Assembly (NCBI RefSeq): GCF_011393335.1
Contig: NZ_CP049865.1
Location: forward strand, 1,382,722-1,446,721
DNA length: 64,000 nt
Reading direction: 5' to 3'
DNA from: Propioniciclava coleopterorum
Lineage (GTDB): Bacteria; Actinomycetota; Actinomycetes; Propionibacteriales; Propionibacteriaceae
Part shown: piece after piece, positions 1-64,000 of the stretch
How the letters are laid out: every line of letters starts with the position of its first letter
How positions within the stretch are numbered: the first letter of the stretch is position 1
Notes under the pieces: generated by a model
What the model saw: only the letters and a program-made list of their open reading frames with translations
Told to the model about the DNA's origin: nothing
Database searches by the model: none
Program-made: the position numbers and the translations under genes

Positions 1-606
1 CTGCTGACGCTGCTGGGCGACGCCCCGCGCGACTCCGGGCTGCACGTGACCCGCGCCACCGACGACCCGGAGCTCGCGGCCGACTGGTTCACCCACTTCG
101 AGGGTGCGGGCCTGGACGGGGTGATGATCAAGCCGACCGACGCCCCCTACTCCCCGGGCGCGCGCACCATGATGAAGCTCAAGCACGCCCGCACCGCCGA
201 GGCCGTCATCATCGGGTTCTCCCGCTCCCGCACCGGCCACGGCGTCGGGTCGCTGCACCTGGGGCTCTACGACGACGGCGTCCTGCTGCCGGTCGGCGGC
301 ATCGGCGCGTTCCCGGACGCCGCCCGCGGCGTCTTCGAGGAGATCCTGGAGCCACTGCTGCTGCCCGAGGACGAGGCCCACGACGCCCCGCGGCCGTCCG
401 CCGTCTCGCGGCTGGGGCCGCGCGACTTCGTCCCGCTGCGTCCGGTGCTGGTGGTCGAGTTGGCCTACGACCAGCTCGAGGGCAAGAGGTTCCGCAACAG
501 CGCCCAGTTCGTGCGCTGGCGTCCCGACCGGGACCCCGAGTCCTGCCGACTCGACCAGCTCGAGGCGGTGCCGGGTTACGACCTGGACGCCGTGCTGCGC
601 CCCTGA
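1..606 (+). CDS. ATP-dependent DNA ligase, C-terminal part (5' end outside window)
   Basis: The reading frame is open from base 1, so this is the last 201 residues of a longer protein. It shows ligase motif IV (GLDGVMIK) followed by motif V (MMKLKHART), which contact the adenylated lysine and nucleotide, and then an OB-fold-like C-terminal domain ending in a conserved QFVRWRPDR stretch. The family seals nicks using ATP, and short actinobacterial members act in end-joining or excision repair. The catalytic lysine motif (KxDG) lies upstream of the window. The resemblance is to LigC-type enzymes, but LigB-like or LigD ligase domains cannot be excluded from this fragment. Confidence 0.85.
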   Translation: MLTLLGDAPRDSGLHVTRATDDPELAADWFTHFEGAGLDGVMIKPTDAPYSPGARTMMKLKHARTAEAVIIGFSRSRTGHGVGSLHLGLYDDGVLLPVGGIGAFPDAARGVFEEILEPLLLPEDEAHDAPRPSAVSRLGPRDFVPLRPVLVVELAYDQLEGKRFRNSAQFVRWRPDRDPESCRLDQLEAVPGYDLDAVLRP

Positions 607-676
607 CACGTCCGGTTCCCGGCCGCGACCCCGGCGGCGCCGGCCGTGCGCGGAGCGTCCCGGGCGGAGTCGGTCG

Positions 677-1894
677 CTAGGCGTACTGCTTGAGGTCGCC
701 CTCGCCGCGCTTCATGGCCTCGAAGAAGGCCTTGGAGCGGGCGGCGTCCCACAGGACGCTGGAGCCCGCCGGCGTGTTCGCGTTGGCGTTGCCGACCGGG
801 ACGCTGAGGGTGTCGGCCTGCCCGGTGCCCACCTTGAGCGCCGCGGCTCCCAGCCCGAAGAAGCCCGCCGGGCCGGTGTCGTCGCCGATCGTCAGGGCCT
901 TCGACGTGGAGGAGTTGACGCCCCACCAGCGCCACGGCAGCGCCACCGTCGCCGGCGACAGCATCTTCTTGGCCAGCGCCGAGACCATCTCCCGCTGCCG
1001 CTTGGCGCGGCCGAGGTCGCCCTCCGGGTCGGCCTTGCGCATCCGGACGTAGCCCAGCGCGGTGGTGCCGTCCATCTGCTGGCAGCCGGCGGGGATGTCG
1101 AGGTTGGAGTCGCGGTCCTTGATCGCGGTCGGCGGGCACATCTCGATGCCGCCGACGGCGTCCACGACGTTCACGAAGCCGCCGAAGCCGACCTCGACGT
1201 AGCCGTCGACGTGCAGGCCGGTGTTCTGCTCGATCGTCTGGACGAGCAGCGGGGCGCCCCCGAAGGAGTAGGCGGCGTTGATCTTGTTCTTGCCGTGGCC
1301 GGGGATCGCGACGTAGCTGTCGCGGGGCACCGAGATGAGGGCGGCGCGCCCCGACGGCGGCACGTAGAGCAGCATGATCGTGTCGGTGCGCCGGCCCGCG
1401 TCGTTGCCCGTGCCGAGCTTGTTCTGCTCGTCGGTGCTCATCCCCTCGCGCGAGTCCGACCCGGCCAGGACGTAGACGAAGCCCGGGGAGTCGGGCGGGC
1501 GCTGACCGGTGGGGGCCGCGTCGGTCCGCGGCATGAACGGCCAGGTCGCCAGGGGGATGCCCAGCAGGTACACCAGCACCAGGGCGAGGATCAGCACCAG
1601 GACGCGCGCGCCCCGGCGGCCGCGACGCCGCGGCGTCCGGCTCGGGACGGCCGAGCGGGGCTCGGGTGCGCGAGGCGGCGGACCGCTCGGCGCCGTCCGG
1701 GACGCCCGGTACTCGCCGGTGCGCAGCGGGTCGCCGTCGGCGTCGTAGTGGCCCACCGGGGTGGGTTCGGCGGCGCGGGGACGCGGTGGCTCGGGCGCCG
1801 GTTCGGGCGCTCGTTCCGCGGGCTCCTGGCCGTCGGAGTAGGCGCCCCGACGGTAGAGCCAGTCCTCGTCGTCGGATCCGCTCACCCGATCCAC
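677..1894 (-). CDS. LytR-CpsA-Psr (LCP) family cell-wall glycopolymer ligase
   Basis: A 405-residue protein with a long proline-rich cytoplasmic N-terminus, one transmembrane helix at about residues 98-118 after an arginine cluster, and an extracellular LCP domain from about 138. Family hallmarks are the RTDTIML stretch near residue 169 and the SVPRDSYV segment near 188, which supply arginines and aspartates that bind the pyrophosphate-lipid. LCP enzymes attach teichoic-acid-like or arabinogalactan-type polymers to peptidoglycan. The start is a GTG; a second in-frame GTG lies three codons later. It stands next to an asparaginase gene on the same strand but 27 bases away, with no obvious operon logic. 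Confidence 0.88.
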   Translation of the reverse strand: MDRVSGSDDEDWLYRRGAYSDGQEPAERAPEPAPEPPRPRAAEPTPVGHYDADGDPLRTGEYRASRTAPSGPPPRAPEPRSAVPSRTPRRRGRRGARVLVLILALVLVYLLGIPLATWPFMPRTDAAPTGQRPPDSPGFVYVLAGSDSREGMSTDEQNKLGTGNDAGRRTDTIMLLYVPPSGRAALISVPRDSYVAIPGHGKNKINAAYSFGGAPLLVQTIEQNTGLHVDGYVEVGFGGFVNVVDAVGGIEMCPPTAIKDRDSNLDIPAGCQQMDGTTALGYVRMRKADPEGDLGRAKRQREMVSALAKKMLSPATVALPWRWWGVNSSTSKALTIGDDTGPAGFFGLGAAALKVGTGQADTLSVPVGNANANTPAGSSVLWDAARSKAFFEAMKRGEGDLKQYA

Positions 1895-1921
1895 CGTACG
1901 CGACGGTGCCGTGGGCCGGTA

Positions 1922-2869
1922 TCAGGCCAGGGTCGCAACCACGGCGCCCACGGTCTCACCGTGGCCCAGGACGGGGACGTCCGCCAGCGCGTCGAGGGCG
2001 GCCTCGTCCAGGCCCAGGGTCCGCAGGGCGGCGGCCGCGACGACGCGTCCCGCCCGGTTCCCGTCGGCGATCTTCACCGCGAGCCCGCGTCCGTCGGGCA
2101 GCCCCACCGCGACGACGGCCTCGGCGCCCTCCTTGGCGATGAGCCCCCGGACGGCCGCCATCAGCTCACTGTCGGGACGCCCCGGGCCGCCCACGTGGAA
2201 CGGGTGCGCGCGCATGGCGTCGGCGACCAGCTTCGCCTCCCCGTCGCGCGCCGCGGCGAGCCGCCCGAAGGCGCGCGCCAGTCCGACGAGCGGGAAGGCG
2301 GGCACCGGGGCGCCGCAGCCGTCGACCGCCACGGTCACGATCTCCTCGCCGGTGTACTCCCGCGTGACCTCGAGCACCGAGGCCTGCAGCGGGTGGCGCG
2401 CATCGAGGTAATCCTCGGTGCTCCAGCCGGACGCGCGGCAGGCGCGCAGCATGCCGGCGTGCTTGCCCGAGCAGTTCTGGGCGATCCTCTCGTCGCCGTG
2501 GCCCGCGGCGAGCCACGCGGCCAGCGCCGCCTCGCCCAGCGGCTTGCCCGGCGTGTTGCGCAGGTCGTCCTCGGTCAGATCGGACGCCGCCAGCGAGGCC
2601 CGCACGCCCTCCAGGTGCCACGGCTCGCCGGTGTGCGAGGCGCAGGCCAGCGCCAGCGCCTCCCCCGTCAGGGCGGCGCCGCCGCGCAGCGACGCGATGG
2701 CCTGCAGCGGCTTCAGCGAGGACCGCGGGAAGACCGGGGTGGTGGGGTCGCCCCACGCCCGCTCCACGTCCCCGGCGGGGTCGGTGAGCACGGCCAGCCC
2801 GTGGTGCACCGACTCGACGAAACCCTGGCGGACGACGTGCGCCACCACGGGCGCGTTCTGCAGACTCAC
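1922..2869 (-). CDS. asparaginase (type II-like, Rhizobium/actinobacterial family)
   Basis: A 315-residue protein matching the thermolabile asparaginase family that is unrelated to E. coli AnsA/AnsB. Visible family segments are FPRSSLKPLQAI (residues 47-58), ASHTGEPWHLEG (77-88), QNCSGKHAGM (131-140) and a VDGCGAPV motif near the middle. The expected reaction is hydrolysis of L-asparagine to aspartate and ammonia. There is no signal peptide, so it should be cytosolic. Length is normal for the family. The upstream region is shared with the divergent gene starting at 2984. Confidence 0.88.
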   Translation of the reverse strand: MSLQNAPVVAHVVRQGFVESVHHGLAVLTDPAGDVERAWGDPTTPVFPRSSLKPLQAIASLRGGAALTGEALALACASHTGEPWHLEGVRASLAASDLTEDDLRNTPGKPLGEAALAAWLAAGHGDERIAQNCSGKHAGMLRACRASGWSTEDYLDARHPLQASVLEVTREYTGEEIVTVAVDGCGAPVPAFPLVGLARAFGRLAAARDGEAKLVADAMRAHPFHVGGPGRPDSELMAAVRGLIAKEGAEAVVAVGLPDGRGLAVKIADGNRAGRVVAAAALRTLGLDEAALDALADVPVLGHGETVGAVVATLA

Positions 2870-2983
2870 GGGACGACCCTACGCGCGGTCGGAACGTGGC
2901 GCAGGGCGGGCGGTCGGCGTCCCCCGCGCAGGGGACGGCAACCTGAGTTTTCCCTGAGAGTCCGCGCGTGCGATCCTAGGGAT

Positions 2984-3769
2984 ATGGCCCTTTTCTCTCA
3001 GCTTCGCGCGGTCGGCGCGTCCGCCGTCGCGCTGGCTGTGGCCGCGGGTGCGGGCATCGCGTTCGCCCTTCCCGGCAGCACCACCGAGGTGACCACGGCG
3101 GTGCCGGTCCAGGCGGTCGCCACGCCGGACATCAGCGAGGATCAGGCGCGCGAACTCCTCATCACCAGCCGCGCCGCCGAGCGCGAGGCGCTCGCCACCG
3201 AGGTGTCGGACGCCGCGCAGCAGCGCTACGCCAGCCTCTCCGAGACCGACCAGTCGATCGGCCGGACCGAGGAGGCCCTGCAGGCCCAGCGCGCCGCCGA
3301 GGCCAAGGCTGCGGCCGAGAAGGCTGCTGCCGAGAAGGCGGCCAAGGAGAAGGCCGCCGCGGACAAGGCGGCTGCCGACAAGGCCGCCAAGGACAAGGCC
3401 GCCGCCGAGAAGGCGACCGCCACGGCGTCCGCCGCCGATGCCAAGAAGCTCGGCTCCGCCTCCCGCGCCGCCAACAAGGAGACCGCCCGCCAGATGGCCC
3501 TGAGCCTGTACGGCTGGGGCGGGGACCAGTTCACCTGCTACGACAACATCATCATGCGCGAGTCGGTGTGGGACCACACGGCCGACAACCCCACCTCGAG
3601 CGCGTACGGCATCCCCCAGGCGCTGCCGGGCAGCAAGATGTCCAGCGAGGGCGCCGACTGGCGGACGAACCCCGCCACGCAGATCAAGTGGGGCCTGAAG
3701 TACGTCAAGGAGCGCTACGGCACCCCGTGCCAGGCCTGGTCCTTCAAGCGCGCCAACGGCTGGTACTGA
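2984..3769 (+). CDS. secreted transglycosylase-SLT-like protein with Ala/Lys coiled coil
   Basis: A 261-residue protein. The N-terminus has a hydrophobic segment (about residues 10-29) ending in a likely signal-peptidase site. Next comes a charged region with a strongly repetitive Ala-Glu-Lys/Ala-Asp-Lys heptad-like stretch (about 100-155) that should form a coiled coil. The last about 90 residues form a lysozyme-like fold with the probable catalytic glutamate in MRESVWDHTADN and a downstream SAYGIPQALPG motif, as in actinobacterial SLT-domain hydrolases. It probably cleaves or remodels peptidoglycan outside the cell. The ATG at 2984 was chosen because it opens the signal peptide; the frame stays open far upstream, but that part is not protein-like. 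Confidence 0.82.
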   Translation: MALFSQLRAVGASAVALAVAAGAGIAFALPGSTTEVTTAVPVQAVATPDISEDQARELLITSRAAEREALATEVSDAAQQRYASLSETDQSIGRTEEALQAQRAAEAKAAAEKAAAEKAAKEKAAADKAAADKAAKDKAAAEKATATASAADAKKLGSASRAANKETARQMALSLYGWGGDQFTCYDNIIMRESVWDHTADNPTSSAYGIPQALPGSKMSSEGADWRTNPATQIKWGLKYVKERYGTPCQAWSFKRANGWY

Positions 3770-3788
3770 CACCGCCTAGGCTGTCTCG

Positions 3789-4706
3789 GTGACCACCGGA
3801 CAGCCGCCCCAGACACCGCCGCCGCCCGCCTGCGTCAACCACCCCCACGCGCCCGGTTTCGTCCGGTGCCAGCGCTGTGGCTCACCGATCTGCGGCGACT
3901 GCATGATCGAGGCGCCGGTCGGCTTCCAGTGCCCGGGCTGCGTCACCACCGCGTCGAAGAGGATGCGCGCGACGCGCCCCAGCCTGCGGAGCGTCGCGCA
4001 GGCGTCACGGGCGATCGTCGTCATCATCGGCATCAACGTCGCGGTCTGGGTGGCCATCGCCCTGACCGGCGGCGACACCTCCTCGGTGGCCTCCGTCCTG
4101 GGCCTCAATCTGCTGTCGCTGTGCGACCTGCCGGGTGCCACCTACGTCGGGGTCGAGCCCGCGCTGTGCGCGGCCGAGGGCGGCTTCTACTCCCCCGGCA
4201 CCGCCGACTTCGCGCTGTGGAAGCTCCTGACGAGCGGCTTCACCCACATCTCGATCATCCACCTGGGCTTCAACATGGTCGTGCTGTGGCTGATCGGCCC
4301 TCAGCTCAACCACTACTTCGGCACCGCGCGCTTCGTCGGGCTGTACCTCGTGTCGATCCTCGCCGGGTCGCTGCTGTCGCTGTGGGCCTCGCCCGACAAC
4401 ACGTTCGGCGTGGGAGCGTCCGGCGGCCTGTTCGGCCTGTTGGGCGCCCTCCTGGTGGTCTCGCTCCTGCGCGGCGGGGACGTGCGCCGCATCCTGCTGT
4501 TGCTCGGGGTCAACGCGGTGTTCACGGTGTGGGGCGCCGGCGTCATCTCCTGGCAGGCGCACCTCGGCGGCTTCGTCGGGGGCTGCCTCGCCACGTACGG
4601 GCTGCTGAAGATGGACGGGCGTCCGCCACGGGCGGCCCACCTGTGGCTGCTCGGCGTCGGGGCCGTGTGCGTCGTCGGGGCGCTCGCGCGCGGCTTCGTG
4701 GCCTGA
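3789..4706 (+). CDS. rhomboid family intramembrane serine protease with N-terminal zinc-ribbon
   Basis: A 305-residue membrane protein starting at GTG. Residues 15-51 carry paired cysteines (CVNHP, CQRC, CGDC, CPGC) typical of the small zinc-binding N-terminus of actinobacterial rhomboids. Six or seven hydrophobic helices follow. The catalytic dyad is visible: serine 211 in GVGASGGLFG and histidine 258 in SWQAHLGGF. An HxxxN-type segment (HLGFNMV, near 158) matches the family. Rhomboids cleave substrates within the membrane; no substrate can be assigned here. It follows the transglycosylase-like gene by 19 bases and may be co-transcribed with it. Confidence 0.9.
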   Translation: MTTGQPPQTPPPPACVNHPHAPGFVRCQRCGSPICGDCMIEAPVGFQCPGCVTTASKRMRATRPSLRSVAQASRAIVVIIGINVAVWVAIALTGGDTSSVASVLGLNLLSLCDLPGATYVGVEPALCAAEGGFYSPGTADFALWKLLTSGFTHISIIHLGFNMVVLWLIGPQLNHYFGTARFVGLYLVSILAGSLLSLWASPDNTFGVGASGGLFGLLGALLVVSLLRGGDVRRILLLLGVNAVFTVWGAGVISWQAHLGGFVGGCLATYGLLKMDGRPPRAAHLWLLGVGAVCVVGALARGFVA

Positions 4707-4811
4707 TCGGTAACCCACCTGGGGGGCTCGCCACGTCGCCCCGGCTCTGGCACAGTGGGCGTGTTCGGGTGGCGCGGTCGCCACCCGTTTCACTCCCTCC
4801 GAAAGGACATC

Positions 4812-5420
4812 ATGGGACTCTTCGATTCCATCAAGGACGCCTTCACCACCGATGACGGCGAGCGCCTCGAGGCCGCCCGCAAGACGCTGGACAAGGCGAA
4901 GACCGCGCTGGAGAAGGTCAAGGCCGAGGTCGGCACAGCGGCCGACCCGAAGTCGCGCGAACGGCTCTCCCGGGCCGAGGAGGACGTCGCGGCCGCCCAG
5001 ACCAACGTGAACGAGCTCGAGGCCAAGGTGAACGGCACGCCCGTCGCGCCGGAGAGCGCGCCCGACCCCACGCCCGTGCCCGCCGAGCCGGCGGTCGACG
5101 AGGCGCAGGCCGAGGCCGACGCCGAGGCGATCCGCAACATCGAGGCCATGAAGGCCGCCGAGGCGGAGAAGGCTGCCGCAGAGCAGGCCGCCGCGGAGCA
5201 GGCCGCGGCCGAGCAGGCGGCGGCGGAGGCCCAGGCCCAGGAGATGGCCGCCCCCGCTCCGGAGCCCGAGCTGCGCACCTACACCGTGGTCAAGGGCGAC
5301 AACCTGACCAAGATCGGCAAGAAGTTCGGCGTCAGCTGGAAGTCGATCGCCGAGCTCAACGGGATCTCCAATCCCGACCTGATTCACCCCGGCCAGGTGT
5401 TCAAGATCCCGAACGCCTGA
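4812..5420 (+). CDS. LysM-domain protein with coiled-coil/Ala-rich linker
   Basis: A 202-residue protein. Residues 1-80 are helical and charged (GLFDSIKDAF opening, then heptad-like KTALEKVKAEV). A Pro/Ala linker with AAAEQ repeats follows, and a single C-terminal LysM domain (YTVVKGDNLTKIGKKFGVSW to HPGQVFKIP) spans about residues 158-201. LysM domains bind N-acetylglucosamine in peptidoglycan. There is no signal peptide, so how it reaches the wall is unclear; similar BON/LysM proteins are sometimes cytoplasmic or stress-related. The ATG at 4812 was chosen because GAAAGG precedes it by five bases. Confidence 0.85.
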   Translation: MGLFDSIKDAFTTDDGERLEAARKTLDKAKTALEKVKAEVGTAADPKSRERLSRAEEDVAAAQTNVNELEAKVNGTPVAPESAPDPTPVPAEPAVDEAQAEADAEAIRNIEAMKAAEAEKAAAEQAAAEQAAAEQAAAEAQAQEMAAPAPEPELRTYTVVKGDNLTKIGKKFGVSWKSIAELNGISNPDLIHPGQVFKIPNA

Positions 5421-5432
5421 TCCGAGCAGCGC

Positions 5433-5465
5433 GAGGCCGTCGCACCGTCCTGGTGCGGCGGCCTC
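5433..5465 (+). terminator. hairpin terminator after LysM gene
   Basis: A 14-bp stem (arms 5433-5446 and 5452-5465) with a five-base loop and one G/T wobble lies 12 bases after the stop at 5420. There is no T-run, as is usual in high-GC actinobacteria. Confidence 0.65.
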
Positions 5466-5540
5466 GTCGCATTCCCGGAGGGGACGCCGCGGCAGCCGCC
5501 TCTCTCGGCCGGGTCCCCGGTGCGTGCCATTCTGGGGCGC

Positions 5541-6434
5541 ATGATCCTGCTGGACGAGCCCCGCTGGTCGGCGCACGGACGCCTGTGGGGGCACCTGGTC
5601 TCCGACGCGACGCTGGCTGAACTGCACGCCTTCGCGGCGGGCGCCGGTCTGCCGTTCGGCGGGTTCGACCACGACCACTACGACTACCCCGCCGAGGCGC
5701 AGCCCCGCCTCCTGGAGGCGGGCGCGCGGCTCGTCCCCTCCGGCACGCTGTTGCGTCGGCTGCGCGCCGGTGGGCTGCGTGTCCGGCCGCAGGACCGCAC
5801 GCCGAAGCGTCCGGTGGCGGCTGCGCGGCTCAGGGAGCGGTGGGCGGCCTTCGCACCGGGGCACGCGGCCCTGGGCGAGGACCTGATCGCGCGCTGGTCC
5901 CAGGGGCACCGCCGCTACCACGACGTCCGGCACCTCGCGCAGGCACTGGACGCCCTCGACCAGCTGGGCGGCGCCGAGCCGGTGGTGACGTGGGCGCTGT
6001 GGTTCCACGACGCCGTCTACGCGGGGCGTCCCGGGCACGACGAGCGCGACTCCTCCGACCTGGCGGGCTCGGCGCTGGCGTCGGTGCTGCCGGCGTCCGA
6101 CGTGGCGGAGGTGGTGCGGCTGATCGGCGTCACGGTCGACCACGCGCCCGCGGCGGGCGACGCGCGCGGGGGCGTCCTGAGCGATGCGGATCTGTCCATC
6201 CTGGGCGCGATCCCCGGGCGCTACGACGTCTACGCCCGCGACGTCCGAGCCGAGTACCGGCACGTCCCCGACGACGCGTTCCGGTCGGGCCGCGCCGCGG
6301 TGCTGCGCGGCTTGTTGGCGCACGACTCGCTGTTCTGCACCGCATCCGGTCGCGAGCGCTGGGAGGGCCCCGCCCGCGCCAACCTCGTCGCCGAGTTGTC
6401 GCGGCTGGAGAACCCGGTGCGGTCACGGCTCTGA
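5541..6434 (+). CDS. DUF4031 domain fused to HD-type phosphohydrolase-like domain
   Basis: A 297-residue protein made of two parts. Residues 1-90 match DUF4031 (WGHLVSD, LHAFAAGAGLP, HDHYDYP). Residues 95-297 look like the predicted metal-dependent HD phosphohydrolase family, with RRYHDVRHL near 124-132 and the FHDAVY pair near 155-160, then a later aspartate in LSDADLSILG. Both families are often separate genes; here they are one continuous frame. HD proteins of this type bind divalent metals, but the substrate is unknown. The ATG at 5541 matches the DUF4031 start (MILLDEPRW); an in-frame GTG upstream has no good ribosome site. Confidence 0.8.
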   Translation: MILLDEPRWSAHGRLWGHLVSDATLAELHAFAAGAGLPFGGFDHDHYDYPAEAQPRLLEAGARLVPSGTLLRRLRAGGLRVRPQDRTPKRPVAAARLRERWAAFAPGHAALGEDLIARWSQGHRRYHDVRHLAQALDALDQLGGAEPVVTWALWFHDAVYAGRPGHDERDSSDLAGSALASVLPASDVAEVVRLIGVTVDHAPAAGDARGGVLSDADLSILGAIPGRYDVYARDVRAEYRHVPDDAFRSGRAAVLRGLLAHDSLFCTASGRERWEGPARANLVAELSRLENPVRSRL

Positions 6435-6748
6435 CCGCGCCCGGGATGCGATGGCGTGATCGCATCGTTCGGCACGTCTTCGCGGGGTTCGACAAAGACC
6501 TGGACTGTTCCCCCGCGTTCGAGGGCCCGCCGGTTGGCGCTACCCGGCCGCCACGCCCGCGACCCGCAGCCGGGCCGCCGCGCCGCCCGGCCGGCTGGCC
6601 GGGCGGGCACGCGAGCGCGGATTCCGCGTCCCACAACGGCGTTCGCCGGATCCCCGGAGACGCGTCCGCACCCGGAACATCCCCTGATACGGGTCATCCG
6701 GTGGCCGTCGATGTGGTGTGGCGGGGTGCTGCGTGGCACCGTAGACGC
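6435..6748 (+). other. 314-base intergenic stretch with two hairpins
   Basis: No gene is visible. An 8-bp perfect stem (6445-6452 with 6459-6466) sits 10 bases past the preceding stop and probably ends that transcript. A second 10-bp GC stem (6583-6592 with 6597-6606) lies mid-region. The remainder must hold the glgX promoter, but no convincing -35/-10 pair was seen. Confidence 0.5.
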
Positions 6749-9328
6749 ATGACCGCACCGCATCCGGTGGCCGAGGCCGACTGGTCCGAAGCCACCTGGC
6801 CCCTCGGCGCCCACGTCGACCCCACCTCCGGCGAGACCACCTTCGCCGTCGCCGCACCGAACGCCACCCGCGTCGTGCTGGAGTTGTTCCCCCGCGCCCA
6901 GGGCGCGGACGCGGAGGTGTCCGTGCCCATGGCACGGGGCGGCGACGGCCTGTGGCGCGCGCGGCTGGGCGACGCGCGGCATGGGGCGCTGTACGGATTC
7001 CGGGTGTGGGGCCGCAACTGGCCCTTCGACGAGGCCTGGACGCCCGGCTCGACCGCAGGGTTCGCGTCCGATCGGGATGAGGACTTCAACCACTTCAACC
7101 CCAACAAGGTGCTGTTCGACCCGTACGCACGCGAGGTCACCCACAACCCCCTCAGCCTGGGCGAGAACCAGCAATGGCTCGTGTCGGGGCCCGTCGAGGT
7201 GGACGGCCGCCCCGGCCGCGAGATCGACAGCGCGCAGGTCGCCCCCAAGGGCGTCGTGATCGAGGACGCCACCCCCACCGGCCGGTTCCCGAGCTTCCCC
7301 GAGGAGGACAACGCGATCTACGAGGCGCACGTCAAGAACCTGACGCTGCACCCGAGCGCGCTGAGCCTGGGCGAGCTGCTGTCGGCGTCGCCCGGCTTCG
7401 AGGGGCTGCCCGACATCCCGCAGCACCTGCGCGGCACCTACGCCGGCGCGGCGCTGATGGCGCCCTACCTCACCGCCCTGGGCATCACCGTCATCGAGCT
7501 CCTGCCGGTCCACGAGACGGACTCCGACCAGGTCGGCTCGCACAACGGCACCACGAACCACTGGGGCTACCAGACGTTGGGGTTCTTCGCCCCCAACCGC
7601 GACTACAGCTCGGACAAGTCCCTCGGTGGCCCGACCCGGGAGTTCCGGCAGATGGTCAAGGCGTTCCACGACGCCGGACTCAAGGTGTTCCTGGACGTCG
7701 TCTACAACCACTCCGCCGAGGGCGGCAACTGGGGCGGGAACGTCGACTCCGCGGGCTTCACCACGCTCGGCGGGTTCGCCACCGCCGACTACTACGGCCT
7801 CAACGGCGAGGGCGGCCTGATCGACGGGGCCACCGGCACCTCGAACCAGATGAACTTCTCCTCACCGCTGACCTGCGAGCTGGTCCTGGACTCGCTGGAG
7901 TACTGGCACGACGTGATGGGCGTCGACGGCTTCCGATTCGACCTGGCGCCCGTGCTCGGACGCCGCCCGGACGCCGCCGAGGCCGACGACTGGGGCGCCC
8001 AGAAGCGGTTCTTCCGCAACCACCCCCTCCTGGACGCCGTGGCGGAACTCGCCCGCCGCCAGCGGTTCGAGGTGATCGCGGAGGCCTGGGACCTGTGGGG
8101 ATACGAGGTCGGGAACTTCCCGTCGGGCTGGGGCGAGTGGAACGGCCGGTTCCGCGACGCCATGCGGCGCTACCTCAAGGGCGACGGCAACACCGACGAC
8201 TTCATGGCGTTCTTCAACGGCGACTACCTGCACTTCAACGACTCGGGCGGCCCGCAGAAGTCGATCAACTTCGTCACGGCGCACGACGGCTTCACGATGT
8301 TCGACCTGGTCAGCTACAACACCAAGGTCAACAACCAGCCGTTCCCGTTCGGGCCGAGCGACGGCGGCGGCGACAACAACCTGTCCTGGGACTCGGGCGG
8401 CGACCACGCGCTGCGCCGGGCGCGCTGGCGCAACTTCTGGCTGATCACGTTCCTGGCCCGCGGCGTCCCGATGATCGTGTCGGGCGACGAGTACGGCCGC
8501 ACGCAGAACGGCAACAACAACCCCTGGTCGCTGAACACGGTCGGGATGTGGAACAACTGGGCGCAGGCCGGCTCCAACGACCCCACGGGGCTGCCGGTCG
8601 ACCCCACCCACCCCGACCTGCCCGGCTACCACGACAACACCGGCCAGATGCCCGGGCGGACCAACGCCCTGCTGAGGTTCGCGCGGAGCGTCGCCCGGCT
8701 GCGGGCCTCGCAGCCGAGCCTGCGGCAGCGCACCTGGGGCGACATCGAACTGGGCGGCAAGGACGTCTCCTACGTCTACTTCGGCACCACGCTGGACGAT
8801 CCGCCGCGCCCCGGTGACCGCCAGATCGCGGTCGCGATCGACTCCGGCGACACCGTCGGGGACGACTTCTGGGTGCTGATCAACATGTACGACGAGCGCG
8901 CCGTGTTCGACCTGGCCGACTCGGCCGAGGAGGCCGAGCACAAGCACGAGTGGCGCCGGATCATCGACACCGCGCCGTGGGCCGAGGCCGAGGGCAACGC
9001 GTGGGACATGGACGAGGCCCAGGTCGTCACGGGCAGCTACATGGTCGAACCCTGGTCGATCGCGGTGCTGCAGGCCCACAACCCGGGCGCCGAGGAGGAG
9101 CCGGTGGCCGAGGGCGAGCCGAAGAAGCTGTGGGGCCGCCGCGACGGCCTGCAGATCGACTGGTCGGGCCGCCCCTACCAGCGCGGGCTGCTGGGCGAGT
9201 GGCTGGCGCGCGTCCGCCGCGATCGGCTGCAGCGGGCCGATCCCGCCCAGCGGCCCGAGGACGCCGACCCGCCCGCCGGGGACGGCGCCGCCGACGGGGC
9301 GGCGCCGGCGACGCCCGGGAGCGACTGA
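6749..9328 (+). CDS. glgX: glycogen debranching enzyme GlgX (isoamylase type)
   Basis: An 859-residue GH13 enzyme that hydrolyses alpha-1,6 branches of glycogen or limit dextrins in the cytosol. The N-terminal CBM48-like domain (about residues 15-130) contains TFAVAAPNATRVVLELF. The catalytic barrel shows the conserved regions: DVVYNHSAEG, the nucleophile Asp in DGFRFDLAPVL, the acid/base Glu in VIAEAWDLWG, and the stabilising Asp in FVTAHDGFTMFD. The C-terminus ends in an Asp/Pro/Ala-rich tail. It is somewhat longer than the usual 650-750 residues because of that tail and an insertion near DIPQHLRGTYAGAALMAPYL. The ATG at 6749 directly precedes the conserved N-terminus. Confidence 0.9.
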   Translation: MTAPHPVAEADWSEATWPLGAHVDPTSGETTFAVAAPNATRVVLELFPRAQGADAEVSVPMARGGDGLWRARLGDARHGALYGFRVWGRNWPFDEAWTPGSTAGFASDRDEDFNHFNPNKVLFDPYAREVTHNPLSLGENQQWLVSGPVEVDGRPGREIDSAQVAPKGVVIEDATPTGRFPSFPEEDNAIYEAHVKNLTLHPSALSLGELLSASPGFEGLPDIPQHLRGTYAGAALMAPYLTALGITVIELLPVHETDSDQVGSHNGTTNHWGYQTLGFFAPNRDYSSDKSLGGPTREFRQMVKAFHDAGLKVFLDVVYNHSAEGGNWGGNVDSAGFTTLGGFATADYYGLNGEGGLIDGATGTSNQMNFSSPLTCELVLDSLEYWHDVMGVDGFRFDLAPVLGRRPDAAEADDWGAQKRFFRNHPLLDAVAELARRQRFEVIAEAWDLWGYEVGNFPSGWGEWNGRFRDAMRRYLKGDGNTDDFMAFFNGDYLHFNDSGGPQKSINFVTAHDGFTMFDLVSYNTKVNNQPFPFGPSDGGGDNNLSWDSGGDHALRRARWRNFWLITFLARGVPMIVSGDEYGRTQNGNNNPWSLNTVGMWNNWAQAGSNDPTGLPVDPTHPDLPGYHDNTGQMPGRTNALLRFARSVARLRASQPSLRQRTWGDIELGGKDVSYVYFGTTLDDPPRPGDRQIAVAIDSGDTVGDDFWVLINMYDERAVFDLADSAEEAEHKHEWRRIIDTAPWAEAEGNAWDMDEAQVVTGSYMVEPWSIAVLQAHNPGAEEEPVAEGEPKKLWGRRDGLQIDWSGRPYQRGLLGEWLARVRRDRLQRADPAQRPEDADPPAGDGAADGAAPATPGSD

Positions 9329-9344
9329 TCGCGCCCGCCGCAGG

Positions 9345-10144
9345 TCACTCGGTGACGCTGCGGCGGTCGAACAGCACGAGCGCGGCCGCGCCGAGCGCGG
9401 TGAGGAGGCCGAGCAGGACGCCGAGCGCCTGGAGGAACGTGACCGTCACGTCGGCGTAGCCGCCCGGGCGGACGGATCCTCGATCGAGAACACCGTGTCG
9501 CCCGCCACGTAGACGCCCAGGTAGGTCTCGGGGAGCAGCAACTGGGCCTGGTCCGCGGTTCCGGACATCCCCGAGAAGATCAGGAACAGCAGGCGGACGA
9601 AGAAGTAGGCCATCGGGACGACGACCGCGGCGGCCGTGTTCTTGAAGATGACGGCCAGGAAGCCGCCCAGCAGCGCCGCCATCACGCAGGCCCCGACCCC
9701 CTTGGCGACCACCAGGCCGAGCGGGGCCCAGTCGGTGTACTCGGCCACCCGGGCGAGCGTGAAGAGCCCCACGCACAGCCAGCCGAACAGCATCTGGGCC
9801 ACGCCGAACCCCAGGCCGCCCAGCGCGGTGGCCAGGGTCCTGACACCCCACACGCGCGGCCGGTCGGGCACGAAAGTGAGCAGCGTGCCGATGGTGCCGT
9901 GCCGGAAGTCGGCGCCCCAGTAGGTGGCACCCAGCAGCAGCGACAGCCCGGTGGCCGCCCCCAGCACGAGGCCCAGGTAGGACGTGGCGTACCCCTCCCA
10001 GAACGCCGCCGAGTCCTGCGGGCTGGGAGCGGAGGTCAGCATCAGCAGGGTGAACAGCAGCGTCAGCGCCGCGCCGGCACCGAGCAGCACGTAGAGGGCC
10101 CGGCGGTGCAGCAGCCGGCTCAGTTCGGAGCGCAGGAGGTTCAT
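9345..10144 (-). CDS. ABC-2 type transporter permease (one-base frameshift near its 3' end)
   Basis: A membrane protein of about 266 residues starting MNLLRSELSRLLHRRAL, with six predicted helices, encoded just after its ATPase (ATGA overlap at 10141-10144, implying translational coupling). The first frame runs to a stop at 9446. The last helix (FLQALGVLLGLLTALGAAAL) and the typical end LFDRRSVTE are in another frame ending at 9345. The total of 800 bases is one short of a multiple of three, and the break lies at the CCCGGG run near 9463-9470. A missing base explains this; a real mutation is the alternative. Substrate unknown. Confidence 0.75.
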
Positions 10145-11112
10145 GCCGCGCTCCCCTCGGGTCGATCCAGGCCCGCGCCGTCGGTGAGCGCCAGGAAGGC
10201 GTCCTCCAGGGTGGCGGACTCGGAGCCGAGCTCGGAGGGCCACACGTCGACCCGCCCCAGTTCCCGGGCGACGGCGGACGGATCCACCGCGCGTCCGGCG
10301 TGCGAGACGTACAGCGCGTCGCCGTCGGCCTGCACCGTGTAGCCGGCCTGCTCCAGCGCGGTCACCCCGCGTTGGACCGTCGCTCCGTCCTCCCAGCCGC
10401 TGCCGAGCCGGACGCGGACGCGCGCCCCGCCGCGGATCAGGCCCGAGACGGGCCCCTCGTGCAGCAGTCGGCCGCGCGCGATGATGCTGACCGTGTCGGC
10501 CATCTGCTGCACCTCGGCCAGGTTGTGGCTCGAGACCAGCACGGTGCGTCCGGCGTCGGCCAGCGTCCTGATGGTGGCGCGGACGGCGTGGATGCCGGCC
10601 GGGTCCAGCCCGTTCGTCGGCTCGTCGAAGATGAACACGTCGGGATCCTTGAGCAGCGTCGAGGCGATGGCCAGCCGCTGCTTCATGCCCAGCGACAGCG
10701 CCCGCACCGTGACGCCCGCGTGCGGCGTCAGCCCGACCTGGTCCAGAGCCGAGGCCACGCGCTCCCGCGGCGCCCCGATGGCGTCCCCGAGCAGGCGCAG
10801 GTTCGTGCGCGCCGACATGGTCGGGAAGAAACGCGGCTCCTCGATGATCACGCCGACGCGGTCGATCACGGCCGTCAGTTCGTCGGGGACCTCGCGGTCC
10901 AGGATGCGCATGGTGCCGCCGTCGGCGCGCAGGAGGCCAACCAGGGTGCGCAGCGTCGTGGACTTGCCGGAGCCGTTGGGCCCGAGAAGCCCGTGGACGC
11001 CGCCGGCGGGCACCGTCAGGTCGAGGCCGTCGAGGGCTTTGGCCCCGTGGGGGAAGGTCTTGCGCAGGCCCCGCACGAGGATCGCGGCGGCTTGCGGAGG
11101 GCTCGTCGTCAT
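10141..11112 (-). CDS. ABC transporter ATP-binding protein
   Basis: A 323-residue ATPase with Walker A GPNGSGKST (near residue 44), Q-loop-region residues, signature LSLGMKQRL, Walker B VFIFDEP and a switch histidine in VSSHNL. The order and the about 80-residue C-terminal extension match the CcmA/DrrA-like exporter ATPases that pair with ABC-2 permeases. It powers the permease encoded immediately downstream. Such pairs export antibiotics, lipids or polysaccharides, but nothing here fixes the cargo. Confidence 0.9.
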   Translation of the reverse strand: MTTSPPQAAAILVRGLRKTFPHGAKALDGLDLTVPAGGVHGLLGPNGSGKSTTLRTLVGLLRADGGTMRILDREVPDELTAVIDRVGVIIEEPRFFPTMSARTNLRLLGDAIGAPRERVASALDQVGLTPHAGVTVRALSLGMKQRLAIASTLLKDPDVFIFDEPTNGLDPAGIHAVRATIRTLADAGRTVLVSSHNLAEVQQMADTVSIIARGRLLHEGPVSGLIRGGARVRVRLGSGWEDGATVQRGVTALEQAGYTVQADGDALYVSHAGRAVDPSAVARELGRVDVWPSELGSESATLEDAFLALTDGAGLDRPEGSAA

Positions 11113-11272
11113 GCGTCGATCTCAGCGCATGACGCGCCCGGCGCGGTAGTGGATGCGCGGGTTCGGCGCGAAATCCGGCCCCAGGTGGCACGGGCGGCCC
11201 CGGGAGGCGGCACCACGGAGCCATGGCGCCCGCTGCGAAGGCCGACCACCGGCGTCCGCGCCGGGTCCGTGG

Positions 11273-12508
<1,236 letters not shown>

Positions 12509-12566
12509 CGTGGCTCCTTTGCTCGCGACCACCCTAGCGATCACGGGTTCGGTGCGGCGAGGATGG

Positions 12567-13604
12567 TCAGCTCCAGTCGAGGATGACCTTGCCGCACTGG
12601 CCGGCCCGCGCCACGGCGAAGGCCTCCTCCCAGTCCTCGGCGGCGAACCGGTGGGTGATGACCGAGCGGACGGCGTCCTTCAGGGTGGGCGACGTGGAGA
12701 GCATCGACGTCATCAGGTACCAGGTCTCGAACATCTCCCGGCCGTAGATCCCCTTGATGGTGAGCATGTGCGTGATGACGCGGCCCCAGTTGATCGCGTA
12801 GTCGGACGCCGGCAGGCCGAGCATCGCGACGCGACCGCCGTGGTTCATGTTGTCCAGCATCTCGGCGACGGCCCGGGGCGCGCCCGACATCTCCAGGCCG
12901 ATGTCGAAGCCCTCCTTCATGCCCAGGCCGAGTTGCACGTCCTTGAGCCGGGTCGTGGAGGAGTTGACGACCTTGTCGGCGCCGGCGGCGTCCGCGAGCG
13001 CCAGCCGGTAGTCCGACAGGTCGGTCACGACGACGTTGCGCGCACCGGAGTGGCGGGCGATGGCGGCCGCCATCACGCCGATCGGGCCGGCGCCCGTCAC
13101 GAGGACGTCCTCGCCGACCATGTTCCACTGCAGCGCGGTGTGGGTGGCGTTGCCGAGCGGGTCGAAGATCGCGCCCAGATCGGGATCGACCCAGTCGGGG
13201 TGCTTCCACACGTTCTCGACCGGCAGGACCACGTAGTCGGCGAAGGCGCCGTCGGTGTTGACGCCCAGCCCGACGGTCCGGATGCACTGGTGGCGGCGGC
13301 CGGCGCGGCAGTTGCGGCAGTAGCCGCAGACGAGGTGGCCCTCACCCGAGCAGCGATCGCCGGGCTTGAGCTCCTTGACCTCGGAGCCGACCTCGACGAT
13401 CTCGCCGTAGAACTCGTGTCCGATCGTCTGGGGCAGGTGCATCTGCTCGGCGGCCCAGTCGTCCCACTGCTGGAGGTGAAGATCCGTGCCGCACAGGCCC
13501 GCCCGCAGGACGCGGATCTTGACCTGCCACGGGCCGCACTGGGGTTCGGGTCGGTCCACCAGCTCGAGGCCGGGGCCGGGCTGCATCTTCGCGAGCGCAC
13601 GCAT
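12567..13604 (-). CDS. tdh: L-threonine 3-dehydrogenase
   Basis: A 345-residue zinc-dependent, NAD-linked medium-chain dehydrogenase oxidising L-threonine to 2-amino-3-oxobutyrate. The catalytic-zinc ligand motifs are GLCGTDLHL and GHEFYGE; the structural-zinc cluster is [15 protein letters not shown]; the Rossmann motif is [30 protein letters not shown] is a Tdh-specific block that separates it from sorbitol dehydrogenases. It precedes kbl in the same operon. The start at 13604 was preferred over an upstream in-frame codon because the conserved [15 protein letters not shown] opening begins there. Confidence 0.95.
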
Positions 13605-13659
13605 GGCACCATCGTGCCAGCCGGCGCCCGCGCGCGTCACGGCGGAGCGCAGCCGGTCG

Positions 13660-14274
13660 TCAGTCCTTGGCGCGGCGGGGGGTCGTGCGCCGGGTGCGCC
13701 ACGTCCGGGCGAGCCACCTCACGACGAAGACCAGCGGGGAGTGCCGCGAGAACAGTACGAGGACGGCCGCCGCCAGCCCCACGAGCGCGGGCAGCGCCAT
13801 CCGGGCGTAGTAGGCGCCCCAGCCGAGGATCCCCCAGGGCGCGGACTGCCCCGAGGCCGGTCCGACCTTGAGGCCGACCACCAGCGGAGGCGTCCAGAAG
13901 TAGGCGCCGAGCAGGACGCCCAGCAGCACGCCGGCGACCGCGACGACCACGTCGCTGTACGCGGCGGTGCCGCCGCCCGCGCGGCGCATCGCCCAGCGGA
14001 AGAACACGTGGGCGAGCCAGCAGGCGGCCAGACCCAGCGGGATGACCCAGGGCTGCGGCAGCCGGCCGGTGTCCCAGGCGAACTCGCTGTTCATCGCCAT
14101 GCGGCGCAGCACGTCGAGCGACCCCATCACGGCCACGGCGGTCAGGACCCAGGCGCCGCCCACGGCGAAGTGCGCCACGAGCGCGAGCAGCACGTTCCCG
14201 AGGTTCGCGAGCCGGCCGACCGGACGGGCCGGGGCGGCGGATGCGATGACGGTTGGCGTGCTCACGGCGACCAT
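13660..14274 (-). CDS. predicted four-helix membrane protein, unknown function
   Basis: A 204-residue protein with four long hydrophobic segments (beginning near LLALVAHFAVGGAWVL, VIPLGLAACWLAHVFF, VVVAVAGVLLGVLLGAYF and LPALVGLAAAVLVLF) and a basic C-terminal tail. I do not recognise a family. It lies 55 bases upstream of tdh on the same strand, and the divergent haemoglobin gene begins 105 bases away. The ATG at 14274 was chosen because the preceding in-frame sequence is Gly/Arg/Pro-rich and unlike a protein N-terminus. Confidence 0.65.
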   Translation of the reverse strand: MVAVSTPTVIASAAPARPVGRLANLGNVLLALVAHFAVGGAWVLTAVAVMGSLDVLRRMAMNSEFAWDTGRLPQPWVIPLGLAACWLAHVFFRWAMRRAGGGTAAYSDVVVAVAGVLLGVLLGAYFWTPPLVVGLKVGPASGQSAPWGILGWGAYYARMALPALVGLAAAVLVLFSRHSPLVFVVRWLARTWRTRRTTPRRAKD

Positions 14275-14378
14275 GCTAGCCGGGGCTCCGCCGGCGGCCC
14301 CGGATGCGCGGGGTGGACGGGATGGGCGACTTCCGCCAACACCGCCCCGGCGGCCGTTTCCGCTTCCAGAATGGGCCC

Positions 14379-14780
14379 ATGGACGCCCCACCGGACGAAA
14401 CGGAGACCTTCTACGACCACGTCGGGGGCCGCGCCACCTTCGCGGCCCTGATCGGCGGCTTCTTCGAGGAGGTCCGCGCCGACCCGGTCGTCGGCCCGAT
14501 CTACCCCGCCGACGACTGGGCGGGTGCCGAGACCCGGCTGCGGCTGTTCTACGAGCAGTTCTGGGGCGGCCCGCACGGCTACTCGGAGTCGCGGGGGGCG
14601 CCGATGCTCAAGATGCGCCACATGGCCTACACGATCACCCCCGCCGTGGCGCAGGCGTGGGTGGGCTGCATGGAGCGGGCGGTCGACCGACTCGGGCTGC
14701 CCGAGGGGGCCGCCGAGGAACTGCGCGCGTACGCGCTGCGGGCGGCCGCCTACCTCATCAACGCCGACGAGCCTTCCTAG
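14379..14780 (+). CDS. truncated haemoglobin, group II-like
   Basis: A 133-residue globin. The N-terminal FYDHVGG and FYEQFWGGPHGYSE blocks, the proximal histidine in KMRHMAYTI and the tryptophan in QAWVGCM are those of group II truncated haemoglobins such as the mycobacterial GlbO type. These bind oxygen or NO via haem and are linked to oxidative or nitrosative defence. Length is normal. The ATG at 14379 is the first methionine before the conserved region. Confidence 0.88.
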   Translation: MDAPPDETETFYDHVGGRATFAALIGGFFEEVRADPVVGPIYPADDWAGAETRLRLFYEQFWGGPHGYSESRGAPMLKMRHMAYTITPAVAQAWVGCMERAVDRLGLPEGAAEELRAYALRAAAYLINADEPS

Positions 14781-14888
14781 CGCGCGTGGCCGTGGGCGAC
14801 GACCCCGACGTGGCCGCAGGGCCCTACCGGCGTTCGAGGCACCGCGGCTCTGAGCGGGCCGTGGCGCCGGGACGCTCTGTCCCGACGG

Positions 14889-15764
14889 TCAGCCGCGCGG
14901 GGTCTGGGGGGCGCTGGGCTGGGGCGCCGGTGACCCGACGGCCGCCTGCTCGGTGGCGACCGTGGTGGGCTCCGGGGCGCTCGTCGGCTGCGGGGAGGTG
15001 GTCGGCCCGCTGCTCGGCTGCGGCGTGGCGGTCGCGCCGTCGCCCGCATCGGTCGGCTCCGGCGTGGCGGACGGCGCCGCGGTCGGCGGCTCCGGCGTCG
15101 CGCTCACGTTGCCGGCGGGGGTGAGCGTCGGCTGCGGCGCGGCGGGGCGGTCCTGCTGGTCGGCCGGCGCGGTGTCGGCGGGGCGCGCGGCTTGCTGGAT
15201 CGTGGTGCCCTGGCCACCGGACAGCGACGACCCGGTCGCCTTCTCGAACCCGGTGATGACCAGGAGCGACACGACGAACGCCAGTGCCGCGGCTGCGATC
15301 CCCGCGAGGATCCAGCGAGCCCGGACCGAGAGGCCGCTCCGCTCCGGGGTGGGCCCGTCCGCGGACGCGTCCTGGGCGGCGAGCGCCGGGGACGACGACG
15401 TGAGGTCGTGGTCGGCGGGGTCGAGGGCCGCGTGGTCCCCGGACGCTCGGCCGCGCGTCCTGGGCGTGACGGCCTTGAGGACGTGCACGGTGCGCTGGAT
15501 GCTCCAGGTGTAGAGCGCCGTCGCGAGGGCGCCGATCATCGAACCGAGGGCGGCGCCGATCAGGGTGCCGGTGGTGCCGAGCCGCGATCCCACCAGGGCT
15601 GAGGTGACGGCGGCGAACGCGCCGGCGACGACGGCGGTCATCGAGACGTTGAACGTGGGCGGCGGATCGGCGGGGACGTCCTGGCGCGCCGGGGGCGCGT
15701 CAGGCGACGCCGGGGAGGCCGGTCGGTCGAGGGGTGCGAGGGAAGAAGGGCGCTGCGAAGTCAT
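14889..15764 (-). CDS. membrane protein with glycine-zipper helices and Pro/Thr-rich tail
   Basis: A 291-residue protein. Two adjacent small-residue helices (AVVAGAFAAVTSALVGSRLG and GTLIGAALGSMIGALATALY) occupy about residues 40-95. After a charged cytoplasmic stretch there is a third helix (ILAGIAAAALAFVVSLLVITGF). The last about 100 residues are a Pro/Thr/Ala/Gln-rich low-complexity extracellular tail. The design resembles actinobacterial wall-spanning anchors; function unknown. It sits beside the sortase gene, so a surface role is plausible but only inferred. The ATG at 15764 was chosen because the upstream in-frame region is not protein-like. Confidence 0.65.
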   Translation of the reverse strand: MTSQRPSSLAPLDRPASPASPDAPPARQDVPADPPPTFNVSMTAVVAGAFAAVTSALVGSRLGTTGTLIGAALGSMIGALATALYTWSIQRTVHVLKAVTPRTRGRASGDHAALDPADHDLTSSSPALAAQDASADGPTPERSGLSVRARWILAGIAAAALAFVVSLLVITGFEKATGSSLSGGQGTTIQQAARPADTAPADQQDRPAAPQPTLTPAGNVSATPEPPTAAPSATPEPTDAGDGATATPQPSSGPTTSPQPTSAPEPTTVATEQAAVGSPAPQPSAPQTPRG

Positions 15765-15887
15765 CACGTCCACGGTAACTCCGCACGATTTCGTTATCCA
15801 TTTGTTGCCTGGTACCACGGTCCCCGATCTCGCCGAGCGCGTACGACGCCGGTGGCAGGCCTCCTTCACCCGGCGGGGCCGGGTCGG

Positions 15888-16613
15888 TCAGGAGCGGACG
15901 AGTTCGGCGATGACCACGATGTTGAAGTCGCTGCGGCGACCCTCGCTGAGGTAGCAGCTCACCCAGACCAGCCGGCCGGGGTTGACGCCCCACACCGCGG
16001 CGTCCGAGGCGAAATCGTCGCGGGGGATCTTGAGCGCGTCCGTGATCCGGTAGGTGAGCTGCTCGGTATCGGTGGTGACGCGGACGTCCGCTCCCACCGG
16101 GACGTTGCCCAGATTCACCTTGTTGCAGGGCACGGCCGTCACCGCCTTCTTGGCATCGGTGTGGCACGCGAGGTAGGTGGTGTCGGTCGCGGCGGCGGAC
16201 GGCAGGACCCCGCGATCGCGGATCCACCAGGTGCGCCGGAAGTCCGGGGGCGAGATGGCGCCCTTGTCGGCGACCTCCATCGTCCCGACGTCGCTGGCGT
16301 AGCCGGCGCTCGGCAACTCGAAACGCAGGACGCGCGTCCCCTGCTGCGGATTCGGCGTCGGCGTCACCCGGGCCGCCGCCTCGGGGACGCTGGACGACGT
16401 CCCGGGCGCGACGCTCGGCGTCGGCTCGGGCGGGTGCGAGGCGGCCGAGGTCGGCCGAAGGCCCGAGGGGGTCGCGGTGCTCGCCACCACGACCCCTTCG
16501 GTGGGGTCGACCGGGTCCGGCGGGGACAGCCAGGACCATCCGGCCCAGGCCCCGGCGAGGAGGCCCAGACCGAGGATCCCGGCGGTCACCCGCCTTGTCA
16601 CCCGGTCATTCAC
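15888..16613 (-). CDS. class E/F-type sortase, dedicated to the upstream surface protein
   Basis: A 241-residue protein with an N-terminal membrane anchor ([20 protein letters not shown]), a Pro/Thr linker, and a C-terminal sortase fold. The catalytic histidine is in TYLACHTD, the cysteine in LVWVSCYL, and the arginine in SEGRRSDFN. Sortases cleave surface proteins at an LPxTG-like motif and join them to peptidoglycan. The gene lies 6 bases after the stop of a protein ending in a VPAKTG sorting signal, making a substrate-sortase operon. Start is a GTG. Confidence 0.85.
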
Positions 16614-16619
16614 CCGGCA

Positions 16620-17351
16620 TCAGTGCCGGCGACGGGACGCGAACAGCGCGCCACCCGACGCGGCGGCCACCAGGGCGCCACCGGCCCCGATCAGGCCGAC
16701 CGGCAGGCCGCTGTCCTCGGCGCCCGTCTTGGCGGGCACGCCGCGGTCGGGCGTGGTGGTCGGCTTGGGCTTCTGCGTGGTCGGCTTCGGCGTGACCGTC
16801 GGCGTCTTCGTCGCCGTCGCGGTCGGCTTGGGCGTCTTCGTCGGCGTCGCGGTCGGCTTCGGCGTCTTCGTCGGCGTCGCGGTCGGCTTCGGCGTCTTCG
16901 TCGGCGTCGCGGTCGGCTTCGGCGTCTTCGTCGGCGTCGCGGTCGGCTTCGGCGTCCTCGTCGGCGTCGCGGTCGGCTTCGGCGTCCTCGTCGGCGTCGC
17001 CGTCGGCTTCGGCGTCTTGGTCCTCGTCGGCGTCGGCGTCGGCTTGATCAGCGCCTCACACGTTGCTCGCGTGGGAGCCGGACCGGGGTCGCCCTTGAAC
17101 CCCACCACGACCGAACGCTCCTGAGCGTCGCCGAACTCGGTGCCCTTTGCCCACCAACTCTTGGCCGTTAGCTCCAAAGGCTGCCTGCCCTCCTTGAGCC
17201 GCTCCGCCTCACCGGGCTTCCCGACGAACTTACAGACGTAAGCCGTCCGGTGCTTCTCCTCCGGCCCGGCCGCATTGACGGCGAGTGGGCTGACGAGCAT
17301 GGCACCCAAGGCCAGCGTGCTGGCGGCCGCGATGCCGATCGTGTACTTCAC
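16620..17351 (-). CDS. sortase-anchored surface protein with [10 protein letters not shown] repeats
   Basis: A 243-residue secreted protein. Residues 1-27 form a signal peptide ([20 protein letters not shown]). A small domain with two cysteines ([10 protein letters not shown] and RATCEAL) follows. Next are seven or so 10-residue Lys-Pro-Thr repeats forming a stalk, and then a sorting signal: VPAKTGAED, a hydrophobic helix, and a SRRRH tail. It should be anchored to the wall by the sortase encoded 6 bases downstream. The two-cysteine domain resembles a module seen at the start of other actinobacterial surface proteins, function unknown. The GTG start has GGGGGAGG eight bases upstream. Confidence 0.85.
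16801..17010 (-). repeat. seven tandem 30-bp coding repeats
   Basis: Seven direct 30-bp units, each differing at only a few positions, encode the Lys-Pro-Thr-rich stalk of the surface protein. Being a multiple of three, unit gain or loss would keep frame and change stalk length. Confidence 0.9.
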
Positions 17352-17516
17352 AGGGACCTCCCCCGTAGAGAAATGGACAAAATGCGGGGGATATCGCGGA
17401 GACTAGCGGTACGGAGGGGCCTCGCGGAGGGGGAGGGGTCCCCGTGTCGCCCCTTGTGGCCACGCGGTGCGCCGGCCGAGCGGACGCCCGGGGACGCGCC
17501 GATGCCCACAACGATG

Positions 17517-17723
17517 TCAGGCAGGGACGAGCTCGGCGATCACCACGATGTTGAAATCGCTGCGGCGGCCCTCGCTGAGGCAGCAGCTGACACACACAAG
17601 GCGTCCGGGGTCCGAGCGGGGACACGTCGGCGGGCGACAGCCAAGTCCACCCGCCCAGGCCGCCGCGAGGAGGCCCAGGCCGAGGAGCCCGGCGGTCGCC
17701 CGCCGTGTCACGCGCTCATCCAC
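17517..17723 (-). pseudogene. sortase remnant with large in-frame internal deletion
   Basis: The 68-residue frame joins a near-copy of the first 30 residues of the intact sortase (TRRATAGLLGLGLLAAAWAG) directly to a near-copy of its last 32 ([19 protein letters not shown]). It is 207 bases against 726, so 519 bases (173 codons) are absent and the frame is preserved. The cysteine and arginine remain, but the catalytic histidine and most of the barrel are gone, so it cannot be an active sortase. It sits 6 bases after the substrate remnant, exactly as in the intact pair. Confidence 0.85.
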
Positions 17724-17729
17724 CCGGCG

Positions 17730-18029
17730 TCAGTGCCGCCTACGGGAGGCGAGCAGGGCGCCGCCGGACGCCGCGGCGATGAGACCGCCGGCCGCACCGA
17801 TCAGGCCCACGGGCAGATCAAGTGCCCTCGGCGCCCGTCTTGGCCGGGACGCCGCGCGTCGGGGTCGCGCTGGGCTTGGCCGTCGTGCTCGGCGTCGCCG
17901 TCGGCGTGGGAGTCGGGGTCGGCGTGGGCGTCACAGTCGGCGTGGGCGTGGGCGTCGCAGTGGCGTGGGCGTCACGGTCGGCGTCGGCGTCACAGTCGGC
18001 GACGGCGTAGGCGTCGCAGTCGGCGTATC
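17730..18029 (-). pseudogene. decayed second sortase-substrate gene
   Basis: This is the 3' part of a gene homologous to the surface protein at 16620-17351. A Thr-Pro repeat stretch, the GVPAKTGAE sorting motif, and the membrane helix plus ASRRRH end are all recognisable but lie in three different frames. One shift is in the repeats near 17960 and one just after the VPAKTG motif near 17820. The signal peptide and N-terminal domain are missing; the aldo/keto reductase gene begins at 18157 in the opposite direction. Confidence 0.8.
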
Positions 18030-18156
18030 TGCAACGCCACCCGAGCGACCCGACCACCGTGGCAACCGAGTGCAACGACCCCGGTGCGCCGGCCCCGGGA
18101 CCGCACACCGACGGCGGATGCAAGGATGGGCGTCACGCTTCCTGAAAGGGTTCACC

Positions 18157-19167
18157 ATGAAGTTCCGGTACCTCGGCAACTCCGGCATGAAGATCTCGGA
18201 GACCATCTACGGCAACTGGCTCACCCACGGCTCGCAGGTCGAGAACGACGCCGCCAAGGCGTGCGTCCGCGCGGCGCTGGACGCCGGCATCTCGAGCTTC
18301 GACACCGCCGACGTCTACGCGAACACCGCCGCCGAGACGGTGCTCGGCGAGGCGCTGGCCGGCGAGCGTCGCGAGAGCCTGGAGATCTTCACCAAGGTCT
18401 ATTGGCCGACCGGCCCCAAGGGCCACAACGACGTCGGCCTGTCGCGCAAGCACATCATGGAGTCGATCAACGGGTCGCTCACGCGCCTCAAGACCGACTA
18501 CGTCGACCTCTACCAGGCGCACCGCTGGGACGCCGAGACGCCGCTGGAGGAGACCATGCAGGCGTTCGCCGACGTGGTGCGCGCCGGCAAGGCCCACTAC
18601 ATCGGCGTCAGCGAGTGGACCGCCGGCCAGATCCGGGCCGGCCACGCGCTGGCCAAGGACCTCGGCATCCAGCTGGTGTCCTCGCAGCCGCAGTACTCGA
18701 TGCTGTGGCGCGTCATCGAGTCCGAGGTCGTCCCGACCTGTGAGGAACTCGGTGTCAGCCAGATCGTGTGGTCGCCGGTCGCCCAGGGCGTCCTGACGGG
18801 CAAGTACCTGCCGGGGCAGCCGGCGCCCGAGGGGTCGCGGGCGACCGACGAGAAGGGCGGGGCCAACATGATCTCGCGCTTCATGAACGACGACGTCCTC
18901 ACGCGCGTGCAGAACCTCAAGCCCATCGCCGACGACCTGGGGATCACCATGGCTCAGCTCGCCGTCGCGTGGGTGCTCGCCAACCCGAACGTCGCCGGGG
19001 CCATCATCGGCGCCTCGCGGCCCGAGCAGGTCGTCGACAACGCCAAGGCCGTCGACGTCACCCTGGACGCAGACGTGCTGGCCGCCATCGATGCGGCGCT
19101 CGGCGACGTGGTGCAGAGCGACGCGGACCTGACCGCGAAGAACGCGCCGGCCACGCGCCCGGTCTGA
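18157..19167 (+). CDS. aldo/keto reductase, potassium-channel beta-subunit-like
   Basis: A 336-residue NADPH-dependent TIM-barrel reductase. The catalytic tetrad is visible: Asp and Tyr in FDTADVYAN, Lys in FTKVYWP, His in LYQAHRWD. GVSEWTAGQI and IIGASRPEQV match the Kv-beta/YghZ-like branch, which reduces aldehydes and ketones of uncertain identity. The ATG at 18157 follows GAAAGG by six bases. It begins where the decayed sortase module ends, so its promoter may have been inserted there. Confidence 0.9.
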   Translation: MKFRYLGNSGMKISETIYGNWLTHGSQVENDAAKACVRAALDAGISSFDTADVYANTAAETVLGEALAGERRESLEIFTKVYWPTGPKGHNDVGLSRKHIMESINGSLTRLKTDYVDLYQAHRWDAETPLEETMQAFADVVRAGKAHYIGVSEWTAGQIRAGHALAKDLGIQLVSSQPQYSMLWRVIESEVVPTCEELGVSQIVWSPVAQGVLTGKYLPGQPAPEGSRATDEKGGANMISRFMNDDVLTRVQNLKPIADDLGITMAQLAVAWVLANPNVAGAIIGASRPEQVVDNAKAVDVTLDADVLAAIDAALGDVVQSDADLTAKNAPATRPV

Positions 19168-19297
19168 TCCGCAGGGTTCGGCGGCGCGACCAGCAGGACG
19201 GTCGCGCCGCCGCCCCGCGGCGCCACACCCTGGGCGCGATGCGCGCCGGATGGCCGCGAGCGGGCACAATGGGGGCTTCCGATCGAAAGGGCTCCCT

Positions 19298-20104
19298 GTG
19301 AAGCGCATCATCCTCGCCGGTGTCGCCACCCTGGCGTTGACCGGCTGCGCCACCTCCGGCCCCATCGCCACCCCCTCGGTCCCGGCGCCCTCGCCGACCC
19401 CGACCGTGACGGCGTCTTCGACGCCCGCCCGGACGGCGACGCCCAGCAGCACCCCGAAGAAGACCACCGCCAAGCCCACCAACTCCGTGCCGACCCGGAC
19501 GCCGACGCGCACGCTGCCGCCGGAGACGACCGACGGCGTGATCGCCGGGGCGATCGGGCAGGTCCCCCAGGGCTTCACGCTGCCCGACGAGGGCCGAGCC
19601 GCCACCGGCGAGACCACCGCCTTCGAGACGACGCCCTGGCGCGTCGCGTGCCTGGACGAGGTCGGCATCGCGGCGCCGGCGCTCGACAAGCTCACCGCCA
19701 CCCGGATCAAGGCCTCCAGCGGGCCGGAGCACGTCGAGGGCAACGGCCTGCTGGTGTTCGCCGACGACGCCTCCGCGAAGGCCTTCATGGACCAAGCGGC
19801 CGCGGCCTACGCGCAGTGCCCCGCCCAGGGCCGCACCGACGACGGCGGCTTCCGCCCCAGCCAGAAGGTCGACGCCGTGGCGGGCCTCGGCGAGCAGAGC
19901 ATCCGCATCGGATCCTGGTGGGAGTACAGCGACAACGGCACCTGGGTGCAGTCCCCCGGCGCCGACCTGACGAACCTGGCGCGCAAGGGCCGGTTCGTGA
20001 CCCTGACCTACGAAGGGGACGAGTCCACGGGCGACCCCAGCGCCAACCCCGACCTGACGCAGCGCGCCGAGGCGCGGATCCGGCAGATGCTGGACCAGGT
20101 GTAG
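19298..20104 (+). CDS. lipoprotein with Thr/Pro linker and sensor-like C-terminal domain
   Basis: A 268-residue protein. The GTG start follows GAAAGG. A short signal peptide ends in the lipobox LALTGC (cysteine near residue 16), so it is lipid-anchored outside the membrane. A Thr/Pro linker (about 20-75) leads to a globular domain. That domain is clearly related to the extracellular domain of the anti-sigma-like protein two genes downstream: both share a GxLVFxxDA block, then GLGxQ and a late RF/RAVT segment. It is similar in style to PknH-type sensor domains. A role in envelope-stress signalling with the adjacent sigma/anti-sigma pair is inferred. Confidence 0.75.
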   Translation: MKRIILAGVATLALTGCATSGPIATPSVPAPSPTPTVTASSTPARTATPSSTPKKTTAKPTNSVPTRTPTRTLPPETTDGVIAGAIGQVPQGFTLPDEGRAATGETTAFETTPWRVACLDEVGIAAPALDKLTATRIKASSGPEHVEGNGLLVFADDASAKAFMDQAAAAYAQCPAQGRTDDGGFRPSQKVDAVAGLGEQSIRIGSWWEYSDNGTWVQSPGADLTNLARKGRFVTLTYEGDESTGDPSANPDLTQRAEARIRQMLDQV

Positions 20105-20124
20105 CCACCGGATCCCAACTTCAC

Positions 20125-20150
20125 GCAACCCGACGAGGGGGTCGTACGTC
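20125..20150 (+). promoter_or_regulatory. candidate ECF-type promoter for the sigma-factor gene
   Basis: GCAACC at 20125-20130 and CGTC at 20147-20150 are 16 bases apart, the pattern expected of SigE-group ECF promoters in actinobacteria. It would start RNA just before the ATG at 20160, implying an almost leaderless, self-activated gene. Confidence 0.5.
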
Positions 20151-20159
20151 TTGGAGGGC

Positions 20160-20678
20160 ATGACGGCCACAGATCGGGACTCGGCGTTCACCGGGTTCGT
20201 GGAGGTGCACCAGGGCTCCCTGCGGCGGACCGCCTACCTCCTGACCGGAAACCGGCAGGCGGCGGAGGATCTGCTGCAGGACGCCCTGGTGAAGGCATGG
20301 CTCGCCTGGCGCCGCATCACCCCGACGGGTGAACTCGCCTACACGCGGCGCATCCTGGTCAACCTGGCGACCGACCGCTGGCGGCGCCGGCGCTACGAGA
20401 CGACCACGATCGAGCCACCCGACACCTCCCCCGACCCGCGCTCCGAGGACGCCTACGCCGTGGCCGACGATCGCGACTTCATCGTCCGGCAACTCGCCGC
20501 CCTGTCGGCGCGGGAGCGCGCGATCGTCGTCCTGCGGTACTACGTGGACCTCCCCGAGGCCGAGGTGGCGGCCGCGGCCGGCGTCTCGGTCGGCACCGTC
20601 AAATCCACCTGTTCACGGGCGCTGTCCCGCCTCCGCTCCCGGGGCGAGGCCGCGCAAGCCACGAGGAGCCGGTCATGA
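20160..20678 (+). CDS. ECF sigma factor, SigE family
   Basis: A 172-residue sigma factor. Region 2 runs over about residues 10-75 (RRTAYLLTGNRQAAEDLLQDALVKAW), and region 4 over about 110-160 with the helix-turn-helix LPEAEVAAAAGVSVGTVKSTCSRAL. There is no region 1 or 3, as in ECF factors. An ATG at 20160 is preferred: an upstream TTG at 20151 is in frame, but the candidate promoter would start transcription after it. The stop overlaps the next gene's start by ATGA, so the anti-sigma-like protein is translationally coupled. Confidence 0.88.
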   Translation: MTATDRDSAFTGFVEVHQGSLRRTAYLLTGNRQAAEDLLQDALVKAWLAWRRITPTGELAYTRRILVNLATDRWRRRRYETTTIEPPDTSPDPRSEDAYAVADDRDFIVRQLAALSARERAIVVLRYYVDLPEAEVAAAAGVSVGTVKSTCSRALSRLRSRGEAAQATRSRS

Positions 20679-21709
20679 GCCCCATGGATGAGAACCAACT
20701 GCGCCACGAGTTGCGCCACGCCGCACCCGACCTGCCGGACTCCGCGACCCTCGGCCGCGCCGTCGCCGCCCGCGGCCGATCCGTCCGCCGTCGGCGGGCC
20801 ATGGTCGCCACCGCCGCGGTCGCGGTGATCGCCGCCTCCGGGGTGACGGTCTGGGCCGCGCTCCCCCGCGAGCCACGCGACGCCGTGCCGATCCAGACCC
20901 CGAGCGCGTCCCCCACCCCGACGGCGACCCCCACGTCGCCCTCCCCCACGCCCACCGGGCCGACGGCGACCCCCAACCCGACGACCGCCGGCCCGACGGC
21001 GACGCCGACCGGCACGCGGACGAGCCCGGGCGGCGGCCCGGGGACGCCCACCGCCCGGCCCACGGCGTCCGGCGGCCCCGCGACGCCCACGGCCCCGAAG
21101 AAGTGGGGCAACACCATCGAGGCCCCGGGGAGCTTCGGGAGCCTGGGCACGTTCACGCTCAGCGGGGACGCGGCCCCGGGACGCGCCAAGGCGGGGTGGA
21201 CCGCCGGCGACTCGGCGCTCGTCTACTGCGACGCGTCCGGCCGGGTGCAACTGGGGGCGCTCGGCCAGGTCGAGGCCGGACGCACCCTGATGGCGTCCGA
21301 GGGCGAGAGCACCAGCGTGCAGGGGGTCCTCGTGTTCCCCAACGACGCTGCCGCCACTCTCTTCCTGGAGCAGGTCCGCGCCGGCGTCACCGCCTGCCAG
21401 GGCCGGCAGCCCGGCACGGGCACCGAGGGCGCCTCGCGTTCGGTGTTCGAGCTGACCCGCCCGACCGGGCTGGGCCAGCAAGCGCTGACGACCGGCAGCC
21501 ACGCGCAGATGTTCGTCAACGGCGCCTGGACCGACGCCCCGGGCGGGGACGCCACCTTGTGGGTCCGGCAGGGGCGGGCCGTCACCTTCGCCACCGAGGG
21601 CGGGGAGTACCTGGGCCCGGTGTGGAGCGGCCGCGCCGACGTGGCGGGGGAGATGCGGGCCACCGTGCGCCACGCCCTCCCGCAGATGTGCACCTGGGGC
21701 GGCTGCTGA
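20675..21709 (+). CDS. membrane-anchored probable anti-sigma factor with sensor domain
   Basis: A 344-residue protein. The cytoplasmic N-terminus (about 45 residues, LRHELRHAAPDLPDSATL) is short for a classical zinc anti-sigma domain and lacks the HxxxCxxC motif. One transmembrane helix (MVATAAVAVIAASGVTVWAAL) follows. Then comes a long Thr/Pro linker and an extracellular domain homologous to that of the lipoprotein at 19298-20104. Placement immediately after the ECF gene with ATGA overlap is the main reason to call it its regulator. The two coding sequences and the lipoprotein probably form one sensing unit. Confidence 0.7.
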   Translation: MSPMDENQLRHELRHAAPDLPDSATLGRAVAARGRSVRRRRAMVATAAVAVIAASGVTVWAALPREPRDAVPIQTPSASPTPTATPTSPSPTPTGPTATPNPTTAGPTATPTGTRTSPGGGPGTPTARPTASGGPATPTAPKKWGNTIEAPGSFGSLGTFTLSGDAAPGRAKAGWTAGDSALVYCDASGRVQLGALGQVEAGRTLMASEGESTSVQGVLVFPNDAAATLFLEQVRAGVTACQGRQPGTGTEGASRSVFELTRPTGLGQQALTTGSHAQMFVNGAWTDAPGGDATLWVRQGRAVTFATEGGEYLGPVWSGRADVAGEMRATVRHALPQMCTWGGC

Positions 21710-21734
21710 GCGGCGGCCCCGGGGCCCCGCGCCG

Positions 21735-23105
21735 TCAGTGGGTGGTGCGGGGCTCGTCGGTGCCGCCCTTCTCCCCGCGCAGCAGCTTGCCGGTGACGCG
21801 CTGACCCAGCGCCTCCATGGCGAGGCGTCCGACCAGCTGCTGGTTCGTGGAGACGCGCTCGGTGCGTCCGGTGCCCAGGAAGCTGATCATCCAGTGCAGC
21901 AGCGTCGTGATGCGGCTCTTGAAGCCGGCGATGTAGAGCAGGTGCAGGAACAGCCACGCGACCCACGCCAGGAAGCCCGTGATCTCGATCCGGCCGACCT
22001 TCACGACCGCGGCGAACTTCGAGATGGTCGCCATCGAGCCCTTGTCGAAGTACGAGAACGGCTCCTCGCCCACGGGGCGGCCCGCGGCGGCGTCCTTGAT
22101 GCGCCGGGCCGCGTACTTGGCGCCCTGGATGGCCCCCTGGGCGACGCCCGGGACGCCCGGGACGGCGGCCAGGTCGCCGATGACGTAGATCTCGGGGTGG
22201 TCGGGGATCGTGAGCTGCGGGGTGACCACGACGCGGCCCGACCGGTCGAGTTCACAGCCGGTCTGCTCGGCCAGCACCTTGCCCAGCGTGCTGCCCCGGA
22301 CGCCGGCCGCCCACACCTTGCACACCGAGCCCACGGTGACGGGCTGCTCGCCCTTGGGCTGGTAGACCACCTGCTGGGCGGTGACGTCGGTGACGATGCT
22401 GTTGAGGACGACCTCGACGCCCGAACGCTCCAGGGAGCGCTGCGTCTTGGCGCCCAGCTTGGGGCCGAACGGCGGCAACACCTGGTCGGCGCCGTCGATG
22501 AGGATGACGCGGGCGTCGCGGGGGTCGATCGACTGGAACTGTCCGGCGAGGGTCGTGTTGGCGAGCTCGCGGATCTGGCCGGCCATCTCGACGCCGGTCG
22601 GGCCGGCGCCGACCACCACGAACGTGAGCAGGCGGGCCCGCTCGACCGGGTCGGGTTCGACCTCGGCGAGCTCGAAGGCCCAGAAGATCCGCGCGCGCAG
22701 CTCGAGCGCGTCGTCGATGGTCTTCATGCCGGGCGCGAACGTCTCGAACTCGTCGTGGCCGAAGTAGGACTGGCCGGCGCCCGCCGCGACGATGAGGGTG
22801 TCGTAGGGCGTCTGCAGGACGGCGTCGTGGAACCGGTGGCTGACCAGGCGGTCCGTCACGTCGATGCCCGTCACCAGCCCCGTCTCGACGCGGATGTTGC
22901 GCTGCCGCTTGAGGATGTCGCGGGTCACCGGCGCGATCGACCCCTCCGACAGGATGCCGGTCGCCACCTGGTAGAGCAGCGGCTGGAAGAGGTGGTTGGG
23001 CGTCTTGCTGATCAGCGTGATGTCGACGTCGGCGTGCCTGAGCGCCTTGGCGGCGAACAGGCCCCCGAACCCCGAACCGATGATGACCACGTGCTTGTTG
23101 CCCAT
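21735..23105 (-). CDS. ndh: type II NADH dehydrogenase
   Basis: A 456-residue FAD enzyme passing electrons from NADH to menaquinone without pumping protons. The FAD motif VVIIGSGFGGLFAAKAL is at residues 6-22; the NADH motif FVVVGAGPTGVEMAG is near 165. The second FAD-contact block (YVIGDLAAVPG) is near 303. A C-terminal amphipathic/hydrophobic pair (FLAWVAWLFLHLLYIAGF) anchors it to the membrane. The ATG at 23105 has AGGAG upstream and opens directly on the FAD fold. Confidence 0.92.
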   Translation of the reverse strand: MGNKHVVIIGSGFGGLFAAKALRHADVDITLISKTPNHLFQPLLYQVATGILSEGSIAPVTRDILKRQRNIRVETGLVTGIDVTDRLVSHRFHDAVLQTPYDTLIVAAGAGQSYFGHDEFETFAPGMKTIDDALELRARIFWAFELAEVEPDPVERARLLTFVVVGAGPTGVEMAGQIRELANTTLAGQFQSIDPRDARVILIDGADQVLPPFGPKLGAKTQRSLERSGVEVVLNSIVTDVTAQQVVYQPKGEQPVTVGSVCKVWAAGVRGSTLGKVLAEQTGCELDRSGRVVVTPQLTIPDHPEIYVIGDLAAVPGVPGVAQGAIQGAKYAARRIKDAAAGRPVGEEPFSYFDKGSMATISKFAAVVKVGRIEITGFLAWVAWLFLHLLYIAGFKSRITTLLHWMISFLGTGRTERVSTNQQLVGRLAMEALGQRVTGKLLRGEKGGTDEPRTTH

Positions 23106-23157
23106 GAGGAGACTCCTGGATCGTGCGTGCGGGTCGTACACCCCATTCTGCGTCACG

Positions 23158-23197
23158 CCGCCCGGACGGACCAGCCTGGCGGCTGCCGTCCGGGCGG
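23158..23197 (-). terminator. terminator hairpin after cysK
   Basis: A perfect 12-bp inverted repeat (23158-23169 with 23186-23197, 16-base loop) starts 14 bases past the cysK stop, and can close the leftward transcript before ndh. Confidence 0.7.
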
Positions 23198-23211
23198 TGC
23201 GACGAGCGGGT

Positions 23212-24147
23212 TCAGTCGAGCAGGTCGGCGTAGAGGATCGTGGAGAGGTACCGCTCGCCGAACGAGGGGATGATCACGACGATCGTCTTGCCGGCGTTCT
23301 CCGGCTTCGCGGCGACCTCGCCGGCCGCGGCCAGCGCGGCGCCCGAGGAGATGCCCACGAGCAGGCCCTCTTCGCGGGCCGCGCGGCGCGCCCACTCGAC
23401 GGCGGTCTCGGAGGCCACGGGGATGACCTCGTCGATCACGTCGCGGTCGAGGATCGGGGGGATGAAGTTGGCGCCGATGCCCTGGATCTTGTGCGGGCCG
23501 GGCTGCCCGCCGGACAGGATCGCCGACTCGGCCGGCTCGACCGCGACGATCCGCACGTCGGGCTTGCGCTCCTTCAGCACCTGGCCCACGCCGGAGATGG
23601 TGCCGCCGGTACCGACGCCCGCGACGAGGATGTCGACGCCTCCGTCGGTGTCGTTCCAGATCTCCTCGGCCGTGGTCGTGCGGTGGATCTCGACGTTGGC
23701 GGGGTTCTCGAACTGGCGGGCCAGGACCGCGCCCGGCGTCTCGGCGGCGATCTGCTCGGCCTTGTTGACCGCGCCCCGCATGCCCTCGGGGCCCGGGGTG
23801 AGGACGAGCTCGGCCCCGAAGGCCCGCAGCAGCGCGCGCCGCTCCTTGGACATCGTCTCGGGCATCGCGAGGATCACCTTGTAGCCGCGGGCGGCGCCGA
23901 CCATGGCCAACGCGATGCCGGTGTTGCCGGAGGTGCCCTCGACGATGGTGCCGCCGGGCTTCAGCTCGCCGGACGCCTCGGCGGCGTCCACGATGGCGAC
24001 GCCGATGCGGTCCTTGACGGAGTTGGCGGGGTTGTAGAACTCGAGCTTGGCCACGACCTGGGCCTGCGAGTCGGGGTAGAGGCGGTTGATGCGCACCAGC
24101 GGGGTGCGTCCGATGAGGGCGGTGGCGTTGTCGAAGATGGCGGCCAT
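23212..24147 (-). CDS. cysK: cysteine synthase A (O-acetylserine sulfhydrylase)
   Basis: A 311-residue PLP enzyme joining O-acetyl-L-serine and sulfide to make cysteine. The PLP-lysine motif is [11 protein letters not shown] (residues 39-49); the substrate loop is [12 protein letters not shown]; the phosphate-binding loop is [13 protein letters not shown]. Length and the GISSGAA block are typical of CysK rather than CysM. The partner enzyme gene cysE is at 39091. The ATG at 24147 has GAAGGAA upstream. A Cys-rich leader peptide and alternative hairpins lie upstream, so translation is probably cysteine-controlled. Confidence 0.94.
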
Positions 24148-24151
24148 GAGG

Positions 24152-24291
24152 GTTCCTTCGGGTGGTGGTGGTCGACGGTGCTCGTCGCCCGACAACACGT
24201 CCGCGGACGCCTGTGGTGCTCGACGACCGCGGCGCGTTCGGGCGGAACGGGCGGTCAGGCAGGTGTTGTCAGGCCCTGGGGCGACAACACC
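24152..24291 (-). promoter_or_regulatory. candidate cysteine-responsive attenuator upstream of cysK
   Basis: Read leftward, three related segments occur in order: segment 1 at 24291-24283 (GGTGTTGTC), segment 2 at 24270-24262 (GACAACACC) and segment 3 at 24198-24191 (GTGTTGTC). Segment 2 can pair perfectly with segment 1 or, over 8 bases, with segment 3, but not both. Segment 1 overlaps the Cys codons of the leader peptide. The 3' side of segment 3 (GTTGTCGGG, 24196-24188) can in turn pair with the cysK ribosome-site region CCCGAAGGAAC (24162-24152). Ribosome stalling at Cys codons would free segment 2 to hold segment 3 and expose the cysK start. Confidence 0.6.
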
Positions 24292-24346
24292 GACACATCA
24301 CGTGGGCAGCGGCGCGCGCGGCGCCGATCCCCGATGCGTTGGTCAT
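24269..24346 (-). CDS. 25-residue leader peptide with Cys-Arg-Cys-Cys
   Basis: A short frame from ATG at 24346 to TGA at 24271-24269, 121 bases upstream of cysK. Cysteines occupy residues 18, 20 and 21 (MCRCCRPRA end), a rare density that fits a cysteine-sensing leader of the kind described upstream of sulfur genes in mycobacteria. The stop codon falls at the edge of the hairpin segment that the attenuator needs. A TAGCGT -10 element with a TG extension lies 7 bases before the ATG, so the transcript probably starts at or next to the ATG (leaderless). No protein function is expected. Confidence 0.65.
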
Positions 24347-24353
24347 GGTGTGG

Positions 24354-24362
24354 ACGCTAGCA
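24354..24362 (-). promoter_or_regulatory. extended -10 promoter of the cysK leader
   Basis: TGCTAGCGT (leftward) places a TANNNT -10 seven bases upstream of the leader-peptide ATG, the spacing typical of leaderless actinobacterial transcripts. No clear -35 is needed or seen. Confidence 0.5.
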
Positions 24363-24391
24363 CGCGCCGCCAACGCCGTCCGGGCCGCGTA

Positions 24392-25441
24392 TCAGCGGGT
24401 GGGCCGCGCTTCCGCCTCCGGGACGGCACCGGTCGGGTCCACAAGGGGCCGCCCGCCGCTGGACTCGCGGACCGTCAGGCGCCAGCCGGCGCGGTGCCGC
24501 ACCGGTTCGGCACCCGGCTCGAGCACCGCGCGCAGCGCGAGCTGGGCGATCTCGGCGCGGTCGGGCGCGATGGTGGTGAGGGTGGGGTTGGACGCGCGGC
24601 CGTAGGGGATGTCGTCGTAGCCGGCGACGGCCACGTCCTCGGGGATGCGCAGCCCCGCGCGCTGCAGGCTCCGGATCACTCCGAGCGCGAGCCAGTCGGT
24701 GACGCAGAACACGGCGTCCGGCACCGGCCGCATCGCGGCGATCCGGCGTCCGGCCGCGACCCCGTCGTCGCCGCTGACGCCGGGCGTCGCCACCTCGAGG
24801 TCCGGCGCCGGCCGCGCCCCCCGGGCCTCGTGGGCCCGCGCCCAGCCGTGCCGTCGACCGCCGAGATGGTGGTTGCCCCCGACGATCGCGACCCGACGCG
24901 CACCCGCGTCCAGGAGGTGCCCGGTGACCGCCTCGGCGGCGGCGACCTGATCGATCGCCACCGAGGGGACCGCGACGTGCCAGTCCTGATCGCCGAGCAG
25001 CACCAGGGGCAGGTTCGACCGCCGCTTCGCGACGTCCTCGTCTGTGAGGGTGATCGCGCTCAGCACGATCCCGTCGATCCGCTGGCCGAATCGCCCCTCC
25101 AGCGCCCGCAGTTCGACCTCGCGCGAGCCGTGGGTCTGCTGGACGACCACGACGGTGCCCGCGTCCTCCGCCTTCTCCAGCATCTGCTGCGCCAGCGAGG
25201 CGAAGTACGGCATCTCCAGGCGCGGCACCACCAGCGCGATCAGGCCGGTCCTGCCGCTGGCCAGGTTGCGGGCCTGCAGGTTCGGGCGGTAGCCGAGTTC
25301 GGCGATCGCGCGTTCGACGCGCTCGCGCATCGCGTCGGAGACGTGCGGGTAGTCGTTCACCACGTTGGAGACCGTGCGCATCGACACGCCGGCCAACTCC
25401 GCCACATCGACCAGGCGCGGTGGTCTGCTGCGTGCGGTCAC
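24392..25441 (-). CDS. LacI-family transcriptional regulator
   Basis: A 349-residue repressor. The N-terminal helix-turn-helix (RLVDVAELAGVSMRTVSNVVNDYPHVS) and hinge (LGYRPNLQARNLASGRTGLIALVVP) are followed by the periplasmic-binding-type sugar-sensing domain. That domain contains VAIVGGNHHLGGRRHGW and VAVAGYDDIPYGRASNPTLTTI. It is the last gene of the leftward sulfatase/ABC-transporter cluster, and a perfect 16-bp palindrome in front of the sulfatase is its likely operator. The inducer is presumably the imported sugar. Start is GTG. Confidence 0.9.
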   Translation of the reverse strand: MTARSRPPRLVDVAELAGVSMRTVSNVVNDYPHVSDAMRERVERAIAELGYRPNLQARNLASGRTGLIALVVPRLEMPYFASLAQQMLEKAEDAGTVVVVQQTHGSREVELRALEGRFGQRIDGIVLSAITLTDEDVAKRRSNLPLVLLGDQDWHVAVPSVAIDQVAAAEAVTGHLLDAGARRVAIVGGNHHLGGRRHGWARAHEARGARPAPDLEVATPGVSGDDGVAAGRRIAAMRPVPDAVFCVTDWLALGVIRSLQRAGLRIPEDVAVAGYDDIPYGRASNPTLTTIAPDRAEIAQLALRAVLEPGAEPVRHRAGWRLTVRESSGGRPLVDPTGAVPEAEARPTR

Positions 25442-25496
25442 GCGATCATTCCACCACGCCGGCGCCCGGGCGGCAGCCCGTCCCGCCGCGGCCGCC

Positions 25497-26380
25497 TCAC
25501 TTCAGCCCCGTGGTCGCCATCCCCTCCACGATCCTGCGCTGGAACAGGACGAACACGACCAGCACCGGCACGATGGAGATGATGCTCATCGCGAACATCG
25601 CCCCCAGTCGGAGTGGCCGGCCCCGTCGAGGAAGCGGCGCAGGGCGAGGGGGACCGTCAGCCGGTCGAGGCTGCTGAGGTAGATGAGCTGGCTGAAGAAG
25701 TCGTTGTAGGCCCAGATGAACGAGAAGATCGCCGTCGTGACGAGCGCGGGCGTCAGCAGCGGCAGGATGACGCGCGCGTAGATCCCGAAGTCGCCGCACC
25801 CGTCGATCCGCGCCGCCTCGTCGAGTTCGACCGGGATCGAGCGGATGAACTGGACCATCAAGAAGACGAAGAACGCCTCGACGGCGAAGAACTTCGGCAC
25901 CACCAGCGGCAGGATCGTGTCGACCCACCCCAGCGTCCGGAACATGGAGTACTGCGCGATCAGGGTCACGTGCGCCGGGAGCATGATCGTCACCAGCATG
26001 ACCGCGAACAGGATGCGGCGGCCGGGGAACCTCATCCGCGCGAACGCGTACGCGGTCAGGGAGCAGGACAGGCAGTTCCCGACGATCGTGAGCGCGCAGA
26101 TGGCCAGCGACAGCCCGATGTGCCAGCCGAACGGCAGCCCGGTGGCGTCCCAGCCGCGGGCGTAGTTGTCCAGGATCGGCTGCGTCGTCCAGGGCGCGGC
26201 CTCGGAGAAGATCTGGTCGGTGCGCTTGAACGAACTGCCCAGCATCCACAGCAGCGGGTAGAACAGGACGAAGCCGAGCGCGGCCAGGAACGCGTGCCGG
26301 ATCGCCGAGGTGCGACGCCGGTTGGCGTCCCTGGCCCGCTGGCGGTCCCTCGTGAGCGTCTCGGTGTCAGACACGGCCAC
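25497..26380 (-). CDS. carbohydrate ABC transporter permease, MalG-like (one-base frameshift)
   Basis: The inner-membrane permease of about 294 residues has six helices and the EAA loop VELDEAARIDGCGDFGIYARVILP that contacts the ATPase. The main frame reads to ...GHSDWG and then stops at 25586. The expected end (AMFAMSIISIVPVLVVFVLF, then QRRIVEGMATTGLK) continues in another frame to 25497. The span of 884 bases is one short of a multiple of three, and the switch falls on a run of five C (25601-25605) where six would restore frame. A sequencing error is likeliest. It overlaps the MalF-like gene by 14 bases. No ATPase is encoded nearby, so a shared MsiK-type ATPase probably serves it. Confidence 0.85.
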
Positions 26381-27251
26381 CGTCCTCGTAGTAGACCCAG
26401 TACTTCCCGACCAGGAAGTTGGCGAGCGTGAAGAGCCCGATCACGATCAACAGGACCCACGCCATCGCGGCCCCGTAGCCCATCTGGAAGCTGCCGAACG
26501 CCCGCTGGTACAGGTAGAGGGTGTAGAACAGCGTCGAGTCGGCGGGGCCGCCCGATCCCCCGGAGATGATGTAGGCCGGGGTGAAGGCCTGGAACGCGCC
26601 GATCACCTGCAGCACCAGGTTGAAGAACACGATGGGCGTGATGAGCGGGAGGGTGACGGCGAAGAACCGCCGCACCGGGCCGGCGCCGTCGATCTGCGCC
26701 GCCTCCAGGACGTCGGCGGGCACCTGCCGCAGCGCCGCCAGGAAGATCAGCATGGGGGCGCCGAACTGCCACACCCGCAGGGCCACCAGCGTGCCGAGGG
26801 CGGTCCCGGGGCTGGAGATCAGGGCGGGCACGTGGACGCCGACCAGCTCCAGCCCCTTGTCGACCAGCCCGTCGGGGCCGAAGATCTGGCGCCACAGGAC
26901 CGCGATCGCGACGCTGCCGCCCAGCAGGCTGGGCACGTAGTAGATCGCGCGGTACACCGCCAGGCCCTTGATCCCCTGGTTCAGCAGCAGCGCCAGGCCC
27001 AGGGAGGCGACCAGTTCGAGCGGCACCGAGACCGCGACGTAGATCAGCGTGACCCGCACCGACGCGTGGAAGCGGGCGTCGGTCAGCATCCGGGCGTAGT
27101 TGTCCCCGCCGACCCAGTTGGGCGCCTGCAGCAGGCTGAAGTCGGTGAAGGAGTAGTACAGCGACCACACCATCGGGCCGAGCGTGAACCACACCAGACC
27201 GATGAGCCACGGCAGCAGGAACAGGTAGGCCTTCCAGCGACGTCGGTGCAT
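26367..27251 (-). CDS. carbohydrate ABC transporter permease, MalF-like
   Basis: A 294-residue permease with six helices. It opens RRRWKAYLFLLPWLIGLVWF and carries the EAA loop (VLEAAQIDGAGPVRRFFAVTLP) near residue 190. It partners the MalG-like protein to form the membrane channel for the sugar captured by the binding protein encoded 10 bases upstream. The ATG at 27251 was chosen because it opens on the first helix. Confidence 0.9.
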   Translation of the reverse strand: MHRRRWKAYLFLLPWLIGLVWFTLGPMVWSLYYSFTDFSLLQAPNWVGGDNYARMLTDARFHASVRVTLIYVAVSVPLELVASLGLALLLNQGIKGLAVYRAIYYVPSLLGGSVAIAVLWRQIFGPDGLVDKGLELVGVHVPALISSPGTALGTLVALRVWQFGAPMLIFLAALRQVPADVLEAAQIDGAGPVRRFFAVTLPLITPIVFFNLVLQVIGAFQAFTPAYIISGGSGGPADSTLFYTLYLYQRAFGSFQMGYGAAMAWVLLIVIGLFTLANFLVGKYWVYYEDGGRV

Positions 27252-27261
27252 GGGTCTCCGA

Positions 27262-28577
27262 TCAGGCGCCGAGGGCGGCCTTGGCCTCGCTGAGGAAGGT
27301 CTGGGCCGCCTGGGCCGGCGTCGCCTGCCCGAACCCGACGGACTCGTTGGCCCGACCGAAGGCCGACAGGCACTCGCCGTACCCCTTGGGCCAAGGGCCG
27401 GGGGCCTTCCCGGCCTTCGGCGTGACCTTCTCGACGTAGTCGATCGCCGCCGTGGTCGCGCCGCCGGCACTGGAGAGCTGGTCGCGCGCCGAGCCGGTGG
27501 GCGGCACGCCCAGCAGCAGGCCGATCTCCTTGGTGGCCGCCGAGTCGTTGATCAGGTGGTCCACGAGCGCGGCCGCCGCCTCGGGCGCCTTGGTCGTGGC
27601 GGAGACGCACCAGAAGTCGAGGGCCTTGACGAACAGCCCCGACAGGTCGCCCTTGACCTTCTGCGGCAGCGGGCTGACCGCCACCGTCCCGTCCGCGATG
27701 AGCGGCTGGAAGAACGTCACCTGCTGCACCCACCCGGCCGTCAGGGCGGCCTGGCCCTTGCTCATCGGGTTGGTCTCGAAGGTTCCGCCGGCCGCCGTGA
27801 CGTCCTGGGGCGGGGCCGCCTTGCCGCGGCGCAGGCCGTCCCACATCGCGTACCAGGCCTCGACGACCGCCTGGTCGAGCAGCAGCTTGCCCTCGGGGTC
27901 GAACTGGTTGCCGACCTCCTGACGGGCGAAGACGTCGAACATCTGGAAGTTGCCGCCCAGGTCGGTGGTGCCCCACTTGTCCGGGCCCGCGTTCTTGGCG
28001 AAGTCGGTCACCCAGGTCTGGAAGTCGGCCCAGGTCCACTCGTCGGGCACGCTCGCCCCGGCCGCCTGCAGCATCCCGCCGTGCGAGAACAGGGCGGGGG
28101 CGATCGAGCTCTGGCCGATCCCCATCAGCTTGCCGCCCACGAGGCCGGAGTCGCGCACGTCGGCGTCCAGGGTGGAGGCGTCGATCGTCGACGCGGCGTC
28201 CGCCGTGAGGTCGCGCAGGGCGCCCCGGGACGCGTACTCGGTGAAGTACGTCATGGACATGCGGAACACGTCGGGGCCCGAGCCGCCGGCGGTCTCCGTC
28301 GCGAGCTTGTCCCAGTAGTCGGCGAACGCGACCCCGGTCCCCGAGGTGGCGATCGCCGGGTTGGCGGCCGTGAACCCCTTCAGCACCTGTCCATGGCGGC
28401 GTGGACGGGCGCTCCCCCGTACCAGCCGACCTTGAGCGAGCCGGACGCCCCGGCGCCCGGCGTCCCCGCGGCCGTGGGTTGGGGCGAGGCGCCACCGCCG
28501 GGCGTGCAGCCAGTGGCTGCCAGGGCGACCCCGCCGGCGGCGAGGCCGAGGAAACTACGACGATTGAAGGTGGACAT
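27262..28577 (-). CDS. extracellular sugar-binding lipoprotein of ABC transporter (one-base frameshift)
   Basis: A solute-binding protein of about 438 residues. The N-terminus has a twin-arginine-like NRRSFLGLAAGG signal and lipobox LAATGC, then a flexible Gly/Pro/Ala spacer. Mature protein reads KVGWYGGAPVHAAMDR before the frame stops at 28380. The rest (VLKGFTAANPAIATSGTGVAF onward, ending AKAALGA) is in another frame. The span of 1316 bases is one short of a multiple of three; a third base in the CC at 28386-28387 restores it. The start at 28577 has GAAGGAG. It should capture the (probably sulfated) sugar outside the cell. Confidence 0.85.
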
Positions 28578-28579
28578 GG

Positions 28580-30139
28580 CTACTCCTTCGTAGCGAGCGA
28601 TACGGACGGTTCGGTCGGGCGGTCCGTGCGGGCCGCAGCGGATGGAGGGGGCTCGGCGTCGAGCGCCTCGGGCGCCCAACGCCAGTTGTCGGCGGGAATC
28701 CGCGGCGTGTAGCGGCCCGCGGGCAGGTCGTCGTCGACCCGCATGAGCCAGCGGGCCAGCCACCAGGTGAGGGTGGCGAGGGCATCGCGATGCGCGGGGT
28801 CGTCGGCGAGGTTGCGCGTCTCGCCGGGATCGGACGCCAGGTCGTACAGCCAGCGGCGCCCCTCGGCGTCCATGACGAGCTTGAGGTCGTCGAGCCGCAG
28901 CATGCGCTCGTGACCCGACTGGGTGACCGAGTTCAGCTCGTCGAACGTCGGGCCCGCGTAGTCGAAGTGCAGCGGCGGGCGCGCGTCCACCCCGTAGGCG
29001 ACCCCGCCGTAGCCGAGCTCGACGTAGGCGGTGGCGAACTCCTCCCCCGCGTCCCGTCCTGCCCACAGCCCGGTGAGGTCGCGCCCCTGGCTGCCGCGCG
29101 GGGGCTCCAGGCCGGCGAGGCCGCACACGGTGGGCAGGACGTCGACGATGGAGACCATCTCGGTGCGCCGCTCGCCCTCCGGGACGCCGGGGCCCGCCAC
29201 GATCAGGGGGATGCGCGTCAGGACCTCGGGCAGGCCGGCGCCCTTGCGCTGGAGCCCGTACTCGCCGACGTAGTCCCCGTGGTCGGCGAGGAAGAACACC
29301 AGCGTGTCGTCCAGGTGCGCGCCGAGTCCCGCGAGCAGGCGCGCGATCTGGTCGTCGACCATGCGTAGCATCCCGAGGTAGGTGGCCAGGTAGCGACGCC
29401 AGTCCTCGTCGTAGCCGGGGCGCTTGCTCTCGATCAGGTCGCGCAACCAGCGGTACCGCCAGGACAGTTCGTCGATCGCCTCGGGGCCGGCCCGGCGCTC
29501 GTGGTCGCGGGCCACGTCGTCGAACATCGAGAAGTACGGCTCGGGCACCTGGTAGGGGTTGTGCGGCTCCGGAAAGGAGACCCACAGGAAGAAGGGCCGG
29601 TCGTCGGGGCCGGCGGGACGGGCCGCCCGCAGGTCCGCCAGCGCGTCGTCCACGATCCGGTGCGGGAGCTGGCACTCCAGCGGGAACGGGGTGGCCACCG
29701 GTGAGACCGAGTGGTCGAGCCCGTCGAGCCAGGCGTCGAAGGCGGCCTGGTCGGGGGAGGTCGCGGGCCCGCCGGTGTGCATGTACGGGCCGCGGAAGTG
29801 GTCGAAGTCGGCCGGGCCCCGGTGCATGTGGGGCTTGCCGGCGAAGAAGGTCTCGTACCCGTGGGCGCCGAGGACGTCGAGCAGGTCGGCCGCGAACCGG
29901 GCCTCGGTCTCGTTGGAGTTCTGCCGCACCTGGTGCACGGAGGGGAACCGCCCGGTGAGCAGGCTCACCCGGGCGGGGACGCACGCGGGCGTCGAGGTGT
30001 AGGCGCGGTCGAACGTGCTGCCCCGCGACGCCAGCCCCCGCAGCGTCGGCATGACGGGACCGGCCTCACCGGCCGCCCACGTGAGATCGGCCCGGTGCTG
30101 GTCCGTCATCACCCACACGATGTTGGGTCGCTTCGCCAT
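28580..30139 (-). CDS. cytosolic sulfatase (formylglycine type)
   Basis: A 519-residue alkaline-phosphatase-superfamily sulfatase. The N-terminal metal site is NIVWVMTDQHRADLTW, and the nucleophile motif TPACVPARVSLLTGR contains CxPxR, whose cysteine must be oxidised to formylglycine. Later metal ligands appear in FLADHGDYVGEYGL. No signal peptide is present, so the substrate is cleaved inside the cell after import. It is the first gene of a leftward operon (2 bases before the binding-protein gene). A phosphonate-monoester hydrolase role is an alternative within this superfamily. No formylglycine-generating enzyme is encoded in the window. Confidence 0.88.
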   Translation of the reverse strand: MAKRPNIVWVMTDQHRADLTWAAGEAGPVMPTLRGLASRGSTFDRAYTSTPACVPARVSLLTGRFPSVHQVRQNSNETEARFAADLLDVLGAHGYETFFAGKPHMHRGPADFDHFRGPYMHTGGPATSPDQAAFDAWLDGLDHSVSPVATPFPLECQLPHRIVDDALADLRAARPAGPDDRPFFLWVSFPEPHNPYQVPEPYFSMFDDVARDHERRAGPEAIDELSWRYRWLRDLIESKRPGYDEDWRRYLATYLGMLRMVDDQIARLLAGLGAHLDDTLVFFLADHGDYVGEYGLQRKGAGLPEVLTRIPLIVAGPGVPEGERRTEMVSIVDVLPTVCGLAGLEPPRGSQGRDLTGLWAGRDAGEEFATAYVELGYGGVAYGVDARPPLHFDYAGPTFDELNSVTQSGHERMLRLDDLKLVMDAEGRRWLYDLASDPGETRNLADDPAHRDALATLTWWLARWLMRVDDDLPAGRYTPRIPADNWRWAPEALDAEPPPSAAARTDRPTEPSVSLATKE

Positions 30140-30178
30140 CGATCGCCTCCCCCTCGATGCGAGGGAGTCTTGCACAGA

Positions 30179-30194
30179 TTTGCAGCGCTGCAAA
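30179..30194. promoter_or_regulatory. 16-bp palindromic operator, LacI type
   Basis: TTTGCAGCGCTGCAAA is perfectly symmetric with the central CG step of LacI-family sites. It lies 40-55 bases upstream of the sulfatase ATG, where a repressor would block the promoter. The adjacent LacI gene is the obvious candidate binder. Confidence 0.75.
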
Positions 30195-30263
30195 GGGGTG
30201 CCGCCGCACCCCTTGACCCGGGCTCGGATGCAGCCACACCTCGCCGCTCGCCCGGACGCGGGT

Positions 30264-30294
30264 CGGCCCGCGGCGTCCGGGACGCCGCGGGCCG
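30264..30294 (-). terminator. terminator hairpin after isomerase gene
   Basis: A perfect 15-bp GC-rich stem with a minimal loop begins 18 bases after the stop at 30313 and separates the two leftward operons. Confidence 0.75.
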
Positions 30295-30312
30295 ATCAGG
30301 GAGAGGTGTCGG

Positions 30313-31161
30313 TCAGTAGCCGATCGAGGCCAGGTAGGCGCGCGAGTCGGCGATGCAGTCGAACGGGTCGCGACCGTAGGTGTCGTCCTGCTCGATGAAG
30401 AAGAACTCCGCCCCCGCCTTCTCCGCGGCGGGCAGCAGCTGCGGCCAGTTCATGTTGCCCTGGCCGACCTCGGCGAACTGCACGATGTTGTTGAACAGCG
30501 ACTGGAAGGTCGCCCGGTCACCGGACTCGATCGCGTCGAGGGCCTCGGCGGGCAGCGGCTGCACGCGGAAGTCCTTGACGTGGATGATCTTGCAGACGCC
30601 CGAGTAGAGCTCCAGCATGTCCAGCGGCGCCATGCCGCCCCGCTGCACCCAGTGGAGGTCCACCTCGAAGTAGAGGCTCGGCGCGACGCGACGGACGATG
30701 TCGAAGATCCGCTCGCCGTCGAACTGCGCCAGGTCCACGTGGTGGTTGTGGTAGCACAGCGTGATCCCCTCGGCGGCCAGCCGCTGCGCGGCCTGCTCGC
30801 ACTCGGCCGCCCACGCCTCGCAGGCCTCCTTCGAGGCCATCGCGCGGTGCGGCATCATGCCGATCCGGACGAACTTCGTGCCGAGGCGCTTGCAGTCGGA
30901 GACGATCTTGTCGAAGTTCTCCTCCAGGTTGTCGCCGGTCGCGGTGGGCCCGGGCTTGAGCGCCACCGAGAGGGCGCCCACGATCATCCCGAGCTCCTTC
31001 ACCGCGCGCTCGAGGTCGGCGGTGTTCTCCTCGCTCATCGGGATCTGGCTTACCTCGACCGCGTCGATGTCCAGATCCTTGATCCGCTGCAGGACGGCGA
31101 ACATGCCCTGCTCCGCCACCTGGTTCTTGACCATCATCATCATGACGCCCAGAACGGCCAT
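30313..31161 (-). CDS. sugar phosphate isomerase/epimerase, xylose-isomerase-like barrel
   Basis: A 282-residue TIM-barrel protein of the IolE/hydroxypyruvate-isomerase-like superfamily. Metal-ligand-type positions are seen in ITLCYHNHHVDLAQF, SLYFEVDLHWVQRGG, KIIHVKDFRV and EFFFIEQDD. Such enzymes isomerise or dehydrate sugars, keto-inositols or sugar acids. It is transcribed 36 bases after a Gfo/Idh/MocA dehydrogenase, the usual pairing for oxidising and then isomerising a sugar. The specific substrate cannot be named. Confidence 0.85.
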   Translation of the reverse strand: MAVLGVMMMMVKNQVAEQGMFAVLQRIKDLDIDAVEVSQIPMSEENTADLERAVKELGMIVGALSVALKPGPTATGDNLEENFDKIVSDCKRLGTKFVRIGMMPHRAMASKEACEAWAAECEQAAQRLAAEGITLCYHNHHVDLAQFDGERIFDIVRRVAPSLYFEVDLHWVQRGGMAPLDMLELYSGVCKIIHVKDFRVQPLPAEALDAIESGDRATFQSLFNNIVQFAEVGQGNMNWPQLLPAAEKAGAEFFFIEQDDTYGRDPFDCIADSRAYLASIGY

Positions 31162-31197
31162 GGTTGTCTTTCCTTCCGTAGGTTTCGGTGACGGCGC

Positions 31198-32364
31198 TCA
31201 GGCGCGCGTCGGGTACTTGCCCTCGTCGGCGATGCGCTTGTTCAGCTCGGCCATGTAGGCGTCCTCGTCGAAGTTCTCGATGGACACCTCCTGGTCCAGC
31301 CAGCTGGACAGGTGGATCGCGTTCGCCAGCCGGACGCCGTGGATGCCGTCGCCGCCGGGCGCCAGCAGTTCCTCGGTGCCCTTGACGGCCTCGGTGAAGT
31401 TGCGGAGGACCTCGACGTGCTGCACGCCCCAGACGGTCCCGTAGTCCTTGGTCTCCTCGCTCATCAGGGTGTCCTTGTCGAGCTCGCCGCGGAACAGCTT
31501 GCGCACCGTGGAGACGTCCATGCCGTCCGAGAGCGTCCGCTCGTCGTCGGTCAGGCGCGTGATGGTCGCGATCTTGGAGTTCTCCACGACGATCTTGCCG
31601 CGGTCGCACAGGATCTCCAGGCGGTCGGTGCCGGCCATGTCGTGGGTGCAGGTGATGAACGAGCCGGTGGCGCCGTCGCCGAAGTCGACCAGGGCGTTCA
31701 CCTCGTCCTCCACGACGATGTCGCGCCGGAAGCCGTACGCACACTTGGCGAACACCGACTTCGGGACACCGCACAGCCACTGCCACAGGTCGAGCTGGTG
31801 CGGGGCCTGGTTCACCAGGACGCCACCGCCCTCACCGCCCCACGTGGCGCGCCAGTCGGACTGCTCGTAGTAACCCTGCGGCCGCCACCACGTCGTGATG
31901 ATCCAGGAGGTGTGACGCAGGGCGCCGAGCTCACCGGAGTCCAGGAGGGCCTTGAGGTCCTTGTACAGCGGGTTGGTGCGCTGGTTGAAGAACACCCCGA
32001 AGGTCAGCTCGGGGTGCTGGGCGGCGAGGTCGATCAGCTCGCGCGCCTGCTTGGTGTAGACGCCGACCGGCTTCTCCACGAGCGTGTGCACGCCGTGCTC
32101 GAGGGCGTAGATGCCCATCTCGGGGTGCAGGTAGTGCGGGACGGTCGTGACCACGGCGTTGACGTCACCGGAGTCGATCATCGCCCGGTAGTCGTCGTAG
32201 AACGGGACCCCCAGCTTCTCGGCGTCGGCCCGCTTGCTCTCGTCGATGTCGCAGATCGCGCCGATCGTCATGTCGGGCACCTTGCCCTCGGACAGGAAGG
32301 TGGCGTACATGTTGCCCTCGGTCCCCAGGCCGATGATGCCCAGCCGGACGTGGTCCGTTGCCAT
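31198..32364 (-). CDS. Gfo/Idh/MocA family NAD(P)-dependent oxidoreductase
   Basis: A 388-residue dehydrogenase. The Rossmann motif is LGIIGLGTEGNMYATFL; the catalytic EKP motif is TLVEKPVGVYTKQA; the C-terminal sheet domain starts around FFNQRTNPLYKDL. A histidine/aspartate region GGVLVNQAPHQLDLWQWL is typical. It probably oxidises a sugar or inositol derivative and is the first gene of a pair with the isomerase. A LacI-type palindrome lies just upstream. Confidence 0.9.
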   Translation of the reverse strand: MATDHVRLGIIGLGTEGNMYATFLSEGKVPDMTIGAICDIDESKRADAEKLGVPFYDDYRAMIDSGDVNAVVTTVPHYLHPEMGIYALEHGVHTLVEKPVGVYTKQARELIDLAAQHPELTFGVFFNQRTNPLYKDLKALLDSGELGALRHTSWIITTWWRPQGYYEQSDWRATWGGEGGGVLVNQAPHQLDLWQWLCGVPKSVFAKCAYGFRRDIVVEDEVNALVDFGDGATGSFITCTHDMAGTDRLEILCDRGKIVVENSKIATITRLTDDERTLSDGMDVSTVRKLFRGELDKDTLMSEETKDYGTVWGVQHVEVLRNFTEAVKGTEELLAPGGDGIHGVRLANAIHLSSWLDQEVSIENFDEDAYMAELNKRIADEGKYPTRA

Positions 32365-32402
32365 GGAATGCTCCTTTGCTCGCCTACGGTGGTCTCACTC
32401 TA

Positions 32403-32416
32403 GGAAAGCGCTGCCC
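32403..32416. promoter_or_regulatory. imperfect LacI-type palindrome upstream of the dehydrogenase
   Basis: GGAAAGCGCTGCCC is symmetric except at two pairs and shares the AGCGCT core (GCAGCGCTTTCC on the other strand) with the operator at 30179-30194. It lies 39-52 bases before the ATG at 32364, next to a TAGAGT -10-like sequence. Confidence 0.5.
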
Positions 32417-32490
32417 GCAAGGGGAGCCGGTTGCACGATTAAGCGCCGATTGGCTTCCCCTGGCCTGCAACCTGGTGGCAACATCGGGGA

Positions 32491-33282
32491 ATGCTGGACC
32501 TGACCACCGTGATCGAAGCAGAATCCCGCCGATTCGCCGACGCCATCGCCCAGGCCGCTCCGGACGCCGCCGTCCCGACCTGCCCCGGCTGGACCGCCGA
32601 CGACCTCGCCTGGCACCTCACCGAGGTCCACGGCTTCTGGGCCCGCGTGCTGACCAGCGGCGCCCAGACCGACGAGGAGTCCGAAGCCGTCGAGGCCGCG
32701 GGCCCCACCCGCCCCGGATCCCGCGCGGAGACGATGGCCCTGTTCGAGCGGGCGACCGGGCAACTCCTCGAGGCGCTGGCCGGTGCGGAGGACGCCACGC
32801 CCGCCTGGTTCTGGCTGGCCACCGACCGCACGGTGGGCGCGACCCGCCGCATGCAGGCGCACGAGGCCACCATGCACCGCGTGGACGCCGAGGCGGCGGC
32901 CGGCCTGGACTCGGCGCCCGTCGACCCGAGGCTGGCCGCGGACGGCATCGAGCACGCCTTCGACGTGATGTGGGCGTGGTGGGGCACCCAACCCGGGTGC
33001 TCGTTCGCCCCCGGCGCGAGCCGGGTCGAACTCGTGGCCGAGGACACGGGCCACGGCTGGCTGGTCGAGACCGGACGCTGGCAGGGCGTCGGGCAGTCCG
33101 GGAAGGCCTACGACGTTCCCGGCGCCCGGCGCGTCCTCGCCGGCACGCCGGCCGCCCGGGTGACCGGCAGCGCCGAGGCGCTGATGCGCTGGCTGTGGGG
33201 CCGCGGCGACGAGCCCGCGGCGTCCGGCGACGCCGGGGCGCTCGACCCGCTGCGGGCCGCGCGCGACCAGGGCATGCAGTAG
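32491..33282 (+). CDS. maleylpyruvate isomerase family mycothiol-dependent enzyme
   Basis: A 263-residue protein of the DinB-like four-helix type. The N-terminal block VPTCPGWTADDLAWHLTEVHGFW and the later MQAHEATMHRVDAEAA provide the three histidine-type metal ligands of this family. Members use mycothiol, the actinobacterial thiol, in isomerase or transferase reactions; the actual substrate is unknown. A C-terminal MDMPI-like domain runs from about residue 165. It stands alone, divergent from the dehydrogenase gene. Confidence 0.8.
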   Translation: MLDLTTVIEAESRRFADAIAQAAPDAAVPTCPGWTADDLAWHLTEVHGFWARVLTSGAQTDEESEAVEAAGPTRPGSRAETMALFERATGQLLEALAGAEDATPAWFWLATDRTVGATRRMQAHEATMHRVDAEAAAGLDSAPVDPRLAADGIEHAFDVMWAWWGTQPGCSFAPGASRVELVAEDTGHGWLVETGRWQGVGQSGKAYDVPGARRVLAGTPAARVTGSAEALMRWLWGRGDEPAASGDAGALDPLRAARDQGMQ

Positions 33283-33300
33283 CGCCGGAGCGGCGTCCGC

Positions 33301-35856
33301 TCAGGCCGGCGTGAGCCGGTCCAGCAGGGTCAGCACCTCCGAGGCGAGGACCCGGTCCACATCCGGCCACGCCACGGGGCGCCCGGCGGCGGTCGCCCCG
33401 ACCGAGGCGACGGCGACCGGCTCGCCGTCGGCCATGCCCATCGGGTGCACGCCGGGTGCGATGACCATCGTGAGCGTCACCTCGTCGCCCCGCAGCGTCC
33501 AGGTGTCGCGGTAGCCGCCCTGCCCGGTGGGGCCGGGCGTCCAGCCGGCCCGCTCGACCGTGGACGCGAAGGTGCCGGGATGGATCCCCACGGGAAGCAG
33601 CCGCCCGGGCAGGTCGGCGCCCACGGCGTCCGCCGGGAGCGCCGCGACCGGCCGGTCGAGCTGGTCGAACGGGGCGATCAGGTCGTGCTCGCGCAGGGCG
33701 GCCCGCCAGGCGTCCGCGTCCGGGGCGGGCAGGAGCAGCGGGTGGGCGAGCCGCAGCGTCTCGTCGGGCGCGGGCTCCCCCGGGTCGTCGGCCGCGGTGA
33801 CGAACTCGCCCTCCTCGGTGGCCCGGATCGTGCGCCCGTCGTCGGTGATCCACACCAGCGGGCGCGCCAGCCCCCCGAGCACCGGGTGCGCCAGGTAGGC
33901 GCGCAGTTGGTCGCCGGTCCAGGTGCGGCCCGTCACGAGGGCGCGCTCCAGCCGCCGCGTCTGCGCCGACGTGATGCCGCGCAGGGCGCGCCGGGTCGCG
34001 GTGAGCGTGGCCTTCGCGTGCGCGACCGCGGCCGGGTCGTCGTCGGCGCGCGGCGCCGGGAGCGACTTCTGCGGCCGGCCGGACGCCCCGGGCAGCGGGC
34101 GGCCGTCCGCGGCCAGCTCGCGCACGGGGGTGGACCCGTCGGGGAGCAGCGTCGCCCGGAAGCAGCGGGTGCCGTAGGACAGGTCGAGGCCGCCCCGGGC
34201 GTCCAGGCCGCCGTCGGGCACCAGGGTGTCCTCGTAGGCGTCGGGCGTCATGCCCTGGGCCACCGCGGCCTTCGCCAGCGCCGCCTCGGCGCCCTCGCGC
34301 ACCTTGCGCGTCTTCACCTTGGCGAACCGGTCCGACAGCAGCGTCATGGCGTGCCGGCTGCCGGTCGCGGCGAACGCGGTCAGGACGAGCACGGAGCGCT
34401 GGTAGGCGCCCCGGCCGGGCCACAGCATCACCAGGGGGGCGGCGTGGTCGACGAACGCGGGCCCGCCGAGCAGGCCGGCCGCGATCGCGTAGGCGCGCAG
34501 CTTGGCGTCCGCCCCGCTGGCCAGGTAGCCGTCGAACAGCGCGATCGCCAGGCGCTCGCGCGAGGACTCCTCGAGATGCTCGCGCGCCGCGGCGACGAGC
34601 GGGCGGGCGCGCAGGTCGGGGTCTTTCGCGCCGCGGGCGGCGGCGGCCACGAGCTCCGCGGCGACGTCGGGGGCCAGCCGGTCGCCCTCGGCGGTCAGCA
34701 CCGGGGGCAGCGCGTCGGGGCGGGCGAACCACGGCGCCTCGCGGGGGGCGCTGAGGCCGCCGCGGCCCGTCGGCTTGGGCGCCTTCTTCTCCGCCGCGAC
34801 CGCCGCCGCCCACCACGGCGGCGTGATCGCCGGGCGCGCGTCGGCCTCGGCCAACTCGGCCAGGACGCCGCGCAGCACCGGGTCGGACGCCTCCGCGAGG
34901 TTCGCCCCCCGGGCGCGCGCCCGGGCGAGGAGCGCGGACAGCAGCGGCCGGTCGGCCTCGGCGTAGCCGACGTACGCGGCGAGCGCGGCGGGGCGCGCCG
35001 CCAGCCAGTCGCGGGCCAGGTCGATCGCCGCCGAGGAGCGCGCCAGGGCGAGCACGGGGCCGACCGCGGGGGCCGCGGCGGCGCCGTCGGGGACCGCCGT
35101 CAGGGCGGCGAACTCGCGGGCCGCCTCAGCGGCGTCCGTGCGGGCCGCCACCCGCTCGGCGAGCGCGGGGACCGGGTCGATCCCCAGCACGTGCACGACG
35201 TCGACGTCGAGGTGGCTCGCGGCCATGTCCGGCACGCCCCAGCGGCGGGCGTGCCGGAGCCGCTCGTCGGGATCGGCGACCGCGCACAGCAGGGCGGCGG
35301 CGTCGCGGAGGTGGTGTCCGCGCAGCAGGTCGTCGGGGGCGGCGGCCAGCGCAGCGAGGTGCGCGGCGGGTTCGGCCAGCGCGGCGGAGGCGAGCAGGCG
35401 CCCGAGGTCGTGGAGCGCGGCGCGCTCGGCCTCGGCGCGCCACCGGGCGAGCCGCGCCGGGGGGAGCTGCGGCACGACGACGGCCCGAACGGCGAGGACG
35501 TGCCCGGCGTGGAACCGGATGAACTCCCCCGGGATCGCGTCCGCGCCCTCCTCGAGCACCACGGTGAGCACGTCGGTGGCCCCCTGGTGGGCATCGTCGT
35601 GGTACTGGAGCATCCGGTCGAGCAGCCGCACGGCCTGCAGGGCGGGCATGGTGTCGAACGGGAGGCGCGGGGACCGGATCACCTGCCCGTTGTGGACGCC
35701 GTACCGCGCCACCGCGGCCTCGAAAGCGGCCCGGTCGAACGCCGGATCGGGGGTGAGGTCGGGCAACGGCTCGCCCCACGCGTATCCGGCCCACTCGAGG
35801 CGGGACGGCGGCACGGGCGCGCAGGGGTTGGGCACGGCGGGGGTGTCGTCGCTCAT
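33301..35856 (-). CDS. DUF4132 domain protein, unknown function
   Basis: An 851-residue soluble protein. The C-terminal third (from about GLDLSYGTRCFRATLLPDG through RRLERALVTGRTWTGDQLRAYL to GYRDTWTLRGDEVTL) matches DUF4132, often found with WGR or MolR-type proteins. The N-terminal two thirds are Ala/Leu-rich helical repeats. No enzymatic motif is apparent. Neighbours give no clue, since the usual partners (MoxR-type ATPase, VWA protein) are absent. The ATG at 35856 precedes the first convincing segment; an earlier in-frame extension is not protein-like. Confidence 0.75.
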   Translation of the reverse strand: MSDDTPAVPNPCAPVPPSRLEWAGYAWGEPLPDLTPDPAFDRAAFEAAVARYGVHNGQVIRSPRLPFDTMPALQAVRLLDRMLQYHDDAHQGATDVLTVVLEEGADAIPGEFIRFHAGHVLAVRAVVVPQLPPARLARWRAEAERAALHDLGRLLASAALAEPAAHLAALAAAPDDLLRGHHLRDAAALLCAVADPDERLRHARRWGVPDMAASHLDVDVVHVLGIDPVPALAERVAARTDAAEAAREFAALTAVPDGAAAAPAVGPVLALARSSAAIDLARDWLAARPAALAAYVGYAEADRPLLSALLARARARGANLAEASDPVLRGVLAELAEADARPAITPPWWAAAVAAEKKAPKPTGRGGLSAPREAPWFARPDALPPVLTAEGDRLAPDVAAELVAAAARGAKDPDLRARPLVAAAREHLEESSRERLAIALFDGYLASGADAKLRAYAIAAGLLGGPAFVDHAAPLVMLWPGRGAYQRSVLVLTAFAATGSRHAMTLLSDRFAKVKTRKVREGAEAALAKAAVAQGMTPDAYEDTLVPDGGLDARGGLDLSYGTRCFRATLLPDGSTPVRELAADGRPLPGASGRPQKSLPAPRADDDPAAVAHAKATLTATRRALRGITSAQTRRLERALVTGRTWTGDQLRAYLAHPVLGGLARPLVWITDDGRTIRATEEGEFVTAADDPGEPAPDETLRLAHPLLLPAPDADAWRAALREHDLIAPFDQLDRPVAALPADAVGADLPGRLLPVGIHPGTFASTVERAGWTPGPTGQGGYRDTWTLRGDEVTLTMVIAPGVHPMGMADGEPVAVASVGATAAGRPVAWPDVDRVLASEVLTLLDRLTPA

Positions 35857-36005
35857 GGGGTCGAGTCTGGCACGACGGCCGCGCGGCTCGCCCCGGCGTC
35901 CGGGCCACCTGGGGCGACGCGGCCCTCGACCGGGGACGCCCCCGCGTCGCGCATGGGGATCTCGCCGCCGGGCACCCAGCGTCGGGCGGCCAGCCGTGGA
36001 CGCGC

Positions 36006-36034
36006 GACGGCCCCGGCGGGTCGCCGGGGCCGTC
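36006..36034 (-). terminator. terminator hairpin after second dehydrogenase
   Basis: A perfect 13-bp stem with a three-base loop ends 11 bases beyond the stop at 36045. Confidence 0.75.
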
Positions 36035-36044
36035 GGAGGGTCGG

Positions 36045-37085
36045 TCAGGCGATCGGGGCGCCCGGCGCGGTGTGCGCGGCCGCCGCCGCGGCGTCCGCCT
36101 CGGAGGAGGCGTAGGTGGCCTTCAGCATCTGCAGCGACTTCAGCGCCTCGGCCGGGCTGATCCAGAACGGCTCCGGATCGTCGACCTTCGCGTAGAAGTC
36201 GCGGATCAGCAGCTCGTGCGAGACCCCCCAGTAGGCGCGCCCGCCGGACGCCGCGCGCCGCTCCTCGAACCGCTCCACGCGGCCGTCCTTCCACGCCACG
36301 GTCAGCCCGTCGCGCAGGGTGACGTAGGCGTTCTCGCAGTCGAGCTCCAGCTCGACGGGGCGATTCTGCGGGGCCGTCAGGGTCGCGTAGAAGGTCGTCT
36401 GGACGCCGTCGGCGTGGGTGAACAGCACCTCCGCGGTGTCCTCGATCTCGGTGACCTCGGCGAACTTGTGCGAGGCGACGCGGCCGTGCACGTCGGTCAC
36501 GTCGCCGACCAGCCACTGCACCAGGTCGAGGGTGTGGATCGCCTGGTTGATGAGCAGACCGCCGCCGGACTGCTCCTGGCTCGCCCGCCACGGCTTGGCG
36601 CGGTAGTACTCGGCGCTGCGCGTCCAGACCACGGACGCGTACGCGCCGCGGATCGCGCCGAGCTCACCCGAGTCGAGCAGACGGCGCAACTCGACCGAGC
36701 TGACGTTGTAGCGGTTCTGGAAGCACACCCCGACCTTGACGCCGGCGGGGATGTCGGCGTCAAGCAGCCGCTGCGCGTCGTCGAGGTGGGCGGCCAGCGG
36801 CTTCTCCTGGATGACGTGGACGCCGAGTGCGACCGCCTCCAGGGTGGGCGTGATGTGCTGGTCGTGCGGCGTCGCGACGTGGACGACGTCGGGCGAGGCC
36901 GCCTCGACCAGTTCCGCCACGGTCGCGAACGCGGGGGCGCCGGTGGCCTGGGTCGCGACCGCGCGGCGCGCGGGATCGGTGTCCACGACCCCCACGAGCT
37001 CGACGCCCTCGATCGCCTTGATGGCCTCGTGGTGGATGGTGGCGACGTCGCCCCACCCCACGATGGCCGCGCGCTTCACTGCCAT
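36045..37085 (-). CDS. Gfo/Idh/MocA family oxidoreductase
   Basis: A 346-residue dehydrogenase with a Rossmann start (AAIVGWGDVATIHHEAI), the catalytic EKP motif (VIQEKPLAAHLDDAQ), and the LLINQAIHTLDLVQWLVGD segment seen in the family. The GWGDVA variant and overall pattern match the same broad group as the gene at 31198, but identity is low, so it probably acts on another sugar. It is a single-gene unit with terminators on both sides. The ATG at 37085 follows GGGAG. Confidence 0.88.
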   Translation of the reverse strand: MAVKRAAIVGWGDVATIHHEAIKAIEGVELVGVVDTDPARRAVATQATGAPAFATVAELVEAASPDVVHVATPHDQHITPTLEAVALGVHVIQEKPLAAHLDDAQRLLDADIPAGVKVGVCFQNRYNVSSVELRRLLDSGELGAIRGAYASVVWTRSAEYYRAKPWRASQEQSGGGLLINQAIHTLDLVQWLVGDVTDVHGRVASHKFAEVTEIEDTAEVLFTHADGVQTTFYATLTAPQNRPVELELDCENAYVTLRDGLTVAWKDGRVERFEERRAASGGRAYWGVSHELLIRDFYAKVDDPEPFWISPAEALKSLQMLKATYASSEADAAAAAAHTAPGAPIA

Positions 37086-37118
37086 GGAACTCCCTGTTCT
37101 TCGGTCGGGCCCGCGTGG

Positions 37119-37141
37119 GCGTCGGCGATGACCGCCGACGC
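37119..37141 (-). terminator. possible terminator hairpin between GT87-like and dehydrogenase genes
   Basis: A 9-bp perfect stem (37119-37127 with 37133-37141) with a five-base loop lies about 77 bases past the stop at 37218 and 34 bases before the next start. Confidence 0.45.
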
Positions 37142-37217
37142 GGCGCCGGGCGTTCCCGACGCGTCGAGGGCTGGGAAGGTTCGCGGCCGGGGCGTCTTCG
37201 CCGACGTGCGGGGCGCG

Positions 37218-38567
37218 TCAGTCGTCTCGACCGGCGTCCCCATCGGCGTCCTCCTCGGTCCGGAACCGTCTTCCGGCCAACTCTAGGGAACGTGGCCTGT
37301 TGCCACGTACGGGTTTACGCGGGTTGCCACCGACCGCGCCCCACGCGGCCTCGAGGCAGCCCACCACGAGGACGACCAGGCCGAGGTTCCGCGCGGTCAG
37401 CACGGTGAGGGCCGCGGTGGTCGTCGGTCGGTGCTGCAGGAGCGCGTCGTAGGCGACGGGATAGATGACCGTGGTCAGGACGCACAGCGCCAGGGCCGCC
37501 GCCCACGTCGCCGCCGCCCGGGGCCAGGACGGCGCCCCGGCGTCCTGCCGGTCGGCGGTCCCGAGCAGCACCGCGGCGGGCGGCGCCAGCCAGAGGAGGT
37601 ACTGCGGGCTCAGGGCGGGCGACGTCACGATGAACGCGCCGACGAGGCCGAGCGCCAGCCAGGACGCCGCCCCCACCTCCGCGCCCCGGAACAGCCACAC
37701 CAGCAGCAGGACGCCGCACGCCAGCGCCGCGGCCAGCGCGGCCGCCTGCGCGGCCAGGAGCCACCCGTCGACCCCGGCGCCGGCCACCTCGTAGGCGTGG
37801 AACTCGCTGTAGCCGATGGTCTGGTCGCCGCCCCTGCTCCACGACCACATCGGGACCAGCGCGGCGACCGCCTCGATCTGCAGCCCGCGCTCCCGCTGGT
37901 GGGTCAGGGGCGAGAGCAGCCGGTCCCACCCGCCCACCAGCACGCTGCCCAGCACGAGCGTCAGGCCGCTCACCACGAACGTCACGACCGCCGCGGCTCG
38001 GCGGCGTCCGGCGAGGATGAGCGGGGCCAGGACGATCGGCCACACCTTGAGCCCGGTGCCGAGCGCGACCATGACGGCGGCCCCCGACCCGCGGCGCTGG
38101 ACGATGAGCAGCAGCGCGATGCCGGCCGCTGCGGCGGGCAGCATGTCGAACCGGAGCAGGGGGAGGCTGCCCAGCGCCGTGGTGAGCCCGATCCAGCCCA
38201 GCACCCCGATCGGGCCGGCGACCCGGCCCAGCACGAGGGCGAAGGCGGCGTCGGCGACGGTCGTCATCGCCATCACGGCGCCGCGGTACGCGACGTAGTC
38301 GTGGGCGCCCAGCAGGTAGGGCGCGAGCAGCAGCCAGCCCGCGGGGGTGGGGTACTCGGGCAGCGCCTGGGCCAGTTCGCCGGTCGCGACCGCGGCCTCG
38401 GCGGCCAGGAAGTAGTAGTAGGTGTCGCTGAACTCCTCCGGGCGCCAGACCCACCACCAGGCGGACACGTACTTGGCGACGGCCCACGCCAGGACGACGG
38501 CGAACACCCCGGCGCCGCTCCACCGCAGCCCGGGCGAGACCGGGGGTGGTGAGGCGCTCGTCGACAC
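37218..38567 (-). CDS. polytopic membrane protein, GT87/DUF2029-like mannosyltransferase family
   Basis: A 449-residue protein with about ten hydrophobic helices. The first extracellular loop carries acidic residues (WRPEEFSDTYYYF) and a later block LKVWPIVLAPLILAGRRR is typical of polyprenol-phosphate-sugar-using GT-C glycosyltransferases such as GT87. Family members add mannose to cell-envelope lipids in actinobacteria. The start is set at a GTG (38567) in front of the first helix; the upstream open frame is low-complexity. The hydrophilic tail is acidic (EEDADGDAGRDD). Confidence 0.7.
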   Translation of the reverse strand: MSTSASPPPVSPGLRWSGAGVFAVVLAWAVAKYVSAWWWVWRPEEFSDTYYYFLAAEAAVATGELAQALPEYPTPAGWLLLAPYLLGAHDYVAYRGAVMAMTTVADAAFALVLGRVAGPIGVLGWIGLTTALGSLPLLRFDMLPAAAAGIALLLIVQRRGSGAAVMVALGTGLKVWPIVLAPLILAGRRRAAAVVTFVVSGLTLVLGSVLVGGWDRLLSPLTHQRERGLQIEAVAALVPMWSWSRGGDQTIGYSEFHAYEVAGAGVDGWLLAAQAAALAAALACGVLLLVWLFRGAEVGAASWLALGLVGAFIVTSPALSPQYLLWLAPPAAVLLGTADRQDAGAPSWPRAAATWAAALALCVLTTVIYPVAYDALLQHRPTTTAALTVLTARNLGLVVLVVGCLEAAWGAVGGNPRKPVRGNRPRSLELAGRRFRTEEDADGDAGRDD

Positions 38568-38611
38568 GGGAGCATCCTTCCAGACGCTCCCCCGCGCCGG
38601 GCCGTTCCGCC

Positions 38612-39004
38612 TCAGCCGGCGACCTCCTGCCGCGAGCGCAGGATGCAGAACTCGTTGCCCTCGGGGTCGGCCAGCACGACCCAGCCGGTGCCGGGGCCGT
38701 GGATGCCGCGGTGGTCCGCGACCTGCGTCGCGCCCAGGTCGAGCAGTCGCGCCAGTTCGGCGTCCCGGGTGCCCTCGCGGGGCCGCAGGTCGAGGTGGAG
38801 GCGGTTCTTGACCGTCTTGGGCTCGGGCACCTCGATGAACAGCAGTTCGTGGCCCGTCTCGGGGTCGTGGATCGGGCACTCCTCGTGGCCGGGTTCGTTG
38901 GGGTCCTCGGGGTCCATGGCGTAGCCGAGGACCGCCCGCCAGAACTCGGACAGGGCGTAGGCGTCGGCGCAGTCGACCGTGGTGTGCGACACGAAGGAGG
39001 TCAT
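38612..39004 (-). CDS. VOC (glyoxalase/bleomycin-resistance) family protein
   Basis: A 130-residue two-module beta-alpha-beta protein (SHTTVDCADAYALSEFWRAVLGY, then HLDLRPREG and VLADPEGNEFCIL). The family binds metals and handles varied small molecules; the DPEGNEFC ending is characteristic of the uncharacterised actinobacterial group. Function unknown. It diverges from cysE with about 87 bases between the starts. Confidence 0.85.
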   Translation of the reverse strand: MTSFVSHTTVDCADAYALSEFWRAVLGYAMDPEDPNEPGHEECPIHDPETGHELLFIEVPEPKTVKNRLHLDLRPREGTRDAELARLLDLGATQVADHRGIHGPGTGWVVLADPEGNEFCILRSRQEVAG

Positions 39005-39090
39005 GGCCCCAGCCGATCAGGAGCGGGCCCCGGGGCGCAAGGGTTGGCCCGCGTTCTACGCTGGGCGCACCCGTCACGAAGGAGTCCGCC

Positions 39091-39927
39091 ATGACCGAAG
39101 CCGTCGGCGACGCCCAGATCTGGTCGACCATCCGCGCCGAGGCCCAGCGCGACGCCGAGCGCGAGCCGTGCCTGGCCGGGTTCCTCTACGAGACCGTGCT
39201 GCGCCACCACTCGCTGATGGAGGCCCTCGGGAGCCAGCTCGCGCACAAGCTCGCGAGCCCCACCATGTCGGCGCTCACGCTGCTGGACCTGGCCGAGGAG
39301 GCCTTCGAGCGCGATCCGCTGATCGCCGAGTCCGTGATCGCCGACCTGCAGGCGATCATCTCCCGCGACCCCGCGACCCGCGGCTACTCCCAGCCGCTGC
39401 TGTACTTCAAGGGCTTCCACGCGATCCAGGCGTTCCGGATCGCCCACCACTTCTGGGTCACCGACCGCACCGCGCTGGCGCTGTTCCTGCAGAGCAGGAT
39501 CTCGGAGGTGTTCGCGGTCGACATCCACCCCGGCGCCCGGATCGGCCGCGGCATCATGTTCGACCACGCCACCTCGGTCGTCATCGGCGAGACCGCCGTG
39601 ATCGAGGACGACTTCTCGATGCTGCACGAGGTCACCCTCGGCGGCACCGGCAAGGCGGGCGGCGACCGGCACCCGAAGGTGGGGCGCGGCGTCATGATCG
39701 GCGCCGGCGCGAAGGTGCTGGGCAACATCACCGTCGGGGAGGGCGCCAAGATCGGCGCGGGCTCGGTCGTGCTGGCCGACGTCCCCCCGTTCACGACGGT
39801 GGCCGGCGTCCCGGCCAAGCCGGTCGGCTACACCGCCGAGCAGTTCCCCGCCCTGGACATGGACCAGACGCTGGAGTGCGAGATCAACCTCGACTACACC
39901 GAGGTCCACATCGACCGCTCCGCCTGA
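39091..39927 (+). CDS. cysE: serine O-acetyltransferase
   Basis: A 278-residue enzyme making O-acetylserine from serine and acetyl-CoA, the step before cysK. The N-terminal helical domain (about 1-140) precedes the left-handed beta-helix hexapeptide repeats with the catalytic histidine region DIHPGARIGRGIMFDHATSVVIGET. The GGTGKAGGDRHPKVGRGVMIG loop and the VPAKPVG motif are typical. CysE is normally feedback-inhibited by cysteine; the long C-terminal tail here is compatible with that. It is 15 kb from cysK, so the two are not in one operon. Confidence 0.95.
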   Translation: MTEAVGDAQIWSTIRAEAQRDAEREPCLAGFLYETVLRHHSLMEALGSQLAHKLASPTMSALTLLDLAEEAFERDPLIAESVIADLQAIISRDPATRGYSQPLLYFKGFHAIQAFRIAHHFWVTDRTALALFLQSRISEVFAVDIHPGARIGRGIMFDHATSVVIGETAVIEDDFSMLHEVTLGGTGKAGGDRHPKVGRGVMIGAGAKVLGNITVGEGAKIGAGSVVLADVPPFTTVAGVPAKPVGYTAEQFPALDMDQTLECEINLDYTEVHIDRSA

Positions 39928-39999
39928 GGGCGGGCCACGCGCACCCTCGACGCGCCGGGTCGCGCGGGGCCGTCCGACGCCGCGGGTAGCCTGGCGGGC

Positions 40000-40830
40000 G
40001 TGCCGATCCCCGCCCCGCGACCCGCCGACCTCGCCGCGCTGGCCGACGCCCTGGCCGGACGCACGTGGGCGGCGCTGACCGGGGCGGGCGTCTCGACGGA
40101 CTCGGGCATCCCGGACTACCGCGGCCCCGACGCGCGCCCCACCAACCCGATCACGTACGGGGACTTCCTCAAGCGACCCGAATCGCGGCGCCGCTACTGG
40201 TTCCGCTCGATGATGGGCTACCGGAGCTTCGGGGTCGCCGACCCCAACGACGGGCACCGCGCCCTGGCGCGGCTCGGCGTCCCGGTGATCACCCAGAACG
40301 TGGACGCCCTCCACGAGCGCGCGGGCAGCGCCGACGTCATCGACCTGCACGGCCTCATCGACCGGGTCGTCTGCCTGGGGTGCGGCGCGCTGAGCGCCCG
40401 CGGCGTCCTGCAGCGCCGGTTGGAGGACGCCAACCCCGGCGTCCACGGCGTGATCCCCGCCGGATCGGCCGAACTGCGGCCCGACGGGGACGCCGACATC
40501 GCCGACCCCGACGACTTCGTCGTCCCCGCGTGCGAGCGGTGCGGCGGCGTCCTCAAGCCCGACGTGGTGTTCTTCGGCGAGACGGTGCCCAAGCCCCGCG
40601 TCGAGGCGTCCTTCGCCCGGGTCGACGCCGCGGACGCGCTCGTGGTCGCCGGGTCGTCGCTGACGGTGATGTCGGGACTGCGGTTCGCCCGGCACGCGGC
40701 TCGCACGGGCAAGCCGGTGCTCATCATCAACCACGGCCCGACCCGCGCCGACGACCTGGCCGCGCTGAAGCTGGACGCCGGCACCTCGGCGACCCTCACC
40801 GCCCTCGCGGACGCCCTCGCCCCGGCCTGA
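40000..40830 (+). CDS. Sir2-family NAD-dependent protein deacylase
   Basis: A 276-residue sirtuin with all NAD-binding motifs: GAGVSTDSGIPDYRGP (residues 29-44), TQNVDALHERAGS, the catalytic histidine in LHGLIDRVVC, and GSSLTVMSG. A four-cysteine zinc site is formed by CLGCGA and CERCGG, with an unusually long insertion between them (residues about 133-180). It removes acyl groups from lysines using NAD. Start is GTG at 40000. Confidence 0.92.
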   Translation: MPIPAPRPADLAALADALAGRTWAALTGAGVSTDSGIPDYRGPDARPTNPITYGDFLKRPESRRRYWFRSMMGYRSFGVADPNDGHRALARLGVPVITQNVDALHERAGSADVIDLHGLIDRVVCLGCGALSARGVLQRRLEDANPGVHGVIPAGSAELRPDGDADIADPDDFVVPACERCGGVLKPDVVFFGETVPKPRVEASFARVDAADALVVAGSSLTVMSGLRFARHAARTGKPVLIINHGPTRADDLAALKLDAGTSATLTALADALAPA

Positions 40831-40947
40831 TCGCCCGGACGCGGCGCCCGACCGCGGCCCGCCGACACCCACGGGGCTTCGTCCCCCCGACCGCGGACCG
40901 CCGTCCGGCCGGCGCGGGAGATCTCTCCACGAATCCGCCCGAACACG

Positions 40948-40976
40948 TTGCGCGCCGACCCCGCGCGCCTTACAGT
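40948..40976 (+). promoter_or_regulatory. promoter of the OPA-type transporter gene
   Basis: TTGCGC (40948-40953), a 17-base spacer and TACAGT (40971-40976) make a good housekeeping promoter. Transcription would start about 40983, inside the palindrome at 40983-40997. Confidence 0.55.
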
Positions 40977-40982
40977 CGTCCT

Positions 40983-40997
40983 GATTGTATGACAATC
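40983..40997. promoter_or_regulatory. GntR/FadR-type operator at the transporter promoter
   Basis: GATTGTATGACAATC is a perfect palindrome with three central bases and fits the FadR-subfamily pattern TNGTNNNACNA. A near match, TCGTCTGACAT, follows at 41004-41014. Repression by a GntR protein, possibly the one encoded at 43820, is inferred. Confidence 0.65.
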
Positions 40998-41032
40998 ACT
41001 GCATCGTCTGACATCAATGGAGAGGTAGGCGC

Positions 41033-42403
41033 ATGTCCACCAAAGAGCCCAGCGGCTACGAGCTCGACGACCTCGATCTCGACCCGGCCGACGACGAGAA
41101 CCAGCAATCCGAGGAGTATCGGAGGCGCAATCCGGAGAAGTTCGCCACCTACCTGAAGCGCCGCATGGTGGTGTTCGCCGTCGCCTACGTCGGCTACGTG
41201 TGCGCGTACCTGGTGCGCAACAACTTCAAGCTGACGAGCAAGATCCTCCGCGACGAGAACGGCTGGGACAACGTCCAGATCGGCCTGATCCTCACGGCTT
41301 TCACGCTCACCTACGGCTTCGCCAAGTTCTTCATGGGCATGGTCGTCGACCGGCTGTCGCTGCGTCGCGTCTTCGCCGGCGCGCTGGCGATCAGCGCCGT
41401 CATCTGCATCCTGCTCGGCTTCGTGCACGTGTTCTGGCTCATGTTCGCGCTCATGCTGCTGCTCGGCACCGTCCAAGGCGCGTTGGCGCCCGGCTCGATG
41501 GCGATGATCGCCAACTGGTACCCCAACAAGACCCGCGGCTCGGGCATCGCGATCTGGAACACCTCGCAGAACCTGGGCGGCGCCACGCTGCCGATCATCA
41601 TCTCCGGGCTGCTCGGGGTCGTCGGCCCCAGCAACGTCGCCTACGCCTTCTGGGTGCCGGGCGTCGTCGTGCTGCTGTTCAGCTTCGTCGCCTGGAAGTT
41701 CGGCGGCGACACCCCCAAGAGCGAGGGCCTGGGCAGCCTCACCGACATCTACGGCAAGGCGGGCGAGCCGCAGGTCGAGGACACCCCCGACGAGCCCTAC
41801 TGGACCACCCTGCGCAAGCACATCTTCACCAGCCCCGTGATCCTGACGGTCGCGTTCGTCAACGCGATCCTGTACTTCCTGCGGTTCGGCATCCTCAACT
41901 GGATGCCGATCTTCCTCGGCGACGAGATGGGCTTCAACGAGGCGCAGTACTCGATGGCGTTCTCGATCCTGGAGTGGATCGCGATCCCCGGCTGCTTCTT
42001 CTTCGCGTGGGTCGCGGTCAAGCTGCCCAACAAGCAGTCCATCGTCGGCGCCGCCGGTCTCGTGCTGCTCGCGGGCCTGATCTGGCTCTACATGGGCAAC
42101 CACGACTACGCGCTGCTGCTGGTGATCTCCGGCCTGATGGGCACGTTCATCTACGGCCCGCAGCTCATCATCAACATCCTGACGCTCAACGTGGTCCCCC
42201 TGCGGACGGCCGGCGTGGCGGTCGGCTTCGTGGGCCTGTTCGGCTACATCGTGGGCGAGATGGCGGCCAACCTGGTCATGCCGATCCTGGCCGAGGCGCT
42301 CGACTGGACGGCCTCGTTCACCCTGCTGAGCTTCTTCGCCCTCGTCGGCGCGGCGCTCTACCTGTCGCTGCGCAAGCGCGAGCAGAAGATCGTCCAGGCC
42401 TAG
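41033..42403 (+). CDS. MFS transporter, organophosphate:phosphate antiporter type (GlpT-like)
   Basis: A 456-residue carrier with 12 helices. Hallmarks of the OPA family are the VGYVCAYLVRNNFKLTS segment in helix 1 and the LTYGFAKFFMGMVVDRLSLRR loop. IANWYPNKTRGSGIAIWNTSQNLGG in helix 5 is also diagnostic. Members exchange glycerol-3-phosphate, hexose phosphates or phosphoglycerate for phosphate; which one is imported here cannot be read from sequence. The charged 40-residue N-terminal extension is unusual. A strong promoter with a GntR-type operator precedes it. Confidence 0.87.
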   Translation: MSTKEPSGYELDDLDLDPADDENQQSEEYRRRNPEKFATYLKRRMVVFAVAYVGYVCAYLVRNNFKLTSKILRDENGWDNVQIGLILTAFTLTYGFAKFFMGMVVDRLSLRRVFAGALAISAVICILLGFVHVFWLMFALMLLLGTVQGALAPGSMAMIANWYPNKTRGSGIAIWNTSQNLGGATLPIIISGLLGVVGPSNVAYAFWVPGVVVLLFSFVAWKFGGDTPKSEGLGSLTDIYGKAGEPQVEDTPDEPYWTTLRKHIFTSPVILTVAFVNAILYFLRFGILNWMPIFLGDEMGFNEAQYSMAFSILEWIAIPGCFFFAWVAVKLPNKQSIVGAAGLVLLAGLIWLYMGNHDYALLLVISGLMGTFIYGPQLIINILTLNVVPLRTAGVAVGFVGLFGYIVGEMAANLVMPILAEALDWTASFTLLSFFALVGAALYLSLRKREQKIVQA

Positions 42404-42428
42404 GACGGAAACCGTGACGGCCCTGGTC

Positions 42429-43754
42429 TCACCGGGAGGGCACGGTGCGCCGCTCGGCGCGCCGGAGCTCCCAGTAGATCAGGGCCGCCACCGCGCTGAT
42501 CGCGGCCAGCGCCACGAAGGCCCGCCCCCAGCCCAACTGCTCGGCCAGCGTGGGCATGCCCAGGTTCGCGACCACCTCGCCGACGAGGTAGCCGCCGAGG
42601 CCGACGAAGCCCACCGCCACACCCATCGCCCGCGGCGACACGAAGTTCAGCGTCAGGATGTTGATGACGACCTGCGGCCCGTACGTCAGCGCCCCGAGCA
42701 GGCCGGCCATCACGAACACCTCGACCCGGTTGTCCGCGACGGAGTAGCCGAGCAGCCCGAAGGCCAGGACGACGAGGCCGGCCGCGCCCGCCATCGCCAT
42801 CCGGTTGGGCCAGCGGTGCGCCACGAGGGCGAACAGCAGCGCCCCCGGCACGGCGGCCCACTCGTAGACGGCCATGACCAGGCCGGCCTCGGGGACGCTG
42901 AGCCCGACCTCCGTCATCGTGTACAGCGGGATCCAGTTCAGGACGCCGAACCGCAGCAGGTACAGCAGCGCGTTCAGGACGGCCAGCGCCAGCAGCAGCC
43001 GGTTCCCGACCACGTGGATCCGCACCAGCCGCCAGTAGGAGGCCTCCGTCGATCCGCGGACCTCCGGGAGGGCGTCCGGGCCGTAGCGCTCGGGCAGCGT
43101 CGGGTACCCCTCGCGCCACGGCCGGTCGCCGCCCCGCAGCAGCACCCAGACGCCGGCGCCCAGCGCGAGCGCGCCCGGCACCCAGTAGGCCAGCGACCAG
43201 TGGTGGACGCCGAGCGCGAGCATCGCGCCCATCACGAGGAGCGGCAGGAGCGCGGCCCCGACGTTCTGCGAGGTGTTCCACACCGCGACGCGGGAGGCAC
43301 GCTGCCAGGGCGGATACCAGGCGCCGAGCGTCGCCAGCGACGCGGGCGCGCACACCCCTTGGGCCAGCCCGATGACCGCCATCGCCGCGGTCATCGCGAC
43401 GACGTGGGGGACGAACCCCATCGCCGCGCACACCAGCGCGGAGACGATGAGCGCCGCGCCGTACCCGACCCGCAGGCTGCTGCGGTCGACCACCACGCCC
43501 ATCACCAGCTTGGCCAGGCCGTAGGTGACGGTGAAGCCGGTCAGCACGAGGCCGACGTCCAGCGGCGTCCACCCCTCCTCGGTGACGAGCAGGCCGCTCG
43601 CGACCGCGGTGTTGTTGCGCACCAGATAGCAGGCGACGTAGCCCACGAACGTGAGCAGGAAGACCTCGGTGCGTCGCCGGTCGTAGGAGCCGGGCTGGGA
43701 CAGCGCGCGAGGGGTGAAGTCGTCCTGCACGACCACCCCCGTCCCCGGTGCCAC
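42429..43754 (-). CDS. second MFS transporter of the organophosphate antiporter type
   Basis: A 441-residue carrier with the same motifs as the gene at 41033: VGYVACYLVRNNTAVAS, TYGLAKLVMGVVVDRSSLR, LGAWYPPWQRASRVAVWNTSQNVG and YGPQVVINILTLNFVSPRAMGVAVGF. The two genes point at each other and end 25 bases apart, so they are probably an old duplication that has diverged. A GTG start is used. It diverges from the GntR regulator with a palindrome in the 65-base gap. Confidence 0.87.
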   Translation of the reverse strand: MAPGTGVVVQDDFTPRALSQPGSYDRRRTEVFLLTFVGYVACYLVRNNTAVASGLLVTEEGWTPLDVGLVLTGFTVTYGLAKLVMGVVVDRSSLRVGYGAALIVSALVCAAMGFVPHVVAMTAAMAVIGLAQGVCAPASLATLGAWYPPWQRASRVAVWNTSQNVGAALLPLLVMGAMLALGVHHWSLAYWVPGALALGAGVWVLLRGGDRPWREGYPTLPERYGPDALPEVRGSTEASYWRLVRIHVVGNRLLLALAVLNALLYLLRFGVLNWIPLYTMTEVGLSVPEAGLVMAVYEWAAVPGALLFALVAHRWPNRMAMAGAAGLVVLAFGLLGYSVADNRVEVFVMAGLLGALTYGPQVVINILTLNFVSPRAMGVAVGFVGLGGYLVGEVVANLGMPTLAEQLGWGRAFVALAAISAVAALIYWELRRAERRTVPSR

Positions 43755-43785
43755 GGTTCCTGGAGCGCCCGCCGCGCCGGATACA

Positions 43786-43800
43786 ATGGTGAGTCACTAT
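43786..43800. promoter_or_regulatory. near-perfect palindrome between transporter and GntR gene
   Basis: ATGGTGAGTCACTAT is symmetric except for one pair (GTGA-G-TCAC core) and lies midway between the divergent starts at 43754 and 43820, where the GntR protein could control both. Its half-site spacing differs from the operator at 40983. Confidence 0.5.
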
Positions 43801-43819
43801 TCCCGCATCGGAGGTCGCC

Positions 43820-44422
43820 GTGAGTCAAGCCAGCCCGCTGGTCACCGACCTGGCCAAGCATCTGCGCGGGCGCATCCTCGCCGGGGAGTTCCCGCCCGAG
43901 GCGAAGGTCACCGAATCGGGCCTCGCCGCCGAGTACGGCGTCGCCCGTCCGACCGTCCGCTCCGCCATCGACGTGCTCGTCGGGGAGGGCCTGCTGGTCC
44001 GCTCCCCGTTCGCGGCTCTGCGCGTCCCCTCCCTGCCGGTGTCCGAGCGCGGGGAACTGATCGCGTTGCTCCGGTTCACCGAGGATCGGGCGCTGGCCCG
44101 GATCCGGGCGACCCAGCCCGACGTCCGCGAACTCCGGCGCGCGGGCTCCGGAAGCCTGCACGGCTTCCTCGCGACCCTGGTCCGGGTGAGCGGCTCGACG
44201 CGGCTGGAGCTCATCCATCGCCGGACGACGTTCGAGCTGGTCCTGCTCACCCAGCAGCACCTCGGCGAGGTGCCCGCACCCGACGACGACAGCGCCCGGC
44301 AGGCCATGTGCACCTTCGCGGACGCCGTGGCCACCGAGCGCTGGCCCGAGGCCGAGGCGCTGTTGGAGCGACTGCAGGACGTGCGCGCCGGAGTCGTGAC
44401 CGCGCCGACGGCCCGCCGCTGA
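43820..44422 (+). CDS. GntR-family transcriptional regulator
   Basis: A 200-residue regulator. The N-terminal winged helix (LAKHLRGRILAGEFPPEAKVTESGLAAEYGVARPTVRSAIDVLVGEGLL) is diagnostic. The C-terminal part is an all-helical FCD-like domain with RFTEDRALARI and an FADAVATERWPEAEALL helix, although some metal-binding histidines of FCD domains are not obvious. It probably controls the flanking phosphorylated-compound carriers. GTG start with GGAGG upstream. Confidence 0.88.
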   Translation: MSQASPLVTDLAKHLRGRILAGEFPPEAKVTESGLAAEYGVARPTVRSAIDVLVGEGLLVRSPFAALRVPSLPVSERGELIALLRFTEDRALARIRATQPDVRELRRAGSGSLHGFLATLVRVSGSTRLELIHRRTTFELVLLTQQHLGEVPAPDDDSARQAMCTFADAVATERWPEAEALLERLQDVRAGVVTAPTARR

Positions 44423-44681
44423 CCGTCCGAACGCCTCCGCCGGACCGACTCGGGGCGTCCGGAGACGAGCGGCGGCGGCTCCTTCTGGATCCGCCGGTGG
44501 GGGTGCCCGACGTGGGGTGCGCGATCTGAGGAGCCGCCGCACCACCCACGGTGCCCGACGACGCCCCCGCGGACCAGCGGCGGCGCGGAAGTCCGTACCA
44601 AGGGCGGAGCGGGGGGCTCACCGAAAGTGCGACCGGCGGGCGCGGGGGATATATACCTCGGCGGGCGGCGCGGACGGCGCT
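44423..44681. other. gene-free structured stretch
   Basis: No gene is seen. An 11-bp perfect inverted repeat (44472-44482 with 44530-44540) encloses one of two copies of GGTGCCCGACG. A TATATA-like sequence occurs at 44650. Together with the tandem repeat that follows, this is the 313-base gap between two convergent genes. Confidence 0.5.
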
Positions 44682-44756
44682 CGGCTCAGCGGGCGGTGCG
44701 GTTCCGCGGCTCAGTGGGCGGTGCCGACCCGCGGCTCAGTGGGCGTTGAGCTCCGA
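44682..44756 (-). repeat. three 25-bp tandem repeats copying the 3' end of the PPDK-regulator gene
   Basis: Units start at 44682, 44707 and 44732. The last one is the actual gene end including its TGA; the two others repeat it downstream with few changes, each keeping the stop codon (CCCACTGAGCCG in leftward reading). Confidence 0.75.
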
Positions 44757-45845
44757 GGCCACGTTCGGTGGACGCCGCAGCCGCGTCTGGTGGATGCGGG
44801 CACGCTCCTCCACCAGGTCGAGGATCCGCGACGCCGACTCCTCCAGCGCCATCCCCGTGGTGTCGATGACGGGGCAGCGCAACTGCTTCATGATCTGCCC
44901 GGTCTCGTCCAGCTCGGCGTAGATGCTGGCCAGGTCGATGTAGCCGTCCTTCATGGTGCGCTTCACCCCGAGGCCCTTGACCCGCTCGGAGCGGATCTGC
45001 CGCAGCTTCTCCGGATCCATCGTGAGCCCGACGACCCGCCAGCGGTCGATCTGGAACAGCTCCTCGGGCGGCTTGATCCCGGGCACGAGCGGGACGTTGA
45101 CCACCTTGTAGCCCATGTAGCCCAGGAAGATCGACAGCGGTGTCTTGCCCGACCTGGACGGCCCGACGAGGCAGATGTCGCAGTCGGTCAGGGCCGTCGG
45201 GGCGGCGCCGTCGTCGTTGCGGACGGCGAAGTCGATGGCGGCGATCCGGGCGAAGTAGTCCGCCTCCACGCCCACCGGACGCAGCGGCACCTGGTCGGGC
45301 TCGACGCCGCTGACCTTCTCCAGGGCGCGCAGCGCGTCGGTCATCAGGTCGGCGTAGGGCAGTTCGAGCTCCTGGCAGGCCGTCTTCACCAGTTCCGCGA
45401 GCTCGGAGTCCACCAGCGTGAAGAACACCGCCGTCGGCGTCCCCTTGCGGGCGCGGATGGTGTCCAGCGCCTTCATGAGCGCCTGCGTCGTGTTCACCCG
45501 GCGGTGCCGGACGAGCCGGAACTCCAGGGACGGGAACTGCGCGACCGCCGCCCGGGCGACGCGCGCCCCCGACTCGCCGGTGGAGTCGGCCAACAGGTGG
45601 ATCTCCAGGGTGGTGTCTCGCTCGGGCTCGGCGTCCGTGCGGGTCTCGTCGGGATCGGCCCGCCCCTCAGGATCGGCCTGTGCGTCGGGATGGGCCGGGG
45701 TGTCGGGATGGGCCGGTGCGTCGGGATCGGCGGCGGTGCCGGGTCCGGTCGGCGCGTCCGGGTCCGGGAGGTCGATCTCGGCGCCGGGTGTCGGCTCGGC
45801 GCGGTCCTCGACCACCGGCGCGGCCGCGCCCTGGGCGTCGGGCAT
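44736..45845 (-). CDS. pyruvate,phosphate dikinase / PEP synthase regulatory protein
   Basis: A 369-residue bifunctional ADP/phosphate-dependent kinase-phosphorylase (DUF299) that switches PPDK or PEP synthase off and on at a threonine. The catalytic core starts near residue 75 (LEIHLLADSTGES) and includes the P-loop-like VGPSRSGKTPLSIFLGYMG, the block NVPLVPGIKPPEELF and the end CPVIDTTGMALEESASRIL. Residues 1-75 form an unusual Asp/Pro/Ala-rich extension with HPD and DPD repeats. The target kinase gene is not in the window. It overlaps the previous gene by ATGA. Confidence 0.9.
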   Translation of the reverse strand: MPDAQGAAAPVVEDRAEPTPGAEIDLPDPDAPTGPGTAADPDAPAHPDTPAHPDAQADPEGRADPDETRTDAEPERDTTLEIHLLADSTGESGARVARAAVAQFPSLEFRLVRHRRVNTTQALMKALDTIRARKGTPTAVFFTLVDSELAELVKTACQELELPYADLMTDALRALEKVSGVEPDQVPLRPVGVEADYFARIAAIDFAVRNDDGAAPTALTDCDICLVGPSRSGKTPLSIFLGYMGYKVVNVPLVPGIKPPEELFQIDRWRVVGLTMDPEKLRQIRSERVKGLGVKRTMKDGYIDLASIYAELDETGQIMKQLRCPVIDTTGMALEESASRILDLVEERARIHQTRLRRPPNVASELNAH

Positions 45846-46276
45846 CAGGCGTTCTTGTCGCGCTCGCGCAGCGACTGGATGAACCCCGCGTCGATCGAGC
45901 TGCCGCCGCGCGGCGCCTCGCCCTCGTCGTACTCCTCCGACCCGTCGGGTCGGTTGTCCCAGCGGCTGGTGTCCAGCGAGCGGTCGCGGTCGACGAGCGA
46001 GTCGCGGCTGAAGAACGTGCGCGGCTGGTCCACGGCGTCCGGGCGGGCGTCGGCCGCCTCGGCGATGGCGCTGGACCAGCTGTCGGCCTCGACGCCGCCG
46101 GCGTCGCCCCGGGACGCGGGGGCGGCCGGCGCACCGCCGGAGATCGGCGGCGCCTGCCGAGAGGCGTCGACCGGCGTGCGGCGGTTGGCGCGCTTGGAGG
46201 CGAGGAACAGCACCGCGGCCAGCACGACGAGCACGATCAGGCCGACGATGATGATCGCGCCGAAATTCCCACTCAT
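45845..46276 (-). CDS. small membrane-anchored protein, unknown
   Basis: A 143-residue protein with one N-terminal helix (AIIIVGLIVLVVLAAVLFLA), then a basic stop-transfer and a polar, acidic, disordered cytoplasmic part ending SIDAGFIQSLRERDKNA. I do not recognise a family. It is translationally coupled to the PPDK regulator (stop and start overlap), which suggests a shared role. Confidence 0.7.
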   Translation of the reverse strand: MSGNFGAIIIVGLIVLVVLAAVLFLASKRANRRTPVDASRQAPPISGGAPAAPASRGDAGGVEADSWSSAIAEAADARPDAVDQPRTFFSRDSLVDRDRSLDTSRWDNRPDGSEEYDEGEAPRGGSSIDAGFIQSLRERDKNA

Positions 46277-46368
46277 CTGGGTCGCCTCCTTGCACCGGGG
46301 TTCAGTGCCGCCAGTCTAGGACGCCCCTGGAAGCCCGGCTCCACCCTCGGCAGGTTTAGTCTGTCCCG

Positions 46369-47227
46369 ATGGCATCGCTCAGCGTCCGCACCCTGGCGCC
46401 CGACATGGACGCCCGCGTCGTCGCGGAGATCGACCGACGCCTGGCCTCGGTCGAGCGCGAGCACGACGTCCGGGTCGCATGGGCCATCGAGTCGGGATCC
46501 CGCGCGTGGGGCTTCCCGTCCCCGACAGCGACTACGACTGCCGGTTCCTCTACGTGCGCCGCACCGAGGACTACCTGTCGCCCTGGCCGCGGCGCGACGT
46601 GATCGAGACCCCGCTGGACGCCGTGTTCGACGTCAACGGCTGGGACCTGATCAAGGCCGTCCGGCTCGCCACCGGCGGGAACGCGACGGTCAACGAGTGG
46701 CTGCGCTCCCCCTCGTCTACGGCGGGGACCCCGCGTTCCGCGACGAATTGCTCGCCCTGGTCGACGCCGTCACCGACCGCGGCCGACTCCGCAGCCACTA
46801 CCTGCACCTGGGCAGGCGCCAGCGCGACCTGGCCCTGGCCGGCGGCGAGGTGCGGCTGAAGCGGCTGTTCTACGCCCTGCGTCCCGCGGCGGCGCTGGCA
46901 TGGCTGGACGCCCACCCGACCGGGACGCCTCCGATGCGGCTGCAGGAACTGCTGACCGGGGCGGACGCCCCCGCGGCGCTGCGCGAGGCCGTCGACGCGC
47001 TGGTCGCGCAGAAGGCGGTCACCCGCGAGCTCGGCACCGGCGCCGTCCCGACGCTGGTGGCCGACTACGTCGCCGCCCACCTGGACGCCGACCCGCCCAC
47101 ACCCGGGCCTCCCGATCCGGGTGTGCGCGCGGCGGCCGACGAGGCGTTCCGCAGGCTGCTGCGCTTCGGCCCCGGAGACGCAAGCGGGTGTCTCGACGCC
47201 GTGGCAACTCGGCAACCTTTGGTCTGA
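46369..47227 (+). CDS. nucleotidyltransferase superfamily protein (two one-base frameshifts)
   Basis: Conceptually 286 residues of the RlaP/YcgL-like polymerase-beta nucleotidyltransferase family. The active site [10 protein letters not shown] and [12 protein letters not shown] is split by a frame change at the CCCC of 46520-46523. A second change at CCCCC (46708-46712) separates NEWLRSP from [14 protein letters not shown]. The rest ([28 protein letters not shown]) is typical. Adding one C at each site gives a single frame of 287 codons (859+2 bases). Double homopolymer error is likelier than a pseudogene. Substrate unknown. Confidence 0.8.
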
Positions 47228-47251
47228 CCAATCCCCTACTCGGTGTAGTAT
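47219..47251 (+). promoter_or_regulatory. pfl operon promoter with PdhR/LldR-type operator
   Basis: TTGGTCTGACCAA (47219-47231) is a perfect palindrome matching the TGGTNNNACCA sites of pyruvate- or lactate-sensing GntR regulators. It overlaps a -35 like CTGACC (47224-47229), 16 bases before TAGTAT (47246-47251). It also covers the stop of the preceding gene. Confidence 0.6.
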
Positions 47252-47365
47252 TAGTTCCGAAGCGCTGGTTCACCGCGACAGTGGATGGGGCGGACGATCC
47301 CCCTCCCCCACTCCTTGCAGCAGCGGGCGACGGCGCACCCAGAGGAACCCGTGTCGAGGAGAATC

Positions 47366-49635
47366 ATGACGGTCGAAGCCCCACAAGGGACGACATCACC
47401 AGCAACGATCCCTGGGAGGGCTTCACGCCCGGCCCGTGGTGCAGCACGATCGACGTGCGCGACTTCATCCTGGCCAACTACACCCCCTACACCGGCGACG
47501 CCGCCTTCTTGGCCGGACCAACCGAGAAGACCCTCACCGTCTGGGAGACGCTGCAGCGCGACTTCCTCTCCGTCGAGCGCGCCAAGCGCGTCTACGACGT
47601 CGAGACCCACATCCCCGCCGACGTGGACGCCTTCCCGGCCGGCTACATCTGCGAGGGCGACGACGTGATCGTCGGCCTGCAGACCGACACGCCGCTCAAG
47701 CGCCCGATGATGCCCGCCGGCGGCTGGCGCATGGTCGAGACCGCCATCCGGGAGGCCGGGCTGGAGCCCGACGAGCGGGTCAAGGAGATCTTCACCAAGT
47801 ACCGCAAGACGCACAACGAGGCCGTCTTCGACATGTACACCCCGCGCATCCGCGCCGCCCGCAGCAGCCACATCATCACCGGCCTGCCGGACGCCTACGG
47901 GCGCGGCCGGATCATCGGCGACTACCGCCGCGTCGCCCTCTACGGCGTGGACGCGCTGATCGCGGCCAAGCAGGCCGACAAGGACGCGGTCGCCGACCAG
48001 CCGTTCAGCGAGAACTGGGCGCGCTACCGCGAGGAGCACTCCGAGCAGATCAAGGCCCTGAAGAAGCTGAAGAACCTCGGCGAGAGCTACGGCTTCGACC
48101 TCGGCCGTCCCGCGCGCACCTACGCCGAGGCCGTCCAGTGGACGTACCTGGCGTACCTGGCCAGCGTGAAGAGCCAGGACGGCGCCGCCATGAGCATCGG
48201 CAGGCTGTCGGGCTTCTTCGACGTCTACGCCGAGCGCGACCTGGCCGCCGGCATCATCGACGAGTCCGGCGTCCAGGAGATCATGGACGCCCTGATCACC
48301 AAGCTGCGCATCGTGCGCTTCCTGCGCACGATCGACTACGACCAGATCTTCTCCGGCGACCCGTACTGGGCCACGTGGTCCGACGCGGGCTTCGCCAACG
48401 ACGGCCGCACCCTCGTGACCCGGACCAGCTTCCGGCTGCTGCAGACGCTGCGGAACCTCGGCCCGGCGCCCGAGCCGAACATCACCATCTACTGGGATCC
48501 GAAGCTGCCCGAGGGCTACAAGGCGTTCTGCGCGGAGATCTCGATCGAGACCTCGGCGATCCAGTACGAGGCCGACGCCGCGATCCGCGCGCACTGGGGC
48601 GACGACACCGCCATCGCGTGCTGCGTCTCCCCGATGGCCATCGGCAAGCAGATGCAGTTCTTCGGCGCCCGGCTCAACTCGGCCAAGACCCTGCTCTACG
48701 CCATCAACGGCGGCCGCGACGAGGTGTCCGGCAAGCTGATCGTCCCCGACCACACCGGCGTCGAGGGCGACGGGCCGCTCGACTTCGACACCGTGTGGGC
48801 CAAGTACGACCGGATGCTCGACTGGGCGGTGGAGACCTACGTCGAGGCGCTCAACATCATCCACTACAGCCACGACAAGTACGCCTACGAGGCCATGGAG
48901 ATGGCCCTGCACGACGACGAGATCATCCGCACGATGGGCTGCGGCATCGCCGGGCTGTCGATCGTCGCCGACTCGCTGGCCGCGATCAAGTACGCGACCG
49001 TGACCCCGGTGCGCGACGAGACCGGTCTGGTCGTCGACTACGTCACCGCCGGCGACTTCCCGAAGTACGGCAACGACGACGACCGCGCCGACGAGATCGC
49101 GCAGCTCGTGGTCAAGACCGTCATGGGCAAGATCCGGGCCATCAGGATGTACCGCGACGCCGTCCCGACGCAGTCGGTGCTGACGATCACCTCCAACGTG
49201 GTCTACGGCAAGGCGACCGGCTCGTTCCCGTCGGGCCACCGGGCCGGCACCCCGTTCGCGCCGGGCGCGAACCCGGAGAACGGGGCGGACACCCACGGCA
49301 TGGTCGCCTCCATGATGAGCGTCGGCAAGCTCGACTACGACGACGCGCTGGACGGCATCTCGCTGACCAACACCATCACCCCTCCGGCCCTGGGCCGCAC
49401 CGAGGCCGAGCGCGTCACGAACCTGGTCGGCATCCTCGACGCCGGCTTCGGCGAAGGGCTCTACCACGCCAACATCAACGTCCTGAACCGCGAGACGCTG
49501 CTGGATGCGATGGAGAACCCGGAGAACTACCCGCAGCTCACGATCCGCGTGTCCGGCTACGCCGTGAACTTCGTGAAGCTGACCCGCGAGCAGCAGCTCG
49601 ACGTGCTGTCCCGCACCTTCCACGAGGCTCTTTGA
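47366..49635 (+). CDS. pflB: formate C-acetyltransferase (pyruvate formate-lyase), frameshift at codon 5-6
   Basis: A glycyl-radical enzyme of about 756 residues splitting pyruvate and CoA into acetyl-CoA and formate without oxygen. The catalytic cysteine pair is in [22 protein letters not shown] and the radical glycine in [10 protein letters not shown], 25 residues or so from the end. The ATG at 47366 has GAGGAG upstream and begins MTVEAP, but the known N-terminus ([18 protein letters not shown]) is in another frame. One extra base in CCCC at 47379-47382 repairs it. pflA and focA follow in the same operon. Confidence 0.95.
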
Positions 49636-49717
49636 CCATGAGCCCCGACCGTGGCGCGGCGGTTCCCGGGGGCGACCCCGGGGCCGTCGTGCCGCCCCCT
49701 CCCCCGTCCGGGCGTCC

Positions 49718-50512
49718 ATGCTGGGCGGCATCCCCGTCGCGGACCACCTCGGCCGCTCCGAGCTGCTGCTGGCGCAGCGCTCGGGCGAGGTCGGCTCGGT
49801 GCACAGCTGGGAGCTCGTGACGGCCGTCGACGGCCCGGGCACCCGGATGACGACCTTCGTGGCCGGCTGCCCGCTGCGCTGCCTGTACTGCCACAACCCC
49901 GACACCATGGCGGCCAACCGCGGCGTACCGGTGCTCGCGGACGACCTGCTCGCGCGCATCAGGCGCTACCGCGGCGTGTTCCGCGCCACCGGCGGCGGCA
50001 TCACGCTCTCGGGCGGGGAGATCCTGCAGCAGCCGGCCTTCGCGGCCCGCATCCTGCGCGGCGCCAAGGCGATGGGCGTCCACACCGCGATCGACACCTC
50101 CGGGTTCCTGGGCGCGAACGCGTCCGACGAGATGCTGGACGACGTGGACCTCGTCCTGCTGGACGTCAAGGCCGGCGACGAGACCACCTACCACCGCGTC
50201 ACCGGACGCCGGCTGCAGCCCACGCTCGACTTCGGCCGCCGCCTCGCCGAGCGGGGCATCGAGATCTGGATCCGGTTCGTGCTGGTCCCGGGCCTGACCG
50301 ACAACCCCGCCACCATCGGGCCCATCGCCGACTACGCCGCCTCCCTGGCGACGGTGTCGCGCGTCGAGGTGCTGCCGTTCCACCAGATGGGCCGCGACAA
50401 GTGGGCCGAGCTGGGGCTGAGCTACGAGCTCGAGGACGCCCGCCCGCCCGAGGCGTCCGAGGTCGAGGCCGTCCGCGCGATCTTCCGTTCCCGCGGCCTG
50501 ACGGTGCACTGA
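49718..50512 (+). CDS. pflA: pyruvate formate-lyase-activating enzyme
   Basis: A 264-residue radical-SAM enzyme that places the glycyl radical on PflB. The iron-sulfur motif CPLRCLYCHNPD (CxxxCxxC) is near residue 51, followed by GGGITLSGGE and IDTSGF, both SAM-contact regions. The start at 49718 lacks a ribosome site. A better-placed ATG at 49638, two bases after the pflB stop, is in another frame; one extra C at CGTCCATG (about 49713-49717) would join it, giving a Pro/Gly-rich 27-residue extension. Both are possible. Confidence 0.92.
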   Translation: MLGGIPVADHLGRSELLLAQRSGEVGSVHSWELVTAVDGPGTRMTTFVAGCPLRCLYCHNPDTMAANRGVPVLADDLLARIRRYRGVFRATGGGITLSGGEILQQPAFAARILRGAKAMGVHTAIDTSGFLGANASDEMLDDVDLVLLDVKAGDETTYHRVTGRRLQPTLDFGRRLAERGIEIWIRFVLVPGLTDNPATIGPIADYAASLATVSRVEVLPFHQMGRDKWAELGLSYELEDARPPEASEVEAVRAIFRSRGLTVH

Positions 50513-50522
50513 GGGCGCGGTG

Positions 50523-51356
50523 ATGGGTATGAGCACGCGGGAGGCGTCCGCAGCCGCGGCGTCCGGGTTCGTTCCGACGGTCCAGGGCGTCCTGGACAAG
50601 AAGATGGGGCTGCTGGAGGGCGACCCCGTCCGCTACTTCGTCAAAGCCGGGCTGGCGGGCGTCCTGATCTCGCTGATGGTCCTGGCGAACTACCACGTGG
50701 CCGGCCTGTTCGCGGCGTCCGGGATGCCGGGCGGGGCCGCGCTGGGCAAGGTCGCCGGCGCGGGCGTGTTCGGGTTCGCGCTGGTGTTCATCTACTTCCT
50801 GGGCGCAGAGCTGGCCACCTCGACCATGATGGTGGCCGGGGTCGGTGCGTTCACCCGCCGCCTCAGCCAGGGCCGGTTCTGGAAGCTGCTGGTGGCCTGC
50901 ATGCTGGGCAACGGGCTGGGCAGCGTGGTGATCGCGGTGCTGGCCCGGTTCTCGACCGTGATGACCGGCTCGACCCTGGACCACCTGGCCCACGTCACCG
51001 AGACGAAGCTGTCCTACCTGGAGGCGGGCTGGTTCGGGTACGCCGACCTGTTCGTCCGGGCCATCCTGTGCAACCTGCTGATCAACCTGGCGATGGCCGT
51101 GGTCTACAACGGCTCGGTGCGCTCGGGCTTCGGCAAGGCGCTGGCCATGTGGGCCTCGGTGATCGTGTTCGTGGTGATGGGCTACGAGCACTCCGTCGCG
51201 AACGCCGGGTTGTTCCTCGCCTACGGCATGGTCGCCCCGATCGACTGGGTCGCGGCCCTGGTCGCGGTGTCCGTCGCCTTCCTGGGCAACACCGTCGGCG
51301 GCGCGGTGTTCGTCGGCGTCCCGTACGCCTACCTGGGCACCACGCGCTCCCACTGA
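50523..51356 (+). CDS. focA: formate/nitrite transporter family protein (formate channel)
   Basis: A 277-residue channel with six helices. The family shows VRYFVKAGLAGVLISLMVLANYHVAG, the NGLGSVV and LCNLLINLA turns, the signature GYEHSVANAG, and a final LGNTVGGAVFVGVPYAYLG. It exports formate made by PflB, or imports it, in a pH-dependent way. It is the third gene of the pfl operon, 10 bases after pflA. Alternative starts (GTG 50520, ATG 50529) differ by a residue or two. Confidence 0.92.
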   Translation: MGMSTREASAAAASGFVPTVQGVLDKKMGLLEGDPVRYFVKAGLAGVLISLMVLANYHVAGLFAASGMPGGAALGKVAGAGVFGFALVFIYFLGAELATSTMMVAGVGAFTRRLSQGRFWKLLVACMLGNGLGSVVIAVLARFSTVMTGSTLDHLAHVTETKLSYLEAGWFGYADLFVRAILCNLLINLAMAVVYNGSVRSGFGKALAMWASVIVFVVMGYEHSVANAGLFLAYGMVAPIDWVAALVAVSVAFLGNTVGGAVFVGVPYAYLGTTRSH

Positions 51357-51446
51357 CCCGGCCCGCCGCTCCCACTGACCCGGGGGCCGCTCGGCTGACC
51401 CGTCCGCCCGCTCCCCTGACCCGGCCAGACCCGCTCGCACTGACCG
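51344..51446 (+). repeat. five imperfect ~21-bp tandem repeats copying the focA 3' end
   Basis: The end of focA with its stop (CGCTCCCACTGACCCGG) is repeated downstream four more times with decreasing fidelity; CTGAC(C) recurs at 51353, 51375, 51395, 51416 and 51440. Confidence 0.7.
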
Positions 51447-51516
51447 GCCAGGTCAGGTCCCACCTACCCGCTCGACCCGTCCCCCCTCGGGCGGCCCGGC
51501 GATCGTCGGTCTCAGC

Positions 51517-51607
51517 CTGTGCAGGATCTGCACCTCGATGCGGCGGCAGAATCCGCGACACGGGGGAAAGCGGACGCCGCGTCCATCGAGACACCGATCC
51601 TGCACAG
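51517..51607. repeat. 91-bp near-perfect long hairpin
   Basis: 24-base arms (51517-51540 and 51584-51607) match at 12 outer and 7 inner positions around a five-base mismatched block. Further weaker pairing runs inward to a CCGC/GCGG stem. The left arm contains its own palindrome GTGCAGGATCTGCAC (51519-51533). It lies in the 402-base gap between the convergent focA and AhpD-like genes; otherwise nothing coding is seen there. Confidence 0.7.
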
Positions 51608-51758
51608 ACCCCCGCCCAAGCCTCGCGCAGGACCCCCGGCCCCGCGCCCGTGCGGAATATGCCGAGATTGAGCATCGACCCGCGTTTGCCCTCGTCGGGA
51701 TCCTCCGCCGGCAATCTGGACACACGTTCGCACGGTCCCCCTGAAGCAGCGCCGCCGT

Positions 51759-52340
51759 TCAGGAGCCGACCGGGCGCCCCACCACGAGCGGGGCGAGGAT
51801 CTCCGGGGCGAAGCCCGCTGCGGTCTGCGGATCGAGCTGCGCACCGAGGCCGTCCAGCACCCGGGTGAAGAAGGCGCGCGCGGCGGCGGCCATCACCACG
51901 TCGGCGACGTCCGCGTCGGTGAGGCCGAGGGCGCGGAGGGCGTCCACGTCGTCCTGCTGCACGGAGGCCGCGTCGACGGCCACCTTCGCCGCGAAGGCGA
52001 GCACCGCGGCGTCGACTTCCGTCAGGGCCTCGGGGTGGCGGGCGATCGCCTCGACGGTGGCCTGGTCGCCGCACACGTCCCGCAGGAACGAGGCGTGCGC
52101 CACCGTGCAGTAGGTGGAGCGCAGGGCTCGGGCGGCGCCGAGGGTGGCCAGCTCGTAGCGGCGGCGGTCCATGCCGGAACGCACCGTCGACGCGAGCGCC
52201 GACCAGGCCGCCGCGACGTCGGGCCGCGTGGTGAAGCAGCCGGCGTAGTCGGGAAGGAAACCCCACGCCTTGCGCTCGGACGCGTACCAGTCGGCCAGCG
52301 CGCCGGTCGCCTCGGCCTCGGGGATCACAGAGATGAACAT
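51759..52340 (-). CDS. carboxymuconolactone decarboxylase/AhpD-like peroxidase-family protein
   Basis: A 193-residue helical protein. The redox motif ALRSTYCTVAHASFLRDVCGD places a cysteine and histidine in the CxxxH-type position of AhpD-like proteins, although the usual first cysteine of CxxC is replaced. Family members reduce peroxides or act in aromatic metabolism. A single gene with no linked oxidoreductase. Confidence 0.82.
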   Translation of the reverse strand: MFISVIPEAEATGALADWYASERKAWGFLPDYAGCFTTRPDVAAAWSALASTVRSGMDRRRYELATLGAARALRSTYCTVAHASFLRDVCGDQATVEAIARHPEALTEVDAAVLAFAAKVAVDAASVQQDDVDALRALGLTDADVADVVMAAAARAFFTRVLDGLGAQLDPQTAAGFAPEILAPLVVGRPVGS

Positions 52341-52532
52341 GACCCCAGGGTGCGCCTCATCCGGGGCAGGTCCCAGGTGGAGGCCACCCCCGTCCGCAGG
52401 AGGCAGGCAGAGGTGGACGGTTCGCGGCCGACGGCTGGCACACTCCCTCCATGAGGACGGCCACCGAGGTGTGATGCGCGGCCCCCGGCGATCGAGCGAC
52501 GGATTCCGCGCACGCCGGCTGAGGACGTCCGC

Positions 52533-53186
52533 TCAGTACACCATCGCCCTGAGCTCGGCGAGGGTCTGCTGCCGGGGCGTGTAGTCGACATGCTGCTGGA
52601 ACAGGACGCCCGGGCCGTAGGCGGCGTCGGCGGCGGCGGGGATGTCCAGCGCGCGGAGGTAGCGCAGCAGCATCGGGCCGTCGAAGCGCTCCCGCTTGAG
52701 CCGGGCGGTGTAGCGGTCGGTCTCCTCGAACGGGAACGGCGTGCCGCTCTCGCGCCAGAACCAGCGTCCGTCGGCGGCGTCCGCGGAGATGCTGCGGATG
52801 CCCATCAGGGGCGGCCTCCCGCCGGGCCCGTGGACCCACAGCTGGGTGGACTGGTGCCCGGGGCCGTGCCGCGGGGTGTGGATGGCGACCACGCAGGTGA
52901 TCCCCAGCCGTAGCCCGAGGCCGCCGCCGATCGCCGTGGGGTCGCCGCCGCCGATGAAGTTGTTCAGGTAGGCGGTCCAGCGGCCGCAGGGCAGGATCAG
53001 CTCCCGCGTCCAGGGCGCCTCGAACGGCATCAGGGCGTCCAGGGCGTCCGGGAGTCGGCCGACGGAGCGCATGCCGCGCTTCGAGCGGTGCGGGAAGCGC
53101 AGGATCTCGGCCTGGACCACGTCGAGGGGCGCGTCCAGGAACTGCACCGACCAGCCGATCGGGTTCTCCCCCAGCAGAGTGCCCAT
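52533..53186 (-). CDS. conserved hypothetical cytosolic protein
   Basis: A 217-residue protein starting MGTLLGENPIGWSVQFLDAPL after a strong GGGGAGGG site. It is a mixed alpha/beta sequence with notable blocks LPCGRWTAYLNNFIGGGDPTA and HTPRHGPGHQSTQLWVHGP and an aromatic ending. No signal peptide or membrane segment. I do not recognise its family. Confidence 0.65.
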   Translation of the reverse strand: MGTLLGENPIGWSVQFLDAPLDVVQAEILRFPHRSKRGMRSVGRLPDALDALMPFEAPWTRELILPCGRWTAYLNNFIGGGDPTAIGGGLGLRLGITCVVAIHTPRHGPGHQSTQLWVHGPGGRPPLMGIRSISADAADGRWFWRESGTPFPFEETDRYTARLKRERFDGPMLLRYLRALDIPAAADAAYGPGVLFQQHVDYTPRQQTLAELRAMVY

Positions 53187-53198
53187 CTGTTCCCTCCC

Positions 53199-53351
53199 CT
53201 CAGTGTGCAGGCGTCCGCCCTCAGCAGTGCGCTGACCGCGTGCCGCACCAGCCTGCCGGCCGCCTGCCGCACTCGCCCGCCTGCCGGCTGCCGCCCCCTC
53301 AGCAGCGTGCCGACGGCGCCCCTCCCCATCCTGCCCGCTGCCGCCCCTCAG
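53199..53351 (-). repeat. degenerate repeats downstream of the diacylglycerol-kinase gene
   Basis: The leftward gene end GCTGAGGGGCGGCAGC recurs imperfectly, with CTGAG cores (CTCAG on the plus strand) at 53347, 53298, 53220 and 53199, mixed with CTGCCGG-type runs. Spacing is irregular, so this is weaker than the other 3'-end repeats. Confidence 0.5.
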
Positions 53352-54252
53352 CACCGGACCCGCAGCGCGCCCGGCAGCACGCGCAGCGCCATCCGGTCCC
53401 GTTCGCCGATGGGGTCACCATCGATCTGCGCCTCCACGGGTCGGGAGGCGCTGATCGTGAGCTCGGGCGTCTGCAGGCGCTGCAGCCGGCGGTGGCCGGC
53501 GCGGTGCCGGGTGCCGATGTCCAGGAGCACGGCGCCCCAGCCGCGCAGCCCGCGCGGGGCGACGATGATCACGTCCAGCAGGCCGTCGTCGACCTCGGCC
53601 CCCTGCAGCAACTCGATGCCGCCCTGCAGGGTGCCACAGTTGCCGACCACGACGGTGCGGGCGTGCTGGTGCACGGCCGGGCCGCCCCCGGTGGCGTCGG
53701 CGTCCACGGCGACCCGGAATCCCCGGTCGAACAGGTGCTTGCCGGCGGCCACCACGTAGGCGAGCCAGCCCACGACGCCCTTGAGGCGCTCGTTGGTGTC
53801 GGCCATGATCGCGCCGTCCAGCCCGAGGCCGGCCATGACGAGGAAGACCTCCTCCTTTCCGCTGCCGTCGTCGAGCTTCCCGACGTCGAGACGGCGCTCG
53901 GAGCCGGTGAGCAGGGCCTCGGTCGCCTCCTCGATCGAGGTGATGGGCAGGTCGAGGTTGCGCGCCAGCAGGTTCCCCGTGCCGCCGGGCAACAGCCCGA
54001 GCGCCGCGTCGGTGTCGAGCAGCCCGGCCGCGACCGCGCGGACCGTGCCGTCTCCCCCGAGGGACGCCACCACGTCGGCGCCGGCCTCCGCGGCCGCGCG
54101 CGCCTGGCCCTCGCCGGGGTCGTCCTCGGTGGTCTCGACGATCTCGGGAGGCTCCCAGCCGTGCCGGGCGCAGGCGTCCTCGAGGGTGCTGCGGATCGCA
54201 TCCAGGTCGTCGACCTTGGTGGGGTTCACGACGACGGTGAGTCGCGGGACAT
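53348..54252 (-). CDS. diacylglycerol kinase / lipid kinase family protein (frameshift at start)
   Basis: About 301 residues. The DAGK catalytic domain shows TVVVNPTK, then ASLGGDGTVRAVAAGL (GGDGT nucleotide motif) and LGLLPGGTGNLLARNLDLP. A C-terminal domain holds VEAQIDGDPIGE. It phosphorylates a lipid such as diacylglycerol or a sphingoid-like base. The ribosome site GAGGAGG and ATG at 54252 are one base out of frame with the body; an extra base in the GGG at 54246-54248 gives a continuous 302 codons. Confidence 0.87.
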
Positions 54253-54328
54253 GGGGATCGCCTCCTCGGAACGGATGGTCCAACCTGCCACACCGGACGT
54301 ACCCCCGGCCAGCGTCCCCGCTCGAGAG

Positions 54329-54423
54329 GGATGTCGTTCTGGTGCCCGGAGTCGGGGCGCGCGGGCGCGAACGGCCTTGTCGCGGGCGATCCGGGTGCGA
54401 CTGGCGGCACCAGGACGACATCC
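54329..54423. repeat. 95-bp long imperfect hairpin
   Basis: Arms 54329-54354 and 54398-54423 agree at 22 of 26 positions, with the outer 18 bases differing once. A smaller CGCGA/TCGCG stem lies inside. It sits between the GNAT gene's stop and the kinase start on the same strand, so it could end one transcript. Confidence 0.65.
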
Positions 54424-54478
54424 GGACCGCACGGGGCGGCGGCTCCCGGCGCGCCGCCGGCACGAGAATCACAAGCAT

Positions 54479-54494
54479 GTAGTTTTCCCCAGGA
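54479..54494 (+). repeat. 16-mer shared with 62052-62067
   Basis: TGTAGTTTTCCCCAGG occurs identically at 54479-54494 and 62052-62067, both times followed by C- or G-rich and GTGGA sequences. The right copy forms part of a terminator hairpin; the left lacks the opposite arm. Confidence 0.6.
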
Positions 54495-54540
54495 CTGTCC
54501 CCAGGTGTGGACGACGGGGCGACCCGGGCGCCGATCAGCG

Positions 54541-55110
54541 TCAGAGCATGCGCCGCATGACCAGGCGCGGCATCCGGCTCGCGACGGCGTCGGTGGTGCC
54601 GACCACCGCGAAGCCGGCCCGCTCGAACATGCTCCGCGTCCCGACGAACGCCATGGTCGTGTCCATCCGGCCCGGCGGGTCGACCGGGTACGCCTCGACC
54701 GCGGGCGCCCCGTTCGCGCGCGCCCAGCCGACCGCGCCCTCGAGCAGAGCGCCGGTGACGCCCTGACGCCGGTGCCCGCCGCGCACGACCACGCAGATGA
54801 TGCTCCACACGGGCAGGTCGTCCACCGGGCGGATCAGCCGGGACGCCGCGAGGCGCGGGATGTCGGCGCGGGGGCCGAGGTGGCACCAGCCGACCGGGAC
54901 GTCGTCGCGGTACGTCACGACGCCGGGCGGCGCCTCCCGGCAGACGGCGCGCATCGCCCGCTCGCGGGAGCCGCCGCCGAGTTCCTCGATCCGACGCGCG
55001 GGCAGCCGGTGCGACAGGCACCAGCAGTGCGTCTCCCGGCGGTTGGGGTTGATGACGTCGGCGAAGTCGTCGAACCGCTCGGGGGTGACCGGCTCGGTGC
55101 GCCAGGTCAT
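54541..55110 (-). CDS. GNAT-family N-acetyltransferase
   Basis: A 189-residue protein with a YRDDVPVGWCHLGPRADI entry sheet and the acetyl-CoA loop VVRGGHRRQGVTGALLEGAV (RRxGxTG). THCWCLSHRLP near the N-terminus resembles the actinobacterial subfamily of unknown substrate. Its ATG overlaps the stop of the upstream VOC gene (ATGA), so the two are co-translated. Confidence 0.85.
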   Translation of the reverse strand: MTWRTEPVTPERFDDFADVINPNRRETHCWCLSHRLPARRIEELGGGSRERAMRAVCREAPPGVVTYRDDVPVGWCHLGPRADIPRLAASRLIRPVDDLPVWSIICVVVRGGHRRQGVTGALLEGAVGWARANGAPAVEAYPVDPPGRMDTTMAFVGTRSMFERAGFAVVGTTDAVASRMPRLVMRRML

Positions 55111-55538
55111 GCCTGCGTGGGCTCCTCCGCGTCCACGTCGAACGCCCACATCACGCCGAACCGGTCGAAGACCTGGCCGTAGTACGCGCCCCAGGGCGCG
55201 GGCTCGAAGGGCATGCCGACGCTGCCGCCGGCGTCCACGAGGAGGGCGATGAGGCGGCGCGCCTCGTCGGGGTCCTCCAGCGAGTACATGAGGGAGTAGG
55301 CGCTGCCGCGGATCGGGTAGTCCTCGCCCGGCATGGCGTCGCCGCCGACGATGGTGCCGCCCGGGAGGGTCAGGCTCGCGTGCGCGACGGAGGCGGGGTC
55401 GAGCGTGGACGGCGCCCCCTCCATGGGCATGTCCGCGTACGTGAACAGTTGGAGGTCCCCGCCGAAGACGTCGCGATAGTGCTCGAAGGCGTCCTTGGCG
55501 TTGCCCGGGAAGGCGATGTAGGGGGCGAGGTTCGGCAT
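55107..55538 (-). CDS. VOC family protein, PhnB-like
   Basis: A 143-residue protein of the PhnB/3-demethylubiquinone-methyltransferase-like VOC group (APYIAFPGNAKDAFEHYRDVFGG, LTLPGGTIVGGDAMPGE, PWGAYYGQVFDRFGVMWAFDV). Function unknown. The ATG at 55538 has GGAGGAG; an upstream in-frame extension is Arg-rich and unlikely. Confidence 0.88.
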   Translation of the reverse strand: MPNLAPYIAFPGNAKDAFEHYRDVFGGDLQLFTYADMPMEGAPSTLDPASVAHASLTLPGGTIVGGDAMPGEDYPIRGSAYSLMYSLEDPDEARRLIALLVDAGGSVGMPFEPAPWGAYYGQVFDRFGVMWAFDVDAEEPTQA

Positions 55539-55729
55539 GTCGTTCTCCTCCGTGGGGGGTCGCTGCCACGAGCCTAAGGACGATCCGACGCGGCGGCAAC
55601 GCCCCGGCCGCCCCTCCCACGCCGCCCGAGTTTGACGCCGCGACACCGCGCCCAGCACCCTGACCTCGTGAATCCCCTGCTCAGCCCGCTCAACCCCGCG
55701 ACCTCGCGCCCACGCCCGGGGAGGCGTTC

Positions 55730-56971
55730 ATGAGCCACGGTCATGGCCACGGCCACGCGCACGGCGACGCTCCCGATCTGCGCCTGTCCCGCACGGCGAG
55801 GACCGCCACGATGGTGCTGCTGGCCGTCGTCGCGGCCCTGACGCTCGCCGGGCTGGTGTGGTTGTGGCCGGGCGAGCGCCCCATGAACGACGGCTCCTCG
55901 CTCACGGCCGCCGGCATCGATCCGGTGCGCGCCCGCATCGTCAGCATCCAGCCCTGCCCCGACAACGAGGGGGCCCCGGACCCGACCCAGCCGGGCGGCC
56001 TCGAGCACGCGTGCTCGATCGCCCGGGTGTTGATCGAGGAGGGTCCGTCGGCCGGAAGCCAGGCCGACGTCGACCTCATCGGGGTCACCGCCGCGAGCGG
56101 CCTCACGGTGGGCGACCCCCTCCAGGTGGCCCAGGTCCCCGACGCCGACGGCTCCCCCGGCGACTGGGCGCTCATCACCGTCGACCGGATGCCGGTCCTG
56201 ATCGGCTTCATCATCGCCTTCGTGCTCGCCGTCCTCGCCGTCGCCGGACGCAAGGGCTTCTTCGGGCTCCTGGGGCTGGTGGTCTCCGGCGCGGTGCTGT
56301 TCGGCTTCCTCATCCCGTCGTTGACGTCGGGGCATCCCGCGGTGCCCGTGGCGATCGTGGGTTCCACGGCGATCATGTTCGTGGTGCTCTACCTGGCCCA
56401 CGGCGTCTCGTGGCGGACGACCTCGGCGTTCGTGGGCACCTGGCTCAGCCTGCTGGTCACCACCGGGCTCGGCGCGCTCGGGGTGGCGCTGGCCCGGCTG
56501 AGCGGCGTCTCCAGCGAGGAGACGGTCGCCCTGGCGGGCGTGCTCGGCGGCCTCGACTTCCCCGACATCCTCACGTGCAGCCTGGTGATCGCCGGGCTCG
56601 GCGTCCTCAACGACGTGACCATCACCCAGGCGTCCTCGGTGTGGGAGATCCGCGCGGCGGGGCCCGGGCTGAGCCGGCGCGAGCTGTTCACCTCGGGCAT
56701 GCGGATCGGGCGCGACCACATCGCCTCCACGATCTACACGATCGTGTTCGCCTACGCGGGCGCGTCGCTGTCGCTGCTCCTGCTGCTGTCGCTGTACGAG
56801 CAGCCGCTGCACATCCTGCTGTCGACCGAGCAGTTCTCCGAGGAGATCATCCGGACGCTCGGCAGCGGGATCGGGCTGGTGCTGAGCGTCCCGTTGACCA
56901 CCGGCGTCGCCGCGCTGACTGTGGCGGGCACGGCCGCGGCCAGGACCGCCCCGCGGCGCGCCGTCGTCTGA
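55730..56971 (+). CDS. YibE/F family membrane protein with His-rich N-terminus
   Basis: A 413-residue protein. The first 12 residues are almost all His and Gly (HGHGHGHAHG), followed by a signal-anchor helix. A soluble extracytoplasmic domain (about 50-150) follows, then seven or eight helices of the YibE/F fold (FPDILTCSLVIAGLGVLNDVTITQASSVWEIR is the family signature). Function is unknown; the histidines suggest metal binding. Confidence 0.85.
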   Translation: MSHGHGHGHAHGDAPDLRLSRTARTATMVLLAVVAALTLAGLVWLWPGERPMNDGSSLTAAGIDPVRARIVSIQPCPDNEGAPDPTQPGGLEHACSIARVLIEEGPSAGSQADVDLIGVTAASGLTVGDPLQVAQVPDADGSPGDWALITVDRMPVLIGFIIAFVLAVLAVAGRKGFFGLLGLVVSGAVLFGFLIPSLTSGHPAVPVAIVGSTAIMFVVLYLAHGVSWRTTSAFVGTWLSLLVTTGLGALGVALARLSGVSSEETVALAGVLGGLDFPDILTCSLVIAGLGVLNDVTITQASSVWEIRAAGPGLSRRELFTSGMRIGRDHIASTIYTIVFAYAGASLSLLLLLSLYEQPLHILLSTEQFSEEIIRTLGSGIGLVLSVPLTTGVAALTVAGTAAARTAPRRAVV

Positions 56972-56987
56972 CGCGCCCCGGGGGCAC

Positions 56988-57455
56988 TCAGCCGCAGTGC
57001 GCGCCGCCGGGGACGCCGACGCTCAGCGAGCCCTGCGCACCCATCAGCGACGTGCGGCCGACGACCTGGATGCACCGGCCCTTGCCGTAGGCGGTCACGG
57101 GCCCGGCGTAGTAGGCGTAGTTCCCGGCGTCGGTGCGCGTCGTGAGCGGCGTGCAGGTCCCCGGGCGCGACTCGCGGCAGATCGTCAGGCTCACCGAGGT
57201 GTACATCCGCTTGCCGTAGGTCGAGTTGAGGTGCTGCATCGCCGCGCAGTTGTTCCCCGTGGCCGGGTCGTAGTAGACGCGCAGTTCGCCCCGGTCGCCG
57301 CCCTCGTGGATCAGCCCGAACCACGGCACGCTGGAGATCAGGTAGCCGCGGCACGGGGCGATCATCGCGGCGTCCGCCGTGGACGCCGACGCGACGGGGA
57401 TGGCCGCCGTGGCGAGGGCTGTTGCGGCGGCGAGCAGGATGGATCGGACACGCAT
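56988..57455 (-). CDS. secreted cysteine-rich protein, spore-associated protein A-like
   Basis: A 155-residue protein with a clear signal peptide (ILLAAATALATAAIPVASASTADAA). The mature part has six cysteines, likely three disulfides. ELRVYYDPATGNNCAAM, YAYYAGPVTAYGKGRCIQV and the terminal AHCG resemble streptomycete spore-associated proteins. The role of that family is not established. It ends 17 bases from the convergent YibE/F gene. Confidence 0.72.
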   Translation of the reverse strand: MRVRSILLAAATALATAAIPVASASTADAAMIAPCRGYLISSVPWFGLIHEGGDRGELRVYYDPATGNNCAAMQHLNSTYGKRMYTSVSLTICRESRPGTCTPLTTRTDAGNYAYYAGPVTAYGKGRCIQVVGRTSLMGAQGSLSVGVPGGAHCG

Positions 57456-57573
57456 GGGGTGCTCCTCCCTGAGCAGGTTTCCGTGGGGCGACCATAACCG
57501 GGACGCCGTTATCCGTCACCCCCGCGTCCGGGAGCCGCCCGGCCGACTCAGGGCCATCCGGCAGACTGGGGGC

Positions 57574-58587
57574 ATGAGCGAGAGCCGAACCCCCACCCGT
57601 CCCCGCGTCACCCTGCGCGGCATCTCGAGCCGCGCCTGGGAGCATCCGGCCGATCGCGGCGCGCTGGTCGCGCTGCGCAAGCTCAAGGGCTTCGACGTCG
57701 TCGTGCGCAAGCTGTCCGGCCTGCTGAACGAGCGGGTCGTCAAGATGACACTGCTGGGCTCCAGCGTCCGGGTCACCGAGCGGCAGTTCCCCCGGGTGCA
57801 CCGGCTGTACGCGGACGCCGCCACCACGCTGGACGCAGCGGAGGTGCCCGAGCTCTTCGTCGCGGCCTCGCCCGTCCTGAACGCGGTCACGATCGGGATC
57901 GACCACCCCAAGATCGTGCTGAACTCCGCCCTGATCGACCTGCTGGACGACGAGGAACTCCGGTTCGTCATCGGGCACGAACTGGGGCACGCGCTGAGCG
58001 GGCACGCGCTGTACCGGACGCTGCTGGCCTACGTCGTGATGATCGGCCAGAGCGTGAGCGCCATCCCGTTCAGCGGGGTCGGCCTCTACGTGGTGCGGCT
58101 CGCGCTGACGGAGTGGGCGCGCAAGTCCGAGCTGTCGGGGGACCGCGCGGGCCTGCTGGCGACCCAGGACGTCCAGACGGCCGTGCGCGTCCAGATGAAG
58201 CTCGCCTCGGGCGGGCACCTCGACCAGCTCGACCAGACCGAGTTCCTCGCCCAGGCGCGCGAGTACGAGGAGTCCGACGACCTGGGCGACTCGATCGTCA
58301 AGCTGATGATGCTGGACGGTCTTTCACACCCGATGGGCGTCGTGCGGGCCGCCGAGATCCGCCGCTGGGTCGACTCCGGCGCGTACGCCGCGGTGCTCGC
58401 CGGGGAGTACCCGCGCCGCGACACCGACGCGGACGCGAAGATCTCCGAGGAGGCCGCCGCGGCCGCGGACGCCTACGCGACCACGTTCCGCGAGAGCGAG
58501 GACGCCGCCACGAAGCTCCTGCGCGACGTCGGCGACACCCTGGGCGACTTCGGCAAATGGGTCGGGGACAAGTTCAAGGGCCAGTGA
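57574..58587 (+). CDS. M48-family zinc metallopeptidase
   Basis: A 337-residue protein. The zinc motif FVIGHELGHALSGHAL (HExxH) is near residue 135, and the third ligand is probably the Glu in LTEWARKSELSGDRAGLLAT. One or two helices (YVVMIGQSVSAIPFSGVGLYV) follow the active site, as in Ste24/HtpX-like enzymes. The C-terminus is acidic with a helical tail. It probably degrades misfolded membrane proteins, but this is inferred. Confidence 0.85.
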   Translation: MSESRTPTRPRVTLRGISSRAWEHPADRGALVALRKLKGFDVVVRKLSGLLNERVVKMTLLGSSVRVTERQFPRVHRLYADAATTLDAAEVPELFVAASPVLNAVTIGIDHPKIVLNSALIDLLDDEELRFVIGHELGHALSGHALYRTLLAYVVMIGQSVSAIPFSGVGLYVVRLALTEWARKSELSGDRAGLLATQDVQTAVRVQMKLASGGHLDQLDQTEFLAQAREYEESDDLGDSIVKLMMLDGLSHPMGVVRAAEIRRWVDSGAYAAVLAGEYPRRDTDADAKISEEAAAAADAYATTFRESEDAATKLLRDVGDTLGDFGKWVGDKFKGQ

Positions 58588-58612
58588 CGTCCGGCGGCTC
58601 TTCGCGGATCGG

Positions 58613-59410
58613 TCACCGCGCCGGGATGCGCGCGGCGGAGGGGCACGGCGGCAGCAGGATCAGCAGCGCCCACACCGCGAACAGCCACCCCCAGGCCGGG
58701 TGCGGCATCGCGCCCGCCCGGTCGGGGAACGCCAGCGTGGCGTAGGCCAGGACGCCGGCGGACAGCGCGAAGCACCACCGCCACCACCGCACGCCCGGAC
58801 GCAGCGCCAGCGCGGCCGACCCGAGCGCGAGGGTCAGCCCGAGGGCGGCCTGGACGGGCCAGTGGTCGACCCCGTTGGTGACGTCGCCGACCGTGGGGTC
58901 GCGCAGCCACGCCGCGTGGGTGAGCGCCGCGTAGCCCAGCCAGAGCGGGACGCCGGCCGCCGACACCACCAGGGCGGCCGAGAGCGACGGCCGCGTCCGG
59001 GGCTGCGGCCGGGCGGCAAGGATCCAGGCGACCGCGACGGTCGCGACCAGCAGCGCGCCGGCGACGACGAGGGGCGCGGGGTCGCGGAACACGGCCGCAG
59101 CGACCGCGAGCGACCCAGCGGCCAGCCCCGGCAGGGCGACCCCCTGCGCTGCGCGCGTCGGCGTCCACCCCGCCTGGGCGAAGCCGGCCGCGATCACGAA
59201 GGTGAACAGCGCGCCCCAGCTCGCCTCGACCCCGACCTGCCACGTGTACTGCGGGTCCGACAGGCCGAACACCGTGCCCAGGTCGATCAGCCCGAACATG
59301 GGGACGGCGGCGACGAGCGCGCAGAACCACGCCAGGACGCGACCCAGCAGGACGCGTCCGGGCCATCCGGGTGCGGGATCCCTGGGCGGGTCGCCCGCCG
59401 TGCGAGGCAT
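58613..59410 (-). CDS. polytopic membrane protein, unknown function
   Basis: A 265-residue protein with about eight hydrophobic helices (from VLAWFCALVAAVPMFGLIDLG to WGWLFAVWALLILLPPC). No family was recognised and there are no catalytic motifs. It stands alone between two genes of opposite direction. Confidence 0.65.
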   Translation of the reverse strand: MPRTAGDPPRDPAPGWPGRVLLGRVLAWFCALVAAVPMFGLIDLGTVFGLSDPQYTWQVGVEASWGALFTFVIAAGFAQAGWTPTRAAQGVALPGLAAGSLAVAAAVFRDPAPLVVAGALLVATVAVAWILAARPQPRTRPSLSAALVVSAAGVPLWLGYAALTHAAWLRDPTVGDVTNGVDHWPVQAALGLTLALGSAALALRPGVRWWRWCFALSAGVLAYATLAFPDRAGAMPHPAWGWLFAVWALLILLPPCPSAARIPAR

Positions 59411-59583
59411 GGCGTCAGGCTAGGACGCGGCGGCGTCGGAAACGGCGTTGCGCGTCCGCGACGCGCCCGCCCCGCGCGGGGGTCCCGTGGCAACCCGCGG
59501 CCACCCCGTCCGCCCGGCCTCGGCGGCGGGGGCCGGCTGCTAGCGTCCTGTGGTCCTGCCCCGCCCATCGTCCGAGGAAGTCC

Positions 59584-60858
59584 ATGCTTGAGCGCCGCCC
59601 CGGGTTGTGGTCGACCCTGGTGAACCTGCGCGGCAACGGCCGCGCGTGCGTCTACACCGAGCCCATGTGGGGGCTGTCGATGGCGCTGGTGCTGCCGTAC
59701 GCGTCGGTGTACATGCTGGCGCTGGGGATCGAGGACCGCTCGATCGGCCTGCTGGCCACCATCTCGACGCTCTCGCAGGTGCTGTTCGGCCTGCTCAGCG
59801 GCGCGATCACCGACAAGCTCGGCCGGCGCGCGACCACAGCGGTGTTCGACATCATCGCGTGGTCGATCCCGTGCCTGATCTGGGCCTTCGCGCAGAACTT
59901 CTGGTGGTTCCTCGTGGCGTCGCTGGTCAACGGCGCCTGGCAGGTGACGCAGAACTCCTGGGACTGCCTCCTGGTCGAGGACGTCGAGCGCCGCACCATC
60001 CCGCACGTGTACTCGCTGGTGAAGGTGGCCGGAGACATGTCGGCGATCTTCGCCCCGATCGCGGCCGTTCTGGTGGCGCAGTTCGGGCTGGTGCCCGCGG
60101 TGCGCATCCTCTACCTCAACGCCTTCGTCATCATGACCGCGAAGGTCTACCTGCTGTGGCGCTACTCCTCCGAGACCCGGACGGGTGTGCGGCGCCGGGC
60201 GGCGGTCCACGGTGTTCCGCTGCTCACCATCCTCCGGGGGTACCGGGGCGTGCTGGGGCTGATCCTGCACTCGAAGGGGATGCTGTTCTCCCTGGCCATC
60301 TCGGCGCTCGTCGCCTCCGTCACCCTGGTCACCGGCACGTTCTGGCAGGTCGCGATCAGCACCCGGCTGGGCGTCCCGGACGGCCTGCTGCCGTACTTCC
60401 CGATGGTGCGCTCCCTGCTGTCCATGGGGCTGTTCTTCACGCTGATCCCGTGGCTGCTGGGCGGTCACGACCTCAAGCGCGCGACGCAATGGGGGTTCGG
60501 CGTCTACCTGGCGGGCCAGGCGCTGCTGCTCGCCATCCCGGTGCCCGCGGGGGCGGCCGACCTCACCACCTACGCCATGCTCGCCGGCTGCCTGCTGCTG
60601 GACGCCTTCGGCGCCGGGATCCTGTTCATGCTGGCCGAGTCGCTGGTCGCGCTGCACGTCGACCGGCACGAGCGGTCGCGGGTGATGGCGATCCAGCGCA
60701 CCTGCGTCATGCTCGCCGCCGCGCCGTTCGGCTGGTTCTCCGGCTGGCTGTCGGGGATGGACCGGTCGTGGCCGTTCTGGCTCACCTCGGTGCTGCTCGC
60801 GTTGGGGCTGCTCGTCAGCAGCACGCTGTGGGTCAGGCACGACGAGGCCGCCGACTGA
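59584..60858 (+). CDS. MFS transporter
   Basis: A 424-residue carrier with 12 helices. Motif A is present in modified form (GAITDKLGRRATTAVFD) after helix 2. The interdomain loop has an Arg cluster (RRRAAVHG). The substrate is unknown; the sequence does not match sugar-specific or drug-specific subfamilies clearly. ATG at 59584 chosen at the start of the conserved region. Confidence 0.82.
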   Translation: MLERRPGLWSTLVNLRGNGRACVYTEPMWGLSMALVLPYASVYMLALGIEDRSIGLLATISTLSQVLFGLLSGAITDKLGRRATTAVFDIIAWSIPCLIWAFAQNFWWFLVASLVNGAWQVTQNSWDCLLVEDVERRTIPHVYSLVKVAGDMSAIFAPIAAVLVAQFGLVPAVRILYLNAFVIMTAKVYLLWRYSSETRTGVRRRAAVHGVPLLTILRGYRGVLGLILHSKGMLFSLAISALVASVTLVTGTFWQVAISTRLGVPDGLLPYFPMVRSLLSMGLFFTLIPWLLGGHDLKRATQWGFGVYLAGQALLLAIPVPAGAADLTTYAMLAGCLLLDAFGAGILFMLAESLVALHVDRHERSRVMAIQRTCVMLAAAPFGWFSGWLSGMDRSWPFWLTSVLLALGLLVSSTLWVRHDEAAD

Positions 60859-61363
60859 GCCGACGCCGCCGCGGTCGTGCGAGGGTGTCACCCCAGGAGC
60901 CGAACGACAAGCGCTGGGCCTCCAGCGAGTCCGGGTCGGCTTTGCTCGCATTGATCGCGGCGTCCGTGCCGGGCTCCTCCTTCCGGCTGTCCAGCACGGT
61001 CGACATCCCTTCGGGATCGGCCTCGACACCGGCGGCACTGACAGCCAGACTGATCAGGACCAGCCGACGCACGTGTTGAGGGAACTCCGCGAGGTAGCAC
61101 AGGGCAGCTGACGTGCCGGCCGAGTGCGCGACCAGGTCCACCGCCCTGAGGCCCAGCTCATCGCGTGCGGCCTCGATCAGTCGGGGAACCTCGGACGCGG
61201 GAATCCGCGGCAGGTGCAGGACCGCCAAGGCACGGTGTGCAGACACTCCGCCCAGGTCTCCCAGGTACTGCCCGTCGAGCAGAGGTCCCCCGGGCACGAC
61301 CACCGCGGGGTCCTCCCCTGATCCGAGCACGCGGAAGGACGGGGCACGGCGGTCATGCTGCAT
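60833..61363 (-). pseudogene. alpha/beta hydrolase, 3' truncated
   Basis: The N-terminal half is normal: SFRVLGSGEDPAVVVPGGPLLDGQYLGDLGG, then the nucleophile elbow DLVAHSAGTSAALCYLAEFP. After RLSFGSWGD the sequence becomes Arg-rich and runs into the end of the MFS gene. The catalytic Asp and His with the cap domain are missing, so about 90 residues are lost. Base composition here is lower in GC than neighbours, compatible with transfer followed by deletion. Confidence 0.7.
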
Positions 61364-61478
61364 GAGTTCGAGCCTATTGGTCTCGGGGTCGATCCAACCG
61401 GGGCCGCGAGTGAGCATGGCGACGGCCGGCTTGAGGTCACTGACCTCCCTGCGCTTCCCAGGCACGTCACATTCGAGC

Positions 61479-62021
61479 GTGAGCAATCAAGGGCCACCCC
61501 GACTGATCATGATCAGTGGCGCGATCGCGACCGGCAAGAGCACGATCGCTGCCGCCCTGGCCGATCTGCTCCGCAACCAAGGCAAGAGCGTCGCCATGAC
61601 CGACCTGGACACCGTGGCTGACATGAGCGCCCGCCATGCTTGGGACTGGGCCCACACCGTCGACGGCAGCCTCGTCGCCGCCTGGTTGAACACTCCCATC
61701 GATGTCGTGATCGACGAAGGGACCTGCAACCTGACCGAGGTCCAGACGGTTCTGACCCGAGTACCCGACAGCACGATCGTCCAGCACGTGGTGCTGCGAG
61801 CTGACTACCAAGCTTCACTGGAAAGAGCCCAGAACGACCCCACCCGTGGGATCAGCCGCAATCCGGAGTTCCTACGTCGAGACCACGACCGGTTCGCCGA
61901 CGCCTCGAAAGACCTCCCCCGCGGCCTCGAACTCCACGTCGAAGGACGCAGTCCAGCAGACCTCGCCGACGAGATTCACCGACGCTCACAGCAACCGGGC
62001 GGAACGCCAGAGCCAATCTGA
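61479..62021 (+). CDS. P-loop kinase-like protein (AAA_33 type)
   Basis: A 180-residue protein with a Walker A GAIATGKST at about residue 14 and a Walker-B-like VVIDEGTCNL. An arginine-bearing lid (RAQNDPTRGISRNPEFLRRDHDRF) follows. Such small P-loop kinases phosphorylate nucleosides, sugars or antibiotics such as chloramphenicol; the target is unknown. The GTG at 61479 is preferred over an ATG at 61509, which would begin inside the first beta strand. Codon choice is less GC-biased than in neighbours. Confidence 0.7.
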   Translation: MSNQGPPRLIMISGAIATGKSTIAAALADLLRNQGKSVAMTDLDTVADMSARHAWDWAHTVDGSLVAAWLNTPIDVVIDEGTCNLTEVQTVLTRVPDSTIVQHVVLRADYQASLERAQNDPTRGISRNPEFLRRDHDRFADASKDLPRGLELHVEGRSPADLADEIHRRSQQPGGTPEPI

Positions 62022-62040
62022 AGTGGACCCGGGTCCATCG

Positions 62041-62060
62041 AACTACACGGGTGTAGTTTT
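62041..62060 (+). terminator. terminator hairpin with T-run
   Basis: AACTACACGGGTGTAGTT (62041-62058) is perfectly symmetric and is followed by TT, giving a TTTT tail. It lies 20 bases after the kinase stop and is the best classical terminator in the window. Confidence 0.8.
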
Positions 62061-62086
62061 CCCCAGGCTGGGGATGGGGCTGTGGA

Positions 62087-62437
62087 TCACTGCTGCTTGA
62101 GCCGGGCCTCCTCGGCCAGGACCTCGCGGTGCACCTCGCGCTCGTGGGTCAGCCACTGCGGCGGGTCGGCGAGCAGGACGCCGATCTCCTCGGCGTCCAT
62201 CGCATCGCTGACGCCGGAGCGCGCCAGCGCCGAACGGGAGATGCCCAGCTTGGCCGCCACCACGTCGCGCGGGAACGGGCCGTTGCGGCGCAGGTCGACC
62301 AGCCACGCGGGCGGGTCGGCGCGCAGGGCGTCCACCTCGTCGCGGGTCAGCGCCGCGGACTGGAACTCCTCGGGCGTCGCGGGCAGGTAGACGCCCAGCT
62401 TCTTCGCGGCGGTCGCCGGCTTCATGGTCTGGCTCAC
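62087..62437 (-). CDS. DUF5997 family protein
   Basis: A 116-residue protein: KPATAAKKLGVYLPATPEEFQ, then DPPAWLVDLRRNGPFPRDVVAAKLGISRSALARSGV and DPPQWLTHEREVHREVLAEEA. This matches actinobacterial DUF5997, with a helix-turn-helix-like middle. It is always seen divergent from a LysR-like substrate-binding protein, as here (35 bases between starts). Role unknown. GTG start. Confidence 0.85.
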   Translation of the reverse strand: MSQTMKPATAAKKLGVYLPATPEEFQSAALTRDEVDALRADPPAWLVDLRRNGPFPRDVVAAKLGISRSALARSGVSDAMDAEEIGVLLADPPQWLTHEREVHREVLAEEARLKQQ

Positions 62438-62472
62438 GCGGCCAGCCTACGGCGTCGCGGTACCCTGCCGGG

Positions 62473-63201
62473 GTGACCAGCGACCAGCCCGCCGAGCCGG
62501 GACGCCTGCGCGTCGGGTTCGTCCCCGGCGTCACACTCACCAAGTGGCGGACGCGGTGGCACGACCGGTTCCCGCGAGTCGACCTGGAGGTGGTCGAGGT
62601 CCCCCAGGCCGAGCAGCGCCGCGTCCTGGACGCCGGCGAGGTCGACATGTGCTTCGTCCGGCTGCCCCTGGACACCGACGGCCTGCACCTCATCCCGCTG
62701 TACGAGGAGGTCCAGGTGGCCTGGTCCTCCAAGGACCATCCCCTCGAGGCCGTCGACACCCTCACCCTGGCCGACCTGGCCGGCGAGGTCGTCCTGACCG
62801 AGGTCACGCCCGACACCCTGCAGACCGCGGCGTTCGCGGACGCCGTGCTGGTGGCGCCGCTGGGGGTCGCCCGGCAGGAGAGCCGCCGCGACATGGTGCA
62901 CCGGCCGATCACCGACGCCGAGCCGACCCGCATCGGCCTGGCCTGGCACGTCGACGACGATCACCCCTGGATCGACGAGTTCATCGGCGTGGTCCGCGGC
63001 CGCACCGCGAACAGTTCCCGCTCGGCACAAGAGCGTTCGGCGCAGGAGCGCGCCGACTCTGAGGGCCCGGGGGCGTCCCGCGGAGAGAGCCCGGCACCCG
63101 GACGCGGGGCGGGTCGTCCGGCGCCCGGCCGGGCACCGCGGCACCGCTCGGGTCAGCGTCCGGGACGCCCACCCCGCGGCGGCCGCAGCCGGCGTCGCTG
63201 A
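62473..63201 (+). CDS. LysR-type substrate-binding domain protein lacking a DNA-binding domain
   Basis: A 242-residue protein. Residues about 10-175 are the ligand-binding fold of LysR regulators (RVGFVPGVTLTKWRTRWHDRFPRVDLEVVEV, VQVAWSSKDHPLEAV). No winged helix precedes it. The last 70 residues are a basic, disordered Arg/Pro/Gly tail that may bind nucleic acid. Its constant neighbour DUF5997 could supply the DNA-binding part; this is a guess. GTG start. Confidence 0.8.
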   Translation: MTSDQPAEPGRLRVGFVPGVTLTKWRTRWHDRFPRVDLEVVEVPQAEQRRVLDAGEVDMCFVRLPLDTDGLHLIPLYEEVQVAWSSKDHPLEAVDTLTLADLAGEVVLTEVTPDTLQTAAFADAVLVAPLGVARQESRRDMVHRPITDAEPTRIGLAWHVDDDHPWIDEFIGVVRGRTANSSRSAQERSAQERADSEGPGASRGESPAPGRGAGRPAPGRAPRHRSGQRPGRPPRGGRSRRR

Positions 63202-63229
63202 CGGCCCACGGGCCGGGGCAGCCTTCGCT

Positions 63230-63545
63230 GACCGCGGAGGAGTTCGGCGTCGTCCATGCCGCCCTGAGCAAGTACTTCCGCTGCCTCGTGGTCGACACCG
63301 GTAACAGCACCCGTGCCGAGAACGGCAAGCAGCAGTCGCGATCGCCGACGGGATCATCGTCCCAGTCAAACTCCGCCCTGATCACATCGTCCCTGCTGCA
63401 CGCATGATCCAGGGTCTCCGCGACGCTGGTGAGGACGTGGACGACCGAATCATCCTCGTGGTCTCGTGCGGCCCTGACGATCGCCACATCCTCCCGCTCG
63501 AGAGGCAGAAGCTCTTCACCGAGCTGAACCTAGACAGGCTCCCCT
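63230..63545 (+). pseudogene. ParA/MinD-like ATPase remnant
   Basis: Two frames together give EFGVVHAALSKYFRCLVVDTGNS, then AVAIADGIIVPVKLRPDHIVPAARMIQGLRDAG and ILVVSCGPDDRHILPLERQKLF. These resemble the Walker B and C-terminal half of ParA/MinD-type ATPases found on actinobacterial plasmids and conjugative elements. The Walker A part is missing and the frame breaks near 63330, so it is dead. Confidence 0.55.
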
Positions 63546-64000
63546 GCTCGGCGTCCCCACCGATCCGGTCCTCAATCGAGGATCCGAACTGCGGTGGGCC
63601 GACCTCCGCCCCGCGACGCGCGATGCGTACTCCCGTCTTGGTGCTGCCGCACTTCTGACAACCCAGAGTTCCTCGGCGGAGTCCACCGCGGCTCCCAGGA
63701 GACGGGTGACGTCCTCCTGCAGCTGGGCCTGGTAGCGGCGGGCGTCCTCTTGGACGCAGGGCCGGCCAAGCAGGGAGGGATCGTGGTCGTCGACGTCGTG
63801 CCAGGCTCGCCAGACAGCCACCCTGGACAGCAGGTCACGATTGTCGGCCAGCAGCAGCGCCCAGACGGGCATCTCGTCCTCGGACATGGTGTGGAACTCG
63901 CTGCTGAGGCGAGCGGCCTGCGCGTCGACCTGCACGGCGCGGGCGCTCAGGTAGGGGCCCCAGACGGGGTGGGCACTCAGAGCCTTGGGGGACCGCTGAG
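63516..64000 (-). pseudogene. conjugative-relaxase-like fragment, truncated and cut by window edge
   Basis: The leftward frame is open at the right edge (ALSAHPVWGPYLSARAVQVDAQAARL) and continues as MPVWALLLADNRDLLSRVAVWRAWHDV to about 63660. There, the homologous-looking sequence stops and an unrelated Arg-rich tail runs to 63516. The pattern is like the C-terminal region of actinobacterial MobF-type relaxases, but this is tentative. It probably belongs to the same mobile-element remnant as the ParA-like piece. Confidence 0.4.

Follow-up and report, generated by a model that had tools for sequence, protein, structure and literature searches.

On the minus strand of the window, the stretch of 64,000 nucleotides of the Propioniciclava coleopterorum genome analysed here, a gene for cysteine synthase A (cysK) is preceded by a short ORF with cysteine codons crowded near its stop. 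This leader was described in the initial annotation as a leaderless-looking frame of 25 codons with Cys at codons 18, 20 and 21, and it is indeed found there, each of the three cysteines being encoded by TGT; by contrast, in the 43 window genes that a GC3 rule predicts, the Cys codons are 7 TGT and 119 TGC. The features of the locus are as follows.

24359-24354, minus strand: -10 element TAGCGT (TANNNT type), 7 nt 5′ of the leader ATG, a leaderless-type promoter
24346-24269, minus strand: leader ORF, 25 codons plus a TGA stop, from the sequence and its ORF translation
24159-24153, minus strand: Shine-Dalgarno sequence of cysK, GAAGGAA
23212-24147, minus strand: cysK, cysteine synthase A (profile match to TIGR01139), with an ATG start

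A TAGCGT motif 7 nt before the ATG, with no Shine-Dalgarno-like site seen in a scan of the region before it, is at the sequence level the signature of leaderless translation, so that the Cys-rich ORF would start in the same way as the polycysteine ORFs of mycobacteria. Its position before a gene of cysteine biosynthesis is the one expected of an amino-acid attenuator. Directly upstream of the leader there is a LacI-family regulator gene (24392-25441, minus strand), apparently unrelated to sulfur, and beyond it follow genes that look by eye like those of ABC transporters. In the genome that contains the window, searches found no PAPS-reductase domain (PF01507) and no sulfite-reductase domain (PF01077), and therefore cysK may depend on sulfide supplied from elsewhere.

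The end of the leader and the RNA that follows it contain the elements of a structured switch.

24290-24188, minus strand: whole element according to the covariance model R1 (82.5 bits, E 3.3e-12; one of the seven training members of the model)
24290-24282, minus strand: segment 1, GTGTTGTCG, spanning Cys codons 20-21 and reaching into Arg22
24273-24263, minus strand: segment 2, CCTGACAACAC, including the leader stop TGA (24271-24269)
24256-24249, minus strand: 5′ strand (a) of the inner hairpin P2, GACCGCCC, from RNAalifold and covariation
24232-24225, minus strand: strand b, partner of either a (P2) or c (P3)
24206-24201, minus strand: strand c, CCGCGG, partner of strand b
24198-24188, minus strand: segment 3, GTGTTGTCGGG, a second copy of segment 1, from the sequence and covariation
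24243-24187, minus strand: candidate OFF hairpin, in which 24243-24233 and 24232-24227 pair with 24206-24187; it takes in segment 3 and has no U-tract
24133-24124, minus strand: possible segment 4, CGACAACGCC, inside cysK at +15 to +24, a potential partner of segment 1 or segment 3, and not general

The three segments are present as had been described, with segment 1 over the Cys codons and the leader stop inside segment 2. Taken alone, the 1:2 pairing of the window gave p=0.03 against shuffled sequences. A joint score for the 1:2, 2:3 and segment 3:cysK-start pairings, devised after the segments had been seen and calculated for the window and for the genome G034, was not reached once when the intergenic region was shuffled 10,000 times (observed 22.5, best shuffle 22.0). 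In G034, whose counterpart leader is MTNASGADAVSAVFPLMCRCCRHQA, segments 1, 2 and 3 are identical to those of the window, against 63% identity in leader codons 7-16 and 59% in the spacer after segment 3; identity within the cysK part carries little weight, because the cysK start (93%) and leader codons 1-6 (94%) are also conserved. The fold of the whole leader is not unusual when compared with shuffles (z of -1.2) and the z of the 2:3 domain ranges from -1.4 to -3.8 in the seven elements described below, so that the stability of single sequences is not our main evidence.

That evidence comes from relatives. A pattern made of segments 1 and 2 only, searched in 114 genomes of the family, gave 11 matches in 10 genomes, and a reversed control pattern gave none. 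Seven of the matches carry the third segment, absent from the pattern, 59-70 nt further on, and in all seven there is a Cys leader whose TGA opens the matched part of segment 2; the other four (L199, L200, L205, L206) are not elements. Three of the seven have the segment set GTGTTGTCG/TGACAACAC/GTGTTGTCG and four the set GTGCTGTCG/TGACAGCAC/GTGCTGTCG, segment 3 ending differently in two of the latter. With T/A/T in three elements and C/G/C in four, one base has therefore changed in all three segments together. When the seven are aligned with MAFFT, RNAalifold predicts the 2:3 stem together with the inner hairpin P2, and covariation reaches 0.326 vs 0.180 in shuffled alignments, none of 500 of which attain the observed value, and at most 0.105 when slid; a simple count of pair types shows no excess over shuffles in these seven (402/500).

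The covariance model R1, built from the seven elements and run against 198 family genomes at E up to 0.1, returned 23 matches, 16 of which are new, in 21 genomes. Each of the 23 overlaps a Cys-rich leader; a leaderless -10 is visible in 22, and in 20 the leader TGA occupies the aligned column. Once the 23 elements are fitted to the model, 91.6% of the cells are paired and 12 of the 20 pairs have changed on both sides, with a covariation score that none of 500 shuffles reaches; the number of further pair types is not above shuffles in this set (27/500). Judged from N-terminal sequences, the gene that follows is cysK in 3 cases, an NlpA lipoprotein gene in 11 and a DUF4395-type gene in 9 (that of L220 assigned by eye, from its first codons), and Pfam, applied to seven of the 20 non-cysK genes, agreed in each (PF03180 in five, PF14340 in two). 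Sequence comparison establishes the leader, the segments, the covarying 2:3 stem and P2, and their recurrence before sulfur genes. An exchange of segment 2 between segments 1 and 3, already suggested for the window, is supported because the 2:3 stem and the inner hairpin covary and the element recurs on Cys-rich leaders.

An order-wide search (391 genomes, E up to 0.01) found matches in 14 genomes, every one of them from the same family. A second model, R2, built from the 23 elements, gave 35 matches in 28 genomes, of which 30 in 25 genomes were confirmed as Cys-leader elements, namely the 23 of R1 plus L230, L231, L233, L237, L239, L232 and L241; the matches L234, L235, L236, L238 and L240 are not Cys-leader elements. 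Among the additions, L241 (G024) and L232 (G119) are, one, before an NlpA-like lipoprotein gene (by eye) and, the other, near a contig end. The genome of the window has a second element, outside the window (G000:C1:34050-34165), before an NlpA lipoprotein gene and with the leader MGQLISAANAVMMMPMCCRRMPA. Leaders of NlpA genes (L229, L209, L214, L228, L215) are often Met-rich besides Cys-rich (e.g. MMMPMCCRRM), and may sense both sulfur amino acids. In G030, where the element precedes a DUF4395-type gene, cysK lies ~1.1 kb further on. Relatives on plasmids gave no match, and no Rfam family (riboswitches, T-box) matched above its gathering score, the three chance-level hits falling off the element.

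Partition-function folds of the 23 elements were calculated with no ribosome, with segment 1 covered and with segment 2 covered. Without a ribosome, 1:2 exceeds a probability of 0.5 in 15 of 23 (mean 0.55, shuffled 0.07), and 2:3 already wins in six (L214, L228, L225, L209, L221, L222). With segment 1 covered, 2:3 is above 0.5 in 18 (mean 0.74, shuffled 0.04) and stays below it in L213, L210, L220, L223 and L226. With segment 2 covered, segment 3 pairs with an upstream strand above 0.5 in 19 (mean 0.63, shuffled also high, 0.41), and when 20 of the elements are folded in groups, this pairing forms a long hairpin in most groups. The expectation that blocking segment 1 frees segment 2 for segment 3 is therefore borne out in most of the elements and not in the window, where the equilibrium probability of 2:3 with segment 1 covered is 0.01, vs 0.88 in G034. 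In longer folds of the window, forcing the 2:3 pairing costs 0.4 kcal/mol relative to the free fold when the ribosome is on the last Cys (the masks differing by 3 nt) and 4.0 kcal/mol when it is on the first. Covariation and folding over the 23 elements thus agree on mutually exclusive helices set by the position of the ribosome, and the window itself is, in these models, a weak case for the switch.

Cysteine leaders before cysK are more widespread than this element. We looked for frames of 8-40 codons, within 350 nt, with at least 3 Cys in their last 18 residues, at 88 cysK-like loci of the family drawn from a longer list (two more had no start that could be found), and compared them with groups of other loci defined after an earlier look at them. 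In the own family, 19 of 88 loci have such a frame (shuffles: mean 3.3, maximum 9 in 40 sets; reverse strand: 1), as do 17 of 22 Cellulomonas/Promicromonospora/Demequina-like loci, a post hoc group (0.7 in shuffles), 0 of 44 other actinobacterial loci (0.8) and 1 of 14 from other phyla (0.7). Sixteen own-family leaders, 15 of the 19 picked by hand (without L092, L121, L184 and L186) plus L116, with in-frame starts set by eye, contain 49 TGT and 21 TGC codons, and in 15 of these 16 a TANNNT stands 6-7 nt ahead of the start, vs 5 of 486 other ATGs. Among 17 leaders outside the family, TANNNT occurs in none and a Shine-Dalgarno-like site in 12. The 1:2 pairing is not significant across all Cys leaders (p=0.10 for the 16 of the family, p=0.88 for the 17 from Micrococcales), and we rejected it as a general trait of Cys leaders before cysK, among which the three-segment element is one of several designs. 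A terminator scan of 33 Cys-leader cysK loci found a hairpin followed by six T in L142 and L171 and by five T in L123; the G034 locus, L083, gave a marginal hit whose T runs do not exceed 2. The terminator of L171 is predicted to be disrupted when the ribosome sits on the first Cys. With T-run hairpins after the leaders of L142, L171 and L123, Cys leaders of the family can therefore work through termination.

These observations, together with the models, make it likely that the element is a ribosome-mediated, cysteine-responsive attenuator before cysK. The RNA would start at the leader AUG. With ample Cys-tRNA, the ribosome would run to the UGA and cover segment 2, leaving segment 3 to join the preceding strands in the long hairpin (a′/b with c/3), the OFF state. 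When cysteine is scarce, the ribosome would stall at the Cys codons and cover segment 1, 2:3 and the inner hairpin P2 would form, the OFF hairpin would be blocked and cysK expressed, whereas without any translation 1:2 would form, again an OFF state. The stop codon is suitably placed for this exchange: a ribosome that completes the leader would cover segment 2, and a Cys-stalled one segment 1 only. We infer the RNA start, the stalling, the direction of the effect and the OFF hairpin as the repressing form, and we place the repressing step at this level because the hairpin has no U-tract in the window and the window is a weak case. By analogy with the relatives that have terminators after their Cys leaders, the output is most likely premature transcription termination at a hairpin without a U-tract, with translational masking as the main alternative; in the predicted folds, the long hairpin using segment 3 is a commoner OFF candidate than masking of the cysK start. 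The terminator scan of the window found no intrinsic terminator with a U-tract before cysK, as a classical transcription attenuator would have. A broader reading, possible though tentative, is that of an unlisted class of cis-regulatory RNAs of Propionibacteriaceae with a sulfur regulon (cysK, an NlpA/MetQ-type importer and a DUF4395-type gene with cysK near by), opposing a U-tract-less terminator hairpin to an antihairpin, and with an NlpA branch that maybe senses Met and Cys.

The initial annotation had segment 3 masking the ribosome site of cysK. This is not supported as proposed: the Shine-Dalgarno sequence is not a partner of segment 3, whose complement lies at cysK +15 to +24, beyond the start codon. 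In the window and in G034, codons 5-8 of cysK offer segment 3 a possible partner, and a free segment 3 could in this way block initiation, as in a translational attenuator. The joint geometry score given above favours that possibility, and so do folds that take in 60 nt of cysK while segment 2 is covered, where segment 3 pairs with cysK +14 to +22 at ~0.8 in the window and 0.6-0.7 in G034; mycobacterial Cys leaders are, moreover, described as translation attenuators in passages of PMC13236596. However, over 22 elements (L225 being left out, its ATG not found) there is no excess of complementarity between segment 3 and the gene start (combined p=0.96; window 0.076, G034 0.043). The Shine-Dalgarno of the window is about equally unpaired in both states (0.60 with segment 2 covered, 0.39-0.46 with 2:3 formed), and a complementarity to segment 3 as good as this is found in 6 of 171 cysK starts, including those of the window and G034 (shuffle p 0.034). 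The predicted accessibility of the ribosome binding site does not change consistently between states in seven elements either. We rejected masking of this site as a general OFF step on the 22-element and accessibility results, and regard a translational attenuator at the cysK start as rather unlikely.

Termination by Rho in the untranslated RNA beyond the leader stop, which a stalled ribosome would prevent, would suit a window from which an intrinsic terminator is absent, but Rho prefers unstructured C-rich RNA, and this stretch is highly structured and conserved. Such a mechanism was proposed in 2005 for the cys leaders of mycobacteria and P. acnes (PMC1262725); for the present element we judge it unlikely, if less so than the two explanations that dispense with an RNA switch altogether. 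According to one of these, only the Cys-codon leader matters, through reinitiation or coupling, with the RNA structure no more than incidental. Most of the Cys leaders that precede cysK in other genera fail the pairing tests, which would agree with this view, although one of these tests skipped 13 of 33 loci (long gaps) and missed L141, later matched by the model as L222. The covarying stems of 23 elements, and segments that stay identical between the window and G034 while the adjoining stretches diverge, make it improbable. According to the other, the near-perfect inverted repeat GGTGTTGTC...GACAACACC acts at the DNA level, as an operator bound by a regulator, an idea to which the LacI-type gene directly upstream lends some appeal. 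Yet the exact repeat occurs only once in the genome (exact copies being sought), and the segments covary and keep, in relatives, their frame with the Cys codons and the stop codon, which leaves an operator hardly credible. The ribosome-mediated attenuator is thus our preferred explanation.

Classical attenuators of the trp/his/ilv type are built on a 1:2 pairing, a 2:3 pairing and a competing hairpin, with a stop codon placed to cover segment 2. The element of the window shares all of these traits, and differs in a candidate OFF hairpin without a U-tract, in the position of the 5′ arm of that hairpin between segments 2 and 3, and in its leaderless start. Leader peptides with Cys runs were predicted in 2005 before cys operons of Mycobacterium and P. 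acnes and before cbs in B. longum; in the portion of the report consulted, conserved hairpins are not reported and Rho is suggested (PMC1262725). Like the leader of the window, these have Cys codons near the stop and a terminator hairpin was not found, but the covarying stems set the present element apart. Mycobacterial Cys leaders were seen by ribosome profiling in 2015, cysA2 and nirA being among the genes named (PMC4633059), and leaderless polycysteine ORFs were tested in 2020 (Canestrari et al., as cited in PMC9031893, PMC13236596 and PMC9094748). The latter are also leaderless Cys-rich leaders upstream of sulfur genes, cysteine-responsive in their case, and in the citing passages, through which the comparison is made, a conserved three-segment structure is not found described. 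The uORFC-8-2 motif before cysS of Rhodobacterales, as presented in extracts of its report, likewise has Cys codons in a stem and a proposed ribosome-mediated attenuation, but its U-run fits an intrinsic terminator, and both gene and phylum are others (PMC8632094).

The suggestion that such a switch was undescribed in this lineage is therefore to be divided. Cys leader peptides as such are already known, that of Propionibacterium acnes having been predicted in 2005 (PMC1262725), whereas for the covarying three-segment switch no description was found in the open-licence papers searched. This switch provides a covariation-supported structure for actinobacterial Cys leader peptides, whose mechanism was left open in 2005, as well as a compact set of natural variants for testing, and it raises the testable question of whether, in high-GC bacteria, termination at attenuator hairpins can do without a U-tract.

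Other loci deserve a brief mention. Very Cys-rich leaders precede cysK in the Micrococcales loci L017, L028, L038, L042, L073 and others, and the three-segment geometry was not found in those Micrococcales loci that were tested. L142 (G092) and L171 (G109), from another genus, have a Cys leader before cysK and then a classical GC hairpin with six T. L156 (G006) is a Cys-rich short ORF ending in MCRCCRCQRCMSSAN, ~300 nt before a URO-D family gene, and in L154 and L155 (G064 and G100) frames ending in CGTMCRCCR* coincide with the beginning of what looks by eye like an argS region, which may be a chance overlap. In several genomes of the same genus (L084, L085, L086 and L190), the nearest cysK comes after a TusA-like small gene (by eye), with no Cys leader close by, and three of these genomes (G082, G093 and G110) have a second cysK.
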